Made by a program: the position numbers and the translations under genes. The notes beneath the pieces are model-generated. The model made no database searches, was not told where the DNA came from, and saw nothing but the letters and a program-made list of their open reading frames with translations. Source: Thermanaerovibrio velox DSM 12556 (lineage in GTDB: Bacteria; Synergistota; Synergistia; Synergistales; Synergistaceae). Taken from it: DNA of 64,000 bases. Where the stretch lies: positions 1,302,001 through 1,366,000 of the forward strand of contig NZ_CM001377.1 in assembly GCF_000237825.1 (NCBI RefSeq). Direction: 5' to 3'. Shown piece by piece: positions 1 to 64,000 of this stretch. Each line of letters opens with the position of its first letter. Positions within the stretch are counted from its first letter, which is position 1.

Positions 1-672
1 ATTACATGCCTCCTCTATGTCCCCTAGGAAGCCCATATCAGCCAGGAACATGGCATGAGAGGACCTCTTCAAGATAGCCCCCATCAGATCACCCCTTATC
101 CCCCGGTACTCCTCAATGGCCCTGAGCGCGGAGGCTGATAAATCCACATCGGATCCTCCCCGTATGTCAATCAAACGATCCAAAAGAGCCCCTGCGGCAA
201 CCACATCCTCGTAGGACTCAGCCCCTTCGTGCCCGGCGCACAAGACCGCCAAAGCCCCTGCTTCACGAGCCATAAGAGCCGCCGCAGCTCCTAGGTTCCT
301 CATGCAAAAGGGATAAACCCGGTTTGACACCTCAATGGCCTTAAGGATGGCATTGGTACCGTTGGTGGTGGTCATGATAATGCGAAGCCGGCGATCCTTA
401 GGAGCCCCCATGAGCTCCCTAGGTGAGTTCCCACCATCGAAGCCCACCGGAGCCACCCCACCCCGCTCTCCCCAGAGGGACCAACCTTCACCAAGCCTGT
501 CCCTTAATTCCCTTGCCTCCTCCACTGTGCCAGATAAAATCGCGTTTAAGCCTCCAAGCTCAAAAAACACGCTCATCTGCGTGGTAGCCCTCAACATGTC
601 CACCACAAAACAGGATGAGAAGGAACCGGATATCTCCCCTGGGCTCGAGAACACCTCCACCCTGCAGATCAT
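1..672 (-). CDS. comB: 2-phosphosulfolactate phosphatase (ComB family), 3' end cut by window edge
   Basis: The gene runs off the left edge; the 224 visible codons cover nearly a whole ComB-family Mg-dependent phosphatase, which converts 2-phosphosulfolactate to sulfolactate. The family was defined in coenzyme M synthesis but is also found in many non-methanogenic bacteria. Seen in the right order: VVDMLRATT at residues 23-31, GGVAPVGFDGGNSP at 71-84 and TTTNGTNAI at 101-109. The ATG at 672 has AAGGAGG at 682-688, 9 nt upstream. An ATG at 679 is in another frame. It points away from the stress-protein gene. Only a few C-terminal residues should be missing, as the family is usually 230-240 aa. 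The sulfonate role is family knowledge; no other coenzyme M gene lies in this window. Confidence 0.88.
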   Translation of the reverse strand, partial: MICRVEVFSSPGEISGSFSSCFVVDMLRATTQMSVFFELGGLNAILSGTVEEARELRDRLGEGWSLWGERGGVAPVGFDGGNSPRELMGAPKDRRLRIIMTTTNGTNAILKAIEVSNRVYPFCMRNLGAAAALMAREAGALAVLCAGHEGAESYEDVVAAGALLDRLIDIRGGSDVDLSASALRAIEEYRGIRGDLMGAILKRSSHAMFLADMGFLGDIEEACN

Positions 673-745
673 TACTCATAACCTCCTTGCATTCGTGTGA
701 TAGAATAAACTTAAGATTTTCACAGCCAGGAAGGGAGTGATCCTG

Positions 746-1204
746 ATGCCCAAGAAGATGTTGGTGGCGGCGGATTTAAGCAAGCTGGGCGAGTCAGTTG
801 TAAGGTACGGCTACTCCTTGTCTCACAGGCTCAACATCGAGGCCACGTTCCTCCACGTCATACCCAACTACTACATATGGAGGGGATATGAGCCCTGGCT
901 TCCTCCGGATATCAACCAGGAGGTGCAGCAGATAGCGGAAAAGAAGATGCGCTACTTCCTCAAGAAAGCGGAGGAACAGCTGGGCTATAAGGATCACCCA
1001 AACCACAAGCTGGAGCTGCTCTTCGGTGACCCGGCGGAGCAGATAATCGAGTACGCCAAGAAGGAGTCCATGGACCTAATCGTGCTGGGGTACAAGGGGC
1101 ATAGCACCTTGGAGAACATCATCGTTGGAAGCACCGCCTCCAAGGTGGCACGCTACGCTCCCTGTTCGGTTCTGATATACCGTCCCGGGCACGAACCCAT
1201 ATAG
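746..1204 (+). CDS. Universal stress protein (UspA family)
   Basis: A 152-aa single-domain universal stress protein, expected to be cytoplasmic and nucleotide-binding. It opens with the usual first strand (KKMLVAADLS) and near the C-terminus has the ATP-binding pattern G-x2-G-x9-G-S/T, seen as GYKG followed by VGST. This suggests an ATP-binding rather than a non-binding Usp. I chose ATG 746 because AGGAAGGGA at 728-736 lies 9 nt upstream; the in-frame GTG at 737 abuts that site. It is a single gene diverging from comB, and a GC-rich inverted repeat follows it. The specific stress or partner cannot be read from sequence. Confidence 0.9.
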   Translation: MPKKMLVAADLSKLGESVVRYGYSLSHRLNIEATFLHVIPNYYIWRGYEPWLPPDINQEVQQIAEKKMRYFLKKAEEQLGYKDHPNHKLELLFGDPAEQIIEYAKKESMDLIVLGYKGHSTLENIIVGSTASKVARYAPCSVLIYRPGHEPI

Positions 1205-1224
1205 GAAAGCGAAAGGGACACCAC

Positions 1225-1263
1225 AAGGGCCACAGGGACAGCACCGTCCTCCCCGTGGCCCTT
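1225..1263. terminator. Inverted repeat between convergent genes, possible terminator
   Basis: Nine-base arms AAGGGCCAC (1225-1233) and GTGGCCCTT (1255-1263) face each other across a 21-nt loop, between the stress-protein gene and the convergent unknown gene at 1312-1749. No T-run follows on either strand, so it is not a canonical Rho-independent terminator. It is the only obvious transcription-stopping structure here. Confidence 0.4.
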
Positions 1264-1311
1264 CGCTTCGCAAGATCCCTTAAGCAAGTTTTAGGGCCGC
1301 CAAGGGGTCCG

Positions 1312-1749
1312 CTATATTATGAGTTTGCCGCCCCCCTTGGGACCACCCATCTTGTCCAACTGCTGGAGAACGTTGGAGGACGCCACCGCAATGCTCGGCT
1401 TCTTGGCCTCCTGGGCCGCATACTCCTGAAGCCTGCGCTCGTACTCCTTAAGGCTCTTCTTCAGGGCCTCCACATCACCTTTGACCCACTGGAGTATCCC
1501 CTCCGCCATGGCCTTCACCATGTCCTCCGGGGGGTCAGAGTTGAGCAACCCAAGTTCCTTGAGCATCCGGTGCTCCTCACGAACGGACTCCAGGATGTCG
1601 TCATCGGTCACAATGCCCTTCTTGTACAGGACCCTGAGGACTATGTTGAACTTGGTCTTGTTGTTCTCGTCGTTTATGGCCAGGGAATCCACCCGGGCCA
1701 GCAACATGGAAAGCACCTCTTCAAGACTTATCTGCATGGGCATGGCCAT
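1312..1749 (-). CDS. Hypothetical protein, 145 aa, helical
   Basis: I do not recognise this protein. It is 145 aa with no signal peptide or membrane segment, rich in Glu, Lys and Leu, and probably mostly helical. The middle (DDDILESVREEHRMLKEL) is acidic and amphipathic, a Lys/Glu-rich helix follows (VEALKKSLKEYERRLQEY), and the tail is short, Gly/Lys-rich and hydrophobic (GGPKGGGKLII). The start at 1749 is chosen because AAGGAGGAGGAG lies just upstream (about 1754-1765); an in-frame start 16 codons further up has no such site. It diverges from yitT with 157 bp between. A small coiled-coil or regulatory protein is possible, but no function can be assigned. Confidence 0.7.
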   Translation of the reverse strand: MAMPMQISLEEVLSMLLARVDSLAINDENNKTKFNIVLRVLYKKGIVTDDDILESVREEHRMLKELGLLNSDPPEDMVKAMAEGILQWVKGDVEALKKSLKEYERRLQEYAAQEAKKPSIAVASSNVLQQLDKMGGPKGGGKLII

Positions 1750-1906
1750 TACCAATCTCCTCCTCCTTATCGCTGTAAGGCCAATTTTACCACCCACGGG
1801 GGGAAAGCGTTATATACTTTACATGCGAAGCTCCATAGAGAACTTTACCTTAAGCACTATAGTATTAAATCAGAGCTCAAGAACCCCAAAGGAGGTGCCG
1901 GTACGC

Positions 1907-2791
1907 ATGAACAGCATCAAGTGGCATGGCATGAGGCTCATGGTGGCCATAAAACAGGAGTGGCTTACGCTCCTCAACATCACCTTCGGCTGCGTCATCC
2001 TTACGATAGGCATAATGGGACTTACGGTCCCCTATAAACTTCCCGACTCGGGGTTGACCGGCCTTGCGGTGTTGGCGAAGTACGCCTTCGGGCTGTCCCC
2101 CGCCTGGATAATAGGACTGGGGAACGTGGCACTTCTCTGGTGGAGCTGGAAGGAGCTCTCCCCCAGGTTCGTGGTGCTTACCGCCTACGGGGTAACCCTG
2201 TTAACGGTGCTCATAAGGCTGGCGGACAACCTCCCACACCCCACCATACACGACACGCTGTTGGTGGCCATACTGGCAGGGGTCATAAAGGGGATAGGAG
2301 GAGGCATAGTCTTCCGGTGCGGAGCATCCCTGGGCGGAACGGACATCATCGTGATGGTGCTTCGAAAAAGGCTTGGGGTTGAGGTGGGCAAGTACTCGTT
2401 CTACATAAACCTTTTCATCCTGGCCCTATCCAGCGCAGTGGTGGGAATCGAAGGTGCCCTATTCGGCTTGGTAAGCGTATATGCCAACGGCGTGGTCACC
2501 GACAACGTGCTGAGCAGCTTCGACAGGAGAAGGCTGGTCTTCATCGTATCAAGAGAACACAAAGCCATAACACAGTACATCATTCAGGAGATGAACCGGG
2601 GTGTCACGGAACTCATGGGCAAGGGAGGCTACTCCGGGGAAGACAGGCCCACCCTAATGTGCCTACTGACCCCCAAACAAGCCATGGATCTCAAAAGGTT
2701 CGTAGCCCAACTGGACCCCAAGGCGTTCATGGTGATCTCCGAAGCCTCTGAGGTGTTGGGGAGAGGCTTTAAGACATGGAAGCAGCTTTAA
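1907..2791 (+). CDS. YitT family membrane protein (DUF161/DUF2179)
   Basis: A 294-aa integral membrane protein of the YitT/YpjC/YqfU family. The first about 200 residues hold five to six hydrophobic helices with the family's glycine-rich block GIGGGIVFRCGASLGGTDI. The C-terminal about 80 residues form the soluble DUF2179 domain (RRRLVFIVSREHKAI, then NRGVTELMGKGGYSG). The substrate is not established for the family. The ATG at 1907 has AAAGGAGG at 1888-1895; the open frame extends far upstream, but only into sequence opposite the unknown gene. It is a single gene, convergent with the ROK kinase gene. Confidence 0.88.
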   Translation: MNSIKWHGMRLMVAIKQEWLTLLNITFGCVILTIGIMGLTVPYKLPDSGLTGLAVLAKYAFGLSPAWIIGLGNVALLWWSWKELSPRFVVLTAYGVTLLTVLIRLADNLPHPTIHDTLLVAILAGVIKGIGGGIVFRCGASLGGTDIIVMVLRKRLGVEVGKYSFYINLFILALSSAVVGIEGALFGLVSVYANGVVTDNVLSSFDRRRLVFIVSREHKAITQYIIQEMNRGVTELMGKGGYSGEDRPTLMCLLTPKQAMDLKRFVAQLDPKAFMVISEASEVLGRGFKTWKQL

Positions 2792-2840
2792 AAGATCTAA
2801 TACCCCTCCTCCACTCACTCCCTCATTTGGATCAAGAGGC

Positions 2841-3740
2841 CTAGTCCCGCATCTCCCCTGCCATGGCGGCCCCCACCAAGGGGGCCTTCTCCATGAGGGA
2901 CGACAAGATCAACCTGACCTTTCCGCGGAACGCCCCCGCCAGGTACGGTTCAAGCCGATCGGCCAACAGCGGCAGCAAGCCCTGGGCCCTGGACACCCCA
3001 CCCCCAAGCACCACCGCCTCAGGGTCCAAGAGGTGAACCGCAGAAGCTATTCCCCTGGAAAGGGCATCCAGAAAGTCCTCCAGGGCTTCGGAGGGAGTTC
3101 CTTTTACGAAATCATCCCACTGTTCCTTGAAGCTCCTTTTACCCCTAGCTTCAACCCTGTCCGCCCCCGCAAGGGCCTCCAGGTGTCCCAACCCGCCGCA
3201 GCCGCAGGGGATGTCATCCCTTACGACCATGTGTCCTCCTTCTCCCGCCATCCCATTGGACCCGATCAAAAGGCGCCCGCGAAGCACCACCCCGCAACCA
3301 ACACCGGTACCCAGGGTGAAAAGTACGAAGTCCGAAAGCCCCTTGGCAGAACCAGCCATCATCTCCCCGAGGGCGTAACAGTTGGCGTCGTTCTCCCCAT
3401 AAAGCTCCACGGAAGAACCTGCGGCACAGGAAACCACCGAGGATATCTCCTCAAGGGGCACGTCATGCCAACAAAGGTTCGGGGCGCTTACCAACACCGA
3501 GCGGGATCTGTCCAGCATGCCCGGCAATGCCACCCCTCCCCTGCTCGGGAACGGAACCCCCAGGTCCTCACAAAGCTCAAGGGCCTTGAGGGCCAAGACG
3601 GTCCCCACAGAGGAAACACTGCGGTCGGGTGGGGTATCCACCACACCGGAGCCCAGGAGCAAGGCCCTTTCAGGGTCCCATATGCCCACCGCAATGCTAT
3701 GCCCCCCAACGTCCGCTGCCAACCGAAGCCGTGAGGTCAT
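2841..3740 (-). CDS. ROK family sugar kinase
   Basis: A 299-aa ROK protein, expected to phosphorylate a hexose or amino-hexose with ATP in the cytoplasm. Seen: the N-terminal phosphate loop (AADVGGHSIAVGI), the catalytic Asp in GENDANCYALGE, the FTLGTGVGCGVVLRG segment, and the zinc site made of GEGGH plus CGCGGLGHLE. In the usual CxCGxxGCxE motif the third Cys is replaced here by His. There is no N-terminal helix-turn-helix, so this is a kinase rather than a ROK repressor. It is probably the last gene of a leftward set with the Old Yellow Enzyme and M55-like genes, 33 bp after the latter. The sugar cannot be specified. Confidence 0.9.
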   Translation of the reverse strand: MTSRLRLAADVGGHSIAVGIWDPERALLLGSGVVDTPPDRSVSSVGTVLALKALELCEDLGVPFPSRGGVALPGMLDRSRSVLVSAPNLCWHDVPLEEISSVVSCAAGSSVELYGENDANCYALGEMMAGSAKGLSDFVLFTLGTGVGCGVVLRGRLLIGSNGMAGEGGHMVVRDDIPCGCGGLGHLEALAGADRVEARGKRSFKEQWDDFVKGTPSEALEDFLDALSRGIASAVHLLDPEAVVLGGGVSRAQGLLPLLADRLEPYLAGAFRGKVRLILSSLMEKAPLVGAAMAGEMRD

Positions 3741-3773
3741 AAAGCCAGCCCCCTCTAGACTAAAGGCAAAGTG

Positions 3774-4556
3774 CTACGTCCTAATCCGATCGGCTATCAT
3801 CATGGCGGAAGCCAAGAAGCGCCTGACGTCAAAGGGATCCTCGGTCTCAAACGAGACCTCGCAGGCCCCAACCCGGCGGCTCATGGGCAACAGGCTCACC
3901 GCATCCGCAAGCTCAGGACTTGTAAGCTCCACGCTGACCCTATAAGGGGGTTTAAACGGATCGGGGCGGGGAATGCTCCCGGCATCCATGGACCAAATAG
4001 CGCTCTTAGCCCCGTCCATCAGCACCTCCACACCCCCTCGAAGGGCCGCAAAGGAACGAGCCCCCAGGGACTCCTTCAACTCACATATTACAGGCCTACC
4101 CTCTCCGAAAAGAGCCTCCGCCTCGAAACAAGCGAAGTCATCCCCAGCGATTAGGATGACCGGGGTGGAAAGAACGGCGCTTGAGAACACCTCAAGCCCT
4201 ATGGGCCCCATACACCTTCCGTTTACCCTTACACCCCTTATAGAAGCCATGCCATCCGATGGCACCGCCCCCTTCTCAGCACCCCACATGGCAGGATAAC
4301 CTATAAGCATCGCCGCATCGCTTTCCGCCATGAGATGTGGAAGGGTTAAAAGGTTAAAGGGCCCGCTCACCACCGTGCAGAACCGCAGGAACCCAACGGG
4401 ATCCAACAACCCCTGTGGGTCATCCACCACCACGCAGTTGTCCCCAAGGGACAGCATCTCACACAGGGGCTCCATGTAATGGCTCACCAACCCCTGAGGG
4501 GGGTGATTCGCCACACAAGGGAAGCCCTCGGACCTTAAGGATATTAGGATCTTCAT
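3774..4556 (-). CDS. M55 (DppA D-aminopeptidase)-like protein lacking the metal site
   Basis: A 260-aa protein with the overall pattern of M55 D-aminopeptidases: MKILIS start, LIGYPAMWG in the middle, VNGRCMGPIGLEVF, then PVILIAGDD followed by FEAEALF. Compared from memory with Bacillus subtilis DppA, almost all zinc ligands and the catalytic His are changed: Asp8 to Arg8, His60 to Gln48, His104 to Pro88, His115 to Asp101 and Glu133 to Pro118; only Glu10 remains. It is therefore unlikely to be a working di-zinc peptidase. The ATG at 4556 overlaps the stop of the upstream oxidoreductase gene as ATGA, so the two are translationally coupled. A binding or scaffold role, or a new activity, is possible. 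Confidence 0.8.
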   Translation of the reverse strand: MKILISLRSEGFPCVANHPPQGLVSHYMEPLCEMLSLGDNCVVVDDPQGLLDPVGFLRFCTVVSGPFNLLTLPHLMAESDAAMLIGYPAMWGAEKGAVPSDGMASIRGVRVNGRCMGPIGLEVFSSAVLSTPVILIAGDDFACFEAEALFGEGRPVICELKESLGARSFAALRGGVEVLMDGAKSAIWSMDAGSIPRPDPFKPPYRVSVELTSPELADAVSLLPMSRRVGACEVSFETEDPFDVRRFLASAMMIADRIRT

Positions 4557-5554
4557 GGCTGGGACAACCACTGGGCAACAGAGGAGGGATTGCTAAGCAG
4601 CGGCCGTCCCACCCCAACCAAATGGCACACCCCGGACCGGAGCATCCGCTCCGCCCTCTCCGGGCTGCGCACCATACCGGTGCACTCCACCGCGCAGCGC
4701 CCTCCCACGGCCTCCATGACGAGCCTGGAGTAGTCGTCGAACCCAAGGGGGGTATCATATCCACACAGGTTGCCGGAGATCCCTATGACATCCACCCCCA
4801 AGGAGGCCAGCTCCCTGGCAACCCTTACCCCCTCCTCCGGGGTAAGCCCAGGCCCGGAAGAACCGGGGAAGAAGTCCGCCACCCCAAGCCGAACCGAGAT
4901 GATCGCATCCTCAAACGCCCCGGCCAAGGCATCCACCACTTGAAAAAGCGGGCGCGCCCGGTTCATCAAGCCGCCGCCATAGCGATCCTTCCTTTGGTTC
5001 GTGATGGGACTCAGGAACTGCCCCAAGAGGTAGCCGTGACAGCAGTGCACTTGGACACCCCTGTATCCGGCCTCTAAGGCCCGCCGGGCGGCGCTCACGA
5101 AAAGATCGGGCAGCTCCTCCACCTCCCCAGGGGTCATCTCCGCGGGGACAACGCGGTGCTCCCTCATGGGGTTTGGCACCGGAGACGGGGCGACACACCT
5201 AAAGGTTGGATCGTTGAGAAGCTCCAGATCCGCCACAGAGCCGCCAGCGTGATTGAGCTGCACCAGCGGCACCGCCCCGGAGATCTCGATGAGGGACGCA
5301 ACCTCCCGATGGGATTCCACCAAGGGGTCCGAATCAAGCCTCATCTGTCTCACCCTGGCCCTGCCCCATGGATGAACCGCATGATGCTCCATGATCACAA
5401 GCCCCGCACAGGAGGAAAGGATCTCCTTGACCCTGCGTAGGGTCCCCTCAGTGGGTCTCCCCTCTGGGGTTGCGGTGGCGGATGCCACCGGCGCCGCCAC
5501 CAGGCGGTTAGGGATCCTCACCCCCTTTATCTCCAACGGCTCCCTAGGCAACAT
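4553..5554 (-). CDS. Old Yellow Enzyme family FMN oxidoreductase
   Basis: A 333-aa single-domain TIM barrel of the NADH:flavin oxidoreductase/Old Yellow Enzyme type. It should use FMN to reduce activated C=C bonds. Seen: the N-terminal PLEIKGVRIPNRLVAAP, QLNHAGG, and the active-site block HCCHGYLLGQFLSP followed by NQRKDRYGG; VGVGRPLLSNP closes the phosphate-binding end. There is no C-terminal 4Fe-4S/FAD extension as in dienoyl-CoA reductases. The start at 5554 (MLPREPLEI) has AGGGGG just upstream and matches the family N-terminus; earlier starts at 5575 and 5596 have weaker sites. It lies 46 bp downstream of ychF and overlaps the M55-like gene by 4 nt. Confidence 0.9.
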   Translation of the reverse strand: MLPREPLEIKGVRIPNRLVAAPVASATATPEGRPTEGTLRRVKEILSSCAGLVIMEHHAVHPWGRARVRQMRLDSDPLVESHREVASLIEISGAVPLVQLNHAGGSVADLELLNDPTFRCVAPSPVPNPMREHRVVPAEMTPGEVEELPDLFVSAARRALEAGYRGVQVHCCHGYLLGQFLSPITNQRKDRYGGGLMNRARPLFQVVDALAGAFEDAIISVRLGVADFFPGSSGPGLTPEEGVRVARELASLGVDVIGISGNLCGYDTPLGFDDYSRLVMEAVGGRCAVECTGMVRSPERAERMLRSGVCHLVGVGRPLLSNPSSVAQWLSQP

Positions 5555-5600
5555 CACCGCACCCCCTAAAGACATTTTGACCGGATCACCAAACAAGAGA

Positions 5601-6693
5601 TCAGACGTTAAAGCGGATCTCTATGACATCCCCGTCCTTAACCCGATATTCCTTGCCCTCAAGCCTTAGACATCCCGCATCCCTGCAGGCCCCTATGGAG
5701 AACCCATGGGCCCTGTAATCCTCAAAGGAGACAACCTGAGCCTTTATGAACCCCCTGGCTAGATCCGAGTGTATGGCCCCGGCGGCGTCCACCGCGGTGG
5801 CCCCATCCCTCAAGGTCCAAGCCCTCACCTCGTCGGGGCCGCAAGTGAAGAAGCTTATGAGCCCCAAGAGCGAGTAGGCACCCCTTATCACCCGGTCCCT
5901 CCCTGGCTCCGATATGTTCAGCCCCGCGGTGAACTCCGCGGCCTCCTCAGGGGAAAGGTCCAAAAGGTCCATCTCAAGCTGTCCATACACGGACACCCAT
6001 GGGACCTCTTCTCCCAACTCCTCAAGCAGCTCCCTTCCCCCCCCGGACATCCTCGGGTCCCCGCTGGGTCTCGTCCAGGTTGAGAACCACCATCTGAGGC
6101 TTGGCGGAAAGGAAAGAGAAACCCCTTAAGAGCCTCAATTCATCCTGGCTAAGGCCCATCTTGCCTATGGGCACCTCCGAGAGGAGACTCTCCTGACAAC
6201 GCTCCAAAAGCTCCTTCTCCACCTGTTCCTCCGGGGACAGCTTCTTCTTCGACCCAAGACGGCCAAGACGGTTCTCTATCACCCCAAGATCCCGGTATAT
6301 CAGCTCCAGGTTGACGATCTTGTAGTCCCTCAGCACGTCCACACTGCCCTCCGGATGCTCCACCGACGGATTAGAAAAGCCCCGTACCACGTGGAGGAGG
6401 GCGTCCGCCTCGGCCACAAAGGAGAGAAAGGAGTTGCCAAGCCCCGCCCCCTTGCTGGCATCCCTGGAAAGCCCCGCAAGGTCCACAAACTCCACCTGAG
6501 CAGGGGTCCTCTTCCTGGGGTTATGATGCTCCGCAAGCATGTCAAACCGCCAGTCAGGGACCGAAACCACCGCCCTGTTGGGATCGGTCTTGCCTCCGGG
6601 ATATGGCTTAACCTCCGCCCCTGCCCTGGTTATCACGTTAAAAAGGGTGGTCTTCCCGCTTAAGGGAAGCCCTACTATCCCACAATGAAGCAT
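5601..6693 (-). pseudogene. ychF: Ribosome-associated ATPase YchF, reading frame broken by a +1 indel in a G8 run
   Basis: YchF is an Obg-like P-loop ATPase that associates with ribosomes. Two overlapping frames carry it. The first (start ATG 6693, AAGGAG 7 nt upstream) holds GLPLSGKTT, FVDLAGLSRDASKGAGLGN and the VVLNLDE base-recognition motif. The second, from about 6050 down to the stop at 5601, holds the rest and the C-terminal TGS-like domain (FFTCGPDEVRAWTLRDGA, KEYRVKDGDVIEIRFNV). The switch is at a run of eight C on the plus strand (6037-6044). With seven, one frame of 363 aa results, exactly the usual YchF length. A sequencing error is the simplest explanation; a real mutation or slippage is possible. 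I use 'pseudogene' only because the frame is interrupted as given. Confidence 0.88.
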
Positions 6694-6886
6694 GTGCCCA
6701 CTCCTTCCAAAATGGTTCGGCCTTGCACGAAAAGCAAATCCCCAGGAACCTATTTTATCCGAACCAGCCGTTTCCGTCCCTCGGGTGTTAAAATGAATAA
6801 CAAGGCCGGATACGACCGGAGCGTACAAATCACTCAGCAAGCTTCGTACAAGAGCACAGCAGATAGATAGATTGGAGGTGTCGCCC

Positions 6887-7249
6887 TTGGCCCGCATAAT
6901 GATCGCCGATGATGCGGAGTTCATGAGGCTAGTGCTTAGAAAGATGATAGAAAAGGGTGGACACGAGGTGGTAGGAGAGGCGGACAACGGCAGGGATGCG
7001 GTTTACCTCTACACCATGCTTCACCCTGACCTTGTAACCTTGGACATAACCATGCCCTTCTTGAGCGGACTCGACGCGGCACAGAAGATAAAGGAAAACC
7101 ACACGGAAGCCCGGATACTCATGGTATCCGCCATGGGGACCAAGGACAGCGTGGAAAGGGCCAAATCCATAGGGGTTAAGGGATTCATAGTGAAACCCTT
7201 CAATGAGGAGCAGGTGCTAAAGGCCATCGAGGAGGCCTTGGTGGACTGA
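6887..7249 (+). CDS. CheY-like single-domain response regulator
   Basis: A 120-aa stand-alone receiver domain. Seen: the acidic pair in IADDAEFMR, the phospho-accepting Asp in LVTLDITMP, the switch Ser in MVSAMG and the conserved Lys in FIVKPFN. There is no output domain, so it acts by protein contact, as CheY does on flagellar motors or in phosphorelays. TTG 6887 is chosen because GGAGGTG at 6874-6880 lies 6-8 nt upstream and it gives the normal receiver length; a TTG at 6872 overlaps that site. No kinase or chemotaxis gene is nearby, so the partner is unknown. Confidence 0.92.
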   Translation: MARIMIADDAEFMRLVLRKMIEKGGHEVVGEADNGRDAVYLYTMLHPDLVTLDITMPFLSGLDAAQKIKENHTEARILMVSAMGTKDSVERAKSIGVKGFIVKPFNEEQVLKAIEEALVD

Positions 7250-7328
7250 TGCCAGAAATTAAACCCCACAAGACTGCTCTCACGACCCGTGGAGAAAGCC
7301 TTGGTAGATCGTCGTTCCCCCGGTTTTT

Positions 7329-7351
7329 AGGTGTGCATACCCATAACACCT
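7329..7351. promoter_or_regulatory. Inverted repeat upstream of feoAB, possible metal-regulator operator
   Basis: AGGTGT (7329-7334) and ACACCT (7346-7351) form a perfect 6-bp dyad with an 11-nt spacer, about 35 bp before feoA. The left side reads TTAGGTG, resembling half-sites of DtxR/MntR-type regulators, but the spacing does not match the classic 19-bp site. It could be an iron-responsive operator or chance. No regulator gene is adjacent. Confidence 0.3.
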
Positions 7352-7385
7352 CTAACCCCTTGCATGCCGGAACTAGGTGATCCCT

Positions 7386-7643
7386 ATGGACATGAGCCTC
7401 CTAAGGCTAAAGGACGGAGAATGGTGCGTGGTCACTAAGATGCCCCACGGGGAGGCGGCTTTGCGCCTTGAAGCCCTGGGGCTCCGAGTTGGGAAGAGGA
7501 TACAGAAGCTATCAGGCATGCCCTTTCACGGCCCCGTTACGGTGTGCGTGGACGGCCGGCAAGTGGCCATAGGGCACGGGGTGGCGGGAAGGATAGCGGT
7601 CTGTCCAGACCGAAGGGAGGTAAGTGGAGCTCCATGCCTTTGA
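7386..7643 (+). CDS. feoA: Ferrous iron transport protein FeoA
   Basis: An 85-aa SH3-like FeoA protein, the small cytoplasmic partner of the FeoB ferrous iron transporter. Seen: LKDGEWCVVTKMPHGEAALRLEALGL, then GKRIQKLSGMPFHGPVTV and the closing strand VAIGHGVAGRIAV, matching the FeoA fold. ATG 7386 has AGGTGA just upstream; ATG 7392 is an equal alternative. The 3' end overlaps the feoB start by 10 nt, indicating coupled translation. A possible operator dyad lies at 7329-7351. Confidence 0.9.
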   Translation: MDMSLLRLKDGEWCVVTKMPHGEAALRLEALGLRVGKRIQKLSGMPFHGPVTVCVDGRQVAIGHGVAGRIAVCPDRREVSGAPCL

Positions 7644-9406
7644 TATGCCACAGGGGCCCCCAAGAGCCTTCCGGAGACGACCGATGCGGAAGGCTCCTCC
7701 TAATAGGCAACCCCAACGTGGGTAAGAGCGCCCTATTCTCCCGATTGACCGGCTTGGACGCGGTATCTTCAAATTACCCGGGGACCACCATAGGTTTCTT
7801 GGAGGGCACCCTTGAGCACCGTGGCAAGTCATACCGAGTCATCGACGTGCCGGGAGCATACACGTTAAGCGCCACCAACGAGGCAGAGGAGATAGCAAGA
7901 CGCATCGTTGACGAGGGGGCCCAGAGGGCCATAATCGTGCTGGACGCCACCGCCCTGGAAAGAAACCTGGTGCTGGCCATGGAGGTGCTGGAGCGGAAGA
8001 TACCCTCGGTGGTGGCCCTCAACATGGTGGACGAGGCACGCCACAAGGGGATAATCATAGACATCCAGGCGCTTGAGAGGGAACTAGGGGTCCCGGTGGT
8101 CCCCACCGTGGCGGTGACAGGCCAGGGCATCCGGGAACTCCTGGACAAGCTGGACCAGGCCAGGGAGTCGCACCTTCCCCAGTGTTCCAAGGAGGAGCGC
8201 TGGAACCGCATAGGCAACGTGGTAGATCGGGTCCAGCGGGTAGAGCATCGGCACCACACCCTGGTGGACAAGCTGGAGGACGCAAGCGTCAACCCCATAT
8301 GGGGATCACTGCTCGGCATACTGATCCTGGGGGCTTCCCTGTACCTGGTCCGGGGCATCGGAGAGGGGCTCATATCCCACGTGTTCGACCCCTTGTTCGA
8401 GGGGCTATTAAGGCCCATCCTGGAGGACCTCGCAAGGAACCTGGGGGACGGCATGCTGAGAAAGGTCCTCATAGGGACCCTATTCCAAGGGAAGATCGAT
8501 TTCGAGCTGAGCTTCGGGCTTCTAACCACCGGGCTTTACGTGGAGTTCGCCATGGTGCTGCCCTACATAATCGCATTCTACGGGGTTTTAAGCCTTCTCG
8601 AGGACGTGGGCTACCTGCCTCGCCTTGCAATCCTGTTCGACGCCCTGCTCCATCGAATGGGGATACACGGCTACGCGGTGATCCCAACGCTGCTAGGGCT
8701 AGGCTGCAACGTCCCGGGCATACTGGCCACACGGGTCCTGGAATCTAAACGGGAGCGCTTCATAGCATCCACCCTAATATCCGTGGCGGTCCCATGTACA
8801 TCCCTCCAGGCCATGGTAGTAGGCGCCCTGGGGGACAGCCCCATGCACATGGGGGCAGTATACCTTACGCTCCTCTCCTCTTGGGTCATCATAGGACGCA
8901 TACTCCACCGCCTCTTGCCGGGCTTCAGCCCGGAGTTAATCGTGGAGATACCTCCCTACAGACGCCCTTCCCCTTCTGCCCTATGGCTCAAGCTTCGCCT
9001 GAGGGTCAAGGACTTCCTCCTAGAGGCAACACCCCTGGTCCTTGGGGGTATATTGCTGGTTAACGGCCTTGAGGCCCTGGGCGTCATGGATCTCATATCC
9101 GCGGTGTTCGGCCCCCCAATCAGGTTTCTGACCGGCCTGCCCCCAAGCGCGGCAGGACCTATAGTCATGGGGCTCTTCCGAAAAGACGTGGCGGTGGGAC
9201 TGCTCCTACCCCTTGGGCTCACGGTCAATCAGATGACCGTGGCGGTCACGTTGCTGGCCATGACCTTCCCATGCATAGCCACATTCGTGGTCTTGCTCAA
9301 GGAGCTAGGCTCCAAGGACACCATGAAGTCACTGCTGATCATGGTGATAGCCGCCCTGTCCGCCGGCTCGATCCTGAACGGGATCCTGAAATTGACGACC
9401 CATTGA
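7634..9406 (+). CDS. feoB: Ferrous iron transporter FeoB
   Basis: A 590-aa inner-membrane Fe(II) transporter. The N-terminal GTPase domain shows GNPNVGKS (residues 25-32), DVPG (71-74) and NMVD (130-133). A helical spacer follows, then two gate domains with many hydrophobic helices, including GLGCNVPGI and VPCTSLQAM, and the FeoB C-terminal segment. It is shorter than many FeoB proteins (usually 650-800 aa) because the GTPase domain starts close to the N-terminus and the tail is short. ATG 7634 lies inside the end of feoA. truD follows after only 3 nt, so all three genes are probably co-transcribed. Confidence 0.95.
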   Translation: MPLICHRGPQEPSGDDRCGRLLLIGNPNVGKSALFSRLTGLDAVSSNYPGTTIGFLEGTLEHRGKSYRVIDVPGAYTLSATNEAEEIARRIVDEGAQRAIIVLDATALERNLVLAMEVLERKIPSVVALNMVDEARHKGIIIDIQALERELGVPVVPTVAVTGQGIRELLDKLDQARESHLPQCSKEERWNRIGNVVDRVQRVEHRHHTLVDKLEDASVNPIWGSLLGILILGASLYLVRGIGEGLISHVFDPLFEGLLRPILEDLARNLGDGMLRKVLIGTLFQGKIDFELSFGLLTTGLYVEFAMVLPYIIAFYGVLSLLEDVGYLPRLAILFDALLHRMGIHGYAVIPTLLGLGCNVPGILATRVLESKRERFIASTLISVAVPCTSLQAMVVGALGDSPMHMGAVYLTLLSSWVIIGRILHRLLPGFSPELIVEIPPYRRPSPSALWLKLRLRVKDFLLEATPLVLGGILLVNGLEALGVMDLISAVFGPPIRFLTGLPPSAAGPIVMGLFRKDVAVGLLLPLGLTVNQMTVAVTLLAMTFPCIATFVVLLKELGSKDTMKSLLIMVIAALSAGSILNGILKLTTH

Positions 9407-9409
9407 ACC

Positions 9410-10582
9410 ATGTGCAAGGCCCAGACCTACCAGCTTAAACGCCTCCCGGAGGACTTCGTGGTTCATGAGGTCCTAGAGGAGGGTTTCATCAAGGACCGAG
9501 GAGACTTCATAGTCTACCGGATGGAGAAGAGGGACATGGGGACCCAGGAGGCCGTAGAGGCCATCGCCTCGAAAAGCGGGGTCCCCATTAGGGACATCCG
9601 CTTCGGGGGCCGAAAGGACAAAAGGGGAGTCACAAGCCAGTTCATCACTGTCCCCGCAGGGACAAGGGAGCTAACCACGGAGGGAGGCGGGAACATATCC
9701 CTCCGCAGGATAGGCTTCGCCCTCTCCCACATAGCCCCCTCAAACATAACCGGCAACCAGTTCACCGTAACCGTCAGGGGACTGGAGAGCCAGGACATCT
9801 TCGCAAAACGGGTTTCCAAGGGGGAACAGGGGTTCCCAAACTACTTCGACGACCAGCGGTTCGGCAGCTTGGGCAAAAGCGGAGCTTACTTCGCGGAGAG
9901 GCTCATCAGGGGACACCTCAACGGGGCCCTAAAACTCCTTTTAACCGATATAACCCCCGAGGATACCCCAAGGGAAAGGGAGCGAAAGGCCCTCATGGCG
10001 GAGATATGGGGAGACTTCAAGGATTGCTTGCCCCTGGCTTCGTCCCCGTGGGCAAAGAAGATCCTATCCGCCCTGGCGGAGGATCACTCATCCAGGGGCA
10101 TGAAAGGGGCACTGCGGCTTATACCTAGGGAGCAGCTGAGCATGCTCTTCTCGGCCTACCAGTCGTTCCTCTGGAACCTCACCACCAGCAGGCTCATGGA
10201 GGCATCCTCTGACGGACATACCGTAATCCTCAGAGGCGGCGAAGTATTCTTCCCTCATGCAAGACCCGAAGGGCACCCCATGTTGGTTCCCACCGCATCT
10301 TACAAGATGCCCCCCATGGAAGGGGCCGTCAGGGAGGCCTTTCAACAAACCCTGGAGGAGCGGGGCATAAAGACCTCGGACTTTAACATCCGGTTCATAC
10401 GCTCCGTACACTTCGGTTCCTACGACAGGGCCACATGGCAATTCCCCAGAGGTTTGAGGATCTCGTCCTCTTCCCCCGACGAGCTCAACCCGGGAAAGCA
10501 CAAGGCGGTGCTGGAGTTTAACCTGCCAAGGGGAAGCTACGCCACCATGTTCATAAGGTACCTGATGGAGAGGCCGGTATGA
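9410..10582 (+). CDS. truD: tRNA pseudouridine(13) synthase TruD
   Basis: A 390-aa TruD-family pseudouridine synthase, modifying U13 of tRNAs. The N-terminal PEDFVVHEV motif and the catalytic block GGRKDKRGVTSQ with Asp70 are clear, as is FPNYFDDQRFGS further on, typical of TruD. It follows feoB with a 3-nt gap, so it is read in the same transcript, an apparently incidental pairing with iron transport. Its last 32 bp overlap the 3' end of the convergent ABC ATPase gene. Confidence 0.94.
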   Translation: MCKAQTYQLKRLPEDFVVHEVLEEGFIKDRGDFIVYRMEKRDMGTQEAVEAIASKSGVPIRDIRFGGRKDKRGVTSQFITVPAGTRELTTEGGGNISLRRIGFALSHIAPSNITGNQFTVTVRGLESQDIFAKRVSKGEQGFPNYFDDQRFGSLGKSGAYFAERLIRGHLNGALKLLLTDITPEDTPRERERKALMAEIWGDFKDCLPLASSPWAKKILSALAEDHSSRGMKGALRLIPREQLSMLFSAYQSFLWNLTTSRLMEASSDGHTVILRGGEVFFPHARPEGHPMLVPTASYKMPPMEGAVREAFQQTLEERGIKTSDFNIRFIRSVHFGSYDRATWQFPRGLRISSSSPDELNPGKHKAVLEFNLPRGSYATMFIRYLMERPV

Positions 10583-11321
10583 CCGCCACCTCCCCGTTAT
10601 CCCCCTTAAGCAGGCTGAAGGGCACCTGGTAAGCCGCTTCCAACACCCCAAGGTCTGGTCGTCCTTCATCCATGGAGGCTATGATACGTCCTTCCCTCAT
10701 TACGATAACCCTCCGGCTCCAACCAAGGGCCAGGTTGATGTCGTGCAATACCACCAGAACCACCCGGTCCATGGATACCCTATCCAGGAGCGCCATAACC
10801 TCCACCGCATGTTTGGGATCCAGCGCCGCGGTGGGCTCATCCAAGAGCAGGACCTTAGGGACCCTGGCCATCGCCCTGGCCAGGGCAACCCTTGCGGATT
10901 CCCCACCTGACAGGGTCGCGGCCTCACGATCCGCCAGGGGAAGAACCCCCACATCCGCCATGGCCTTCTCCGCCATGGCAGCCTCCCTCTTTCCGTACCC
11001 CCTGAAGGGCCCGACCAAGGGATAAAGCCCCATGGTAACCACCTGACGGACCGTAAAACCCCTATCGAAACCAATGGACTGAGGCATCAGGGATACCAGG
11101 GAAGCCCTCTCACGGCTTGAAAGCCTTTGAAGATCCAGTCCATCCAACGTAACCGAACCATGAAACGGCACAAGCCCCCCCAAGGCTTTAAGCAACGTGC
11201 TCTTGCCGCTTCCGTTGGGGCCAACCAGGGCGGTCACCCCGCCAGGCGTTAGGGACAGGTGGACCCCACTGATTATCTGCCTGCCGCCCAGGCTTACCGA
11301 TATCCCATCCGCCCTAAGCAT
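10551..11321 (-). CDS. ABC transporter ATP-binding protein (FepC/BtuD type)
   Basis: A 256-aa ATPase for a type II importer of iron-siderophore, heme or cobalamin. Seen: Walker A GPNGSGKSTL, Q-loop SLMPQSIGF, signature LSGGESARVALARA, Walker B VLLLDEPTAALDP and the switch His in LVVLHDINLALG. It overlaps its permease gene by 8 nt. Together with the CobT-like gene at the head of the set it suggests corrinoid uptake, though iron-chelate is equally possible given feoAB next door. No substrate-binding protein gene is in the window, so specificity is unresolved. Confidence 0.93.
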   Translation of the reverse strand: MLRADGISVSLGGRQIISGVHLSLTPGGVTALVGPNGSGKSTLLKALGGLVPFHGSVTLDGLDLQRLSSRERASLVSLMPQSIGFDRGFTVRQVVTMGLYPLVGPFRGYGKREAAMAEKAMADVGVLPLADREAATLSGGESARVALARAMARVPKVLLLDEPTAALDPKHAVEVMALLDRVSMDRVVLVVLHDINLALGWSRRVIVMREGRIIASMDEGRPDLGVLEAAYQVPFSLLKGDNGEVAVIPASPSGTL

Positions 11322-12294
11322 CGCGGCTGCCCCTCCAAACCAGCCATAAGAATACCGGGCCCCCTATGAGGCTTGTCATGACCCCAACCGGCATCTCTCC
11401 CAACATCCGGCACAACACGTCCGCCCACACCAGCATGACCCCCCCAAGCAGGGCGGAACAAACTGATAGCCAAAGGCAGGAAGGCCCTAGCAGAAGCCTC
11501 ATAGTATGGGGGGCCACCAATCCGACGAAGCCTATGACCCCGAACTGCCCCACCACCAAAGCCGCAGCACAGGAGGCCCCAAGGAGGGCTAAGACCCTTA
11601 CAACTCCCTCGCGGACCCCAAGGGAGGATGGATCCGCCCCGGAGGCGAAGAGGTCAAGCTCCTTGTGAAGCCCAAGGGACGTGCAAAATCCCGAAAGGGC
11701 CCCCAAAAGGGATAGGAAAACCCCATACCAAGTGGCACCGGAGAAGCTCCCCATGAGCCACAAAACTATGGCGGACACCTTCTCCCCCGCCAATGCCTTC
11801 AGCAGGGTAAGCCCAGATCCGAGGACCGAGCTTACCACCACGCCGGACATTATCATCCCCGATGAGCCGGCACCAAACGACAACCCAAGTACCAGCACCA
11901 GGGAGGCAAAACCCCCTGCGAGGGCACCGGCGGAGGGACTAATCCCCAAGAGGATGGCCGCAGCGGCTCCGAACGCCGCCCCTGACGCAACCCCAAGGGT
12001 ATAGGGCTCCGCCAGGCGGTTTCTAAAGACCCCCTGGAATATCACCCCAGCGCACGCAAGGGCGACACCGGAAAGGAACCCCCCAAGTGTCCTGGGAAGC
12101 CTTAGGTACCAGACGACGAAAGAGCCTGAAAGAGCCTCTCCCGGAGGCGGCCCGGAGAGTACGGCCCGGGCGACATCCTGGAACGACATCCCCCACTCCC
12201 CCACGGAAGCTCCGAGGATCACACCTCCAAGGGCAGCCAATGATAGCAACGCCGCCGCTATTGGCGGCAGATTCCTGTGAAACCTTGAACCCAT
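11314..12294 (-). CDS. FecCD/BtuC family ABC transporter permease
   Basis: A 326-aa polytopic permease with about ten hydrophobic helices. Family segments are present: LRLPRTLGGFLSGVALACAGVIFQ near the start, and further on NRLAEPYTLGVASGAAFGA and GFVGLVAPHTMR, the coupling-helix region of BtuC/FecD proteins. One permease and one ATPase would assemble as a C2D2 complex. It sits 10 bp downstream of the CobT-like gene and overlaps the ATPase gene, forming a three-gene unit. Substrate: corrinoid or siderophore, not resolvable from sequence. Confidence 0.93.
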   Translation of the reverse strand: MGSRFHRNLPPIAAALLSLAALGGVILGASVGEWGMSFQDVARAVLSGPPPGEALSGSFVVWYLRLPRTLGGFLSGVALACAGVIFQGVFRNRLAEPYTLGVASGAAFGAAAAILLGISPSAGALAGGFASLVLVLGLSFGAGSSGMIMSGVVVSSVLGSGLTLLKALAGEKVSAIVLWLMGSFSGATWYGVFLSLLGALSGFCTSLGLHKELDLFASGADPSSLGVREGVVRVLALLGASCAAALVVGQFGVIGFVGLVAPHTMRLLLGPSCLWLSVCSALLGGVMLVWADVLCRMLGEMPVGVMTSLIGGPVFLWLVWRGSRDA

Positions 12295-12304
12295 GGCCTA
12301 AGGT

Positions 12305-13300
12305 TTATCCACTAAACCCCATCATGAGGGAGTAGATCTCCTCGACCTTCCCGCAAAGTTTTTCCACCGACACCCCCAGCTCCCGGGCGTACCAAAACGC
12401 CCCGCCGGCTCCTACCCCCTCCTTGACGTAACCCTTCTCATAGTCCGCAAGACCCTTGTGGGGGGATCGTGAGAAGTCCAGCGGAGCAGCGTAGGGTTCA
12501 GCACCTAGTGAAGACGCCATCTCAAGGAAGGCACAGGACCTGTCCTGGGCCACGTACTTGGTGGTGGCCACCACCACCTTCCCATCCCATCCCATGGCCC
12601 TCAAGACCGCCAGAACCGCCAACATCTGGGTCCCACCGGCCAGGACCACCCGGGCATCCCGCGGCAGTCCGAAGACAAAACCCGCCACCGCGGCCTGCAT
12701 GGGATCCCCCATCTCCCGAACGGCCTTAAGAGGGTCATCCCTGAAGGCACCAAATCCGCCGCCACACCTTGAACATCCCTTCTGCCATATGGTCTCCTTG
12801 AGGTTTATTGGATTCAGAGGTCCCGCGGAGGACACCATGCCCTCAACCCCCAATGACCTTAAAACCATAAGGGCAGTGGTGGTTCCCCCGGGCACAGATT
12901 CCCCTATCACGTAAGGTTCTTTCATCCCACCCATAGATCTGCCAAGCTCACAAGCGGCGTCAAATACCTCCCTGGCATTCGGAACCGCTGAGACGAGCGA
13001 CGGATCCCCACCGGGATCACACTTGAGATCCACGTGAGGACAGGCCGGGGGAAGGTAAGATCCGCACCGGACCACGATAAACGGGAACCTCGCCATCTCC
13101 CAGGCGGCCCGGGTTATAAGCGCCGGCGTCGGATGTCCCTCCGGATCGACAGGCACTGCATCAACAACCCTGGGGCGCCCGTAGTAGAGAACGTCCGCGT
13201 CGGCGGCAGCGGTAAAAGGTATCACCGCCGGGTTGGCTCCAGCTGCGGATATGCCGGGTATCTTGCAGACATCACTGGCACCGATGAACAAGAAGAACAT
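12305..13300 (-). CDS. CobT-like nicotinate-nucleotide phosphoribosyltransferase family protein (TIGR00303 type)
   Basis: A 331-aa protein resembling the archaeal-type CobT-like family, related to nicotinate mononucleotide:dimethylbenzimidazole phosphoribosyltransferase of lower-ligand assembly in B12. Seen: ESVPGGTTTALMVLRSLG, VLAGGTQMLAVLAVL and VKEGVGAGGAFWYA, whose Glu corresponds to the catalytic base region of CobT. It is first in a unit with a BtuC/BtuD-like permease and ATPase, which fits corrinoid salvage. I chose ATG 13300 with GGAGG at 13311-13315; an open frame extends much further upstream but lacks family sequence. I looked for a cobalamin riboswitch in 13301-13441 and found no recognisable B12 box. 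Confidence 0.82.
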   Translation of the reverse strand: MFFLFIGASDVCKIPGISAAGANPAVIPFTAAADADVLYYGRPRVVDAVPVDPEGHPTPALITRAAWEMARFPFIVVRCGSYLPPACPHVDLKCDPGGDPSLVSAVPNAREVFDAACELGRSMGGMKEPYVIGESVPGGTTTALMVLRSLGVEGMVSSAGPLNPINLKETIWQKGCSRCGGGFGAFRDDPLKAVREMGDPMQAAVAGFVFGLPRDARVVLAGGTQMLAVLAVLRAMGWDGKVVVATTKYVAQDRSCAFLEMASSLGAEPYAAPLDFSRSPHKGLADYEKGYVKEGVGAGGAFWYARELGVSVEKLCGKVEEIYSLMMGFSG

Positions 13301-13330
13301 CACGTTATACCTCCCTCGTCGATGGGGGTC

Positions 13331-13359
13331 TTGACTTAAACTGAGCACAGGAGTAGAAC
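13331..13359 (+). promoter_or_regulatory. Sigma-70-type promoter of the A/V-ATPase operon
   Basis: TTGACT (13331-13336) and TAGAAC (13354-13359) are separated by 17 bp. Transcription would begin near 13366, giving a leader of about 75 nt before the first ATPase gene at 13442. It lies within the intergenic region shared with the divergent CobT-like gene. Confidence 0.55.
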
Positions 13360-13441
13360 TCCATTGCCATGCACCGCCGTTGAAGGATAATCCATAAAAG
13401 GGACTTTTGAAAGCCCCTACACCTAAGGGGGTTAAGGACCC

Positions 13442-14068
13442 ATGAAGACCAAGCCAGCACCTACGCGTGGTAACCTGAGCAAGGTCAAGAAGGCCCTGGA
13501 ACTGGCCAGGAGGGGACATGACCTCCTGGAACAGAAAAGACAGATCCTCATGATGGAGCTCATGAAACACCTTGAGTCCGCCAGGGAGGTCCAGGGGGAG
13601 ATGAAAAGGCTCTTCGAGGAGGCTTACTCCTCCCTGCAAAGGGCTAACGTTTCCATGGGCATAGATAACGTGGAGGAGATGGCCCAATCAATTCCCGTGA
13701 CCGATGTCATAACCATACGACTTAGGTCTGTCATGGGGGTTGACATCCCCGAGGTGGACCCCATAGCAGAATCCCCGATGCCAAGCTATTCCCTCATAGG
13801 TTCCTCTTGCCCGATGGATCGAGCATACCTTAACGCTCGAAAGGTTTTGTCGCTGATACTCAAGCTTGCGGAGGTGGAAAACTCGGTCTACCGGCTGGCA
13901 GTTCAAATAAGGAAGACCTATCGTAGGGTCAACGCCCTGAAGAAGGTGATAATCCCGTACAACCAAGAGGCCGAGAGGTTCATATCCGATGCACTGGAGG
14001 AGATGGACAGGGAGGACTTCGTGAGGATGAAGGCGGCCAAGGAGGGCCGGGGAGGTGAAGAGAATTGA
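13442..14068 (+). CDS. ntpD: A/V-type ATPase subunit D (central stalk)
   Basis: A 208-aa subunit D, the central rotor shaft that couples the catalytic head to the membrane ring. Seen: the N-terminal PTRGNLSKVKKALELARRGHDLLEQKRQIL, the family signature helix, and the C-terminal helix with RRVNALKKVIIPYNQEAERFI. It is the first gene of the operon, unlike the more common arrangement where D comes last. ATG 13442 follows AGGGGG and AAGGA. Its stop overlaps the TTG start of the next gene (TTGA). Confidence 0.95.
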   Translation: MKTKPAPTRGNLSKVKKALELARRGHDLLEQKRQILMMELMKHLESAREVQGEMKRLFEEAYSSLQRANVSMGIDNVEEMAQSIPVTDVITIRLRSVMGVDIPEVDPIAESPMPSYSLIGSSCPMDRAYLNARKVLSLILKLAEVENSVYRLAVQIRKTYRRVNALKKVIIPYNQEAERFISDALEEMDREDFVRMKAAKEGRGGEEN

Positions 14069-14412
14069 CATCCCTTGAGGAGACCCTGGCAGTCCTGCTG
14101 GGGGCCGAGAGCGAGGCCAAGAGGCTGGTCCAGGAGGCCAAGGATGAGGCAGAGACCCTGATAAGGAAGGGACAGGAGGATTTCATAAGGGAGAGGGACA
14201 TGCGGATATCCGCCGCCCGCCAGAGGGCAGCGGCGATGCTGGAGAACGCCCGCAACGCCGCCCAGGCGGAGGCGGAGGAGATAATCCGCAACGGAAAGGC
14301 CCGAAGGGAGCGAATGCAGCGGGCATTCGAGGATAACGCCCGCCAGGTGGTCCATGCCATCGCCCTTGAGGAGGCGGAGGCCATTCTTGAAGGGAGATAC
14401 TGGAGGGGATGA
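14065..14412 (+). CDS. A/V-type ATPase subunit G/H (peripheral stalk)
   Basis: A 115-aa, highly charged coiled coil of the G/H type (AhaH/NtpF), which pairs with subunit E to form the peripheral stalk. Nearly the whole chain is a heptad-like helix rich in Ala, Glu and Arg, and the EAKDEAETLIRKG and AARQRAAAMLENARNAA stretches are typical. The TTG start at 14065 has GGAGGTG 7 nt upstream (14051-14057) and overlaps the stop of subunit D; its own stop overlaps the C-subunit start as ATGA. Confidence 0.85.
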   Translation: MTSLEETLAVLLGAESEAKRLVQEAKDEAETLIRKGQEDFIRERDMRISAARQRAAAMLENARNAAQAEAEEIIRNGKARRERMQRAFEDNARQVVHAIALEEAEAILEGRYWRG

Positions 14413-15502
14413 TAACCTTCAGCGCCAACGGAGAAAGACTCTCCAGCGGGGTAAAGGCCAAGGTAATGCTCTCCAACCTATTGAGCGACGAAACCATGTG
14501 GGAACTGCTCCACGACGACAGCATGGAGGAGATAGCTGCTAGGCTCAAGAGGCAGGAGGGCTACAGGGAGTATCTGTTGAAACTACCCCCGGGGGAGATC
14601 CATAGATATGACCTGGAGGGGGAGCTTAAACGCATACCTTTGCTGGAAACCGGACAGTTCATCGCCAGGTCCGCAGGGCCTAGGGCCCGTTTCCTCACCG
14701 CATGGGGTTGGAGAAAGGACTCGGAGAACCTAAAGTCCATCCTAAGGCATGTCCACACCGGGAGGAAGGATCCCGGGGGACTTAAAAAAAGCTCTACCAG
14801 GTCCCCCTATCCAAGGTTCCCTATGAAGCACTGCTCAGCGCGTCCAACTTCGGCGAGGTCCTGTCGTTCCTTAGGGAAACCCCTTATCACTCTCCCCTGG
14901 AGGAACCCCTGAGGAAGCTTCAGGAGGGGGAGACCAGGAGCCTGTTCAACGCCGAGATGGCCCTGGACATGACCGCAGAGGGAAGCGTTGCAAGGGCCCT
15001 TTCTAAGCTCCCACCGGAGGATAGAGAACAGGTCAAGGGCTTCCTGGGCGAGAGGTGGGATCTCTTTAACCTATACACCATATACAGGGCCAGGTTCTTC
15101 TTCCAGATGGGGCCGGAGGAGACCATGGGGCGACTTCTGCCCCATCGTCACAAGCTATCCGCAGAAACCCTGAGGGTTCTTTGCAGAACCCCAAACGAGA
15201 AGGCCTTCTCCCAAACCGTATCTCCCACCCCCTATGGGCATGTTTTCAACTTAAGGGTAATAAATGATGACATGGGTATCGAGAGGAACCTTAAAAGGCA
15301 TCTTCTGATCAAGGCAACGGGTTTTCTCAGGCGCCAGCCGCCATCGTTCCAATCCGCTTTCTTCTACCTATACGTCCGGGAGCTGGAGGTGGAGGACATA
15401 ATAACCGCCATAGAGGACGTGCGATACGACTACGACAGAAGGAACGCGGCGATGTACCTTTCAAGGCCTCTCATAGCTAGGGGGGATTCCATGTGGCAGT
15501 GA
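14409..15502 (+). pseudogene. ntpC: A/V-type ATPase subunit C, apparent frameshift at a run of seven A
   Basis: Subunit C is the funnel that joins the central stalk to the membrane ring. The frame beginning at ATG 14409 reads well to about 14790, then degenerates into Ser/Pro/Arg-rich sequence. From the same point the -1 frame gives good protein (KKLYQVPLSKVPYEALLSAS) through to FYLYVRELEVEDI and the stop at 15502. The switch is at seven A (14784-14790). One more A restores a single frame of 364 aa, a little longer than known C subunits. All neighbouring subunit genes are intact, so a sequencing error is likely. Ribosomal or polymerase slippage on the A-run is an alternative. Labelled pseudogene only because the frame is interrupted as given. 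Confidence 0.87.
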
Positions 15503-17454
15503 CGAGAATGCTGGCCCTTACGATAATTGGGCCCGGGAACGAGATGGAGGCGGTGGCCCGGGAAATGGTATTGTGCGGCGGTTTCCAGCCCATGCCGCTG
15601 GACTACCTGATATCCGATCGTGCCATACGCTCCAAGATAACCTCAAGACCGGAGAATCCCTACGACCAGCTCCTCAGGGATCTGGCATCCCTTTGGAGCA
15701 ACGTTGGGGAACCTCTCCCCGAACCCTTTCCGGTCATGGTGGACAAGTCCATGTGCCTGGAGGTGATATCCAGAGAGGTACAGAAGGTAACCCAGGTTGT
15801 AAAGATCTGGAAGGATAGGCTTTACGCCCTTGAGGAGAAGCTAGACCACCTGGAGGCCTCCCTGATATTGAACTCCGCCGTGAGGGAGGCGGGACACTCA
15901 GGTAAGGACCTCAGCGGAACGAGCTTTTCCAGGTTCTTCTTTGGAAGGGCCACCAATGAGAACTTCAAACGCCTTGAGGATGCGGTGGAAGAGTCACCGG
16001 TTATCGTAAGGCCCATCAAGGAGACCCAATCCAGCACATGGTGCCTGGTGTTCACGTTCCCGGGGTATGAGGCAAACGTAAGGAAGCTGTTGGACTCCGT
16101 ATACTTCAAGGAGTACCCGATCATCCCCTCGGAGATCGAGGAGCCCCTGGAGGAGCTTAAGGACCATATCCAGAAGACCCGCAGGGCCATAGAGGTCCTT
16201 AAGGGGGCCTCTCTAAAGCGCCTGGAGGGGGACAGGAAGTGGTATGAGGAGCTCTTCTCCCGGGTCTACACCATGCAGCGGATATACGAGTTATGCGCCA
16301 ACAGGGGGGAGATAAGCGGACTGTTCGTACTCTCCGGCTGGATACCGGAGGACACCTTCGAACAGGTCAAAGGCCGGATCATGGCCCTTGCCCCAAGAAG
16401 CCACATGATCGTGGATGACCTATCCCGCAGGAGGGACGCGGAATGGATCCCAACCCTTCTGAGGAACTCCAGGCTTGTGAGGGCCTTTCAGGATATAGTG
16501 GGGCTTTACAGCACCCCCTCCTACGGCGAGATAGACCCGTCCTTTGCGGTGGCGCTGACCTTCTGCTTCTTCTTTGGATTCATGTTCGGGGACGTGGGGC
16601 ATGGTCTTATGCTTATGATCGGCGCCTGGCTCCTCAAACGGAAAAGGATCTTGAAGCAGTCCATGGCCACGGTACTCTACTACGCGGGCTCTTCGTCCAT
16701 CCTGTTCGGGTTCCTTTACGGCAGCGTGTTCGGCATGGAAGGGATCCTTCCGTCCCTCTGGCTGTCCCCCATGAAGGACATGGGGCGCCTCATAGGAACC
16801 GCTGTAACGGTAGGGGTAGTAATGGTGAGCATAGGCATGATATTCAACATGGTAACCCAATACAGGCGGGGTAACTTCGGACGGCTGCTGTTCGACGGAG
16901 GCGGACTTGCGGGTCTCATGTTTTACTGGGGCGCCGCCTTGACGCTTTACTCATCCATCAAGGGTCTCCCGCTGCCGGTCCCATCCTGGGTGATATCGGC
17001 CCTCTTGGGGACCTTGGTCCTATGCATGGTATTCCGGGATGCCTTAGCAAGGATCATCCTGAGAACCCCAGAGGAAGAGCACCCGGAACCCTTTTACCTG
17101 AAGGCCTTTGAGGCCCTTCACGGGATGATGTCCTTCCTCAGCAACACCGCGTCCTTCGTGAGGCTGGCCGCGTTCGCGCTCAACCACGTGGGGCTCTCCC
17201 TGGCGGTGATGATGTTGTCCGACATGGTGAAGGACCTGCCGGGGGGGTTGTTCTTCCGGGCGGTGATACTCATCGCAGGGAACCTGATCATCGTGGGGCT
17301 GGAAGGTCTTATCGTGTTCATCCAGACCCTGAGGCTGGAGTACTACGAGTTCTTCAGCAAGTTTTACCGGGGCGGCGGCAGGAGCTTCCGTCCGGTGGAA
17401 TGGCACCCTAGGGACATGGACGTCACAGGGGGGCACTTTCCCCGGGGAGCCTAG
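15493..17454 (+). CDS. ntpI: A/V-type ATPase subunit I (membrane stator, a-subunit homologue)
   Basis: A 653-aa subunit with a soluble N-terminal half of long helices (about 1-330), which contacts the peripheral stalks, and a C-terminal half of seven or eight membrane helices forming the ion half-channels. Family blocks are visible: PSYGEIDPSFAVALTFCFFFG followed by MFGDVGHGL, and FVRLAAFALNHVGL, whose Arg is the likely essential channel residue. GTG 15493, with AGGGGG 8 nt upstream, overlaps the end of the C-subunit frame by 10 nt. Confidence 0.94.
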   Translation: MAVTRMLALTIIGPGNEMEAVAREMVLCGGFQPMPLDYLISDRAIRSKITSRPENPYDQLLRDLASLWSNVGEPLPEPFPVMVDKSMCLEVISREVQKVTQVVKIWKDRLYALEEKLDHLEASLILNSAVREAGHSGKDLSGTSFSRFFFGRATNENFKRLEDAVEESPVIVRPIKETQSSTWCLVFTFPGYEANVRKLLDSVYFKEYPIIPSEIEEPLEELKDHIQKTRRAIEVLKGASLKRLEGDRKWYEELFSRVYTMQRIYELCANRGEISGLFVLSGWIPEDTFEQVKGRIMALAPRSHMIVDDLSRRRDAEWIPTLLRNSRLVRAFQDIVGLYSTPSYGEIDPSFAVALTFCFFFGFMFGDVGHGLMLMIGAWLLKRKRILKQSMATVLYYAGSSSILFGFLYGSVFGMEGILPSLWLSPMKDMGRLIGTAVTVGVVMVSIGMIFNMVTQYRRGNFGRLLFDGGGLAGLMFYWGAALTLYSSIKGLPLPVPSWVISALLGTLVLCMVFRDALARIILRTPEEEHPEPFYLKAFEALHGMMSFLSNTASFVRLAAFALNHVGLSLAVMMLSDMVKDLPGGLFFRAVILIAGNLIIVGLEGLIVFIQTLRLEYYEFFSKFYRGGGRSFRPVEWHPRDMDVTGGHFPRGA

Positions 17455-17529
17455 CGGCGGGTTCATCATACAGGTTTGCCTTCAGGGGATCTCAAAAAAA
17501 TTCTAAAAGATAAACGGAGGGATGTTGTT

Positions 17530-17952
17530 ATGCTCGGACTCATGATTTGCTGTTTCACCGTCGGGACGATGTTGTTGGCAGGATACGGCCTCAAGGGGAA
17601 GAGGGTGTCCAACCCGAGGGGGATACTAGGTGCGGCGATCCTGGTCTCCGGGGCCCTAATGCTGTTGGGGGTCACTTTATCCCTGTCGGGGAGCGCATGG
17701 GCCTCCGAGGGGGCTCCAAAGGCCGCGGGGGCCCTCGGGGCATCGGGGCTTGGATTCATAGGGGCAAGCCTATCCACCGGTCTTGCGTGTTTAGGGGCCG
17801 GGGTTGCGGTGAGCGGGGTCGGCGCCGCCGCCCTGGGTCTTGTGGGTGAGAAGCCCCAGATGCTGGGGACCACCCTCATATACCTGGGTCTAGCGGAGGG
17901 AATCGCCATATACGGGGTCATCGTCTCGCTTCTCATAATGGGAAAGATGTAG
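17530..17952 (+). CDS. ntpK: A/V-type ATPase subunit K (membrane rotor ring), atypical
   Basis: A 140-aa double-hairpin proteolipid with four membrane helices. The last helix carries the ion-binding Glu in LGLAEGIAIYG. The second hairpin resembles the single-hairpin subunit of Thermus (GASLSTGLACLGAGVAV). The first is diverged, with a basic loop GKRVSNPRG and no carboxylate or Gln in its outer helix. The Gln that helps bind Na in Enterococcus NtpK (SGIAQG) is Val here (AGVAVSG). This argues against a classic Na site, but ion choice cannot be decided by reading alone. ATG 17530 has CGGAGGG at 17514-17520; the longer frame from 17476 has no site. Confidence 0.88.
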   Translation: MLGLMICCFTVGTMLLAGYGLKGKRVSNPRGILGAAILVSGALMLLGVTLSLSGSAWASEGAPKAAGALGASGLGFIGASLSTGLACLGAGVAVSGVGAAALGLVGEKPQMLGTTLIYLGLAEGIAIYGVIVSLLIMGKM

Positions 17953-17953
17953 C

Positions 17954-18268
17954 ATGAGGGCCTTTCTCATAAGCGACAATCACGACACCCTGGTGGCCAT
18001 GAGGCTTGCAGGCATAGAGGGGGTTGTGGTCCATGGGAAGGAGGCCACGGAGGCGGCCATAGATGAAGTCCTTAGCAGCATGAAGGACGTGGGGATCCTG
18101 GTCATAACGGAGCTGGCGGCCAGCGCAGCGCCCCATAAGGTACGGGAGCTTAGGCAGCGGGGAGAACTTCCCCTGCTGGTCGAGATACCAGACCGGCACG
18201 GGATGAGGCGCAGCGAGGACTTCCTGACCAGGTACGTTCAGGATGCCATAGGGGTGAAAGTGGGATGA
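17954..18268 (+). CDS. ntpG: A/V-type ATPase subunit F
   Basis: A 104-aa subunit F (NtpG in Enterococcus naming), a Rossmann-like protein bound to subunit D in the central stalk. Seen: AFLISDNHDTLVAMRLAGI, VGILVITELAA and the Pro-containing LPLLVEIPDRHG, all typical of the family. It begins 1 nt after the K-subunit stop and its stop overlaps the start of subunit E as ATGA. Confidence 0.92.
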   Translation: MRAFLISDNHDTLVAMRLAGIEGVVVHGKEATEAAIDEVLSSMKDVGILVITELAASAAPHKVRELRQRGELPLLVEIPDRHGMRRSEDFLTRYVQDAIGVKVG

Positions 18269-18876
18269 CGATCCGGGACGACAAGCTGGAGGCCCTCCGG
18301 GAGCTGATCCTTGACCAGGGGGAGGCCAATAGGAGGGAACTCCTTAAGCGGGGCCAAGAGGAACTGGAGGGGTGGCTTAAGGAGCAGCGGGAGAAGCTCG
18401 AGCGGGAGGAGGAGTTGATCCTTCAGGACGCCCGCCGACGGGCGGAGGACATAAGGCTAAGACAGGTGATAAACGCCGAGAGGGAGGACTCCCTTGAGAC
18501 CTTGAGGTTCCAGAACCGACTCATATCGGACGCCGTATCCATGCTTAGGGACGAACTGACCCGTCTTAGGGAGCGGGACGATTATCCCTCCATACTCGCG
18601 GGGCTGGCGATCGAGGGGATGGGGGCGGCAGGGCTCGATGGGTCCTACAGGATACGGCTGAGCGCCTCAGACCAGGACCTCGGGGACCGGGTTGTGTGGC
18701 TGGTTAAGACCCACCTTCCCGGAGCGGACCTGGTGTTCGACCCGGAACCGGCCCCAATAACCGGGGGGCTGTGGCTCTCCTCGGAGGACCGCCGGAAGGA
18801 AGTCCGGTTGGATTGGCAGAGCAGGTCGAAGGAGATGGCGGATCTGGTGGCGGAGAGGCTGCTTCAACTGCTTTAA
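18265..18876 (+). CDS. ntpE: A/V-type ATPase subunit E (peripheral stalk)
   Basis: A 203-aa peripheral stalk subunit. The N-terminal half is a long charged helix (about residues 10-90) that would pair with the G/H protein. The C-terminal half is globular, ending with ITGGLWLSSEDRRKEVRLDWQ, equivalent to the conserved GG-x-x-L end of E subunits that docks on the catalytic head. Start and stop positions interlock with neighbours (ATGA with F; 12 bp to A). Confidence 0.9.
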   Translation: MTIRDDKLEALRELILDQGEANRRELLKRGQEELEGWLKEQREKLEREEELILQDARRRAEDIRLRQVINAEREDSLETLRFQNRLISDAVSMLRDELTRLRERDDYPSILAGLAIEGMGAAGLDGSYRIRLSASDQDLGDRVVWLVKTHLPGADLVFDPEPAPITGGLWLSSEDRRKEVRLDWQSRSKEMADLVAERLLQLL

Positions 18877-18888
18877 GGGGGGAGCGAT

Positions 18889-20682
18889 TTGGAGGCTTCT
18901 GCTAAAAGAGGGCTAGTTACGATGGTCAACGGCCCGGTCATAAAAGGCTCTTCCATGGGCAGCTTCGGCATGAGGGAAATGGTATACATAGGCGAGAGGA
19001 AGCTGCTGGGAGAGATAATCCGCATGGACGGGCAGGAGGCCCTTATCCAGGTATACGATGATACCCAGGGGTTAAAGGTAGGAGAGGTCATAGAGGGCAG
19101 CGGCCAAGCCCTTTCGGTACAGCTTGGCCCAGGACTCATCGGGGGGTTCTTCGACGGCATCGCAAGGCCCCTGGATAAGCTGATGGAGCGCCAGGGGATA
19201 TACATAATGCCCGGCGCCGACGTTCCCCAAACAGACCCGGAAAAGACCTGGGATGTGACGGTGATGGCCCGAAAGGGGGACATGGCATTCCCAGGGATGG
19301 TCATAGGGGAGGTTCAGGAGACGCCGCTCCTGAAGCACCGAATAATGGTCCCCCCAAACGTGGAAGGTGAGATAGTTGAGGTAAGGCCATCAGGCCCGGT
19401 GAGGTCCGACCAGTGGCTGGCCCTTGTGAAGGACACCTCCGGGAAGGAGGTGGAGATCCCCATGGTCCAGCGCTGGCCCGTGAGGACCCCAAGGCCCTAC
19501 AGGCAGAGGCTGCTCCCCAACGAGCCGTTGGTTACAGGACAGCGGGTGATCGACGGCCTCTTCCCCATCGCCAAAGGGGGAACCGCCGCCATACCCGGCG
19601 GCTTCGGTACCGGCAAGACCGTCACGCAACACCAGCTTGCCAAGTGGAGCGAGGCCCAGGTGGTGGTCTACATAGGCTGCGGAGAGCGGGGAAACGAGAT
19701 GACCGACGTGCTGGAGGAGTTCCCGGTCCTTGAGGATCCAAGGTCCGGCAGGCCCTTGATGGAGAGGACGATATTGATAGCCAACACGTCTAACATGCCC
19801 GTGGCAGCCAGGGAGGCGTCCATATACACCGGGATCACCATGGCAGAGTACTTCCGGGACATGGGATATCACGTGGCCCTGATGGCGGACTCCACCAGCC
19901 GGTGGGCGGAGGCGCTGCGTGAGATATCCGGGCGGTTGGAGGAGATACCAGCTGAGGAGGGCTTCCCCGCCTACCTGCCGACTCGACTCGCGGAGTTCTA
20001 CGAAAGGGCGGGCCGGGTGGTAACCCTGGGAGGCGAAACGGGCAGCATCACCATAATAGGGGCCGTCTCCCCTCCCGGAGGGGACTTCACCGAACCGGTG
20101 ACCAGGCATACCAAGCGGTACATCCGCTGTTTCTGGGGGCTCGACAAATCCCTGGCCAACGCCAGGCATTTCCCCGCCATATCATGGCTCGACTCCTACA
20201 GCGAATACGCCCAGGAGGTGGAGGACTGGTTCGCCTCCCAGGTGGACCCCCGATGGGGGGAGCTGAGGAACAGGGCAACCCAGATCCTAGGGGAGGACAA
20301 CAAGATCCAGCAGATAATAAGGCTTGTGGGGGAGGACGTGCTGCCGGACGAACAGAAGCTGGTGGCCTTCACCGCGTTCCTGCTCAAGAACGGGTACCTC
20401 CAGCAGAGCGCCTTCGGCCCCGACGCGTACTCTCCGCCCTCAAAGGGCTTCGCCATCCTGGAGCGAATACTTTACTTCCACGACCGATGCGAGGGGTTGA
20501 TAAAGAAGGGCGTCCCCCTATCGCTGCTCAAGGACCACGAATCGGTGGATGCCATGGCACATCTGAGGGAGCTTCAGCCCGATGACGTAAGGGCCTTTGA
20601 GGAGCACAAGCGAAGCTTGGACTCCCACATAGAACGGGTTGCCCGTGAAAGGACCGCCGTGGCGCGGGAAGAGACGAGGTGA
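18889..20682 (+). CDS. ntpA: A/V-type ATPase catalytic subunit A
   Basis: The 597-aa catalytic ATPase subunit. Seen: a Walker A loop [11 protein letters not shown] (near residue 240), the non-homologous insertion upstream of it, [20 protein letters not shown] and [14 protein letters not shown], all diagnostic of A/V-type A subunits rather than F-type beta. Length is normal (580-600). The TTG start at 18889 has GGGGGGAG at 18877-18884. It lies directly before the B-subunit gene with a 6-bp gap. Confidence 0.97.
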
Positions 20683-20688
20683 AACATA

Positions 20689-22059
20689 ATGGCCATCGCT
20701 GAGTACAAGGGGCTGCAGCGCATAACAGGACCGTTCATATTCATGGAGGCGGTGCCGGACGTAGGATACGGGGAGCTGGTGGAGGTGGTGCCTGAGGACG
20801 GCCTGCCCCGGAGGGGAAGGGTTGTTATGGTGAGCCAAAAGGCCATAACCGTACAGGTCTTCGAGGGGACCTCAGACCTCGTCCCCTCCTCCACATCGGT
20901 GCGGTTCCTAAAAAGACCCCTTGAGATCTCATTGTCAAAGTCAATGCTTGGCAGGACCTTCAACGGCATAGGGGAACCCCTAGACGGCTGCGGACCCGTG
21001 TACGGAGGCAAGAGGGTACCGGTCAACGGGCTCCCCCTAAACCCCGTGGCCCGGCAGTACCCCAGGAACTTCATCCATACCGGCATCTCCGCCATAGACA
21101 CATTGACAACCCTCATAAGGGGGCAGAAGCTTCCCATCTTCTCCGGCAACGGCCTACCCCACAACAGGCTTGCGGTTCAGATCGCCACCCAGGCTAGGAT
21201 AGTGGGGGATGAGAGCTTCGCGGTGTGCTTCGCCGGGATAGGCATAAAACACGACGATGCCTCGTTCTTCATGAGAGAGCTCGCCCACCGGGGACGGAAC
21301 AACAACATGGTCACGTTCCTGAACGTGGCGGACGACCCGGTGATAGAACGTATAGCCACCCCAAGGATGGCGCTTACAACCGCGGAGTACCTGGCCTTTG
21401 AGCTTGGCATGCACGTGCTGGTGATCATCACGGACATGACCAACTACTGCGAGGCCCTTAGGGAACTGGGGGTCGCCGCCGGGGAGGTGCCAAGCCGCAA
21501 GGGCTACCCTTCTTACCTTTACAGCGACCTGGCAAGCCTCTATGAGAGGGCCGGGGTGCTCAAGGACAGGCCGGGCAGCGTAACCCAGCTGCCAATACTC
21601 ACCACCATGCCCAACGACGATATAACCCACCCCATACCAGACCTCACGGGATTCATAACCGAAGGGCAGATAGTCCTATCAAGAGATCTCCACTCCAAGG
21701 GCATATACCCTCCAATAGACGTGCTCACCAGCCTCTCAAGGCTCATGAAGGATGGCATAGGGAAGGGCTACACCCGGGAGGACCACCCTAACCTGGCAAG
21801 CCAGCTGTTCGCCTCCTACAGCAGGGTCCAAGACGTCAGGGCCCTGGCATCGGTGGTTGGGGAGGAAGAGCTATCCAAAAACGACAAGCTCTCCATGGCC
21901 TTCGGGAACGCCTTCGAGAATAAGTTCCTTTGCCAGGGCCCCGACGAGGATCGGGACATCTCCTCCTCCTTGGACATCGGTTGGGATATACTTAAGCTTC
22001 TCCCAAGGTCAGAGCTCACCAGGGTAACCTTAAGCCAGATAAGAGAATACTTGAGGTAA
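20689..22059 (+). CDS. ntpB: A/V-type ATPase regulatory subunit B
   Basis: The 456-aa non-catalytic nucleotide-binding subunit that alternates with A in the head. Seen: [42 protein letters not shown] and [17 protein letters not shown] with [13 protein letters not shown]-like downstream sequence. As expected for B subunits there is no intact GxxxxGKT loop (it reads [13 protein letters not shown]). Last gene of the operon; an inverted repeat at 22105-22150 follows. Confidence 0.97.
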
Positions 22060-22104
22060 GCCAAAGATCCAACCAATCAAGCATGTGGATTCAGCTTGTC
22101 CCAA

Positions 22105-22150
22105 AGGCCCTCGGCGGAGTTCATCCCAACGGCTCCGGTGCCGAGGGCCT
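22105..22150. terminator. Hairpin after the ATPase operon, overlapping the lacI 3' end
   Basis: Eleven-base arms AGGCCCTCGGC (22105-22115) and GCCGAGGGCCT (22140-22150) enclose a 24-nt loop containing the stop codon of the convergent LacI gene. No T-run follows on the plus strand, so it is a candidate rather than a clear terminator. Confidence 0.4.
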
Positions 22151-22918
22151 AACCTCCAGCCTGATGCTCATACGAGCCCTCGGGGCCTTTATAAGCCTTC
22201 CAAGAGCCCTTCCACAGACAAGCCCCACCTCCCTTGGGTTCAGCGGCACCGTCCAAACCCTCGGGCAGGGCATCCCGGGGAAAGGTCCAAGGACCACCGA
22301 TACACCGGGGGGAACCGGATCCCACCTGACGGTCCCATCCCATACCAAGGCCCTTCCATCGGGATCCTGACGGCCCTCTAGAAACGAAAAAGGACTCCAC
22401 CGCCCCCCCACGTATCGGAAGGGACCTACCGCCTCATGCAGGGCCTCCACCAATAAATCCTGGTGAAACCCTATTGAAGCTCCACAATCTCCTTCGACAT
22501 CACCCCATCTAAGAACCGGGAACGGAAGGTCGGATAAACCAACGGAGCTGGAAGGCACATCCCCCATCCAAAGCACCCCATCCACCTTTCGTCCCACCAG
22601 CTCATCACAGGGCCCCCTGCCCCACCCTCCCCCAAGGACCAACACGGAGTTGCCCTTAGCGGAAAGGCCCCTGGCAAAGCCGTCCAAAAATGGGCCGACC
22701 CACCATCCAAACTGGTCCTGGATGACCAATCCACATAGGTCCCATCGGCCCGCCGCAAGCCCCGACGCCAATCGGTCCGGCCTGTAGCCTAGCTTGTGAA
22801 CCGCTTCCCACACCCTTTGAGCCGTGAGATCCGATATCCTGGGATCCCCCTTGATGACCCGGCTCACCGTGCCCTTGTCCACCCCGGCGAGCTCCGCCAC
22901 GTCCTTCATCTTAGCCAC
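22121..22918 (-). CDS. LacI family transcriptional regulator, short
   Basis: A 265-aa regulator with a clear LacI-type N-terminal DNA-binding domain (MKDVAELAGVDKGTVSRVIKG, then LGYRPDRLASGLA with the hinge helix). The effector domain follows but is about 70 residues shorter than the usual 330-340 aa total, so parts of the periplasmic-binding-like fold are missing or reduced. GTG 22918 is chosen, with GGAGG about 8 nt upstream. It diverges from the DUF2207/LemA genes across a shared AT-rich promoter region and may control them or itself. The sugar ligand is unknown. Confidence 0.88.
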   Translation of the reverse strand: MAKMKDVAELAGVDKGTVSRVIKGDPRISDLTAQRVWEAVHKLGYRPDRLASGLAAGRWDLCGLVIQDQFGWWVGPFLDGFARGLSAKGNSVLVLGGGWGRGPCDELVGRKVDGVLWMGDVPSSSVGLSDLPFPVLRWGDVEGDCGASIGFHQDLLVEALHEAVGPFRYVGGRWSPFSFLEGRQDPDGRALVWDGTVRWDPVPPGVSVVLGPFPGMPCPRVWTVPLNPREVGLVCGRALGRLIKAPRARMSIRLEVRPSAPEPLG

Positions 22919-23031
22919 CCCAAGCACCTCCAATTACATCCGTTCCCCAACCGTGCCCATGGACAGGGCGACCAAATATACCGCTCCAGGCCTTCTCCCA
23001 CCAGCAAATCCACCGGCGGGACGGATATTGG

Positions 23032-23039
23032 ATTATAAT
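23032..23039. promoter_or_regulatory. Overlapping divergent -10 elements between lacI and the DUF2207 gene
   Basis: TATAAT is present on the plus strand at 23034-23039 and on the minus strand across 23037-23032. Matching -35 boxes are weak on both sides. This is the only AT-rich patch in the 186-bp gap, so both divergent transcripts probably start around it. I saw no clear LacI-type operator palindrome. Confidence 0.4.
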
Positions 23040-23104
23040 ACCTTTCAAAATAACCTTAAAAGACGGGAGCTTTCTTAGGATCCATACTAGGGGGGACACG
23101 GACC

Positions 23105-25036
23105 GTGAATACGATGAGTCGAAGGTTCAAGCTGTTCTGCATGTTCTTGGGGTTACTCGGGATCCTCTGGGGCTCTGCGGTTCAGGCCAACGAGGCGATC
23201 CTCAGCTTCGGAAGCCTTGTGAGGATAGGAGACGACGGAACCATAACCGTGACGGAGACGATAGTGGTCCGCGGGGAGGGCAGAATGATAAAACGCGGCA
23301 TCTTGAGGGACTTCCCAACCACTTACGAATCCCCCACCGGCAGGACGATCCAGGTCCCCTTCAAGGTGATAAAGGTATTGAGGGACGGCGGCCCAGAGGA
23401 TTGGCACACGGAAAAGATGTCCAACGGGGTAAGGCTCTACGTGGGCTCAAAGGAAAGGTTCCTTACCCCGGGCAAGTACAGGTACGACATAACGTATACC
23501 ACCGCAAGGCAGGTGGGTTTCTTCCAGGACCACGACGAGTTCTACTGGAACGTGACCGGCAACGGCTGGAGTTTTCCCATCGCCGCCGCCGCGTGCAGGG
23601 TATACCTTCCAAACCAAGGCCACTTCACCGCCCTTGACGCGTTCACCGGCCCCCAGGGGGCAAAAGGCAAGGACGCCAAGTTCAAGGTGGACGACGACGG
23701 GAGCGCCCTGTTCTGGACCACAAAACCCCTGGGCCCCGGCGAGGGGCTGACCATCGCGGCGGCTTTCCCCAAGGGGGTGGTAAAGAACGCCCCCCCAAAG
23801 GTGGCGGGGCTCAGGACATCCTGGTGGCGGAACATCGGATACGCCCTATGCGGCCTAGGGGTGGTCTACTTCGTGTTCATCTGGTTCAAGGTTGGCAAGG
23901 ATCCGTCGGGAGGCACCATAATACCCCGCTTTTACCCGCCGGAAGGCCTTTCTCCCCCAGCGGCCAGGGCCCTTAGACTCATGGGGGCGGACAACAAATG
24001 CATGGCATGCTCCATACTCGACGGGGCGGTCAAGGGGTTCGTGGCGATAGAAAGGCTTGGTAAGACCTATCGGCTGGAGCTTCTAAACCCAGACCTCAAG
24101 GATGCCCCAAGCCATGTGGCGGTGGTCCTGGCCAACCTGTTCCAGACGGGACAGAAGAGCATCACCATAACCCAAGGGGAGTATAAGAAACTTCAGACGG
24201 CCCAAAGGGCGTTAAAGGAATTCCTCAACGACTCCTTGGAGGGAAGGTTCTATCACTCTAACCTGCTCTATTGGCTGGGGGGAAGCCTCATCTGCCTGGC
24301 ATCCGTCGGAGCCCTGCTGTTGAGCCTCCTGGAGGATCCGGAAGGAATCTTCATAGGAGTATGGGTTTCCGTATGGACCATAGGGGTCTTGGCGCTTATG
24401 GCGGCGGTAAGGACCGCTTGGGCGGACTACTCTAGCATGAGGGGCTTCAAACGGTTCGCCAAGGCCCTTTTTTTAAGCCTCTTCTCCATACCGTTCATGA
24501 TAGGTGAGATAATAGGTTTGTACGGGGTAAGCGTTTACGCGGGACCCTTCGGGGCGCTACAGGTCTTCGTAGCAGGCACTTCAATAGGGCTGTTCAAGTT
24601 TCTCCTGAAGGCCCCCACAAAAGAGGGAAGACAGCTGCTGGACGAGTTGGAGGGCTTTAGGATGTTCCTATCGGTCACCGAGAAGGACAGGCTGGACAGG
24701 CTTACTCCCCCTGAGCTGGATCTCAAGACCTTTGAGTCCTACCTTCCCTGGGCAATAGCGCTGGACGTGGAAAACCGTTGGTCCGAGAGGTTTAACGCCA
24801 TGGCCCAGGAGGCCCAAAACCGCGGGGAGGTTCCCAGCGGCTACGTGCCCATTTGGTATTACGGCGGTCTGTCGGATCTTGGAAGCAGCTTTGGAGAGGC
24901 CATAGCAAGCGGCATCACGTCCTCCATAGCCTCCGCCTCAACCCCACCCGGTTCCTCCTCGGGCTTCGGCGGCGGAGGCGGCGGCGGAGGCTTCTCCGGC
25001 GGCGGAGGCGGCGGCGGAGGGGGTGGCGGCTGGTAA
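23105..25036 (+). CDS. DUF2207 membrane protein with glycine-rich tail
   Basis: A 643-aa exported membrane protein. A signal peptide (FCMFLGLLGILWGSAVQA) leads into an extracytoplasmic beta-rich DUF2207 domain (about 30-235), starting with EAILSFGSLVRIGDDGTITV and containing FYWNVTGNGWSFPI. A membrane helix near 245 follows, then a cytoplasmic region, two or three more helices (about 395-500), and a soluble part ending in runs of glycine (final 25 residues). That glycine tail is typical of the family. The GTG start at 23105 has GGGGGG 9 nt upstream. The LemA gene follows after 73 bp, a common pairing. Function is unknown; envelope stress or surface roles are speculative. Confidence 0.88.
   Translation: MNTMSRRFKLFCMFLGLLGILWGSAVQANEAILSFGSLVRIGDDGTITVTETIVVRGEGRMIKRGILRDFPTTYESPTGRTIQVPFKVIKVLRDGGPEDWHTEKMSNGVRLYVGSKERFLTPGKYRYDITYTTARQVGFFQDHDEFYWNVTGNGWSFPIAAAACRVYLPNQGHFTALDAFTGPQGAKGKDAKFKVDDDGSALFWTTKPLGPGEGLTIAAAFPKGVVKNAPPKVAGLRTSWWRNIGYALCGLGVVYFVFIWFKVGKDPSGGTIIPRFYPPEGLSPPAARALRLMGADNKCMACSILDGAVKGFVAIERLGKTYRLELLNPDLKDAPSHVAVVLANLFQTGQKSITITQGEYKKLQTAQRALKEFLNDSLEGRFYHSNLLYWLGGSLICLASVGALLLSLLEDPEGIFIGVWVSVWTIGVLALMAAVRTAWADYSSMRGFKRFAKALFLSLFSIPFMIGEIIGLYGVSVYAGPFGALQVFVAGTSIGLFKFLLKAPTKEGRQLLDELEGFRMFLSVTEKDRLDRLTPPELDLKTFESYLPWAIALDVENRWSERFNAMAQEAQNRGEVPSGYVPIWYYGGLSDLGSSFGEAIASGITSSIASASTPPGSSSGFGGGGGGGGFSGGGGGGGGGGGW
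24968..25020 (+). repeat. Two tandem copies of a 23-bp glycine-coding repeat
   Basis: A 23-bp GGC/GGA unit at 24968-24990 recurs exactly at 24998-25020 with a 7-bp spacer CTTCTCC. It codes for the glycine-rich tail of the DUF2207 protein. Exact identity, including codon choice, suggests a recent local duplication and a site prone to length change. Confidence 0.75.
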
Positions 25037-25109
25037 GGGAGCTCCACCGCCAACCGGAAGATTGGCAAAGATGGTTAAAACATAAATTAAAAAGAGAGGA
25101 AGGGATCGT

Positions 25110-25664
25110 ATGATATTCTTCGGCATACTTGGAGTGATAGTGGTCCTATGCATTTGGTTTTTAAGCATCTACAACCGTTTCGTAAAACTTAAGAACATGG
25201 TGGACGAGGCTTGGAGCGGTGTAGACGTACAGCTTAAAAGGCGCTGGGACCTGGTGGGCAACCTGGTGGAGACCGTAAAGGGTTACGCTACCCACGAGAA
25301 GGAGGTCTTCGAGGAGGTGGCCAGGCTTAGGAACCAGATGAACTCCGCTTCCTCCTTGGCGGAGAGGGCTCAGGTGGAAAACGGCCTGACCCAAACTCTG
25401 AGGAGCCTCTTCGCAGTGGCGGAGGCCTATCCACAGCTCCGGGCCTCGGAGAACTTCTCGGAGCTTCAGAGGACCCTAGGGGAACTGGAGGACCAAATAC
25501 AGCTGGCCAGGCGTTACTACAATGGTACCGTAAGGGATTACAACATAATGGTGGACTCCTTCCCAAGCCTCATAGTGGCCCGCACCATGGGATACTCCAA
25601 GAGGGACTTCTTCCAGCTGGAGGATCCATCGGAGCGCACCGCCCCCAAGGTCAGCTTCAGCTAA
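25110..25664 (+). CDS. lemA: LemA family protein
   Basis: A 184-aa LemA protein: an N-terminal membrane helix (FFGILGVIVVLCIWFL) followed by a long helical bundle with the family blocks YNRFVKLKNMVDEAWSGVDVQLKRR, NLVETVKGYATHE and ARRYYNGTVRDYN. The family faces the outside or the periplasm and has no agreed function. It lies directly after the DUF2207 gene and probably shares its transcript. Start ATG 25110 follows AGAGAGGAAGGG. Confidence 0.93.
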   Translation: MIFFGILGVIVVLCIWFLSIYNRFVKLKNMVDEAWSGVDVQLKRRWDLVGNLVETVKGYATHEKEVFEEVARLRNQMNSASSLAERAQVENGLTQTLRSLFAVAEAYPQLRASENFSELQRTLGELEDQIQLARRYYNGTVRDYNIMVDSFPSLIVARTMGYSKRDFFQLEDPSERTAPKVSFS

Positions 25665-25685
25665 AATAAAACTCCGTTTCACAAG

Positions 25686-25745
25686 TAAGCCCAAAGGGGC
25701 CCAGCGGGAGTTACCCCCCCCGTTCGATCCGCCCCTTTGGGCTTA
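25686..25745. terminator. Long inverted repeat between convergent lemA and M18 peptidase genes
   Basis: Perfect 15-bp arms TAAGCCCAAAGGGGC (25686-25700) and GCCCCTTTGGGCTTA (25731-25745) with a 30-nt loop sit in the gap between two convergent genes. There is no downstream T-run, but position and symmetry suggest a bidirectional terminator or mRNA 3' end structure. Confidence 0.55.
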
Positions 25746-25767
25746 TCCTTTCGCCTTCCCCGCCTCT

Positions 25768-27141
25768 TTACCTTCCCTCGTAAAACGCTCGATACGCCGC
25801 CGTTGTGGCAGCCACATCCGCCAAGCTCATCATCTCGAAGGGGGCGTGCAGGGATATCACCGCGGGGCCCATGTCAAGCACATCGATCCCGTGCCTTGCA
25901 AGGTACTTGGCCACGGTGCCACCCCCGCCGGTATCCACCTTGCCAAGGCTACCCACCTGCCAGGGTACCGAGGCCTCGTCAAGCCAGCCCCTTACCTTGG
26001 CCACGAACTCACCCCTGCTCTCGCTGCCTTCATACTTACCCTTCAGACCTGTCCCCTTCATCACCGCGGGACCGTCCCCCGCCACGGGGAGCTGATTCAT
26101 GTCGAAGGCGTCCTTGTACATGGGGTTGAAGGCCTCGGTGACGTCGGCGCTTATGGCCTCCGAAGCGGCCAGGGCCCTGTCCAGCTGGAAGGTCCCAACG
26201 GCGCCCTCGGCCTCAAGCACGTAGGACATGAGTATCCTCAAAAGGGCCCCCTGGGCTCCTCCTATCCCTTCGCTGCCTATCTCCTCCCTGTCGAGGCATA
26301 AAAACACCGCCCCAACCTCAAGGTCCTTGGCGGACACGAAGGCCTCAAAGGAGGTGTAGACACAAATCCGGTCGTCCAAACCGTAGGCGGTGAGGAGCGA
26401 CCTGTCAAAGCCGGAGAGCAAGGCCTCCCCCGCAGGTACCAACGCCAGATCCGCCGACACCAGGTCGTCCTCGGACACACCGTAACGGTCCTTCAGTATG
26501 CTCAAAACCTGCTCCTTAACCGACTCAGCACCGGGCTTGTGACCCAAGATGACGTCCAGGTCCTCACCCTTGATCGTCTCGCTGGCCTTCCTGCCGTCCA
26601 GGTTTCTGTCGAGGTGAGGCGCTAAGTCCGGTATCATAAGCTTAACGTCCCTGCCATCCAGGACCACGGTGCTGCGGTCCTTAAAGTGCACCTCTCCCCT
26701 GATCTCCAGGGGCACGTTAACCCATTGATACTTCTTTATCCCCCCGTAGTAGTGGCAGTCACCCATGAGAAGCCCCTTCTCCTCGTAAAGGGGCTTGGAC
26801 TTCAGGTCTATCCTGGGGGAGTCTCCATGAGAGGCGGTGATCCTCACCCCCTGCGAGGCGGGGCGCTTACCGGGCCTGTAGGCCCCCAGGGCCCTGCCCT
26901 TCCAGTTGATGAAGGTCCCTGCCTCGGTCATTTGCCCCCCTTCACCGAACCCAAGGCTGCGGAGCCTATCCTCCAGCCACCTTACCGCCTCCCGCTCGGT
27001 CTTGCAAAGGGTGAGGAACTCGGCTGCCCTGTCACCAAGACCGTCAAAGGCTTTCCGCCCTGTAAGGAAATCCCAGGCCTTAAAACCCCTTCGGTCCTTC
27101 ACGTCATTCCGGTTCTTCTCTTCCTTGCTCTCCTTGCTCAA
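25768..27141 (-). CDS. M18 family aminopeptidase
   Basis: A 457-aa cytoplasmic zinc aminopeptidase of family M18 (aspartyl aminopeptidase type), removing N-terminal acidic or other residues. Seen: the metal-binding His-x-Asp in ITASHGDSPRIDLK, GDCHYYGGIKKYQW, the acidic pair in FLCLDREEIGSEG, and the closing GKVDTGGGGTVAKYLA with a final conserved His in VISLHAPFE. TTG 27141 is chosen because AGGAGG lies 8 nt upstream; the GTG three codons earlier overlaps that site. It diverges from the zinc-ribbon gene. Confidence 0.92.
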   Translation of the reverse strand: MSKESKEEKNRNDVKDRRGFKAWDFLTGRKAFDGLGDRAAEFLTLCKTEREAVRWLEDRLRSLGFGEGGQMTEAGTFINWKGRALGAYRPGKRPASQGVRITASHGDSPRIDLKSKPLYEEKGLLMGDCHYYGGIKKYQWVNVPLEIRGEVHFKDRSTVVLDGRDVKLMIPDLAPHLDRNLDGRKASETIKGEDLDVILGHKPGAESVKEQVLSILKDRYGVSEDDLVSADLALVPAGEALLSGFDRSLLTAYGLDDRICVYTSFEAFVSAKDLEVGAVFLCLDREEIGSEGIGGAQGALLRILMSYVLEAEGAVGTFQLDRALAASEAISADVTEAFNPMYKDAFDMNQLPVAGDGPAVMKGTGLKGKYEGSESRGEFVAKVRGWLDEASVPWQVGSLGKVDTGGGGTVAKYLARHGIDVLDMGPAVISLHAPFEMMSLADVAATTAAYRAFYEGR

Positions 27142-27166
27142 AGGGCTCACCTCCTGAGTTTAAATT

Positions 27167-27174
27167 ATTATAAT
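27167..27174. promoter_or_regulatory. Overlapping divergent -10 elements between the M18 and zinc-ribbon genes
   Basis: TATAAT occurs on the plus strand at 27169-27174 and on the minus strand across 27172-27167, within the most AT-rich stretch of the window (about 27158-27195). The -35 elements are weak. Likely start region for both genes. Confidence 0.45.
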
Positions 27175-27237
27175 GCAAATTATGATAACATATGAACCAT
27201 GAGATCAAGCTCAAAGGGGCACCAAGGGGGTGGTACG

Positions 27238-27906
27238 ATGCTCTGCGGAAGCTGCGGCTACAACAACTCCGCCAGTGCCAGGTTCTGCATCCTCTGCGGA
27301 TCTCAGCTGTCCAAGGCGGAGGTGATGGATCCGGACCCTAAGATATGCCCCGGGTGCGGTGAACCCAACGAAGGACATGCGATGTTCTGCTCCTCCTGCG
27401 GAGCCGACGTATACACCGCCCCAAGACGATCTTCCCTGGCCAACGCTCAAACGCCCCCTGTCCAAGGGGAGGAACCGGACGGTGAGGTTGAAACCGATAG
27501 CCCGGAAGGGCCTGATCCGGAGCAGGAGGTCAAAACCACCGCAGATAACCCAGCGGACATGGATCCAATTGCCCCATGGGAAGCGGAACCAGAGCCCTAC
27601 CCCTCTCCGACGCAGGATCTGTTCGAAGAACCCTCTCGGTACGAGGAGCCCGCTTCCAGCGCCCCCGTGTACCAAGAGGAGGCGGTTGAAATGAAAGGGG
27701 AAGAAACGAAAGGAGAAGGGAACAAAAGGAGGTTTGGGTTCAAACTCCCCTTGCCCAAGATGTCCCTTCCAAAGCTGTCCATAAAGATAAGCCTTAACTC
27801 CAGGATCATAATAAAGGGCCTGGTCCACACGGCGATCGTGTTAGTCATAGCATCCATAGGGGTTTCCATTGGGATGCTCTCCATCATGGTTATAAAGGGT
27901 AGATGA
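27238..27906 (+). CDS. Double zinc-ribbon protein with C-terminal membrane anchor
   Basis: A 222-aa protein of unknown function. Two zinc ribbons form the N-terminus, with Cys pairs CGSC and CILC, then CPGC and CSSC. A long acidic, Pro-rich, low-complexity linker follows (about 65-155). A short basic stretch (FKLPLPKMSLPKLSIK) precedes a single C-terminal membrane helix (IVLVIASIGVSIGMLSIMV). The ribbons would face the cytoplasm, tethered to the membrane. ATG 27238 begins the first ribbon and has AAGGGGG upstream; a frame start 13 codons earlier is less likely. Neighbours do not reveal its job. Confidence 0.75.
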   Translation: MLCGSCGYNNSASARFCILCGSQLSKAEVMDPDPKICPGCGEPNEGHAMFCSSCGADVYTAPRRSSLANAQTPPVQGEEPDGEVETDSPEGPDPEQEVKTTADNPADMDPIAPWEAEPEPYPSPTQDLFEEPSRYEEPASSAPVYQEEAVEMKGEETKGEGNKRRFGFKLPLPKMSLPKLSIKISLNSRIIIKGLVHTAIVLVIASIGVSIGMLSIMVIKGR

Positions 27907-27940
27907 GCCTGGGGAAAGGGGGAAAGTTTTCGGCCTAAAG

Positions 27941-27968
27941 TTGACAAATCCCCAAAAAGGCCCATAAT
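27941..27968 (+). promoter_or_regulatory. Strong sigma-70-type promoter before the helicase leader
   Basis: Consensus TTGACA at 27941-27946 and CATAAT at 27963-27968 are 16 bp apart. Transcription would start near 27975, about 218 nt before the DEAD-box helicase gene and 20 nt before a terminator-like hairpin. Confidence 0.65.
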
Positions 27969-27994
27969 GGTTCAGTGACTTCGCAGGGAACTTT

Positions 27995-28024
27995 AAAAGG
28001 GGCGTGCAGGTCGCGCCCCTTTTT
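27995..28024 (+). terminator. Rho-independent terminator-like hairpin in the helicase leader (possible attenuator)
   Basis: Arms AAAAGGGGCG (27995-28004) and CGCCCCTTTT (28014-28023) with a 9-nt loop, ending in a run of five T (28020-28024). It lies about 20 nt downstream of the promoter's predicted start, inside the untranslated leader of the helicase. It may end zinc-ribbon transcripts, act as an attenuator, or define a short RNA of about 50 nt. Confidence 0.6.
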
Positions 28025-28192
28025 GGTGTCCTTTGGGGACATAGGCAATGCGAGTTTTCCGTATCGTCCCGGCGTAAAGCCGTTTTTCTGAAGCTTCTTC
28101 TTTTGCAAGGGCGCTGGGCTCTTGAAGGACAGTGGGGGCAGGGACGACGGAAGACCCGAGCCTTCACAACAACTTCAGGAGGTAGTGCACGC

Positions 28193-29872
28193 ATGACGAT
28201 TGAAAGATTTGACCAGTATCCCCTCAGGGACGAGCTATTATCGGCCCTGAGGCGCAAGGGTTTTGACCACCCCATGCCCGTTCAGGTGAGGATGCTCGAG
28301 GACCCGACCCTGTCGGACGGGGACCTCATAGTTCAGGCCAAGACCGGCTCCGGCAAGACCCTTGCCTTCGCCCTTCCGCTCTTGAACCAGATGAACGCGG
28401 GGGAACGTACCCCCCGGGTGCTGGTGCTCTCCCCCACCAGGGAACTGGCTCTTCAGACCGCCAGGGAGTTCCAGTGGTTGGGCTACGAGATGAGGATCAA
28501 GGTGGCCTCCCTGGTAGGAGGCATGGACATGGAGAGGCAGGTCAAGGCCCTGAGGGACGGGGCCGCCGTGGTGGTGGGAACTCCTGGCAGGGTGCTTGAT
28601 CACATCCGTCGGGGGTCGTTCAAGGCCGACACGATTCAAAGCTTGGTCCTTGACGAGGGGGACCACATGCTGGACCTGGGCTTCAAGGATGAGCTGGAGG
28701 CCATAATAGAGGCCATGCCTGGGGTCGAGAGGAACTGGCTCTTCTCCGCCACCATGCCGGAGGAAGTGGTGACCTTGGCCAAGCAGTACCTGGACGCCCC
28801 CAGGAAGATCTCCCTGGTGGACGATGCGGCAAAACACGATGACATAGTCCAGAGGGCCTACATAATACCCGCCAGGAAGCGGTTCGAGGGCTTGGCCAAC
28901 GTGCTCCTCTTCGAGCGTCCTCGGAGGGCCATCGTGTTCTGCGCCACCAAGCTGCAAACCCAGGAGCTGGCGGAGCGGCTGTGCGACGAGGGGTTCAAGG
29001 CCGGTGCGCTCCACGGGGACATGACTCAGAGGGAGCGGAACATGGCCCTTGAGAGCCTGCGGCGGGGCAGGAACCAGATAATGGTTGCCACCGACGTGGC
29101 CGCCCGGGGGTTGGACATAAGCGGGGTATCCCACGTGATACAGTTCGGGCTGCCCGGGTGCCTTGAGACCTTCATCCATCGAAGCGGGAGGACCGGTCGA
29201 GCCGGACAGGAGGGACGCAACCTCATCCTTCTCACCGCCCGGGAGGCCGGGGAGTTCCGATCCATGATAAGGGGGACCTCTCTTGAGGTCGAGTGGCTCC
29301 CCGCTCCGGACGCGGAGGAGGTGGAGTCCCTCTCGAAGGCGGAACTGGAGAGGTGGTGCGTAAGCAACCCAGCGGAGACCGAGGAGTACCTTGAGTGGGC
29401 GGAGGAGATCCTCCAGCGGGACGATGCGGCGGAGATAGTGGCGGGGCTCTTGAGCAGGTCCTTCGCCGATGAGCCCAAGGGGTACTCCATAAGGGAGGAC
29501 GTCCAGATGGAGATGGCCAAGGGGAGGAGCTCCGACAGGCCTCGGCGCGCCTCAGACCGGCCTCTCAAGAAGCTCATCTCCGGAGCGGTTACCATGAAGT
29601 TCCCTTCCGGCAGACAGGACGGATGGGAAGTGGGGTCCCTTCTGGGAGCTCTCTGCAGGGGACTGGGCGTAAAGAGGGAGGACGTGGGTAACATAAAGCT
29701 CAAGGACCGCTGTGCCTTCGTGGAGCTATCCCCCTATGCGGCATCCCAGATCGAGCGCCGAAGGGATCGACTGGCCCGGGAGGGACTTAACGATTTCACC
29801 AGGTTCGAACAGGATTTCCAGCCCGCCCCAAGGGACAGGAAGAGAAGTTTCCCTCACAGGAGCAGGTCGTAA
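28193..29872 (+). CDS. DEAD-box RNA helicase with DbpA-type RNA-binding domain (DEGD variant)
   Basis: A 559-aa ATP-dependent RNA helicase. Seen in order: a Q-motif region (FDHPMPVQ), motif I AKTGSGKT (49-56), PTREL, TPGR, motif II DEGD at 154-157 in place of DEAD, SAT, VATDVAARGLDI and HRSGRTGRAG. After an acidic linker a DbpA-type RNA-binding domain closes the protein (MKFPSGRQDGWEVGSLLGALCRG). Such helicases act in rRNA maturation or cold-shock mRNA unfolding. ATG 28193 has AGGAGG at 28177-28182; the open frame upstream (from 28004) lies in the leader and is not protein-like. It has its own promoter and a hairpin-containing leader. Confidence 0.93.
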   Translation: MTIERFDQYPLRDELLSALRRKGFDHPMPVQVRMLEDPTLSDGDLIVQAKTGSGKTLAFALPLLNQMNAGERTPRVLVLSPTRELALQTAREFQWLGYEMRIKVASLVGGMDMERQVKALRDGAAVVVGTPGRVLDHIRRGSFKADTIQSLVLDEGDHMLDLGFKDELEAIIEAMPGVERNWLFSATMPEEVVTLAKQYLDAPRKISLVDDAAKHDDIVQRAYIIPARKRFEGLANVLLFERPRRAIVFCATKLQTQELAERLCDEGFKAGALHGDMTQRERNMALESLRRGRNQIMVATDVAARGLDISGVSHVIQFGLPGCLETFIHRSGRTGRAGQEGRNLILLTAREAGEFRSMIRGTSLEVEWLPAPDAEEVESLSKAELERWCVSNPAETEEYLEWAEEILQRDDAAEIVAGLLSRSFADEPKGYSIREDVQMEMAKGRSSDRPRRASDRPLKKLISGAVTMKFPSGRQDGWEVGSLLGALCRGLGVKREDVGNIKLKDRCAFVELSPYAASQIERRRDRLAREGLNDFTRFEQDFQPAPRDRKRSFPHRSRS

Positions 29873-29897
29873 TATAAGAAAGCCGAAAATGTGCTAT

Positions 29898-29935
29898 CCT
29901 CCCCGGAAGATGAAGATCCTACGGGGAGGTTTTTT
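29898..29935 (+). terminator. Terminator hairpin whose 3' arm is the ribosome binding site of the next gene
   Basis: CCTCCCCG (29898-29905) pairs with CGGGGAGG (29922-29929), loop 16 nt, followed by six T (29930-29935). It looks like the Rho-independent terminator of the helicase gene, yet GGGGAGG is also the Shine-Dalgarno sequence for the NlpC/P60 gene starting at 29937. In read-through RNA the hairpin would hide that site. Confidence 0.7.
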
Positions 29936-29936
29936 C

Positions 29937-31169
29937 ATGTCCCAGCCACAATCAAGGTCTCTAATCCATCTAATCGGGGTTCTTGCGCTTGTCCTCCTCC
30001 TGCACCCTGGGCGGGCAAACGCTGATGGGGTAGCCACGCGGGTCATTCCAGATGAGCTCCAAGCAGCGCTGGCCGAGCAGTTTAAAGCCCGCTACTTCAT
30101 GCCCTGGAGCTCAAAGGCCTCTTCCCTTAACCCAAAGGGGGAGTTCCAAAGCTGGTACCGGAACATCCTGGATTCCCCCTTGGTGGGATCTAACCTCTTA
30201 ATCGCGGACCGGTCAAGGAAGGAGGCCTGGGTCAGCCTTGCCTCCCAGGCAAGCGAGGCAAGGACCCCCGGGATGGCCCTGAAGCGATCGGACCTTAGGG
30301 TCCTCCCCACTAGGGAGCCGCTGTTCGAACCTCCCGGGGGTTCAAAAACATCCTTCCCCTTCGACAGACTTCAGAACGGGACGGTCAACCCCATGGAACC
30401 GCTCCTGGTGACCGCCAAGGTTCAAGGCTGGCTGCTTGTAGTTACCCCATGGGCCTCCGGATGGCTGGAGGAGGACTCGGTGGCCCTGCTGGACCAGGAC
30501 ACCGTAGAAAGGATACAGGGGGCCTCGCTAGGAGTAATCACAAAGGACGGCTCTTCCCTGGCCTACCAATCCGGCATATCCGCTTTCACCGGGGACATCG
30601 GCACCCTTATACCCATTGACGAGGACGGGGCCCCCCTCCTGCCCCTCTGGAACCCCCATGAAGGACGGTTGGAGCTTGTGAAGGGCAGGAAAAGCGACTC
30701 CATAAGCCCCTTTCCAGTTCCCGCCACCTCCGAGGCCCTTGAGGCCCTGGCAAAGTCCTTCCTCCACCAGCCTTACGGATGGGGAGGGCTTTACGGCAAC
30801 AGGGACTGCTCCTCCACCACCAGAGATGCCCTCATCCCCTTTGGCATCTGGCTGCCGAGGAACTCCCACGGCCAGGGGGGGATGGCTGGGCTTGACCTGT
30901 CAAGGCTCCCCAGGAGGGAAAAGGCAAGGCTCATAGTTGATAGGGGGATCCCGTTCCTATCAATACTTTACATGAGGGGACACGTGATGCTGTACGCGGG
31001 GCACCAAAACGGCAACCCCCTGGTGCTGCATAACCTTTGGAGCCTCAAGGTAAACGGGAGGGAAGAGGTTTTCGGGAGGTGCGTTTTGACCGACCTCAAC
31101 CTGGGGGACGTACCACTCATCGACCGGGTCACGAGGCTTGTAATGCCCGTGGAATCCAAAGGCCTTTGA
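29937..31169 (+). CDS. Exported NlpC/P60 family cell-wall hydrolase with SH3 domains
   Basis: A 410-aa secreted peptidoglycan hydrolase. A signal peptide (HLIGVLALVLLLHPGRANA) is followed by a helical stabilising region (about 30-100), two SH3-like domains (about 110-270) and a C-terminal NlpC/P60 catalytic domain. The nucleophile Cys lies in GNRDCSSTTRD and the catalytic His in MRGHVMLYAGH. It should cut stem-peptide bonds in cell-wall turnover. ATG 29937 is 6 nt after GGGGAGG, which lies inside a terminator-like stem. An open frame starting at 29712 overlaps the helicase and is not real. Confidence 0.88.
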   Translation: MSQPQSRSLIHLIGVLALVLLLHPGRANADGVATRVIPDELQAALAEQFKARYFMPWSSKASSLNPKGEFQSWYRNILDSPLVGSNLLIADRSRKEAWVSLASQASEARTPGMALKRSDLRVLPTREPLFEPPGGSKTSFPFDRLQNGTVNPMEPLLVTAKVQGWLLVVTPWASGWLEEDSVALLDQDTVERIQGASLGVITKDGSSLAYQSGISAFTGDIGTLIPIDEDGAPLLPLWNPHEGRLELVKGRKSDSISPFPVPATSEALEALAKSFLHQPYGWGGLYGNRDCSSTTRDALIPFGIWLPRNSHGQGGMAGLDLSRLPRREKARLIVDRGIPFLSILYMRGHVMLYAGHQNGNPLVLHNLWSLKVNGREEVFGRCVLTDLNLGDVPLIDRVTRLVMPVESKGL

Positions 31170-31233
31170 CGGCAAATCGTGCTATACTTGGCGGAAAAAA
31201 TCCTTCCATTAAAACCAAGAGGAGGCGAGAAGT

Positions 31234-32253
31234 TTGGAACACCGGGTTGCCCTTTTGGGCTGCGGCAACGTGGGTAAGGCGCTGGTGGGCATTTTAGCCC
31301 GCAAGCGGGACCACCTAAAGGCGCGATATGGGGTTGACGTAAAGCTCACGTACGTAGGAGACATAAGGTGCGGCTCCACGATGAACCCCCGGGGTCTGGA
31401 TGAAGAGAAGGTCTTGGAGGGCCTGGCGGCGGGGAAGCTTCCGGACCCATTCGGCACGATCCCGCTGGAAGAGGTTATCCGGCTAAGCGGAGCCACCATA
31501 GTAGCCGATGCCACTCCCACAAACCTTGCGACCGGTGAACCCGGGCTTTACCACGCAAGGTCCGCCCTCTCCTCGGGTGCCCACTTCGTGACCACCAGCA
31601 AGGGGCCCTTTGCGGTGGCGGCGGCAGAGCTTGAGGAGACCGCCAAGAAGAACGGCCTTTCCTTCCGCTACGAGGGGGCCGTCATGAGCGGGACACCCCT
31701 CATAAGGCTCATACGGGAGGACCTGGCGGGGTGCAGCATAGAGTCCGTTGAGGGGATCCTAAACGGCACCACAAACTACATGCTCTCTCGGATGGAAGAG
31801 GGCCTTTCATATGACGAAGCCCTTAGGGAGGCCCAAGATCTGGGCTATGCGGAAGCGGACCCCACCGCTGACGTGGAGGGTTTTGACCCGGCGGTTAAGC
31901 TGTGCGTCCTGTCTTGGGTGGCCTTCGGGGTGGAGCTCAAGGTCAGCCAGGTGGACAGGACCGGCATATCCGGCCTTACGTCGAAACATGTGCAAAGGGC
32001 AAAGATGGAGGGCAGATCGGTAAAGCTCATCGCATCCATCCACATGGACGGGGGAGAGGTTAAAGCAAAGGTGTCCCCAGTGGAGGTGCCAAGAGAACAC
32101 CCGCTCTTCGGGGTAAGAGGAGCCCTCAACGCCGCCACCATAACCACTGACCACCTGGGGAAGGTTACGATATCAGGACCGGGGGCCGGAAGAGACGAGA
32201 CCGCCCAGGCCCTTTTATCGGACATCATATCCGTGGCTAAAACAAAAATATAG
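31234..32253 (+). CDS. hom: Homoserine dehydrogenase
   Basis: A 339-aa NAD(P)-dependent enzyme reducing aspartate semialdehyde to homoserine, for threonine and methionine synthesis. Seen: Rossmann motif VALLGCGNVGKAL, the ADATPTN and FVTTSKGPFA segments with the catalytic Lys, and ILNGTTNYMLSRM followed by DLGYAEADPTADVEGFD, the family signature. There is no C-terminal ACT domain, so feedback control by threonine is probably absent or different. TTG 31234 with GAGGAGG upstream. It is a single gene with no other threonine-pathway gene nearby. Confidence 0.95.
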   Translation: MEHRVALLGCGNVGKALVGILARKRDHLKARYGVDVKLTYVGDIRCGSTMNPRGLDEEKVLEGLAAGKLPDPFGTIPLEEVIRLSGATIVADATPTNLATGEPGLYHARSALSSGAHFVTTSKGPFAVAAAELEETAKKNGLSFRYEGAVMSGTPLIRLIREDLAGCSIESVEGILNGTTNYMLSRMEEGLSYDEALREAQDLGYAEADPTADVEGFDPAVKLCVLSWVAFGVELKVSQVDRTGISGLTSKHVQRAKMEGRSVKLIASIHMDGGEVKAKVSPVEVPREHPLFGVRGALNAATITTDHLGKVTISGPGAGRDETAQALLSDIISVAKTKI

Positions 32254-32350
32254 ACTCATATTAAACCTTAACGTAACCCGTCGTGGCGGCAGGGGCAATA
32301 TCGGCACCTCAAAGCAATAAGGATAGGCGGGCCAATCAATCGCCGTACGT

Positions 32351-32389
32351 AAAAAACAGGGGAAGCGGGCGGTCCGCCCCGCTTCCCCT
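32351..32389 (-). terminator. Rho-independent terminator of the SAM hydrolase-like gene
   Basis: Twelve-base arms AGGGGAAGCGGG (32358-32369) and CCCGCTTCCCCT (32378-32389), loop 8 nt. On the minus strand the stem is followed by G and six T (32356-32351). It serves the leftward gene ending at 32434 and may also stop rightward transcription from hom. Confidence 0.8.
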
Positions 32390-32433
32390 AATCGTCATCA
32401 CACACCCTTAAGCTAGGACCGCAACCTCCTAGA

Positions 32434-33354
32434 TCATTTGCCGGGTCGAACCTCAACGGACCACTCGGGGCCGGACGAAATCCCGAACTTTTCGGCAAAG
32501 CTGTCCATGTTAAGGGCCAGCGACAGGTTCATCAGGCTGTTGTAGTAGAGGAGCGGCTTGCCCTCCGGCACATCTCCAAAGGTGTTGGCAAAGGGCACCA
32601 TGCCGCGATACACCTCCTTGCCATCCTTGAGGATCCTCACGTAATACATCTTACCCTTGACGGGTTTGAGGGCCCCAAAGACATCCTCCCCTATGTTGGT
32701 CCACACGTTTCCGTATTGAACGTCCAAGATTGGTATGTTCCCGTAGACCGCTCCATCCCTAACTTCCGCCTTCTGATAAGGTATCCTAACCACATCACCC
32801 TTAAGAAGCGGCCCCACCTCCTCAAAGGCTATCTTGCCAGAGGCGAGCTTGGCTCCGGTGTAGGCGAAGAGATCCCGTCCGTGGAAGGTGTAGGACTTCT
32901 CTGATCCCTTCCTGCGATGCTTGGTCTCGTCTATGACCCTAACCTCCGAAAGACCCACAGAGTCGGCGAGCAGCGTAAGGGTTCCATTGTCAGGGGTGAC
33001 CACATAACGGCCATCCTTGGTCTTTGCCACCACCGGCTTGCGGTCCGTGCCAACCCCAGGATCCACAACGGACACAAACACCGTACCCTCCGGCCAGTAC
33101 TGGACGGTCTGAAACAACCTGTATGACGCCTCCCATATGGAGTAAGGCGGTATCTCATGGGTAAGGTCGTACAAAGGAAGCCTTGGATCCTCCCCAAAAG
33201 CCACCCCCTTCATGGCAGAAACAGCCCCGTCCTTAAGACCGAAATCGGTCTGGAAGACCAAGGCGGACCTCGCCTCACCTGCACAGGAAAAGGCAACTGT
33301 CAACAACATCGAGAGAACAAACACCCTACTCCTACGGAACAAACCCCTCATCAT
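32434..33354 (-). CDS. Exported SAM hydroxide adenosyltransferase (DUF62) family protein
   Basis: A 306-aa member of the family that includes SAM hydrolases and the fluorinase/chlorinase enzymes. Seen: FQTDFGLKDGAVSAMKG with the conserved Asp, VDPGVGTDRKP, VTPDNGTLTLL and FHGRDLFAYTGAKLA. It begins with a convincing signal peptide (FVLSMLLTVAFSCAGEARS), so the enzyme should act outside the cytoplasmic membrane, where SAM is not expected. The usual activity is SAM plus water to adenosine plus methionine. ATG 33354 has GAGGGGGTG upstream. A clean terminator follows; the DUF4403 gene lies upstream in the same direction (44 bp). Confidence 0.88.
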   Translation of the reverse strand: MMRGLFRRSRVFVLSMLLTVAFSCAGEARSALVFQTDFGLKDGAVSAMKGVAFGEDPRLPLYDLTHEIPPYSIWEASYRLFQTVQYWPEGTVFVSVVDPGVGTDRKPVVAKTKDGRYVVTPDNGTLTLLADSVGLSEVRVIDETKHRRKGSEKSYTFHGRDLFAYTGAKLASGKIAFEEVGPLLKGDVVRIPYQKAEVRDGAVYGNIPILDVQYGNVWTNIGEDVFGALKPVKGKMYYVRILKDGKEVYRGMVPFANTFGDVPEGKPLLYYNSLMNLSLALNMDSFAEKFGISSGPEWSVEVRPGK

Positions 33355-33398
33355 GCCTAATCACCCCCTCGTGATTATATACCCATACAATCTACAAC

Positions 33399-34748
33399 CT
33401 AGCGGATCGAAACCGTAAGCACCCCCTGGGCCTGCACGTCCGCCCGAATGCCTTGAGAATCCGCCCTCACGCCTATGACACCGAAGCTGGAGGGTCTGAA
33501 GTCCAGCTTTGCACCGCCATAGCTAAGGCCACTTAAGGCCTTGGCCAACCCTTTCTGAAGCTGATCCAACTGATCTCCTATGGGGAATTTGAGTACCTCT
33601 CTCAAGGAGGGGACCACCGCATCGTTCAGGAACGACAAAGCTTCACCACCGGCACTTATCTCAACTCCCAGGTCCTCCACTGACACGGTCTTAGTGGACA
33701 TATCGTAGAACGGCCTGCCAAGGAAGTTGACCACCGAGTTGATGGGAGATCCCTTACCGTCGGTTCCGATCAGCTCCGCCCCCAGGACGAACCGGTCACC
33801 CCTTCCGGTCATCCCGAACCTCTCAAGCCTCGCCCTTCCCCCGTCCGGGAGGGCAATATCCCTTGGGGTCCAGTTCCTGGCGATCAAAGAGTTTATAAAA
33901 GCGTAGTGTATGGTAACGGGGAGGATGACCCTGAAAGAACCGTCCCCCCCGCCGGACACAAGATCCGGCAGGGGTCTTACCACCGGCCTCCCGGGGAAAG
34001 CCCCGCCCACAACCCTCATCCTCGCATCCATTCCGGCGGACATGAAGACCCCGGCACCGTTAACCTCCAAGGGGGTGGCCCAGAACCTCTCGGGGTTCAT
34101 CACAAGCCAGAGGATGTCCCCCTCCCCTATGCTCAAGGGCTTCGAAACCTGGTTCCAAAGCTCCTGGGCCCGGCGTTTTAACGCCAGCCGATCGTTTAAA
34201 ACCACATCTATCCGGCCCTTCCTCTGGTCCACCCACTCACGAATAACCCGATCCGCCACGGGCTGGAATGAAACCCTTAGACCCATCAGGTTAATGGCCG
34301 GCGGCTTGCGCCACGATATCCTCACCTGGGGATTCGTGGATATCCTCCAGTCGGGCAACACCCTGGGCTTTGCCACCACCGTGGCCAAAAGCTCCCCATC
34401 CGCATTGGCGGATATGGGCAGCCCCATGGAACCACCGGAGAAGGTGGCGGTGAAGTAAAGGGGGACGTCCATGGCCACCGAATCCCCCTCCCGGCGAACC
34501 ACCGGTCGGCCCTTGCGGATTATCACGTACTTCACCCCTCCGGAAAGAGCACCCTGAGAGAAGGATTCCCTGCCCTCCACCCGCAACGGAAGCCTCAGGT
34601 CCGCCAAGTCCGCAAGGTTCGAATAGGTGGCCTCAAACCTCACGGATATCTGGGACAACGTCCCGTCCCCCATATCCCCAAACGCAGGGGCAAAGGCCCA
34701 CAACAGCAGACAACAGGATGCGTACAGCAAAACGAAAATCCTCTTCAT
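33399..34748 (-). CDS. DUF4403 family exported protein
   Basis: A 449-aa protein with an N-terminal signal peptide (FVLLYASCCLLLWAFAPAFG), then a two-part repeat-like beta-rich body typical of DUF4403, including LRVSFQPVADRVIREWVDQ and WNQVSKPLSIGEGDILWLVMNPERF. The family may bind lipids in the periplasm or outer membrane, but no function is proven. ATG 34748 is the first start after the recD2 stop at 34754; its Shine-Dalgarno match is weak, so it may be read by translational coupling with recD2. Confidence 0.82.
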   Translation of the reverse strand: MKRIFVLLYASCCLLLWAFAPAFGDMGDGTLSQISVRFEATYSNLADLADLRLPLRVEGRESFSQGALSGGVKYVIIRKGRPVVRREGDSVAMDVPLYFTATFSGGSMGLPISANADGELLATVVAKPRVLPDWRISTNPQVRISWRKPPAINLMGLRVSFQPVADRVIREWVDQRKGRIDVVLNDRLALKRRAQELWNQVSKPLSIGEGDILWLVMNPERFWATPLEVNGAGVFMSAGMDARMRVVGGAFPGRPVVRPLPDLVSGGGDGSFRVILPVTIHYAFINSLIARNWTPRDIALPDGGRARLERFGMTGRGDRFVLGAELIGTDGKGSPINSVVNFLGRPFYDMSTKTVSVEDLGVEISAGGEALSFLNDAVVPSLREVLKFPIGDQLDQLQKGLAKALSGLSYGGAKLDFRPSSFGVIGVRADSQGIRADVQAQGVLTVSIR

Positions 34749-34753
34749 AGCCC

Positions 34754-36925
34754 TTACAAACTGCCTCCTTTTATCAACGACGAAAGGCGCCACTTCAGCG
34801 CCCCGTATCTGCACACGTCGGATTTGACCTTAACCGCCATGGAAACCGCCCTGCGGGATCCCACTAGGACCGCCAGCCGCTTAGCCCTGGTAAGGGCGGT
34901 GTACAAAAGGTTACGCTTAAGCATGGAGGAGTGCTGGGACAATACAGGCACCACTACCGCCGGATACTCGCTGCCTTGGGACTTGTGAATGGTCAGCGCG
35001 TAGGCCAACGCGATGTTCCGCTCCCCATCGGCCCCAACCTTAACTGGCCTACCCTCGAAATCCAAGACCAGCCCGTCCCCCTGCGCTTCCCTCACAATGC
35101 CTATGTCCCCGTTGTATATATCAAGATCGTAATCGTTCTTGAGCTGTATCACCTTATCTCCCCTGCGTATGGCCCCCTCTCCACGCCTCAGGGGCTCCCC
35201 CGATGGGTTCAACACCTCCTGCAGCCTAAGACAAAGCGCCCTGGCCCCGACCTCCCCCTTGTGCATGGGGGTAAGCACCTGAACGTCCCACATGGGATCA
35301 AGACCAGTTCGCCTGGGTATCTCGTACCCCACCAGCTCCGCCACCAGCTCCGCCGCGGCGATCGGATCCTCCTCCTCCACGAAGGCGAAGTCAAACCCGT
35401 CATCCAGTGACGGCATCTCCAGCTCCTCTCCCCGGAGTATCCGGTAGGAGTTGCTAACCACCAAGCTCTCCTCCGCCTGCCTGAACACTCCGCTAAGCTC
35501 CACCTTGGGCACCGCCCCAGAGGAGATCAGGTCGTTCAGCACCGTGCCAGGCCCTATGGAAGGCAACTGGTTCACATCCCCCACCAGAACAAGGGAACAG
35601 CCATCCCCAAGGGCCGATAAAAGCCCGTGGAACAGCGGAAGGTCCACCATGGAAAACTCGTCAACCACCACCACGTCCGCCTCCAGGGGGGCTCCACTGC
35701 CCCTCTGGAAACCACCGGACCTCGGATCGTACCCCAAGGCCCGATGAACCGTGCTGGCCTCCAATCCGGTGACCTCGCTCATCCTCTTGGCCGCCCTGCC
35801 GGTTGGGGCCATCAGAAGCACCTCAAGCCCCATGGATTCACAAAGCGCAGCGGTAAACCGAAGCAGGGTGGTCTTACCAGTCCCTGGACCTCCGGTTATC
35901 ACGAATATCCGGTGAGAAAGGGCCCCCTTCACCGCCTCACGCTGGGGACCCTCAAGGGTCATACCCCACTGCCCCTCCAGGGCGGATATCATAAGATCCA
36001 GCTCCCACTTCAACCTGGGCCCACCAGAGGCGGCCAGGTCCATGACGGCCCTGGCCACCTCCTCCTCCGCTCTCCTGAGAAACGGGTGATATATGCACTC
36101 CATCCCCCCAAGGATCTCCCGCTCCAGGGTCCCCATCTGACACAGCAGTTCAAGCCTCTGGGACAGCAGGTCCGCCCTAACGTTGAGAAGCCTCTCGGCC
36201 CCACGCAAAAGGTCCTCCTGGGGCAACATGGAGTGCCCATCATCTATGGAACGCCTTAAGACAAAGACCAGACCGGCATCCAGCCTCTCGGGGGCATGAT
36301 CGTCAAACCCCATCCCCTTGGCTATCTGGTCCGCTGTCACAAAACCTATACCCTTCACGTCATAGGCCAGCTGATAGGGGTTGTTCCTTATCACCTGAGG
36401 GGCCAGGTCTCCGTAGGCACAAAATATCCGATCCGCCATGGAGAACCCTATGCCGTAATCCATGATCTCCATCATCACATGGCGCCTATGCCGGTGCTCC
36501 TCCCAACGCCTGCGGATCTCATCCAGCCTTTTAGCCCCAATTCCAGGGACCTCTAAAAGCCTCTCCGGATGGTTGTCCAGCACCTCCAGGGTATCACCGC
36601 CGAATGCCTCCACGATACGCCTCGCAACCGAAGGACCCACCCCAGGTAGCAACCCGGAGGACAGGTATCTAACAAGCCCCTCCTCAGATACCGGCATCTC
36701 CACCCGGAGCTTCTCGGCCCGGAACTGAAGACCGTAACGCTGATGTCTCCCCCACCTTCCCAACAGGGACAAACGCTCCCCCGCCATGATCAGGGGAAAA
36801 GAACCCACCACCGTAACAGTCTCACCCTCCGGGGTGACCACTTTGGCCACCGTATACCCGGTTAGATCATCCCTGTAGGATACCTCCAGGACCTCTCCCC
36901 TGATCCTGTCAAGGTCCGGGGTCAA
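34754..36925 (-). CDS. recD2: RecD-like ATP-dependent DNA helicase (RecD2)
   Basis: A 723-aa superfamily 1B helicase moving 5' to 3' on DNA, of the RecD2 type found without RecBC. The N-terminus has an OB-like part (about 1-70) and helix-hairpin-helix motifs (LLPGVGPSVARRIVEAFG and VPGIGAKRLDEIRRRW). The motor shows Walker A GGPGTGKTTLL, VVVDEFSMVDLPL, LVLVGDVNQLPSIGPG and the closing LTIHKSQGSEYPAVVVP followed by ALTRAKRL. The TTG start at 36925 is 8 nt after a G-run. It lies between the cysteine desulfidase and DUF4403 genes in one leftward run. Confidence 0.95.
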   Translation of the reverse strand: MTPDLDRIRGEVLEVSYRDDLTGYTVAKVVTPEGETVTVVGSFPLIMAGERLSLLGRWGRHQRYGLQFRAEKLRVEMPVSEEGLVRYLSSGLLPGVGPSVARRIVEAFGGDTLEVLDNHPERLLEVPGIGAKRLDEIRRRWEEHRHRRHVMMEIMDYGIGFSMADRIFCAYGDLAPQVIRNNPYQLAYDVKGIGFVTADQIAKGMGFDDHAPERLDAGLVFVLRRSIDDGHSMLPQEDLLRGAERLLNVRADLLSQRLELLCQMGTLEREILGGMECIYHPFLRRAEEEVARAVMDLAASGGPRLKWELDLMISALEGQWGMTLEGPQREAVKGALSHRIFVITGGPGTGKTTLLRFTAALCESMGLEVLLMAPTGRAAKRMSEVTGLEASTVHRALGYDPRSGGFQRGSGAPLEADVVVVDEFSMVDLPLFHGLLSALGDGCSLVLVGDVNQLPSIGPGTVLNDLISSGAVPKVELSGVFRQAEESLVVSNSYRILRGEELEMPSLDDGFDFAFVEEEDPIAAAELVAELVGYEIPRRTGLDPMWDVQVLTPMHKGEVGARALCLRLQEVLNPSGEPLRRGEGAIRRGDKVIQLKNDYDLDIYNGDIGIVREAQGDGLVLDFEGRPVKVGADGERNIALAYALTIHKSQGSEYPAVVVPVLSQHSSMLKRNLLYTALTRAKRLAVLVGSRRAVSMAVKVKSDVCRYGALKWRLSSLIKGGSL

Positions 36926-36928
36926 CCC

Positions 36929-38233
36929 TTAAACCCCCCCGCCAAGGCCGGCGAAGGATCGATCCAGTATGCCTATGATCACCTTGTCCACGTCCCTCAT
37001 GCCATCCTGGTTGACCTTGGCCACGTTCTCCACCGAGGCCTCGAAGGCACAGGACAACACCCCCTGGGGTTTGCAAAGGGACAACCCCGAGGCGGCCATC
37101 CTTGCCGCCAGGTAAGCCTCGTGGGAACCGGTACCCACCTTGAGGGCACAGCTCTCCTTGGCCCCGTCGCACAACATGCCCGCCAGGTTCGCCAATACCA
37201 TCTCCATGGCGGACTGAACCCTTTGAACGTCACCGCCCAGCAAGAGACACATCCCCGCCGCAGCACCCGCCCCAGCGGCCACGGAACACCCGCAAACCGG
37301 GGAAAGCCTGCCAAGCCGGCGCTTCACAAAGCTGGTGGACAGATGGCTCAACGCCAAGGCCCGGGCAATCTGCTCCCTGGAACAACCCAGCTCATCCCCC
37401 AGGATGGCCACCGGAAGTATTGCGGTTATCCCGTGGTTACCGCTGCCGGCGCTGCTCATGACGGGCATCTGAACACCCCACATGCGGCTGTCCGCCGCAG
37501 CGGTGGCGGTGGCCCTTATCCTAAGCCCAAGGTCACCATTGGAGGCATCCATTATGCACCTTCCCATCCCCAAGGAACGACCATCACCGGATAGCCCCAC
37601 CTCCGCCACCGCCATGTTCATCTCCACTCCCCGCAGCAGGAACTCCTGGTCCTCAAGGTCCATCTGCTCCAGCATGGCGAACACATCGGCGTACGACTCC
37701 GGCAGCTCATCGTCCCCGCAGGAGGACCCGGAATGGGCAGAGATCTCTTGGTCCTCATAAACCACCTGGCCGTCCAACATCACCTTGGCTACCCTGTCAT
37801 GGCTTCCGGAAACGAGGCAAACCGCCTTGTGACTTGGGGTAAACACCGCGGAAAGCACGTAAACCCCGGTCCTGCCAGGATCGCATACCACGCTCACCCG
37901 CTCCTCATCTACCCACGCCCTGGCCCTTTCCACATCCGCCTCAGTGGTGTCCTTCAACACCTCCAGGCCATAGGCGGACTTGCCAACCAAGGCACCCAAC
38001 GCAGCGGCCAAAGGATTGCCCTTGGCCCCGTTAGCCCCGGGTATCCCCACCGCCATCCCGTTCTTGTAAATGCTGGAACTCACGGTAACCCTAACCGCCG
38101 CCACATGCTCCCGGTCGCTAAGCTCCTCACAGGCCCTGGCCACGCTCAAAGCCACCGCCCCAGGCTCGGTACATCCTAGGGCAGGTCGCACCTCCCTGCG
38201 GAGGAACCCCTTAAGAGTTATAGCCAAAATCAC
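36929..38233 (-). CDS. L-cysteine desulfidase family protein (UPF0597, CyuA-like)
   Basis: A 434-aa iron-sulfur lyase related to L-cysteine desulfidase/CyuA, which breaks L-cysteine into pyruvate, ammonia and sulfide without PLP. The four expected cluster cysteines appear present: Cys21 in ALGCTEPGAVAL, one in SPVCGCSVAAGAG, and two in MLCDGAKESCALK. Other family blocks are SAGSGNHGITAILPVA and IPGANGAKGNPLAAALGAL. It suits an anaerobe that ferments amino acids. GTG 38233 has AGGGGAG upstream; a TTG two codons later is possible. It ends 3 nt before recD2. Confidence 0.9.
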   Translation of the reverse strand: MILAITLKGFLRREVRPALGCTEPGAVALSVARACEELSDREHVAAVRVTVSSSIYKNGMAVGIPGANGAKGNPLAAALGALVGKSAYGLEVLKDTTEADVERARAWVDEERVSVVCDPGRTGVYVLSAVFTPSHKAVCLVSGSHDRVAKVMLDGQVVYEDQEISAHSGSSCGDDELPESYADVFAMLEQMDLEDQEFLLRGVEMNMAVAEVGLSGDGRSLGMGRCIMDASNGDLGLRIRATATAAADSRMWGVQMPVMSSAGSGNHGITAILPVAILGDELGCSREQIARALALSHLSTSFVKRRLGRLSPVCGCSVAAGAGAAAGMCLLLGGDVQRVQSAMEMVLANLAGMLCDGAKESCALKVGTGSHEAYLAARMAASGLSLCKPQGVLSCAFEASVENVAKVNQDGMRDVDKVIIGILDRSFAGLGGGV

Positions 38234-38263
38234 CTACTCCCCTCATCGCCGTCAAAGCTCATC

Positions 38264-39880
38264 CTACCTAAGGTAGCGGATCTTACCGCCACACACGGTA
38301 AGCCCCACCTCCACGCCACCTATCCTATCGGGCTCCACCCTAAAAGGATCCTCCAACAGGGCTATGAAGTCCGCGGACTTGCCAACCTCCAAGGACCCCC
38401 TATTCCTCCATCGGCCGCAAACCTTGGCGGCTCCGCCGGTGTAAAGCCAGAAGGCCTCGGATATGTCCAGTCTCTGGTTGGGCATCCAGCCATGCTCTGG
38501 CTCCCCGTGCAGATCCTTACGGGTCACCGCTATCCTAATCCCCTCCAACGGATCGGATATCCCATAAGGAGCATCAGACTCGCCTGAAAGGGCTACCCCG
38601 CGGTCCACCATGGTCTTCCAGGCGTAGCTGTTCCTTGCCCTGTCGGGACCCAAACGGTCCAGTATTATCTTCCAATCGTTGGCCAAGAACAAGGGCTGAA
38701 TGTCCGCCGTAACCCCCAGCTCAGCCATGCGGCTGTAGAGCTCGGGATCCCCAACCTGACAGTGGAGAACCCGGGGGGGCAAACCGGAGGAGCCCCCCAC
38801 CTGGAGGCTCTCAAAGGCACTCACCGCCTGGGCAAGAGCCCTGTCTCCTATGGCATGGCAAGCCACCTGACAGCCCAGGGGCTCCACCGCCCTCATGAGG
38901 AACTCAAGCTCCTCCTGGGTAAAGGCCAGAAAGCCCCTCTCCGAAGCGGCATCCCAATAGGGCTCGTTAAGGGCCGCCGTCCTCGCCCCTATGGTACCGT
39001 CCAAAACAAGCTTCACCGGCCCTATACCACAGTGCCTGGGCTTCACTGCCCTGAAGAGCCGGAGCGCCTCCTCCAGCTCCTCCAGCTCGGACCGGGAGCC
39101 TATCCTGAAGATGAGGTCAACCCTCAAAGGAAGACGCCCCTCCTTGTCCTCCTCAAGGTAGAACTCCGCCATCCTCTTAAGGCTCCCAAAGGCAGAGAGA
39201 TCATCACTCTGAACCCACGTAACACCCTTGGCCAGCAAGGCCTCACAGGCCCTCTTGAGCCAACACCTTAGCTCATCCTCCGAGGAGACAGGCAGCCTGG
39301 AACGCACCCACATGAGGGCTTCCTCGCTCACAACCCCGTTGGGAACGCCATCAAGGTCGGTCTCAACGAAGGGCCCCGCCATCCTGGGGTCATCCATGAG
39401 CCCAAGCTCCCTCAAACCAGGGGTGTTAAGCACCCCCACGTGCCCACAGGCCCGCTCATAGAATATGGGCCTCTGATCACTTATTAGGTCAAGGTCCCTC
39501 CGGGTGGGGAAACGCCGCTCCTCCAAGGACTCCTGATCCCATCCCCAACCGATGTGCCATCCCCTGGAAGGATCACCTTCCACCGCCTTGCGGCCCATAC
39601 CAATCATCTGAGGTATGGACGAGGCCCCCCTAAGGTCCAATGACACCAAGGACCTTCCATACTCCATCAGATGAAGATGGGTATCCCCAAAGGCGGGGAA
39701 CACAAAGGCCCCCTTAAGATCTAGAAGGGTGGTCCTATGGTCGCATCGGGCTATGACCTCCTCATCGCCTCCGATGAACTCCAGCACCCCATCCCTGGCG
39801 AAAAGGGCCGTGGCCCTCCCGGGAGGCGCAAGGGGATAAACCACGCCGTTGATTATCCCTATGGTAGATCCTCGCTCCAT
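38264..39880 (-). CDS. Amidohydrolase family protein (YtcJ-like)
   Basis: A 538-aa metal-dependent hydrolase of the amidohydrolase-3/YtcJ group. Seen: the N-terminal metal motif FGDTHLHLMEYG, the carboxyl/imidazole region LDGTIGARTAALNEPYWD, CHAIGDRALAQAVSAF with its His, and the late Asp in ALSGESDAPYG, closing with SLEVGKSADFIALLEDPF. Substrates of the group are mostly unknown N-acyl or cyclic amides. The start at 39880 has GGGAG nine nt upstream; an ATG at 39889 abuts that site. It lies between the leucyl aminopeptidase and cysteine desulfidase genes, suggesting peptide or amino acid breakdown. Confidence 0.88.
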   Translation of the reverse strand: MERGSTIGIINGVVYPLAPPGRATALFARDGVLEFIGGDEEVIARCDHRTTLLDLKGAFVFPAFGDTHLHLMEYGRSLVSLDLRGASSIPQMIGMGRKAVEGDPSRGWHIGWGWDQESLEERRFPTRRDLDLISDQRPIFYERACGHVGVLNTPGLRELGLMDDPRMAGPFVETDLDGVPNGVVSEEALMWVRSRLPVSSEDELRCWLKRACEALLAKGVTWVQSDDLSAFGSLKRMAEFYLEEDKEGRLPLRVDLIFRIGSRSELEELEEALRLFRAVKPRHCGIGPVKLVLDGTIGARTAALNEPYWDAASERGFLAFTQEELEFLMRAVEPLGCQVACHAIGDRALAQAVSAFESLQVGGSSGLPPRVLHCQVGDPELYSRMAELGVTADIQPLFLANDWKIILDRLGPDRARNSYAWKTMVDRGVALSGESDAPYGISDPLEGIRIAVTRKDLHGEPEHGWMPNQRLDISEAFWLYTGGAAKVCGRWRNRGSLEVGKSADFIALLEDPFRVEPDRIGGVEVGLTVCGGKIRYLR

Positions 39881-39922
39881 GGGATCCATCTCCCTTTAAA
39901 TTCAAATGCCCCTTCGGGATCC

Positions 39923-41362
39923 TTAAGCCAAAAGCCCCTTCATCCACCTTATTAATGACCGAGCCCCAAAGCCGCTGGCTCCCTTAACCAGGTGCCCCCG
40001 GTTCTCGTTCACCACGTCCACGCCGGCTATGTCCAGGTGAGCCCAACGCTTCCCACCGGACACGAACTCACCCAGCAGCATGGCGGCGGTTATGGCACCA
40101 CCATACCTGCTGCCACACTGCGCCAGGTCCGCCACCGGGGATTTTATCCCCTCCCTCAAGGTCTCGTCATCAAGCGGAAGCCGCCAAACCCGCTCCCCCG
40201 ATCGGTTGAACGCCTCCGCAAGCTCCCCCGCCAGGCCGTCGTCAGGGCTGAAGAGCCCCGCGGTGTTCTCCCCCAGCGCCACCGCACAGGCACCCGTAAG
40301 GGTGGCAATATCCACCACGTAGTCCACGTCCTGCTCGCACGCGTAGGCTATGGCATCCACAAGGGTCATGCGCCCCTCCGCATCGGTGTTCAGTATCTCC
40401 ACCGTCTTCCCCGAATAGGTCTTTATTATGTCGTCCGGCCTGTATGCCCTGCCGTCCGGCATGTTCTCCGCAGCGGCTATTATCACGTGTAGATCCAACG
40501 GAAGGCCCAGCCGGCAAGCTCCCAAAAAGGCCCCCAACACCGCACAGGCCCCGGACTTATCCCCCTTCATGGTCTTCATGGAGTCCCCAGGCTTTATGTT
40601 AAGACCCCCGCTATCAAAGGTGAGCCCCTTGCCTATCAGGGCCACCCTCGCCTTCGGAGACTGGACCTTGCGGGTTATATGGATGAACCTAGGGGGATTG
40701 GAGGACCCCATGCCCACCGCAAGCACCGCGTTCATCCCCTTCTCCTTCATGGCGGACTCGTCCAACACCGTAACCTGACAGCCGAAACGCTCGGCTAAAT
40801 CCCTGGCCCTCGACGCCAGCTCCTCGGGGGTAACCACGTTGCCCGGCTCGTTGGCAAGATCCCTGGTGTAGTTTTGGGACTCCCCAAGCACCGCCCCCTC
40901 CGCCATGGCCTGCTCCTGGCCTCCCATGACGTGAACCTCGTCTGGAACCACGAAGCGGTCATCCTTGTCCTTTGCCCTGTACCGGTTGAACCGGTAGGTT
41001 CCAAGCACCGCCCCCTCCGCCACGGAAAGGCCCTCGTCACAAAGCCCTGAAGCCGCCACCATGACCCTTGAACAGCCCTTAGACGCCAGGGACCTCATGG
41101 CCTCGGCGGAAGCTACCATCACGTTACGGGATGAACCGTCACCCACCCCCGCCAAAGCCACCCATACCCCAGAGGGGGAAACCCCAAGAGCCCTCTCCTT
41201 CGGCTTTCCATTGAAGCCCTCCGCAGCGGCCAACAACGACGTAAAATCCGCCGCCTCCTTCGGCATACCTAGGGATGAAACAACCTCCCCCTCCTTCAGC
41301 AACACCACAATACCTTTTACGTCATCCGGAAATGAACGACCGTTAAGGCCAAAGAACTTCAA
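39923..41362 (-). CDS. pepA: Leucyl aminopeptidase (M17)
   Basis: A 479-aa cytosolic zinc/manganese aminopeptidase. Seen: ALIGKGLTFDSGGLNIKP with the active-site Lys, MKGDKSGACAVLG, and the signature NTDAEGRMTLVDAI (Met where Leu is usual). The N-terminal domain (about 1-160) is diverged, as common in M17. The start chosen is TTG 41362, with a run of G 7 nt upstream; a frame start at 41404 also exists. It diverges from the FAD oxidoreductase gene and heads a leftward run of degradative genes. Confidence 0.93.
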   Translation of the reverse strand: MKFFGLNGRSFPDDVKGIVVLLKEGEVVSSLGMPKEAADFTSLLAAAEGFNGKPKERALGVSPSGVWVALAGVGDGSSRNVMVASAEAMRSLASKGCSRVMVAASGLCDEGLSVAEGAVLGTYRFNRYRAKDKDDRFVVPDEVHVMGGQEQAMAEGAVLGESQNYTRDLANEPGNVVTPEELASRARDLAERFGCQVTVLDESAMKEKGMNAVLAVGMGSSNPPRFIHITRKVQSPKARVALIGKGLTFDSGGLNIKPGDSMKTMKGDKSGACAVLGAFLGACRLGLPLDLHVIIAAAENMPDGRAYRPDDIIKTYSGKTVEILNTDAEGRMTLVDAIAYACEQDVDYVVDIATLTGACAVALGENTAGLFSPDDGLAGELAEAFNRSGERVWRLPLDDETLREGIKSPVADLAQCGSRYGGAITAAMLLGEFVSGGKRWAHLDIAGVDVVNENRGHLVKGASGFGARSLIRWMKGLLA

Positions 41363-41496
41363 CCTCCAACCCCCCCTTGTGGTTTTTGCTCTATGATACA
41401 CCAACTAAAAGGTGAACGTATCGTAAAAAGGCCTGTCATTCCCATAAACATATCCGCTTAACCGACCGGGCTTGGAAGTTTTAGAATATATCCCAG

Positions 41497-41525
41497 TTTA
41501 CAAATTAGCCGCTTCCATATATCAT
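41497..41525 (+). promoter_or_regulatory. Promoter of the FAD oxidoreductase gene
   Basis: TTTACA (41497-41502) and TATCAT (41520-41525) with 17-bp spacing. Start would be near 41532. The leader then contains a small hairpin (GGCCGG at 41542-41547 with CCGGCC at 41557-41562) just ahead of the ribosome binding site at 41568-41575. Confidence 0.55.
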
Positions 41526-41580
41526 GCCCCTTTGGGATTTCGGCCGGTCAAGAGATCCGGCCTTGTTGGGAGGGGATCCT

Positions 41581-42966
41581 TTGCGATACGACGTTATCCT
41601 GGTGGGAGCCGGTCCTGCTGGAATATTCGCCGCCCGGGAGCTTGTAAGGGCTGGCAAGCGGGTGGCATTGGTAGACAAGGGAAGGGACATCAAGAAGCGG
41701 CACTGTCCCCTCAAGGAGGGGAAGACCGACCGCTGTGTCCACTGCACCCCATGCAACGTGGTCTGCGGCTGGGGGGGAGCTGGGGCCTACAGCGACGGCA
41801 AGCTCACCTTAACCCCAGAGTTCGGGGGTAACCTGGAGGGGTACTGCGGAAGGGATGAGCTGATCCGCCTGATAAACGAGGTGGACAGGGTGTACGTGGA
41901 GCATGGGGCAAGCCAGGAGCTGTTCAGCCCCAACGATTCGCTGGCCGCAAGCGTAATGGACAGGGCGAGGAGGTCCGGGCTTCAGGTCATACCGGCAACC
42001 ATAAGGCACATGGGCACCGACCGCTCAAAGGACATACTGTCCAGCATAATGAGGGAGCTTGAGGACAAGGCGGATATAATCCTTAACAAATCCGTGGAGT
42101 CCGTTTCCGTCAAGGACGGCAAGGTCCAGGGGGTGGTCCTGTCGGACGGAACGAGGATCGAAGCCGATATGGTGATGCTTGCTCCGGGACGAGAGGGCGC
42201 CCCTTGGATGGAGCAGACGGTGCGTTCCCTGGGACTCGATATAGAATCCCTGCCGGTGGACATAGGAGTAAGGGTAGAGATCCCCGCCGCGTGGGCCAAG
42301 GAGATAACCGATCAGTTCTACGAGATAAAGGCCGTGCTGGACACCCCAACCTTTGACGACAAGGTGCGCACCTTCTGCATGTGCCCCAACGGAGAGGTCA
42401 CCACGGAGTACCAGACCCATCACGGGATACTAACCGTCAACGGCCACTCCAACCGGGACCCGGACAAGCGAACCGAAAACACCAACTTCGCCATACTGGT
42501 TTCCACCCAGTTCACCAAGCCCTTCAACGACCCCAACGGGTACGGCAGCCACATAGCAAGGCTTGCGAACATGCTGGGGGGGACCGTCCTGGTCCAGCGC
42601 CTAGGGGACCTCAAGCGGGGCCGAAGGTCCACCCAGGACCGGATAGCCCGGGGGCTCGTAAGGCCCACGTTAAAGACCGCGGAGCCCGGCGACCTGTCCT
42701 TCGTCCTGCCCTACCGGCACATGAAGGGCATAATGGAGATGATCGAGGCCCTGGACTGTCTAATGCCCGGGATAAACGGAAACCACACCCTGCTGTACGG
42801 CGTGGAGGTAAAGTTCTATAGCTTGAAACTAAGCCTCTCAAAGTGGCTGGAGACCAACATAACGGGCCTTTACGCCGCCGGGGACGGGGCCGGGGTCACC
42901 AGGGGAGTCATCCAGGCCTCCGCGTCGGGCATATGGGCCGCCAGGGGGATGCTGCAAAAGCTCTAA
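41581..42966 (+). CDS. NAD(P)/FAD-dependent oxidoreductase
   Basis: A 461-aa flavoprotein. The N-terminal dinucleotide-binding motif is VGAGPAGIFAARELV, with a ribose-binding acid in ALVDKG. A Cys-rich segment follows (CVHCTPCNVVCGWGGAGAYSDGKL), typical of a widespread uncharacterised FAD protein group, with a second FAD contact near the end (GLYAAGDGAGVTRGVIQASASG). The reaction is unknown; the Cys cluster could be redox-active or bind a cofactor. TTG 41581 has GGGAGGGG 5 nt upstream. It is a single gene with its own promoter and terminator. Confidence 0.88.
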   Translation: MRYDVILVGAGPAGIFAARELVRAGKRVALVDKGRDIKKRHCPLKEGKTDRCVHCTPCNVVCGWGGAGAYSDGKLTLTPEFGGNLEGYCGRDELIRLINEVDRVYVEHGASQELFSPNDSLAASVMDRARRSGLQVIPATIRHMGTDRSKDILSSIMRELEDKADIILNKSVESVSVKDGKVQGVVLSDGTRIEADMVMLAPGREGAPWMEQTVRSLGLDIESLPVDIGVRVEIPAAWAKEITDQFYEIKAVLDTPTFDDKVRTFCMCPNGEVTTEYQTHHGILTVNGHSNRDPDKRTENTNFAILVSTQFTKPFNDPNGYGSHIARLANMLGGTVLVQRLGDLKRGRRSTQDRIARGLVRPTLKTAEPGDLSFVLPYRHMKGIMEMIEALDCLMPGINGNHTLLYGVEVKFYSLKLSLSKWLETNITGLYAAGDGAGVTRGVIQASASGIWAARGMLQKL

Positions 42967-42991
42967 GGCCCGGACCTGCAAAGGGTGATCA

Positions 42992-43034
42992 AAAAATGCC
43001 AGGGGCCTCGATCCCAAGAGCCCCTGGCATTTTT
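42992..43034. terminator. Bidirectional Rho-independent terminator
   Basis: Fifteen-base arms AAAAATGCCAGGGGC (42992-43006) and GCCCCTGGCATTTTT (43020-43034), 13-nt loop, A-run on one side and T-run on the other. It lies between convergent genes (FAD oxidoreductase and M16 protease) and should end both transcripts. Confidence 0.9.
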
Positions 43035-43075
43035 GCACACTTGAAAGTCCTCTTACACCGATCAAGAGGACCTGG

Positions 43076-45778
43076 CTATTCGAAACTGCCGGCCTCAACG
43101 ATGAGGAAGGCCCCTTCCCCGGATAGATGCCTTCTAAGCGCCTTCAGCGCGGAATCCGGAGTCACCTTCGATATGGCCTCCTCCATGGCCCTATGCCACA
43201 GGAAGTCCCTGCCCAGGAAGAGGTCCTTCTCCAGCTGTCTTGGGAGCCTCCCGTCCTGGGAGCGGTCCACCTTCACCCCCTCGAGGATGAACGACTTGGC
43301 CCTCTCCACCTCCTGGGACGAAAACCCTTCGTTTAAGGCTCGCCTCAACTCATCCCTAAAAGACTCCTTAACCCTCGGCACGTCCTTGGGGGACGCTATG
43401 GCCCAGAACTCCAGCCTTCCCGAGTCGTCCGGATCGAAGACCCGCAATGAAAGCCTTACGCCGTAGCTGGTTCCGTCATGATGCCTTATGCGCCGTGCAA
43501 GCCTGGAGTCCAGCCATCCCCCTCCCAGCACGTTAACCGCCACCAAAAGGTCCGGGTAATCGGGGCTCTCCTGGTTTATCCTAACCGGGGACCAGGCAGC
43601 CACCGTTGCATTGGGCTTGCCGTTCACCTGAACCCTCCGGACTCCCCCTTCCACAGGGACAAACGGATACTCAACCCTGCGGTACCGCACCTTGGGGCTC
43701 CAACCGGAGAAGAGATCCTCGAGCTTCTTCCTGAGCCAGTCCCCATCCACCGGGCCCACCACCCCTAGCTGGCCCTCTGAAAGACCAAAGAACTGGCGGT
43801 GGAAGGCCTTGAGCTCATTCAGACCCACGGACTCCATGCCCTCTAGGCGCTCCTTCATGGTCAAAGGACGCCTTACATCCCCCTTGTGGTAGGGGTTGAA
43901 GGCCTCATCGAGCACCTCCTCCGCAAGGGCGGACGGGTCATCCATCTGATCCTCTATCTCGGAACGAAGCTCCAGTTTCAGCGTACTCAACTGCTCCTTG
44001 GAGAACCTGGGCTCCTTAAGACACAGGGCCACCAGATCCAAAGCCTTGCCGAAGTTCTCGGAAGGGGCTTTGAGATCCACTGTCACCCCGGTTGGGGATC
44101 CCGAGAAGGATACCAAGGCCCTCATCTCGTCAAAGGCCCTGTCCAGCTCCTCCCTAGACATGCCCCCCGCCCCTCTGCCGAGGTAACGCCCCATCAGCTC
44201 CCCGATGAGGGCCTTGCCTTTAAGATCCTCGGGGGTGCCTATTTCAAGTCCCAGCCTGGCGTAAACCCAGCCTCCCCTGGTCCTCTTGTCGATAAGCCCC
44301 ACCTTCAAGCCGCCCAAGGTAAAACGCTGAACCCGCCTCTCCATCTCGTCCAGCGTTACCCCCAGCGACTCTCCCTCCATCAAGGGAGACTCCGCTGCCC
44401 GCCGCAGCTCCTCCTCCCCGATCGGCTCCCCATTGGGGACCATAACCCTGACATCCGAGGAGGAGGGCTCGAATATCCCAGCGGTCCTGTTGTACCTAAC
44501 CAGGTAGCGTTCCGCCAGGGCGTTCACTTCCTCCGGGGTTACGTCCTCAACCCTGGACCTGTGAACGAAGAAGAGCCGCCAGTCACCCCTTGCAACCCAC
44601 TCGGTCAGCTCCACCGCCAGTTCGTCCGGGCTGGCATACTTAAGGTCCATCCTCTTGAGTATCCTCTGCTTCGCCTGATGAACCTCCTCGGCGGTAAACC
44701 CTCTCCTTCCCTCCACGGAATCTACCATGGCCGCAAGGGCGGATTCCGGATTGGAGCCCCCGGGCAGCTGCGCCAGGGCTATGGCGGTCGAGGAGTCCTT
44801 GAACATGAAGGCCCCGGCCCATACGGCACCGGCCACCCCCTTCATCACCAAGTCCCGGTACAGCCTGCCAGAGGGTTCCGCCCCTATTATCTCCATCAAC
44901 ACCTGGAAAGCCGCAGCCTTCCTGGATGAGCCCGCGGGACCATGGTAAACCAACCCAACCGCACCATACTGACCGGGAAGGTACAGCTTCACCATGCGCT
45001 CCCCATCCTGACCTAGCTCCTGGCTCACCATCCTAGGCACTGGATAGGAAGGCACCTCTATGGAACCGAAGAACCGCTCAACCTCCTTAAGGACCACCTC
45101 ATCCTCAAAGGGGCTGGAGATGATGAGAACCCCGTTGTCCGGCCTTACGAAGGACCTGTAGAAATCAAGCACCCGGTCCAACGAAAGCCTCTCAAGATCC
45201 ACCCGGTTCCCTATGGTGGGCTTACCATAAGAATGCCAATCGAAGGCCACGCTCTCCATCCGGTTCATGAGGACCGATATCGGGTCGTTCTCACCCCTCA
45301 CAAGCTCATTGATCACCACGCCGCGCTCCTTATCCAGCTCCTCGGCGGTTATCCTGGCCTTGGTCATCCTCTCGGACTCCAAGGACAGGGCCCAGCGAAG
45401 GTTTTCCAAGCGGGCCGGAAGGGTCTGGAAGTAACAGGTCCTGTCGGTCCAGGTGTTGCCGTTCGCCCTGCCTCCCCTAGAGGCTATCTCGCTCGGGATG
45501 TCAGGATGAGACGGGGTACCCTTGAAAAGCAGATGCTCCAAAAGATGTGCCAGCCCCCTCTCTCCGTCCCTCTCGTCGGACGAACCCACCCGGTAAACCA
45601 CGTTGACCGTAACGTTTGAAGCCCCGGGATCACGGATGAGGAGCACCATCAAACGGTTCGCAAGGTGGTACTGGTTCACCCCACCCATGGAAACCTCGGG
45701 CAGAGGAGCGGAAAATGCCCTTGGAACAAAGAACAAGAGGATCGCAAGGGACGCTATAGGCAGTATGAACAGCTTCAA
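43076..45778 (-). CDS. Exported M16 family zinc peptidase
   Basis: A 900-aa insulinase/pitrilysin-type protease. A signal peptide (FILPIASLAILLFFVPRAFSA) leads into an N-terminal M16 domain with the inverted zinc motif HLLEH in GLAHLLEHLLFKG and a further ligand Glu in the ELVRGENDP region. A C-terminal M16 repeat follows without the motif, as in two-domain family members. It should degrade peptides outside the membrane. TTG 45778 is chosen, 6 nt after GGAGGT; a longer frame from 45880 carries no signal-like start. A strong terminator follows. Confidence 0.92.
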   Translation of the reverse strand: MKLFILPIASLAILLFFVPRAFSAPLPEVSMGGVNQYHLANRLMVLLIRDPGASNVTVNVVYRVGSSDERDGERGLAHLLEHLLFKGTPSHPDIPSEIASRGGRANGNTWTDRTCYFQTLPARLENLRWALSLESERMTKARITAEELDKERGVVINELVRGENDPISVLMNRMESVAFDWHSYGKPTIGNRVDLERLSLDRVLDFYRSFVRPDNGVLIISSPFEDEVVLKEVERFFGSIEVPSYPVPRMVSQELGQDGERMVKLYLPGQYGAVGLVYHGPAGSSRKAAAFQVLMEIIGAEPSGRLYRDLVMKGVAGAVWAGAFMFKDSSTAIALAQLPGGSNPESALAAMVDSVEGRRGFTAEEVHQAKQRILKRMDLKYASPDELAVELTEWVARGDWRLFFVHRSRVEDVTPEEVNALAERYLVRYNRTAGIFEPSSSDVRVMVPNGEPIGEEELRRAAESPLMEGESLGVTLDEMERRVQRFTLGGLKVGLIDKRTRGGWVYARLGLEIGTPEDLKGKALIGELMGRYLGRGAGGMSREELDRAFDEMRALVSFSGSPTGVTVDLKAPSENFGKALDLVALCLKEPRFSKEQLSTLKLELRSEIEDQMDDPSALAEEVLDEAFNPYHKGDVRRPLTMKERLEGMESVGLNELKAFHRQFFGLSEGQLGVVGPVDGDWLRKKLEDLFSGWSPKVRYRRVEYPFVPVEGGVRRVQVNGKPNATVAAWSPVRINQESPDYPDLLVAVNVLGGGWLDSRLARRIRHHDGTSYGVRLSLRVFDPDDSGRLEFWAIASPKDVPRVKESFRDELRRALNEGFSSQEVERAKSFILEGVKVDRSQDGRLPRQLEKDLFLGRDFLWHRAMEEAISKVTPDSALKALRRHLSGEGAFLIVEAGSFE

Positions 45779-45851
45779 AGAAACACCTCCAATGGACAAC
45801 TGTAGGCAGTTTTCAATGAGACACGCAGGTCCCTTCGGTACTCCGAAAGAC

Positions 45852-47600
45852 CTATCCCGGATAAGACTCCCCAAGGTCAAGACACCTCATGAGCCGTTCC
45901 TTAAAGTCATCCCGGTCCAAAGATACGTGGCGGCACCTGGAAGCCAGTTTTTCCACCTCCCTCATAGCTTTTTCACCCCCGAGCAGCACGGAGAGAAGAC
46001 CCTCCAACACCCCATCCGGGGAGAAGTGTATCCTGTCCCTCCACGGGGGAGGCAACATGCCGGTCCTTATGAGATCTACAGCCTCAAGGGAACCACCGAA
46101 CAGCCCGGACACCACGCAAAGCTCCACTTGGGACTCCCCTATCCCAGCCTCCTCAAGGAGGGTCTCAATCGCCGCCCTCACCGCCCCCTTGGCCAGCTGG
46201 AACTCCCTTACATCCCTCTGGGTTACCCAAAGATCCACGTCCCCGCCCAGCCGAAATCGAAGGCCCAGACATGGCTTCATCCGTCCGGACCTGTCCAGGA
46301 CCTCCATCTCCCTCATGAGCGACACCGATGAAACCAACCCGGATCCGCAAATGCCCTTGGGCTCAGATCCCCCTATGACATCAAGTTTAACATCCCCGCC
46401 ATCCAATCGGACCCGGTGAACCGCTCCCGGCAGGGCCGGCATGCCGCAGGACAGTCCATATCCCTCAAAGGCGGGACCCGCTGCAGTTGAGGCCCCAAGG
46501 GCACCCCCTGAGGTCCACAACAACACCTCCCCGTTGGTACCAAGGTCCAGAAGAAGCCTCGCTCCCCCCGACCTATGACGGTAAAGAAGTGCCAAAGCAT
46601 CAGATCCCACGAAACCCCCGATGGAAGGCAACAGCGTCAACGGACAACCAAGGTCAATCCCAAGCCCAGATGCCCTCTCCGTCCTGCTCCTTAAAGTCCA
46701 GGGCAGAAAGGGCCTCTCCGAAAGCCCCGCCGGCGGGATCCCAAAAAGGAAGCTCCCCACAACCGTGTTGCACCCCACCACCATCTTGACCACTCGGTCT
46801 GCTGACGCCCCGGAGGACTTAAGAAGCTCATTAATCGCTTCGTTCAATGACAGGACAAGAAGGGACCTCAGCTCATCGGAAAACCCTTCAATGGCCCTGA
46901 CGACCCGGCTTATAACGTCACGCCCCAACCGGCGCTGACGGTTCTCAACCCTTAACCTGCCCAAAACCTCCCCGGACCGAAGGTCCACCGCCGCCACCTC
47001 TATGGTGCTGCTGCCAAGATCCGCCGCCAAACCAAGGGGAGTAACACCCAAAGGGGCCACCATCACAACCCGATGGTCAAAAACCCACCCCACCGCCTCA
47101 GGTTCCCCCCGGGAAAGCATCTTGGCAAGCCCTTCCAACGCAAGGTCCGACACCGCCTCGGGAGGGCATGAAAGCCCGGCACTGCTCCTCAACAGGAACT
47201 CCTCAAGGCTTGAGGTCCCAACCATGGCTTCCCGGCGCAGGTCTAGCCGGAAGGGCAACGCCCGGGATGCGGCGTCCTCCGGAACAGCCAAGGCGTGGGA
47301 TCCATTGGGGCCCGAAAAAATAGGCTGAGGAGGGTCATCAAGGAAGACCTCCGCATGCCCCAATAACCTGGCAGTACAAGCGAGCCTTAAATCGCCGGGC
47401 ATCAGAGCCTCCCTCGGGGACCGCCCGGAGAGGCCGCCGGATGCCCTTACGGTACAACCCCCGCACAGACCAAGGCCCCCGCAAGGGGACTCCACATCAC
47501 GGGCGAAACCGGCGGCCTTGAGGGCTTCAAGCAGGCTGATCCCCCTTGGAAGCTCCATCTCAATCGTAGATCCCCTCCTGTGGACCCTTAAAACCGGCAT
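45852..47600 (-). CDS. RACo-like ASKHA ATPase with 2Fe-2S domain (corrinoid activation protein)
   Basis: A 582-aa protein of the RACo/RamA-like group (DUF4445) that uses ATP to reduce Co(II) corrinoid proteins back to Co(I). The N-terminal ferredoxin domain has Cys 40, 46, 49 and 75 in the spacing of a plant-type 2Fe-2S cluster. A linker leads to an ASKHA domain with LAADLGSSTIEVAAVDL, LLLDLGTNGEVLL and KGICGSGLVSSV. It is slightly shorter than known RACo proteins (around 630 aa). ATG 47600 has GGGAGGTG upstream. It diverges from a small Cys-rich protein gene. No corrinoid protein or methyltransferase gene lies in this window, so the partner is elsewhere. Confidence 0.87.
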   Translation of the reverse strand: MPVLRVHRRGSTIEMELPRGISLLEALKAAGFARDVESPCGGLGLCGGCTVRASGGLSGRSPREALMPGDLRLACTARLLGHAEVFLDDPPQPIFSGPNGSHALAVPEDAASRALPFRLDLRREAMVGTSSLEEFLLRSSAGLSCPPEAVSDLALEGLAKMLSRGEPEAVGWVFDHRVVMVAPLGVTPLGLAADLGSSTIEVAAVDLRSGEVLGRLRVENRQRRLGRDVISRVVRAIEGFSDELRSLLVLSLNEAINELLKSSGASADRVVKMVVGCNTVVGSFLFGIPPAGLSERPFLPWTLRSRTERASGLGIDLGCPLTLLPSIGGFVGSDALALLYRHRSGGARLLLDLGTNGEVLLWTSGGALGASTAAGPAFEGYGLSCGMPALPGAVHRVRLDGGDVKLDVIGGSEPKGICGSGLVSSVSLMREMEVLDRSGRMKPCLGLRFRLGGDVDLWVTQRDVREFQLAKGAVRAAIETLLEEAGIGESQVELCVVSGLFGGSLEAVDLIRTGMLPPPWRDRIHFSPDGVLEGLLSVLLGGEKAMREVEKLASRCRHVSLDRDDFKERLMRCLDLGESYPG

Positions 47601-47661
47601 GTTTACTTTCACCTCCCGGAGCGTAAAATCTACCATCATGAGGATATCCGAAGGAAACGCC

Positions 47662-48249
47662 ATGTTGAGCTTCGGCTTCAGGGTACCCCCTGCCTCGGGG
47701 GACGCAAGGGTCCTGGCGGAAAGGATGAAGATCCCACCCCACCACAGGGCCCTGGATGTGCTTGGAACACTTCGCTTCAGGGTTACAGGGCTGGGCAGGG
47801 TTTTCGCCCTTTCGATCTTCGAAGACGTCGTAGGCGGAGATATGCCGTGCCTGCCGCCGGATACCCCGTGTCTTGGAGCCATCGTGTGGTCCTTGGAGGA
47901 GCTTCCGCCATCGGAAAGACCCGTCCTGGAACAGATGATAAGAAACGGTGCGGCCATGGCGGGGCTAGAAAGGGCCATCAACTTCTTCAAGCTCCTTCTT
48001 GCGAACCTGTCGGGCTTCAATCACGTAAGGGCCCTCTTCCCAGGAAGGGACGTCCCCCTTAATGTCCAAGGGCGGCTCGCCTACCTATTGAACAGCGATT
48101 CGGCTGGGATAAGCTTAAAAGAAGATCTCCTGGTGCCGGAGGACTCGCTTTCCACCCTTTTGATCCCCGTCTGCCATCCGGAGGACACGGGCCTTGACGA
48201 TCAGTGCGGATCCTGCGGGGACCTGGGCTGCCCCTATAGGCGACCCTAA
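47662..48249 (+). CDS. Hypothetical protein with C-terminal Cys cluster
   Basis: A 195-aa protein I do not recognise. No signal peptide or membrane helix. The middle carries an extended helical stretch (LEQMIRNGAAMAGLERAINFFKLLL). The last 25 residues hold four Cys as C-x11-C-x2-C-x4-C (VCHP, then QCGSCGDLGCPYRRP), fit for a zinc or iron-sulfur site. ATG 47662 has GAAGGA just upstream; ATG 47638, eight codons earlier, has no good site. It diverges from the RACo-like gene with only about 60 bp between starts, so shared control and a role with that corrinoid activator are plausible but unproven. Confidence 0.72.
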   Translation: MLSFGFRVPPASGDARVLAERMKIPPHHRALDVLGTLRFRVTGLGRVFALSIFEDVVGGDMPCLPPDTPCLGAIVWSLEELPPSERPVLEQMIRNGAAMAGLERAINFFKLLLANLSGFNHVRALFPGRDVPLNVQGRLAYLLNSDSAGISLKEDLLVPEDSLSTLLIPVCHPEDTGLDDQCGSCGDLGCPYRRP

Positions 48250-48254
48250 GTTTC

Positions 48255-48710
48255 CTAAATGTTGAACGGCAGCTCCGTCTCCCAAAGCTCCCCGTCCTCC
48301 CCGTCGGAGTAGTAACCGGGGACCAGCTCAACCCTCCTAAAGCCCATGGCGGAGTAAAACCCCATGGCGTCCCGGTTGGATGACCTTACGTGAAGCCTGG
48401 CCCTAAGGCACCCCTGTGCCATGGCCATCACCTCCATGGCACACATGAGCTGGGACCCAAGCCCCAGCCTCCTGAAGTCCCTATGGACCCCTATCCTCAC
48501 GACCCACGCTTCGTCCCCACGAAGCTCCCAAACGAGGAACCCCCTGAGCTTCCCCTTAAGGAACATACCAATCACCGCTCCGCCCCGGTCGGAAGCCACG
48601 TGATGAAGAAAGAGTCCCCTGCTCCACGCAGGGGACCCACACATGACATCCAGCTCCTCCAGGCAAAGAACGTCCTCCACCCCGCAGAACCGGATCTCGC
48701 CGATTATCAA
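48255..48710 (-). CDS. rimI: GNAT acetyltransferase, RimI-like
   Basis: A 151-aa N-acetyltransferase of the GNAT fold resembling RimI, which acetylates the N-terminus of ribosomal protein S18. The acetyl-CoA loop is seen as VHRDFRRLGLGSQLM, followed by LHVRSSNRDAMGFYSAMGFRRVELVPGYY, typical of RimI. The TTG start at 48710 is 6 bp after the purA stop. It is the last gene of the long leftward cluster. Target assignment is by family only. Confidence 0.85.
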   Translation of the reverse strand: MIIGEIRFCGVEDVLCLEELDVMCGSPAWSRGLFLHHVASDRGGAVIGMFLKGKLRGFLVWELRGDEAWVVRIGVHRDFRRLGLGSQLMCAMEVMAMAQGCLRARLHVRSSNRDAMGFYSAMGFRRVELVPGYYSDGEDGELWETELPFNI

Positions 48711-48716
48711 GGCCCG

Positions 48717-50003
48717 CTAAAGCCCCCTTATTATGGTGGCCTCCCTGGCAGGACCCACCCCCAGCAACACCACCGGGACCCCGCAGTACTCCTCTATGAA
48801 GGCCACGTAATCCTTTGCGGCCTTCGGCAGCTCGTCAAAGGACGTACACCCGGAGATGTCCTCGTTGAAACCCTTAAGGGTCTTGTACACCGGCTCCGCA
48901 GCGGAGAGCATCCGATGATCCGTGGGGAAGTAAACCGTTGAGCTCCCGTCTATCCGGTACTCCACCGCCACGTTTATCTGCTCCAATCCGGACAGGACAT
49001 CAAGCTTGGTAAGGGCTATGGCGTCAAGGCCGTTAACCATAACCGAGTATTTTAAGGCCACCAGGTCAAGCCAACCGCATCTCCTGGGCCTTCCAGTGGT
49101 GGCTCCGTACTCGTTCCCCACCTCCCTAAGCCTAGAACCTATCTCGCAGTTGAGCTCCGTGGGGAACGGCCCCTCTCCCACCCTGGTGCAATAGGCCTTC
49201 GCAACCCCGATGACCCGGTCTATCCGGTTGGGCCCCACGCCGACCCCGGTACAGGCACCGCCGGCCGTCGGGCTGGAACTGGTGACATAGGGGTAGGTAC
49301 CGAAGTCCACGTCAAGCAGCGTGCCCTGGGCACCCTCGAAAAGCACTCCCTTGCCCTCATCAAGCGCACGGTTCACTTCCACGTAGGCATCCCCAACGTA
49401 CGGCGCCAGCTGGCACCCCCACTGGATCGCCCGGTCCATCAGGTCATCCATCGCCAAGGGCTTCTCACCGTATATGCGGGTGAGCAAGAGGTTCTTGCTC
49501 TCCAGGTTCAAAGCCAGCTTCTCCCTCAAGACCCCCTCGTCCAAAAGGTCCCCTATCCTTATGCCCACCCGGGCGAACTTGTCCACGTAACAGGGGCCTA
49601 TCCCGCGACTGGTGGTGCCTATCCGCTGGGAGGCGCTCCTCTCCCTCTCGGATAGCACGTCCAGGGTCTTATGGTAGGGCATCACCACGTGGGCATTGCG
49701 GCTTACCACCAGCCTCGCCCTGTCCTTTCCCCTCTCCCGAAGCTCCCCAAGCTCCGCCAAGAGCTGGTCAGGATCCACCACCACGCCACCGCCTATGACG
49801 CAGGTCTTCCCCGGGTACAGCATCCCCGAGGGAAGCAGGTGAAAAACGTGTTTCTCCCCACCTGCTATTACCGTATGACCCGCGTTTGCCCCACCCTGAT
49901 AGCGGACAACCAGATCAACCCTGTCCGCCAGGGCGTCGACCACCCGTCCCTTGCCCTCATCTCCCCACTGGGCCCCTATTATCACTTCCGCTCTGCGCTT
50001 CAT
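48717..50003 (-). CDS. purA: Adenylosuccinate synthase
   Basis: A 428-aa GTP-dependent enzyme joining IMP and aspartate on the AMP branch of purine synthesis. Seen: GAQWGDEGKGRVVD at the start with catalytic Asp, NAGHTV with catalytic His, QRIGTTSRGIGPCYVDK, and VGVGPNRIDRVIGVAKAY. Length is normal. Its ATG overlaps the stop of the yibQ-like gene as ATGA, and rimI follows after 6 bp, so it is translated from the envelope cluster transcript. Confidence 0.97.
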   Translation of the reverse strand: MKRRAEVIIGAQWGDEGKGRVVDALADRVDLVVRYQGGANAGHTVIAGGEKHVFHLLPSGMLYPGKTCVIGGGVVVDPDQLLAELGELRERGKDRARLVVSRNAHVVMPYHKTLDVLSERERSASQRIGTTSRGIGPCYVDKFARVGIRIGDLLDEGVLREKLALNLESKNLLLTRIYGEKPLAMDDLMDRAIQWGCQLAPYVGDAYVEVNRALDEGKGVLFEGAQGTLLDVDFGTYPYVTSSSPTAGGACTGVGVGPNRIDRVIGVAKAYCTRVGEGPFPTELNCEIGSRLREVGNEYGATTGRPRRCGWLDLVALKYSVMVNGLDAIALTKLDVLSGLEQINVAVEYRIDGSSTVYFPTDHRMLSAAEPVYKTLKGFNEDISGCTSFDELPKAAKDYVAFIEEYCGVPVVLLGVGPAREATIIRGL

Positions 50004-50986
50004 CTCTTTCCTCCTCCCCCTTCCCCGGCCACCTGGGTGAGCCTCACCAGATCAAGCCCCTCCGGCATCGGCAGCTCCCCCCTGGAAAGCCTGGAAAGGA
50101 CCTCTATGGTGCCGGGCCTTGGATGTCCTATGGCTACCGCCCTGCCCGACCTGTAGGCCCCCGAAAGGGCGGCCATCAAAGCCCGCTCCTCACCACCGGG
50201 GACCGCATCTATGAAGTATCGGTTTCTAAACGCCTTAAGCCCCATCTCCAAGGCCACCGAGAAGGCCACGGATTTCGGGTTGGTCCTGCTGTCCAGGAAG
50301 AACCACCCGGGCCTCTGCGCCTTGAGAGCCCCCAAAAAGGCCTCCATGGCAGGACGGTCTGCGGTGGCCCCAGAACCTCGATGGTTGTTAACCCCCACCG
50401 CCCCGGGCAGTGCATCAAAGGCCGCCTTAGCCCTATCCCTTATCTCCTCCGGGGCCATGTCAGGAGCTACCACCATCCCCTTAGAACTCCCGTCCGACAA
50501 GGCCTTCATCGGGACGTGAACCAGATATGGTATTCCCTTGGACTCCGCTATCCTAGCCACCTGGGACGCATGAGGAGCACCGGGTATTATAGCCCAGGTC
50601 ATGGGAAGCTCCAAGGAGGCCAACCTCCGGGCGGCTTTAACGTCATACCCCATATCGTCCACCACTATCGCAAGCCAACGCCTGGGTTCCCCCGACCTAT
50701 CCACCCCCTTGGCGGGTCGGGGAGGCGTGAGATGAGCACCATCTGCCAGTGGCCCCTTACCCGGCTCATCCGCCGATGCCACTGGGGCTTTACGCCCGGG
50801 CTCAACCAACGGGTTGTCCTGAGGGGCAGCCTTACCGGGAACCCCGCTTTCGGCGGCATCATCCCGGGCTACCTCAAGAGCCCCACGATCCCACAGACGG
50901 TCGAATACCTCCAAACCCTCCCGCCAAAACCTGCCGACGAAAACCACCAGGAGAAGGATAAGGACCGCCCATAAGAGCCGACGCAC
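50000..50986 (-). CDS. Divergent polysaccharide deacetylase family protein (YibQ)
   Basis: A 328-aa protein anchored by one N-terminal membrane helix (LLWAVLILLLVVFVG), with a Pro/Ala/Gly-rich linker (about 35-100) and a C-terminal divergent deacetylase (NodB-like) domain. Seen: AIVVDDMGYD with metal-binding Asp, HVPMKAL, GVNNHRGSGATADRP and AIGHPRPGTIEVL. The family is often encoded next to EnvC and CtpA genes, as here, and probably works on cell-wall or envelope glycans. Its stop overlaps purA; ctpA lies 5 bp upstream. Confidence 0.9.
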   Translation of the reverse strand: MRRLLWAVLILLLVVFVGRFWREGLEVFDRLWDRGALEVARDDAAESGVPGKAAPQDNPLVEPGRKAPVASADEPGKGPLADGAHLTPPRPAKGVDRSGEPRRWLAIVVDDMGYDVKAARRLASLELPMTWAIIPGAPHASQVARIAESKGIPYLVHVPMKALSDGSSKGMVVAPDMAPEEIRDRAKAAFDALPGAVGVNNHRGSGATADRPAMEAFLGALKAQRPGWFFLDSRTNPKSVAFSVALEMGLKAFRNRYFIDAVPGGEERALMAALSGAYRSGRAVAIGHPRPGTIEVLSRLSRGELPMPEGLDLVRLTQVAGEGGGGKR

Positions 50987-50991
50987 CCTTG

Positions 50992-52185
50992 CTACCTCAT
51001 GGACTTCAAGATCTCAACGCCCTTCCTGACCTGAGGGTCCTTGGCAAGATCCCCCATGGGCTCCCCGGACACCTTCACGTCCGGGTTCAATCCCACCTTG
51101 TCTATCATGCGTCCCGAAGGGGTGTAGTACCGGGCGATGGTAACGTACATGCCCGCCCCATCGGGCAGGTTGAACAGGGTCTGAACGGACCCCTTGCCGA
51201 AGCTCTTGACCCCCACAAGCTTGGCCCTCCCATGATCCTTAAGGGCCCCTGCCACTATCTCCGAGGCACTGGCACTGCCCTCGTTGATGAGCACCACCAA
51301 AGGTCCCTTGAACTTAACCCTTCCGGAGGCGTACATGGCTTCGTTGGCCCTGTCAACCCTTCCCTTGGTGCTCACCACAAGATCCCCATCGTTCAGGAAG
51401 CAGGAGGCCACGTCCGCCGCGGCGTTAAGGAGTCCGCCGGGGTTGTTACGAAGATCCAAAACAATGCCCTTAGCCCCCTTGGAAGAGGCCCAAGCCACCG
51501 CCTCCGCCATCTCCTGCCCAGCGGTCTGGGTGAAATGGGCAAGCCTCACATAGGCGTACTTGTCCTTGAGCATCTCCTTCCGAACCGAACGGATCTTTAT
51601 GATCTCCCTGATGAGATCGAACTTAATTATCTCATCCTTGCCCTTGCGACGAACCCAAACGGTTACCTTCGTCCCCGCCGGGCCCCGGAGCATGTTGACC
51701 ACCTCATCCTGGTTCATCCCCACCACTATTTTGTCCCCAACCTTCACTATCTCATCCATGGGCTTAAGGCCCGCCCGCTCTGCAGGGGTGCCCTCCATGG
51801 GGCTTATGACCAGCACCTTGCCATCCCGCTGCCCCACGTACATGCCTACCCCTCCGTACTGACCCTCCATCTCTATGCTCTCTTCCTTAAGCTGGGAGGG
51901 ATCCACAAACCGGGTGTAGGGATCCCCGGCGGCGGCAACCATTCCCTTCATGGCCCCATAGAAAAGCTTCTGCTCCCCGGGCAGCTTGTCCGCATCAACA
52001 TGGTAAAGATCTATTATAGCCCTTGCCTGCCTGAGTATGGCCATGTTCCTGGGGGAGAAGGGGTCCTTGATGGAACCCTGCTGAATGCCATCCCCCGCCA
52101 TGGCAGCCATAACCCCCGTTACCGCCAAGGCCCCTATGATGACGCCCAATACAAGATCTCTGAAGCGTTTGAACAAGGATCTCAC
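50992..52185 (-). CDS. ctpA: S41 family C-terminal processing protease
   Basis: A 397-aa membrane-anchored serine protease. An N-terminal hydrophobic segment (LVLGVIIGALAVTGVMAAMAG) precedes a PDZ domain (about 85-175, with GGVGMYVGQRDGKVLVISPM) and the protease core, with Ser in NEGSASASEIVAGAL and Lys in GVKSFGKGSVQT. Such enzymes trim peptidoglycan hydrolases and other envelope proteins. GTG 52185 is chosen because GAAGGGAA lies just ahead and it places the membrane helix near the N-terminus; the frame is open from 52242. It follows the EnvC-like gene in the same direction. Confidence 0.93.
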   Translation of the reverse strand: MRSLFKRFRDLVLGVIIGALAVTGVMAAMAGDGIQQGSIKDPFSPRNMAILRQARAIIDLYHVDADKLPGEQKLFYGAMKGMVAAAGDPYTRFVDPSQLKEESIEMEGQYGGVGMYVGQRDGKVLVISPMEGTPAERAGLKPMDEIVKVGDKIVVGMNQDEVVNMLRGPAGTKVTVWVRRKGKDEIIKFDLIREIIKIRSVRKEMLKDKYAYVRLAHFTQTAGQEMAEAVAWASSKGAKGIVLDLRNNPGGLLNAAADVASCFLNDGDLVVSTKGRVDRANEAMYASGRVKFKGPLVVLINEGSASASEIVAGALKDHGRAKLVGVKSFGKGSVQTLFNLPDGAGMYVTIARYYTPSGRMIDKVGLNPDVKVSGEPMGDLAKDPQVRKGVEILKSMR

Positions 52186-52278
52186 ACTTCCCTTCGTCCT
52201 GCGCAGTGGAATGAATGTCAACGGGTAGACCCCCAGGCCCACACCGCCAGACCTTCTGGCAAACCCAGCTTCCGCGTT

Positions 52279-53481
52279 CTACTGCAGGTAACCCCTCGGG
52301 TTTGTGGCCTTCCCGTTGACCCGGACCTCAAAGTGAAGGTGCGGCCCCGTGGCAATGCCGGTGCTCCCAACCCTACCTATTACCTCTCCACGGCCAACCT
52401 TCTCTCCCTCGTTTACCTCTATCTTGGAAAGGTGGGCATACACGGTGGTTATATCACCCCCGTGGTCAAGTATTATCACCTGACCGTAACCTCTTAGCCA
52501 TCCGGCATACAACACCTCTCCGTTCTCCGCCGCCCTTACGGGATCCCCATGGTTGCCCGATATGTCTATCCCGGTGTGCATTATCCTGGTCCTGAAAACC
52601 GGGTGAACCCTTACCCCAAAGGAGCTTCGGATCTGCCCAACCACCGGCCAGGCGAGGCGTCCTCCCTTATAGTATATGACCTCTTTAGGCGCCGATGCCT
52701 TGATCTGGGCCGCCCGGGCCCGGGCCTCCGCAAGCCTTCGGCGCTTCTCCTCCATCAACCTGGTTATGGTGGAGTTTATGGCCTGCTCCATCCTCTGGTA
52801 CTCCTGAAGCTCCGCCAGGTGCAGGCTCTTCTCGCTCCTAACCCGTTTCAGCAGATCGTTCCTCCTGTCCGAGGCCACCTTCAGCCGATACTTGTTGTCC
52901 TGCAGGTCCTGGTTCTGCTTCTCCAGAAGTGCCCTCTGCTCCGCCAGCTCCCTGTGGGCCATGCTCAGCCGGGTCTTCCGGTCCGAGAGCTCCCTTATGA
53001 GCCGCTGGTCCTGATCCGCTATCCTACCCAAAAGATACGAGGTGGAAAGGGCATCCATCGCACCAGGAGCCGACAGGAGCAGGTTGAACTCCGCTATGCC
53101 GCCATACTTGTATATGGCCACCAGCCGGGCCTTGAGAAGCTCCTTAACGTAATCTATCCTGGTGGAGGTGTTCCGTATCTCCGACACCAGCTGCCTCATC
53201 CGTTCCTTCACCTTCTCACGCTGAAGGCTCAAAACCGATATGCGCTGTTCCGTCACCGCGATCTGCTGGGCCAAGGTCTCGATCTCCGAGATGACGTCCC
53301 TCTCCTTGCCCTCCATCTCCTTGACCTTCCTCTGGTGATAGGATATCTGGCTTTGAACCTGATTAAGCCTCTTCTCCTCCTGCTTTAGGCGCCTCTCTAG
53401 ATCGGAGGCCCCGGCGGCATAGGACCTTTCGCACAGGACCGCCAGCAGGGAAAAGGCTAGGAAGAACCGCTTAAACCCCAT
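52279..53481 (-). CDS. EnvC-like murein hydrolase activator, M23 peptidase domain
   Basis: A 400-aa exported protein. Signal peptide (RFFLAFSLLAVLCERSYA), then a long coiled coil (about 30-260) rich in Glu, Gln, Arg and Lys, then a C-terminal M23/LytM domain with SFGVRVHPVF, HTGIDIS and HLHFEVR. The zinc ligands (H and D of HTGID, H of HLHFE) are present, so it may cut peptidoglycan itself, unlike E. coli EnvC. It sits directly after ftsX, matching the known FtsEX-to-coiled-coil activation scheme. The start at 53481 is the ATG before the signal sequence; a longer start at 53502 has no clear site. Confidence 0.92.
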   Translation of the reverse strand: MGFKRFFLAFSLLAVLCERSYAAGASDLERRLKQEEKRLNQVQSQISYHQRKVKEMEGKERDVISEIETLAQQIAVTEQRISVLSLQREKVKERMRQLVSEIRNTSTRIDYVKELLKARLVAIYKYGGIAEFNLLLSAPGAMDALSTSYLLGRIADQDQRLIRELSDRKTRLSMAHRELAEQRALLEKQNQDLQDNKYRLKVASDRRNDLLKRVRSEKSLHLAELQEYQRMEQAINSTITRLMEEKRRRLAEARARAAQIKASAPKEVIYYKGGRLAWPVVGQIRSSFGVRVHPVFRTRIMHTGIDISGNHGDPVRAAENGEVLYAGWLRGYGQVIILDHGGDITTVYAHLSKIEVNEGEKVGRGEVIGRVGSTGIATGPHLHFEVRVNGKATNPRGYLQ

Positions 53482-53508
53482 GGTTCCCACCGTTCCAATC
53501 ATCCACGG

Positions 53509-54393
53509 CTAAAGGGGCTTAAGGGCCCTTCTGATGAAGCGCTCCACCGCCAGGAAGCTCGCGAAGAAGCTCACCAAGGCTCCCCCTCCCACCAGGACGC
53601 CACCAAGCCTCACGAGCAAGGAAGAGTCGTTCAAGAGCTCAAGGAAGGGCAGGAAGTCCTTGAGCCTCTCCACCGCTGCCCCGTAGGAGAAGGCTAGCAT
53701 CACGGAAGAGCAAAACGCCCCGAGGCTCCCCAAAAGGACCCCCTGTATTATGAAAGGCATGGCCACGAAAGACGGGGTGGCCCCCACCATGAGCATTATG
53801 GCGATCTCCTCCTCCTTGGAGTAGACCGCTATCCTTATGGTGTTGAAGAGGACGACACCGCTTGCCGCCACCGCCACCAGCAGGACCGCAAGGGAGAATC
53901 GGCCCGCGAACCTGGACAGCTTTGCCAGCTTCTCCGCCAGCTTGCCAGCGTACACCACATCTTGAACCTCGTCCACCGCAACCAGCTCCCTCGCCACGAT
54001 GGGGACCGACGAGGCCTTGTCCACCCAGACCTCCACGCTGGGAGGAAGGGGGTTCTCTCCCAACAGGGTTATTGCCTGGGCTTGGCTTCCCAGCCGGGCC
54101 TTCAGGCGCTCAAGCGCCTTGGCGGGGGTTATGACCTCCACGGCCCTCACGTGGGGCATTCGACGCACCCTCGCAGCAAACCCGTTAAGGTCCACGTTGG
54201 GGGAGACATAGGCCTGAATGGACAACTCCCCCTCCAGGTTCTTCACCACATGCCGGGTGTTAAGCACGAAGAGGATGCTGGATCCCATGAGGTAGAAGAC
54301 CGCGGCGGAGGTGAACAGGGTGAGAAAACTCAAACCCCAGTGCCGAAAGACCAGCCTTAAACCGTCCCTTATGGCATACCTAAAGCTCCCCAT
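53509..54393 (-). CDS. ftsX: Cell division protein FtsX
   Basis: A 294-aa permease-like protein with four membrane helices: one near the N-terminus (FLTLFTSAAVFYLMGSSILFV), then an extracytoplasmic domain (about 45-150), then three more from about 165 onward. Family features are ELSIQAYVSPNVD, PHVRAVEVITPAKALERLK and EEEIAIMLMVGATPSFVAMPF. With FtsE it senses ATP turnover to trigger wall hydrolases at division. It overlaps ftsE by 14 nt and precedes the EnvC-like gene. Confidence 0.94.
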   Translation of the reverse strand: MGSFRYAIRDGLRLVFRHWGLSFLTLFTSAAVFYLMGSSILFVLNTRHVVKNLEGELSIQAYVSPNVDLNGFAARVRRMPHVRAVEVITPAKALERLKARLGSQAQAITLLGENPLPPSVEVWVDKASSVPIVARELVAVDEVQDVVYAGKLAEKLAKLSRFAGRFSLAVLLVAVAASGVVLFNTIRIAVYSKEEEIAIMLMVGATPSFVAMPFIIQGVLLGSLGAFCSSVMLAFSYGAAVERLKDFLPFLELLNDSSLLVRLGGVLVGGGALVSFFASFLAVERFIRRALKPL

Positions 54394-55075
54394 CTATCTC
54401 GTACCTTCCCCTCTTTTCATCTCTAACCACTCGCCCCATCTTGAGTTCCACCACCCGCTGCCTATAGGAGTCCACCAGGTACTGGTTGTGGGTGGCCATG
54501 AGCACCGTGGTCCCCATGGCGTTTATGGATAGGATGAGCTGCATTATCTCTTCCGCGGTATGAAGGTCCAGGTTGCCCGTTGGCTCGTCCGCCAGCAGTA
54601 TGGACGGGGAGTTCACTATGGCCCTGGCTATCGCCACCCGCTGCTGCTCACCCCCTGAAAGCTGCGGTGGGTAGAGAAAACGGCGCCGCCAAAGGTTCAC
54701 CCGCTCCAAAACCTCGTCGGTCCTCTCCTTAACCTCCCTAGGCGGCATCCCAAGCACTTCGAGCACGAAGGCCACGTTCTCGAAAACGTTAAGATGCGGC
54801 AAAAGGCAGAAGTCCTGATAGATAACCCCCACGTCCCGCCGGAACAGCGAAAGATCCACACGGCTTATCTTCCGCAAACTGTACGAACCCACCATGACCT
54901 GACCCCTGGTGGGCATTACCTCCCTGGTTATGGTCCTCATCAAAGTGGTCTTCCCCGATCCGGTGGGACCTACCAGATATACGAACTCCCCCTTGGGGAT
55001 CTCAAGATAGACATCCTCCAGGGCGGTTATGTCCGGATGGAAGATCTTGGTCACCCCTGACAAACGAATATCCAT
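54380..55075 (-). CDS. ftsE: Cell division ATP-binding protein FtsE
   Basis: A 231-aa ABC ATPase. Seen: Walker [14 protein letters not shown]-loop [12 protein letters not shown], signature [15 protein letters not shown], Walker [13 protein letters not shown] and the switch His in [27 protein letters not shown] near the start is typical of FtsE. It overlaps ftsX, and follows the transketolase-like half gene by 6 bp, so division and that odd enzyme pair are in one transcript. Confidence 0.96.
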
Positions 55076-55081
55076 GAAATG

Positions 55082-56023
55082 CTACCTCCTGCGCATGTTC
55101 AAAACCTGCACCGCCGCCCCAACTATCCTTCCGCTGGTGAGACCATAGTACTCCCGAAGCTCCTCATCGGACCCGCTTTGGCCAAACCGATCGTCTCCGC
55201 ACACAAGCCTAACCGGCACGGGATACTTGGAGGACAGGCACTGGCAGACCGCACTGCCGAGACCACCGAAAAGACTGTGCTCCTCCGCAACCACGCAGCA
55301 CCCGGTCCGCCTCACCGATGAAAGGACCACCTGTTCCGCCAGAGGCCTTACGGTGTAACAGTCTATTACCTCCGCGTCTATGCCCTGGCTCGAAAGCACC
55401 TGGGCGGCCTTTAATGCCTCGTGCACCATGATACCACAAGCACATATCGTGACCCCCTCCCCCTGGGTGAGCAGCCTAGCCCCCCCTATGGAGAAGTCCC
55501 CTTCGTCCAATCCGGTGAGATCCCGCAATGCCCGCCTGGTGAGCCTCATGTAGGAAGGGCCCTTCAAATCCACGGTAAGCCCTGTAAGCCTTCTGGTGGA
55601 TACCCCATCGCAGGGGACCAGAACCGGCATCCCCGGCATGGCGGTCATGAGGCCAAGGTCCTCCACCATCTGGCTTGGAGCCCCGTCGGGCCCCATGTCA
55701 AGCCCTCCGCAGGGGCTTACCAGGTGAACCTCCAATGACGGTATGGCCACCGAAGACCTTATGAGATCGTACGTCCTCCCCACCAGGAAGGGGCTGGAGG
55801 ATGACACGAACACCCTCTTGCCCCCCAAGGCCAGTCCGGCAGCGGTGAGCACCATCTCCTGCTCAGACATCCCCGCCACGAAGAACCTTCGGGGGTACAT
55901 GCTCTTGAACGCTCCGGACAGGGTGGGCTCCCTTGAATCCAGGACCACCAGATCCTCGATCTCCTCCCCCATGGCGCACAACGTCTCCTCGTAAGCGATC
56001 CACAGGGGGCTAGGTTCTCTCAT
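55082..56023 (-). CDS. Transketolase-like protein, C-terminal half, atypical
   Basis: A 313-aa protein matching the pyrimidine-binding and C-terminal domains of split transketolases. The Glu that activates TPP is kept in GMSEQEMVLTAAGLALGGK, and the overall order (SSPFLVGRTYDLIRSSV, GPDGAPSQMVEDLGLM, then CAVV-like C-terminal strands) fits. The usual DGATHQ reads DGAPSQ, so that His is absent. It pairs with the upstream N-terminal half, which has also lost its catalytic His residues. ATG 56023 has GGAGGAG about 8 nt upstream and overlaps the partner gene by 14 nt. Activity cannot be assumed. Confidence 0.83.
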   Translation of the reverse strand: MREPSPLWIAYEETLCAMGEEIEDLVVLDSREPTLSGAFKSMYPRRFFVAGMSEQEMVLTAAGLALGGKRVFVSSSSPFLVGRTYDLIRSSVAIPSLEVHLVSPCGGLDMGPDGAPSQMVEDLGLMTAMPGMPVLVPCDGVSTRRLTGLTVDLKGPSYMRLTRRALRDLTGLDEGDFSIGGARLLTQGEGVTICACGIMVHEALKAAQVLSSQGIDAEVIDCYTVRPLAEQVVLSSVRRTGCCVVAEEHSLFGGLGSAVCQCLSSKYPVPVRLVCGDDRFGQSGSDEELREYYGLTSGRIVGAAVQVLNMRRR

Positions 56024-56852
56024 CGGAAGGTCTCCTCCCATCTGATTCTATGGAGCTTATCGCCACGTCCACATCCTCCCGGGATAAGGGACCCCTGCAG
56101 GACGAACCGCCGGGCAGGAGAACCCCCCCGGCCTCCCGGGTCCTCAATATCACCGCCTTGGGCGAGTCTACCCCCATGATGGAACGGAAGGTGGCGTCCA
56201 TGGACATGAAATCATGTCCATCCCCCTCCGCCACGGTCCAGCCAAAGGACTCAAGCTTTGCCTTTATGGTGTCAACGCTGTCCACGGGACCCCACTGCTC
56301 CTTGCCGTGATCGGTAACGTTTATCACCGCCACCAGCCCACCAAGCCTCCTGAACGACGCGGAAAAGGCGGCCTCCCACACGGTCCCGTCTCGAAGCTCC
56401 CCATCTCCCATGAGGCAAAAGGTCCTGCAGGGCATTTTGTCCATCTGAAGCGACATGGACAACCCCACCGCCATACCCAACCCCATCCCCGACGGACCGG
56501 AAGGGGCATCCAAACCGGGTATCCTGCGGTACTCCGGGTTCCCCTGAAGAAGGGCCCCCAGACGACCGAAGCTCCAAAGCTCTTCCCGGCTGAAGAAACC
56601 GCGCCTTGCCAGTACGGCGTACAGCACCGGAGCGGCCCTACGTTTGCTCAGGATGAACCTGTCCCTCCTGAGGTCCCTGGGGTTTGACGGATCCACAGAA
56701 AGGGCCTCCCAATAAAGGTACACCAACAGGTCCGCCAAGGCCAATGAGGACTCCAAACATCCGACCTTGGCCAGGCCTATCATCCTCACCACGTCCTTGC
56801 GGACCTCCCGAGCTATGGATATGAGCTCCTTAGACCTTTCCTCACTCAACAC
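56010..56852 (-). CDS. Transketolase-like protein, N-terminal half, lacking canonical His residues
   Basis: A 280-aa protein with the layout of split transketolase N-terminal (TPP-binding) subunits: LSVDPSNPRDLRRDRFILSK, then LYAVLARRGFFSREELW, APSGPSGMGLGMAVGLSMSL and GDGELRDGTVWEAAF. Several family-defining residues differ: SGHPGG is replaced around VGCLES (Cys32), SKGHAA by SKRRAA (Arg72), LQGHP by LQGNP (Asn105), and the usual Mg-ligand Asn after GDG aligns with Thr180 (Asn178 is two residues away). Its substrate or activity must have changed, or it has become a structural or regulatory protein. GTG 56852 start, weak site, 6 bp after csaB. Confidence 0.82.
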   Translation of the reverse strand: MLSEERSKELISIAREVRKDVVRMIGLAKVGCLESSLALADLLVYLYWEALSVDPSNPRDLRRDRFILSKRRAAPVLYAVLARRGFFSREELWSFGRLGALLQGNPEYRRIPGLDAPSGPSGMGLGMAVGLSMSLQMDKMPCRTFCLMGDGELRDGTVWEAAFSASFRRLGGLVAVINVTDHGKEQWGPVDSVDTIKAKLESFGWTVAEGDGHDFMSMDATFRSIMGVDSPKAVILRTREAGGVLLPGGSSCRGPLSREDVDVAISSIESDGRRPSDERT

Positions 56853-56858
56853 GGCACA

Positions 56859-57896
56859 TCACCGCCCGCCCACAGGGTCCGGCTTCAATTTTAATTTTAA
56901 CAGCGCCGTCCCCATCGCATCCCTCAAAGCCTGGGCGGATTCCTCCAGAACCCCGGGATCTACCCCTTTCCCAAGGACTATATCCCCTTCCCCAACGTGT
57001 TTAGGGATCCCGAAGGCGTCTGCAAAGGACTCCACCTTCGGATCATAAGGCAAGGCCCCGCAGGGCAACCCAGAAAGGGCGGACAACACGACCCCGTGCA
57101 GCCTCATGGACAGAGATCCTCCAGCCCGGGACGCCATCTCCTCGAAGTCCCCAAGGGTCCTTAAAAGCTTCACCTGAGACCACCGTACCCCAAAGGTCTC
57201 AAGGTCCCTCAGGGGGATGAGATCCTCCTGAGCCATGGCGAACCCAACAGGGGAAAGGCCAGTGGCGCTGGCAAGCCTCATTATGGACCTGGCCAGTTTA
57301 GAAAGGTCAAACGACTTGGAGGGCCTCACGTTAACCAAAAGGTGCTCCTCCTTGGACCTTAGGACCGAGGGCCTTAGGGCCATCACTGGATCCGGAGCCA
57401 AAGCCGCCGCCCCTATGCCCATGGACTGAGCCATCGCCACGGAACGCCTGTCCCGGAACACCCTGACCTTACAGGCCCCAAGAGCCCTTTTAGCGAGGGC
57501 CCTTCCCAGGGCGGTTCGAAGGGGGCCCAAGGACTGGCCGAACGCCCAAGGGACTGCCCCGGCCCTCCTGGCAAGCCAGACCACCCCGGAGTAATACACG
57601 GGGCTCTTTATGCTTGTGACGTCCTGAAAGAGGCCTCCGCCGCCTAAAAGCAGCGTGCTGGCAGAACGCAGGAAGCCGCTGACCTTGCGGAGGCTCCAAC
57701 GGTTCTCCGCCCTGACGGACAGCTCCGCGGCAGTAACCTCCGGTGAAGCGGACAGAACACCTATGCGGGACCTCGGTATCCCGCATCCCTCCAGGAGCTC
57801 CACCAAGCCCCGGGCCAAGAGCTCATCCCCAAGGTTGCCAAACCCGTAGTAGCCGCACAGGACCACCTGAAGATCCCTTTCCCCCGGCCTCGTCAT
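56859..57896 (-). CDS. csaB: Polysaccharide pyruvyl transferase CsaB
   Basis: A 345-aa transferase that adds pyruvate from phosphoenolpyruvate to a secondary cell-wall polymer, which then holds S-layer proteins with SLH domains. Seen: VLCGYYGFGNLGDELL at the start, LLLGGGGLFQDVTS, FGQSLGPLRT and SMRLHGVVLSALSGLP. It overlaps the DUF5693 gene as ATGA. CsaB and DUF5693 are often adjacent in bacteria with S-layers, which supports such an envelope here. Confidence 0.94.
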   Translation of the reverse strand: MTRPGERDLQVVLCGYYGFGNLGDELLARGLVELLEGCGIPRSRIGVLSASPEVTAAELSVRAENRWSLRKVSGFLRSASTLLLGGGGLFQDVTSIKSPVYYSGVVWLARRAGAVPWAFGQSLGPLRTALGRALAKRALGACKVRVFRDRRSVAMAQSMGIGAAALAPDPVMALRPSVLRSKEEHLLVNVRPSKSFDLSKLARSIMRLASATGLSPVGFAMAQEDLIPLRDLETFGVRWSQVKLLRTLGDFEEMASRAGGSLSMRLHGVVLSALSGLPCGALPYDPKVESFADAFGIPKHVGEGDIVLGKGVDPGVLEESAQALRDAMGTALLKLKLKPDPVGGR

Positions 57897-59824
57897 GACC
57901 TTAACCTCCCGGCTCGGTAGTTAAACACGGCGCCAAGGGATACGAACAGCACAAGGCCTATAAGGCACCCGGTCCAAAGACCGTTGAAACCCCGCAACAA
58001 GGTCAACGGATAAGGGGTGTGAAGATGACAGAAGGAGTTGACCGCGGATGCGAAGGCCAGGGAGGACACAATCCGGAAAACCTCCTGAAGCCTTGGGACA
58101 ATTCCCCTGGCGGACAGCCAGGAGGTCACGAAAAGGCAGGGATACCCCAAGAGCTCCTTGGTCCTGGGACGGACCAGCAGCAACCGCTCCAACCACTCGC
58201 GGAAAGACAGCTCCCACTGGGGCACCAGGGCGGTGTTGTCGCTCCTTACCGCCATGAAGGCGAGGCCCGCCAGGAGAATACCGGCCACCATCAGTTCACC
58301 CCAAAGGGGAGGACGTTTCAGTATCTCCGCTCCCTCCGGGTATCTTCGCTTCAGCACATCGTTCAGGACCACCATGACCGGCGGCAGTACGAGGGTGAGC
58401 TTAACCCCTGAAAACACCTCAACCCTCAGCATGTACAGGCTGAAGCCGTACATGGCACCTATGGCGGTGCCAACCGCCAAAGCCACCGCGAAACCCCACA
58501 GGGCCCCCCTTAAGGGGCTCTTCTGGTCCAACGCCCTGAGGGCCGCCTCAGAGGCCCCCAAGGCCCCGAGGAGGGCCCCCATAAGCTTCATCGGGAAGCC
58601 CCCGGCGATGGAGGCCCCCAATGCAAGCAGCAGCGGAACCCCCAAGTATAAGGGGATCAGGCGGGGACTGTTCAACAGCCGGACCTCGGAGAAGCGGTTC
58701 AGCAGGGACATCATCACCGCCAGGAGCGCAAGGGCCGCACCAAACGGGGCTATGCGGGACCTTCCCACCGGCTGCTCCGCCGAAGGGAACCCCATAATAT
58801 ACCCCCGGGCCCTAAGGGAAGCGCTCAGCAGATCGAGGTCCTCGGTGAAGCTGCCAAGCCTCTCCCCTGGGTAAAGGTCATAGGGACGGACCAGAAGCAG
58901 CCTCACGGTCCTCTCGTGAACCGCCCGTACCATGCGCTCCACCAGCTGCTCCCTGGTTATGGACTTGGAGAAGACCTCGTCCTTGATCACGCTGTGAAGG
59001 GGTATGAGGTTAGGGAAGGCGGACTTGCCAGCCTGTACCATGCCGATCTGCTTCACGAACTCCGGCTGGGCCAGGAACATGGACTCCCCCCTTAGCAACG
59101 CCCCTAGGGGCTCCAGCTGGGGGTAGCCCGCCACGGTAAGTCCAGCGGGGAGTATGCCCCTTATGAGGTAACCGTGGGAGAGGAGGGTCTCTATCCCCGA
59201 AGCAACAGCCCCGCCACCAACACCTATGCAGGGAAGGGGACGGAACAAAACTGGGAAACCGAGCCGGCGGGCCAGCTCCAAGCCTTCGAAGTCCGGAACC
59301 AACCCCGAATCCAATAGGTCGGACATACCAAGGGACAGCAGGACCGCCAGGTACCCCGATGAGGACATCCTGGATGAGGCGGGGAACTTGGCGGATAGGT
59401 AAGGCATTGCCAGCCTCATGTTGGGGTCATCCGCGGAGGACCAAAGGACCGCTCTATCCTTGGGAACCCCCTGGACCGGCAATGGGAACGGCAGGTCCCG
59501 CACCGGGGAGAGCCTTAAGGAGCCAAACCCGGAGATCAGGTCCCGGCCGGTCAACTCCCCTACCAAAAGCCCGCTGAGCCCCTTGGCCCTAAGGGATTCA
59601 GCCAGCCCTGAGGGCGTGGCCCTACCTTCCCTGGCGAGGGAGACCAGGTCCCTGTACTCAAGCACTATGCCCACCTTGCGGTTCCCAACCTCCGCCCTCA
59701 CCCTGGGAAGAAGCGAGAAGAGGGACACACATAGGGAGGCCACCAGGAGGGCCACAAAGAAGGAACTGCCCCTTCCGTCCGCTGCCCCCCCCCGAAGCTG
59801 GCCACCCTTTGGGAAATGGATCAT
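57893..59824 (-). CDS. DUF5693 family membrane protein
   Basis: A 643-aa membrane protein. One N-terminal helix (FFVALLVASLCVSLFSLLP) is followed by a large extracytoplasmic domain (about 45-345) and then about eight hydrophobic helices (about 350-640). The context next to csaB, and the large outer domain plus membrane block, fit a role in secondary cell-wall polymer or S-layer anchoring, but the family has no established function. Start and stop overlap both neighbours by 4 nt. Confidence 0.85.
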   Translation of the reverse strand: MIHFPKGGQLRGGAADGRGSSFFVALLVASLCVSLFSLLPRVRAEVGNRKVGIVLEYRDLVSLAREGRATPSGLAESLRAKGLSGLLVGELTGRDLISGFGSLRLSPVRDLPFPLPVQGVPKDRAVLWSSADDPNMRLAMPYLSAKFPASSRMSSSGYLAVLLSLGMSDLLDSGLVPDFEGLELARRLGFPVLFRPLPCIGVGGGAVASGIETLLSHGYLIRGILPAGLTVAGYPQLEPLGALLRGESMFLAQPEFVKQIGMVQAGKSAFPNLIPLHSVIKDEVFSKSITREQLVERMVRAVHERTVRLLLVRPYDLYPGERLGSFTEDLDLLSASLRARGYIMGFPSAEQPVGRSRIAPFGAALALLAVMMSLLNRFSEVRLLNSPRLIPLYLGVPLLLALGASIAGGFPMKLMGALLGALGASEAALRALDQKSPLRGALWGFAVALAVGTAIGAMYGFSLYMLRVEVFSGVKLTLVLPPVMVVLNDVLKRRYPEGAEILKRPPLWGELMVAGILLAGLAFMAVRSDNTALVPQWELSFREWLERLLLVRPRTKELLGYPCLFVTSWLSARGIVPRLQEVFRIVSSLAFASAVNSFCHLHTPYPLTLLRGFNGLWTGCLIGLVLFVSLGAVFNYRAGRLRS

Positions 59825-60411
59825 AAGCTCACACCCCCAAGCTGATCTGAAAGGCTGAAGCCCATCTCCTCAAGGAGGCGGCTCAGCCTCAAGACCGGAA
59901 GCCCCACCACGTTGAAATAACATCCCTCGATCGATTCCACCAACATGGCCCCCTTGCCCTGGATAGCGTAGCTTCCCGCCTTGTCATCCCCCTCACCGGT
60001 GTTGATGTAGCAAGCGGCGTCCTCAGCCGAAAGGGGTCTGAACAGGACCCGGGTGGTCTCAACCCCCGATACGGATCTATCCCCCAGCACCAGGGACACT
60101 CCGGTGTGTACCCGGTGGGTCCTGCCCTGAAGGGCCATCAGCATCCTAAGCCCTTCGTCCCTGCCATTGGGTTTGCCGAATATCTGACCGTCCAGCTCGA
60201 CAACCGTGTCGGCCCCGATCACAAGGGCATCGGGGGCCCTCAAAGCCACGTCCCTGGCCTTCGCCAGGGACAGCCTGAGCACCATATCCTCCGGCGACTC
60301 TCCGGGAAGGGGTGACTCATCAACCTGGGATACCACCACTTGGAAGTTCCATCCCAACGCGGCGAGCAACTCCCTCCTCCGGGGACTGCCTGAGGCCAGT
60401 ATCAACCTCAT
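59821..60411 (-). CDS. maf: Maf-like nucleoside triphosphate pyrophosphatase
   Basis: A 196-aa Maf protein, hydrolysing dTTP, UTP or modified nucleotides to monophosphates. Seen: LILASGSPRRRELL at the N-terminus, VIGADTVVELDGQIFGKP with the metal-binding Asp, and DKAGSYAIQGKGAMLVESIEG. ATG 60411 overlaps the DUF4321 stop as ATGA; a TTG four codons earlier is too close to its site. It is part of the tightly packed leftward cluster. Confidence 0.94.
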   Translation of the reverse strand: MRLILASGSPRRRELLAALGWNFQVVVSQVDESPLPGESPEDMVLRLSLAKARDVALRAPDALVIGADTVVELDGQIFGKPNGRDEGLRMLMALQGRTHRVHTGVSLVLGDRSVSGVETTRVLFRPLSAEDAACYINTGEGDDKAGSYAIQGKGAMLVESIEGCYFNVVGLPVLRLSRLLEEMGFSLSDQLGGVSL

Positions 60412-60665
60412 CGGGCAAGCCAAACTCCTATCACTCCTCCCAAAAAAGTTCCAAGGTTGAAGTCCATGCTGAAACTAACCCTAAAGCTAAATGCTATGAC
60501 ATCCACATGGCCCGAGTCCAATCCGAAGGACAAGAGGTCTCGGAAGAGCGGGGCGGAGAAGGAGAACATCTGCATCATCTTGCCCGCGAAACCGCCCATC
60601 ATTAGACATAGTATGACTACGATCCAGCCGGGGATGCCCTTCTGAAGCCCCTTGGCCATCCTCAT
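60408..60665 (-). CDS. DUF4321 small membrane protein
   Basis: An 85-aa protein with two membrane helices (WIVVILCLMMGGFAGKMM and FNLGTFLGGVIGVWLA) and a short loop between them, matching the small DUF4321 family often found beside maf in Firmicutes and relatives. ATG 60665 overlaps the uppP stop as ATGA and its own stop overlaps maf. A longer frame from 60815 runs inside uppP and is not real. Function unknown. Confidence 0.8.
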   Translation of the reverse strand: MRMAKGLQKGIPGWIVVILCLMMGGFAGKMMQMFSFSAPLFRDLLSFGLDSGHVDVIAFSFRVSFSMDFNLGTFLGGVIGVWLAR

Positions 60666-61474
60666 ACACCGAGCAAGGAGAAACCCACCACCGCGGTACC
60701 AAGCAATAAGCAGTAGGCACCAAACATCCACCAGGCCCTGAAGAGGGAGACCCGTCTTAAAGCCACAAGGGAGAGGAAACCCGCGGCCCCAGCGGCCACG
60801 AAACCTATGGGCCACCCATGGGGGAGGGACGAAAGGAACGCGGCGTATCCCCCGCCGTCAAAGACCTCAACCAGGGTAGCCCCGATCACCGCAGGAACCG
60901 ACAGGAGGAACGAGAACCGGAAGGCCTCCAAAGGTGAGAGACCCACCGCCAAGGCCGCCACTATGGTGCTGCCGGACCTGGATATACCGGGCATGACCGC
61001 TATGCCCTGAGCCAGTCCGACCACGAGTCCCACCATGAGCCCAACCTTCCTGGCTCCAGGGGGGATGAACCTGGAAACGGTGAGCACGATGCCGGTAACG
61101 ACCAAACCGGCACCAACCCAAAGGGAGTTCTGGGACGCGGTCTCCACCAGGGGCTTGAGGGGAAGGCCCACCAAGGCGGTCACCACGGTGCCTGCGATCA
61201 CCGCCCATCCATACCTCCATCCCTCAGAGGACCTGGCATCCTCCGAGAAGAACCCCCAAAGGAAATCCCGGAGGAACCTAAGCATGTCTACGGCGAAGTA
61301 CGCCACCACCGCAAGCAAGGTTGCCATGTGGAGGATCAGGTCGAAACCCATCTGGGGCCCCTTAATGCCCAAGAAGATCTGCACCAGCGCCAGGTGCCCG
61401 GAGCTGCTTATGGGCAGGAACTCGGAGAAACCCTGCACCAACCCCAGGAGCACAGGGTACAAAACAACCCCCAT
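60662..61474 (-). CDS. uppP: Undecaprenyl-diphosphate phosphatase UppP (BacA)
   Basis: A 270-aa integral membrane phosphatase that recycles the undecaprenyl carrier for wall and polymer synthesis. Seen: the catalytic motifs FSEFLPISSSGHLALV near the N-terminus and MPGISRSGSTIVAAL in the second half, with about eight hydrophobic helices. The start at 61474 overlaps the transporter stop (TGATG). Placement near csaB, DUF5693 and the division genes fits envelope building. Confidence 0.95.
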   Translation of the reverse strand: MGVVLYPVLLGLVQGFSEFLPISSSGHLALVQIFLGIKGPQMGFDLILHMATLLAVVAYFAVDMLRFLRDFLWGFFSEDARSSEGWRYGWAVIAGTVVTALVGLPLKPLVETASQNSLWVGAGLVVTGIVLTVSRFIPPGARKVGLMVGLVVGLAQGIAVMPGISRSGSTIVAALAVGLSPLEAFRFSFLLSVPAVIGATLVEVFDGGGYAAFLSSLPHGWPIGFVAAGAAGFLSLVALRRVSLFRAWWMFGAYCLLLGTAVVGFSLLGV

Positions 61475-63102
61475 CAAGCCTCGCACACCTCCTGCCCTCT
61501 CACCTTAGCCATGTCCATGACCACGCAGGCCAGGTTATGGGCATGGTCCCCAACCCGCTCAAGGTTGCTCAAGATGTCTATGAACACCACCCCGGCCCCT
61601 GGGCTGCACTTGCCGTGGTTAAGCCTGTCGATGTGTCGGGCCCTGAGACGCTTTTCCATCTCGTCCACCCGGTCCTCAAGCTCCATTACCTCCCCCGCCA
61701 GGCACAGGTCCTCCTTGTCCAAGGCCTCAATGCTCTTGCTCACCGCCTCGTAAACCAGGGAGAACATCTCCTCGAACTCCTTCATGGCGGACTCCGTGAA
61801 CTTAAGGTTATGGTCCCTCATATACTGGTACATCTCGACCAGGTTAGTGGAGTGATCCCCCATCCGCTCTATGTCCCCAACCCCGTTTATGCAGGAGTTC
61901 AGGAGGAACGAGAGGTCCGATGAGAGGCCCTTCTGGCCGAGCTCCGTCCCGTAACGGACTATCTCATGGGTGAGCTCGTTCACTATCTTTTCGGTGTTAA
62001 GGACGTCGGCCGCGCTGGAATCACTCCATTTAACGATGGCCCCCCTGCATCCCTCAAGCATTGACTTGGCAAAGTAGCCCATCCGGACCATCTCCTTCTT
62101 GAGGGCGTCCAGGGCGGCGGCGGGTGAAGCGGATATCAGGTTACGATCCAGGAAGGCGGGTCCGTAAACCTTAACCACCCCGTCGTCTGGGACTATGCGC
62201 CTTATCAGGTTCACGTAGGGTTTCACGAATGGGAGGAATATCAGGGTGTTCGCCACGTTGAAGAAGGTATGAGCGTTGGCCACCTGCCGTGATATGTCCG
62301 AAGCAGTGAGGGCTATGAGCTTGGAATACCATGGCAGCAGGGGCAGCATGATCAAGGTTCCAAGCACGTTGAACATCACATGGCACGCTGCCGCCTGTTT
62401 GGCGGACCTGTTGCCTCCCAAGGAGGCCAGCACCGCCGTTATGGTGGTGCCTATGTTGTCGCCCAAGATAAAGGCTATCGCCACGTTCAGGGGCATGAAG
62501 CCCTGAGACGCCATGGCCATGGTAAGCCCCACGGTGGCGGAGCTGGATTGAATCACCATGGTGACCGCCGTGCCCGCGAAGACCGCCCAAATGGGATGGT
62601 GCCTAAAGGGCATGAACAGGTCATCCCTGCCCTTCAAGAAGGACATGGAGTCCCCCATGATGTGCATCCCTATGAACAGTATGCCGAACCCTGCAAGCCC
62701 GGCCCCTATCTCCCGCTGGCGTTTCGTCTTGGACATGAGGAAGAGAAAGGCCCCGATCAACACGCACAGGTAGGCGATGTCGGTTATCTTGAAGGCCATT
62801 ATCTGGGCCGTCACGGTTGTGCCTATGTTGGCCCCCATTATCACCCCAAAGGCCTGATAAAGGGTCATGAGCCCCGCGTGGACAAAGCTCACCACCATGA
62901 CGGTGGTAGCGCTGCTGCTCTGAATAATGGTGGTGACCGCAGTACCCACTATAACCCCTTTGATGGGAGTTCCCGTGAGCTTGGCTATGAGACGTCTCAG
63001 ACGATCCCCTGCCAGGTTCTGCAGGGAGTCTCCCATGACCTTTATTCCGTAGATCAACATCCCCACTCCGCCCAAGAGCTGAAGAAGGACCTTGAAGGAC
63101 AT
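61474..63102 (-). CDS. Na/Pi cotransporter family protein with PhoU-like domain
   Basis: A 542-aa sodium-phosphate cotransporter homologue. Two inverted repeats each carry the QSSSAT motif (TTIIQSSSATTVMVVSF and TMVIQSSSATVGLTMA), spread over about nine membrane helices (1-310). The C-terminal 200 residues are a soluble PhoU-like helical domain (IERMGDHSTNLVEM and LERVGDHAHNLA). It probably imports phosphate or sets phosphate balance. ATG 63102 has GGAGGGG upstream. RNase J lies upstream in the same direction (75 bp). Confidence 0.94.
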   Translation of the reverse strand: MSFKVLLQLLGGVGMLIYGIKVMGDSLQNLAGDRLRRLIAKLTGTPIKGVIVGTAVTTIIQSSSATTVMVVSFVHAGLMTLYQAFGVIMGANIGTTVTAQIMAFKITDIAYLCVLIGAFLFLMSKTKRQREIGAGLAGFGILFIGMHIMGDSMSFLKGRDDLFMPFRHHPIWAVFAGTAVTMVIQSSSATVGLTMAMASQGFMPLNVAIAFILGDNIGTTITAVLASLGGNRSAKQAAACHVMFNVLGTLIMLPLLPWYSKLIALTASDISRQVANAHTFFNVANTLIFLPFVKPYVNLIRRIVPDDGVVKVYGPAFLDRNLISASPAAALDALKKEMVRMGYFAKSMLEGCRGAIVKWSDSSAADVLNTEKIVNELTHEIVRYGTELGQKGLSSDLSFLLNSCINGVGDIERMGDHSTNLVEMYQYMRDHNLKFTESAMKEFEEMFSLVYEAVSKSIEALDKEDLCLAGEVMELEDRVDEMEKRLRARHIDRLNHGKCSPGAGVVFIDILSNLERVGDHAHNLACVVMDMAKVRGQEVCEA

Positions 63103-63177
63103 GTCTTACCCCTCCGGAGGTTTATTTTTTAGATGGCTTTTTGCTTACACAAAATCACAAAGACAGCAATCAAGATA

Positions 63178-64000
63178 TCACAGCCTGTTTATGAGGGGTA
63201 TTATGGAAGGATACCCCCTGGAGTAGCGGCTAAGCACCTCCCTCATCCTCTTCCTTATGGCGGTCTTGGCGGACTCATCCCCAGAGGGGCAGGATTCCAG
63301 TGCCCTTATGACCGCCCTCTCTAGCTCCCCGTAAAGGTCCTTTGCCTCTTGGCTATGCAGGAAGCCCCGGCTTTCCATCTTAACGTCCCGCACAGAACCG
63401 TCCTGGCCCAAAAGCACCGATACCGCCAGGACCCCATCAAGGGCCAGCTCCCTGCGCTCCTTGAGCAGGCTACCCTGGAACTCACCCATGGCAAGGCCGT
63501 CCACCATTATTGCCCCCGCCTGGACTCGGCCGTCCACCCTTCCCTTCCCCTGGGATGTCAATGTCAGCACGTCCCCGTTCGAAAGGACAAAGACCTCCTT
63601 GGAGGGGACCCCCAGATCCCTGGCGAGCTGGGCATGTCTCACCAAATGCCGGTACTCCCCGTGAACCGGGGCGAAGCACTTGGGCTTGATGAGGCTTATC
63701 ATCATCTTTAGCTCCTCCCTGGAGGCGTGACCGGACACGTGTATGGCCTGATCCCTTTCGTACACCACCTCACACCCGCAGGAGAAGAGCATGTTGATGG
63801 TCCGGCTCACCAGCTTCTCGTTCCCTGGGATAGGGGTGGCGGATATTATCACCAGATCCCTCTGTCCCAGTCGGATCTGCCGGTGCTCTCCCTTGCTCAT
63901 GAGCACGAGCCCAGAGAAGGGTTCCCCTTGGCTTCCCGTGGTGAGCACCACCACCCGGTTTGGGGACATGCGGTCCGCCTCCTGGGCGGGGACGAAAAGG
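63178..64000 (-). CDS. rnj: Ribonuclease J, 5' end cut by window edge
   Basis: The C-terminal 273 codons of a beta-CASP metallo-lactamase RNase J, an endo- and 5'-exoribonuclease in mRNA decay and rRNA maturation. Seen: RVVVLTTGSQGEPFSG, IISATPIPGNEKLV, HVSGHASREELKMMI and KCFAPVHGEYRHLVRHAQLA, the conserved RNase J blocks, followed by the C-terminal helical domain. The reading frame stays open to the right edge and the metallo-lactamase HxHxDH motif lies beyond it. Confidence 0.93.
   Translation of the reverse strand, partial: LFVPAQEADRMSPNRVVVLTTGSQGEPFSGLVLMSKGEHRQIRLGQRDLVIISATPIPGNEKLVSRTINMLFSCGCEVVYERDQAIHVSGHASREELKMMISLIKPKCFAPVHGEYRHLVRHAQLARDLGVPSKEVFVLSNGDVLTLTSQGKGRVDGRVQAGAIMVDGLAMGEFQGSLLKERRELALDGVLAVSVLLGQDGSVRDVKMESRGFLHSQEAKDLYGELERAVIRALESCPSGDESAKTAIRKRMREVLSRYSRGYPSIIPLINRL

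Follow-up and report, generated by a model that had tools for sequence, protein, structure and literature searches.

Human TKTL1 is a fused eukaryotic enzyme with a deletion in its cofactor region; it has no operon context and is not known to be related to cell division. Like the gene pair of Thermanaerovibrio velox described here, it derives from transketolase, and its capacity for catalysis has been lost or is in dispute (PMC3485151, PMC6334435). Among solved structures, both the N-terminal (TKN) and the C-terminal (TKC) half of this pair come closest to the Carboxydothermus hydrogenoformans split transketolase (PDB 6yak/6yaj; E = 3.8e-51 and 8.7e-68, respectively), an α2β2 protein that shares with the pair the two-gene split and homology from end to end. 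The title of that entry describes an active heterotetramer and the catalytic histidines are present, whereas the T. velox pair has changes at 8 of its 13 active-site positions. Intact split transketolases of other phyla (e.g. L169, L170, L171, L224, L237) display the gene order TKN-TKC-ftsE-ftsX, often with touching or overlapping genes, as in T. velox; unlike in T. velox, every ftsE-linked TKC found there by starting from FtsE keeps the six C-half catalytic residues that were checked. In the literature library searched, no paper treats transketolase and ftsE/ftsX together as a unit.

The gene pair and its neighbourhood

The window analyzed is a stretch of 64,000 nucleotides of the T. velox DSM 12556 genome (contig NZ_CM001377.1, positions 1,302,001 to 1,366,000). 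Within it, the pair is accompanied by the following genes and features:

60662..61486, minus strand: uppP, named from sequence features
59821..60423, minus strand: maf, named from sequence features
57893..59824, minus strand: membrane protein gene, a conserved neighbour, which we take to be of the DUF5693 type
56859..57896, minus strand: csaB, of the polysaccharide pyruvyl transferase family and 6 nt upstream of TKN; the name, from the preliminary description, fits the sequence
56010..56852, minus strand: TKN, N-terminal (PP/ThDP-diphosphate) half of a split transketolase; His lost (C32, R72, N105), GDG kept
55082..56041, minus strand: TKC, C-terminal (PYR + Transketolase_C) half; PSQ stands in place of THQ, and the activating Glu is retained
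TKC residues 186-319: C-terminal domain, strongly conserved (TGCCVVAEEH...GGL, FGQSG, final RRR)
54380..55075, minus strand: ftsE, starting 6 nt after TKC
53509..54393, minus strand: ftsX
52279..53502, minus strand: EnvC/M23-type peptidase gene, named from sequence features and gene order
50992..52242, minus strand: ctpA-type S41 peptidase gene, named from sequence features and gene order

Both reading frames are uninterrupted, TKN comprising 280 amino acids from a GTG start and TKC 319 amino acids. They overlap by 32 nt and are separated by 6 nt each from csaB and ftsE, so that the open reading frame coordinates bear out the position between csaB and ftsEX, with overlap, that had been proposed in the preliminary description. 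No promoter or terminator internal to the operon clearly exceeded chance level.

Pfam searches matched TKN to PF00456 (9e-25) and TKC to PF02780 (2.8e-31) and PF02779 (8.8e-24), all above cut-off, and the AlphaFold model of TKN (pLDDT 86.8) had 6yak as its best match (TM 0.84). Against NCBIfam NF004559, a model of fused proteins with 627 positions, the two halves scored 185 and 225 bits, which even summed remain below the cut-off of 488. With the NCBIfam dxs equivalog, TKC reached 128.8 bits, below the cut-off of 465.95, and TKN gave no match. Pfam, PDB and NCBIfam searches thus upheld the end-to-end alignment of both halves with split transketolases noticed earlier, and the Pfam and NCBIfam profiles placed the pair outside any other characterised TPP family.

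Active-site residues of the window copy

Thirteen positions (yeast numbering), chosen on the basis of established knowledge of transketolase, were scored: H30, H69, H103, D157, E162, N187, H263, E418, F445, H469, D477, H481 and R528. The window pair retains five, and all six histidines (30, 69, 103, 263, 469 and 481) are replaced. Compared with intact split transketolases of other phyla, the three histidines of the N-terminal half have given way to Cys, Arg and Asn, and THQ to PSQ: SGHPGG reads VGCLES (Cys32), SKGHAA reads SKRRAA (Arg72), LQGHP reads LQGNP (Asn105) and DGATHQ reads DGAPSQ. Two more positions, His263 and His469, both align with Cys. GDG, the activating Glu (yeast 418; MSEQE) and Asp477 are retained. 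The ThDP-Mg motif GDG...N is incomplete in TKN, GDG being present and the Asn out of place; a two-residue insertion at the site of the Mg-ligand Asn gives it Thr or His as a partner, depending on the alignment. The four motif losses, the kept GDG and the kept Glu had been read correctly in the preliminary description, as had the displacement of the Asn, although the Thr that it aligned there is not a firm identity. These changes go far beyond chance, since the same drift is found in dozens of orthologues. Judged from its residues, the window copy has probably lost transketolase activity; weak TPP binding is possible, given that GDG, the activating Glu and Asp477 are kept.

A fixed operon place across Synergistota

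The pair was found in one neighbourhood at 82 loci of the phylum Synergistota, window included, typically in the order uppP-maf-DUF5693-csaB-TKN-TKC-ftsE-ftsX-envC-ctpA. The proposal that homologues might share the csaB/ftsEX surroundings was checked among the 81 relatives and the neighbourhood proved to be conserved: TKC adjoins ftsE in 80 of these loci, the exception (L054) running into a contig end, and csaB adjoins TKN in 75. At L134, L140, L141 and L149, ftsE still adjoins TKC, but no csaB was found next to TKN. Contig ends apart, the syntenic frames are near full-length. All syntenic copies lie on one side of a branch of the transketolase tree (one change, support 79), a grouping that indicates vertical inheritance of the operon pair.

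Five family f1 genomes (G003, G004, G007, G025 and G017) lack the pair, and their csaB and ftsE genes are immediate neighbours (L107, L108, L111, L113 and L114), which amounts to three changes on the neighbouring-gene tree; three genomes of genus g24 also have no pair beside ftsE. Given its clean deletion in several lineages, the role of the pair is dispensable there. As a separate observation, part of family f3 carries a tandem pair of envC-like genes 3' of ftsX (L134, L140, L141, L147-L149, L109, L110 and L112), and csaB was not found upstream in several of these f3 loci.

Split transketolases beside ftsEX in other phyla

The linkage was surveyed outside Synergistota in 80 named loci nearest to the protein of family f11 (the deepest family of the phylum, see below), a sample skewed in favour of intact motifs and of proteins related to an ftsE-linked one. 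Of these, 66 were usable (enough downstream sequence or a match); ftsX lay downstream on the same strand in 42 and ftsE within ca. 300 nt in 34. The hosts were Clostridia, Aminicenantes, Nitrospiraceae, Gastranaerophilales, Thermodesulfovibrionales, Thermoanaerobaculaceae, Actinomycetota and a Thermophilibacter record; L160-L239 include many loci in which ftsE-ftsX immediately follows an intact split transketolase (e.g. L169, L170, L171, L219, L224 and L237). When three groups were approached from the side of FtsE, a less biased sampling, reading 1.5 kb per locus, the pair was upstream in at least 8 of 30, 2 of 28 and 11 of 21 loci, which are lower bounds, and every FtsE-linked TKC found in this way was intact at the six C-half catalytic positions checked. 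Linkage to ftsEX outside Synergistota is therefore recurrent but patchy, and an eroded ftsEX-linked copy was observed only in Synergistota. A 545-amino acid frame resembling a TKC-FtsE fusion (L310:1480-3114, in a genome of the G190 phylum sample) was rejected as an artefact, the two parts being joined by an assembly gap filled with N.

Repeated erosion of the active site

All 13 residues are present in three genomes of family f11 (L121-L123), which lies outside the order Synergistales. Among the 78 Synergistales copies, 11-12 residues are kept in 10, 6-10 in 23 and 0-5 in 45; the 10 best-preserved copies may still be enzymes. His263 is kept in a single one of the 78, so its loss was probably the earliest. 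Mapped on the neighbouring-gene tree, His263 changed twice, H30 8 times, H69 6, H103 10, D157 9 and H481 9, with H30, H69, H103, H469 and H481 each changing 6-10 times; the active site was lost many times independently. Replacements are lineage-specific and define no common new site, His30 having become P, G, C, R or Y and His481 R, S, G or V. The GDG Asp and the activating Glu are lost as well in many of the more eroded operon orthologues.

A first comparison of conservation was partly circular, the eroded set having been picked by the same residues, and it was repeated with all Synergistales copies against an independent reference. Pocket columns are among the least conserved of the family: they keep the reference residue in 39% of cases, whereas the figure is 70% for the remaining columns conserved in the reference (78 copies, P = 0.0008).

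Constraint on the pair

Between the window and its closest sister, dN/dS (Nei-Gojobori) was 0.08 for TKN and 0.08 for TKC, compared to 0.12 for csaB, 0.18 for the DUF5693 gene and 0.05 for ftsX, values that are approximate at a sister dS of 0.6-1. In eroded pairs with measurable divergence the ratio was ca. 0.04-0.26, and in diverged pairs with 0-1 of the 13 residues it was 0.04-0.16. TKN and TKC are under purifying selection.

Along the erosion series, mean pairwise identity of the TKC C-terminal domain stays at 0.68-0.64, whereas the PP and PYR domains drop from 0.60 to 0.43 and 0.37-0.39. Intact transketolases of other phyla show the reverse order, PYR (0.61) exceeding the C-terminal domain (0.48). 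Near-invariant positions of TKC in the eroded set are TGCC, Q219, S242, S289-G290 and the final R317-R318-R319. While the cofactor domains decayed, constraint shifted to the TKC C-terminal domain.

A second transketolase in the same genomes

T. velox possesses another transketolase, L001, of the NF004556 type. This protein and the second copies in relatives rule out that the operon pair is the sole transketolase, a condition which, had it held, would have counted against the proposal of the preliminary description. L001 belongs to the same family as the operon pair, from which it differs in its intact motifs, its full length in sister genomes, its lack of linkage to ftsEX and an identity of only ca. 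30%. A PF00456 protein of this kind (ca. 625-715 amino acids) is present in nearly all of 61 relatives, matches to the second transketolase of G006 showed 60-70% identity in all eight Synergistales tested, and active-site motifs are kept in the five long copies that were aligned. No second transketolase was found in the three genomes of family f11 that are more than 95% complete, the best match in this family being the operon pair (ca. 40%); G061 is only 77% complete.

The second transketolase renders the operon copy redundant in Synergistales. Redundancy coincides with erosion, and the likely order of events is gain of the second transketolase followed by erosion. Loss of the pentose phosphate pathway was discarded as a cause: of 61 relatives, 58 have ribulose-phosphate epimerase and 49 a transaldolase/FSA-family protein.

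In T. velox itself, the intact-motif transketolase (L001:1408-3358; G000:C1, about 670846-672796) is split at a G-run at the domain boundary into two overlapping frames, and the same gene is a single frame of 681 amino acids in G002 and 657 in G001. Either the split is due to an error in sequencing, or the gene underwent fission recently and restarts at an ATG immediately ahead of the first stop.

Proposed role and alternative explanations

The explanation that we favour, and consider fairly probable, is that the pair is a pseudoenzyme whose retained role is non-catalytic and most likely exerted through the C-terminal domain of TKC in connection with FtsE/FtsX-EnvC or with csaB-linked envelope steps. 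According to this proposal, an active split transketolase would have been the ancestral transketolase of a division/envelope operon. The second, divergent full-length transketolase of Synergistales would have freed the operon copy from catalysis, and its active site would then have eroded many times independently. A TKN-TKC complex with the transketolase fold would be retained, the fold being shown by homology and the model and the complex being presumed; as a cytoplasmic partner or scaffold, it would act through the TKC C-terminal domain on the FtsE/FtsX-EnvC system or, alternatively, on the csaB-linked steps of the same operon. A possible partnership with FtsEX is suggested by gene order, and genes may be retained together in an operon without physical partnership of their products.

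Beside a pseudoenzyme, the preliminary description had offered an altered TPP enzyme that produces a precursor for the envelope. Such an enzyme, active with a new donor or acceptor and supplying an envelope polymer, e.g. with csaB, would fit the vicinity of csaB to TKN and the GDG and activating Glu of the window copy. However, the GDG Asp and this Glu are missing from many orthologues under similar purifying selection, the replacements of His30 and His481 vary by clade with no shared new active site, and constraint falls on the C-terminal domain rather than on the cofactor domains. We regard this explanation as unlikely, and new TPP chemistry is not supported; the pseudoenzyme half of the earlier suggestion, by contrast, gained support from the poorly conserved pocket, the lineage-specific drift, the loss of GDG and the activating Glu in some copies and the purifying selection.

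That the genes are merely decaying towards deletion, their frames held open only for translational coupling to ftsE, appears very improbable. The clean deletions in the five f1 genomes and the lack of a pair beside ftsE in genus g24 would be expected from decay, but dN/dS remains low even in copies with 0-1 residues, the C-terminal domain and its terminal RRR are highly conserved, frames at syntenic loci are near full-length, and erosion is common to several genera, too long a span for neutral decay. A regulatory pseudo-subunit of central metabolism, binding for instance sugar phosphates or the housekeeping transketolase and belonging to the operon only for historical reasons, has a precedent in the model of TKTL1 as a transketolase-like protein without activity (PMC3485151), and a second transketolase is indeed available. 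Against it, an identity of ca. 30% makes mixed oligomers unlikely, the substrate-pocket residues drift freely, and linkage to ftsE holds in 80 of the 81 loci where the pair persists at its operon place; we find it rather improbable.

The pseudoenzyme proposal can be tentatively extended beyond the phylum. Intact split transketolases often lie directly before ftsEX elsewhere, and erosion in Synergistota may thus expose an old second function. Split transketolases encoded with ftsEX would then be widespread moonlighting proteins that connect carbon metabolism with hydrolysis of the septal wall; Synergistales, having gained a replacement, would have removed catalysis and kept only the division role of the TKC C-terminal domain.

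The phylum provides a natural experiment in which a metabolic gene fixed beside ftsEX repeatedly loses catalysis and, for the most part, is not itself lost. If the retained role lies in division or envelope assembly, a link between metabolism and division becomes directly testable, with the warning that many Synergistota proteins annotated as transketolase are probably not transketolases. Apart from the operon pair, two genomes (G028 and G012) contain an unlinked split transketolase-like pair (L087, L088) in which GDG is changed to GNG and LQGHP is lost, possibly another degenerate transketolase.
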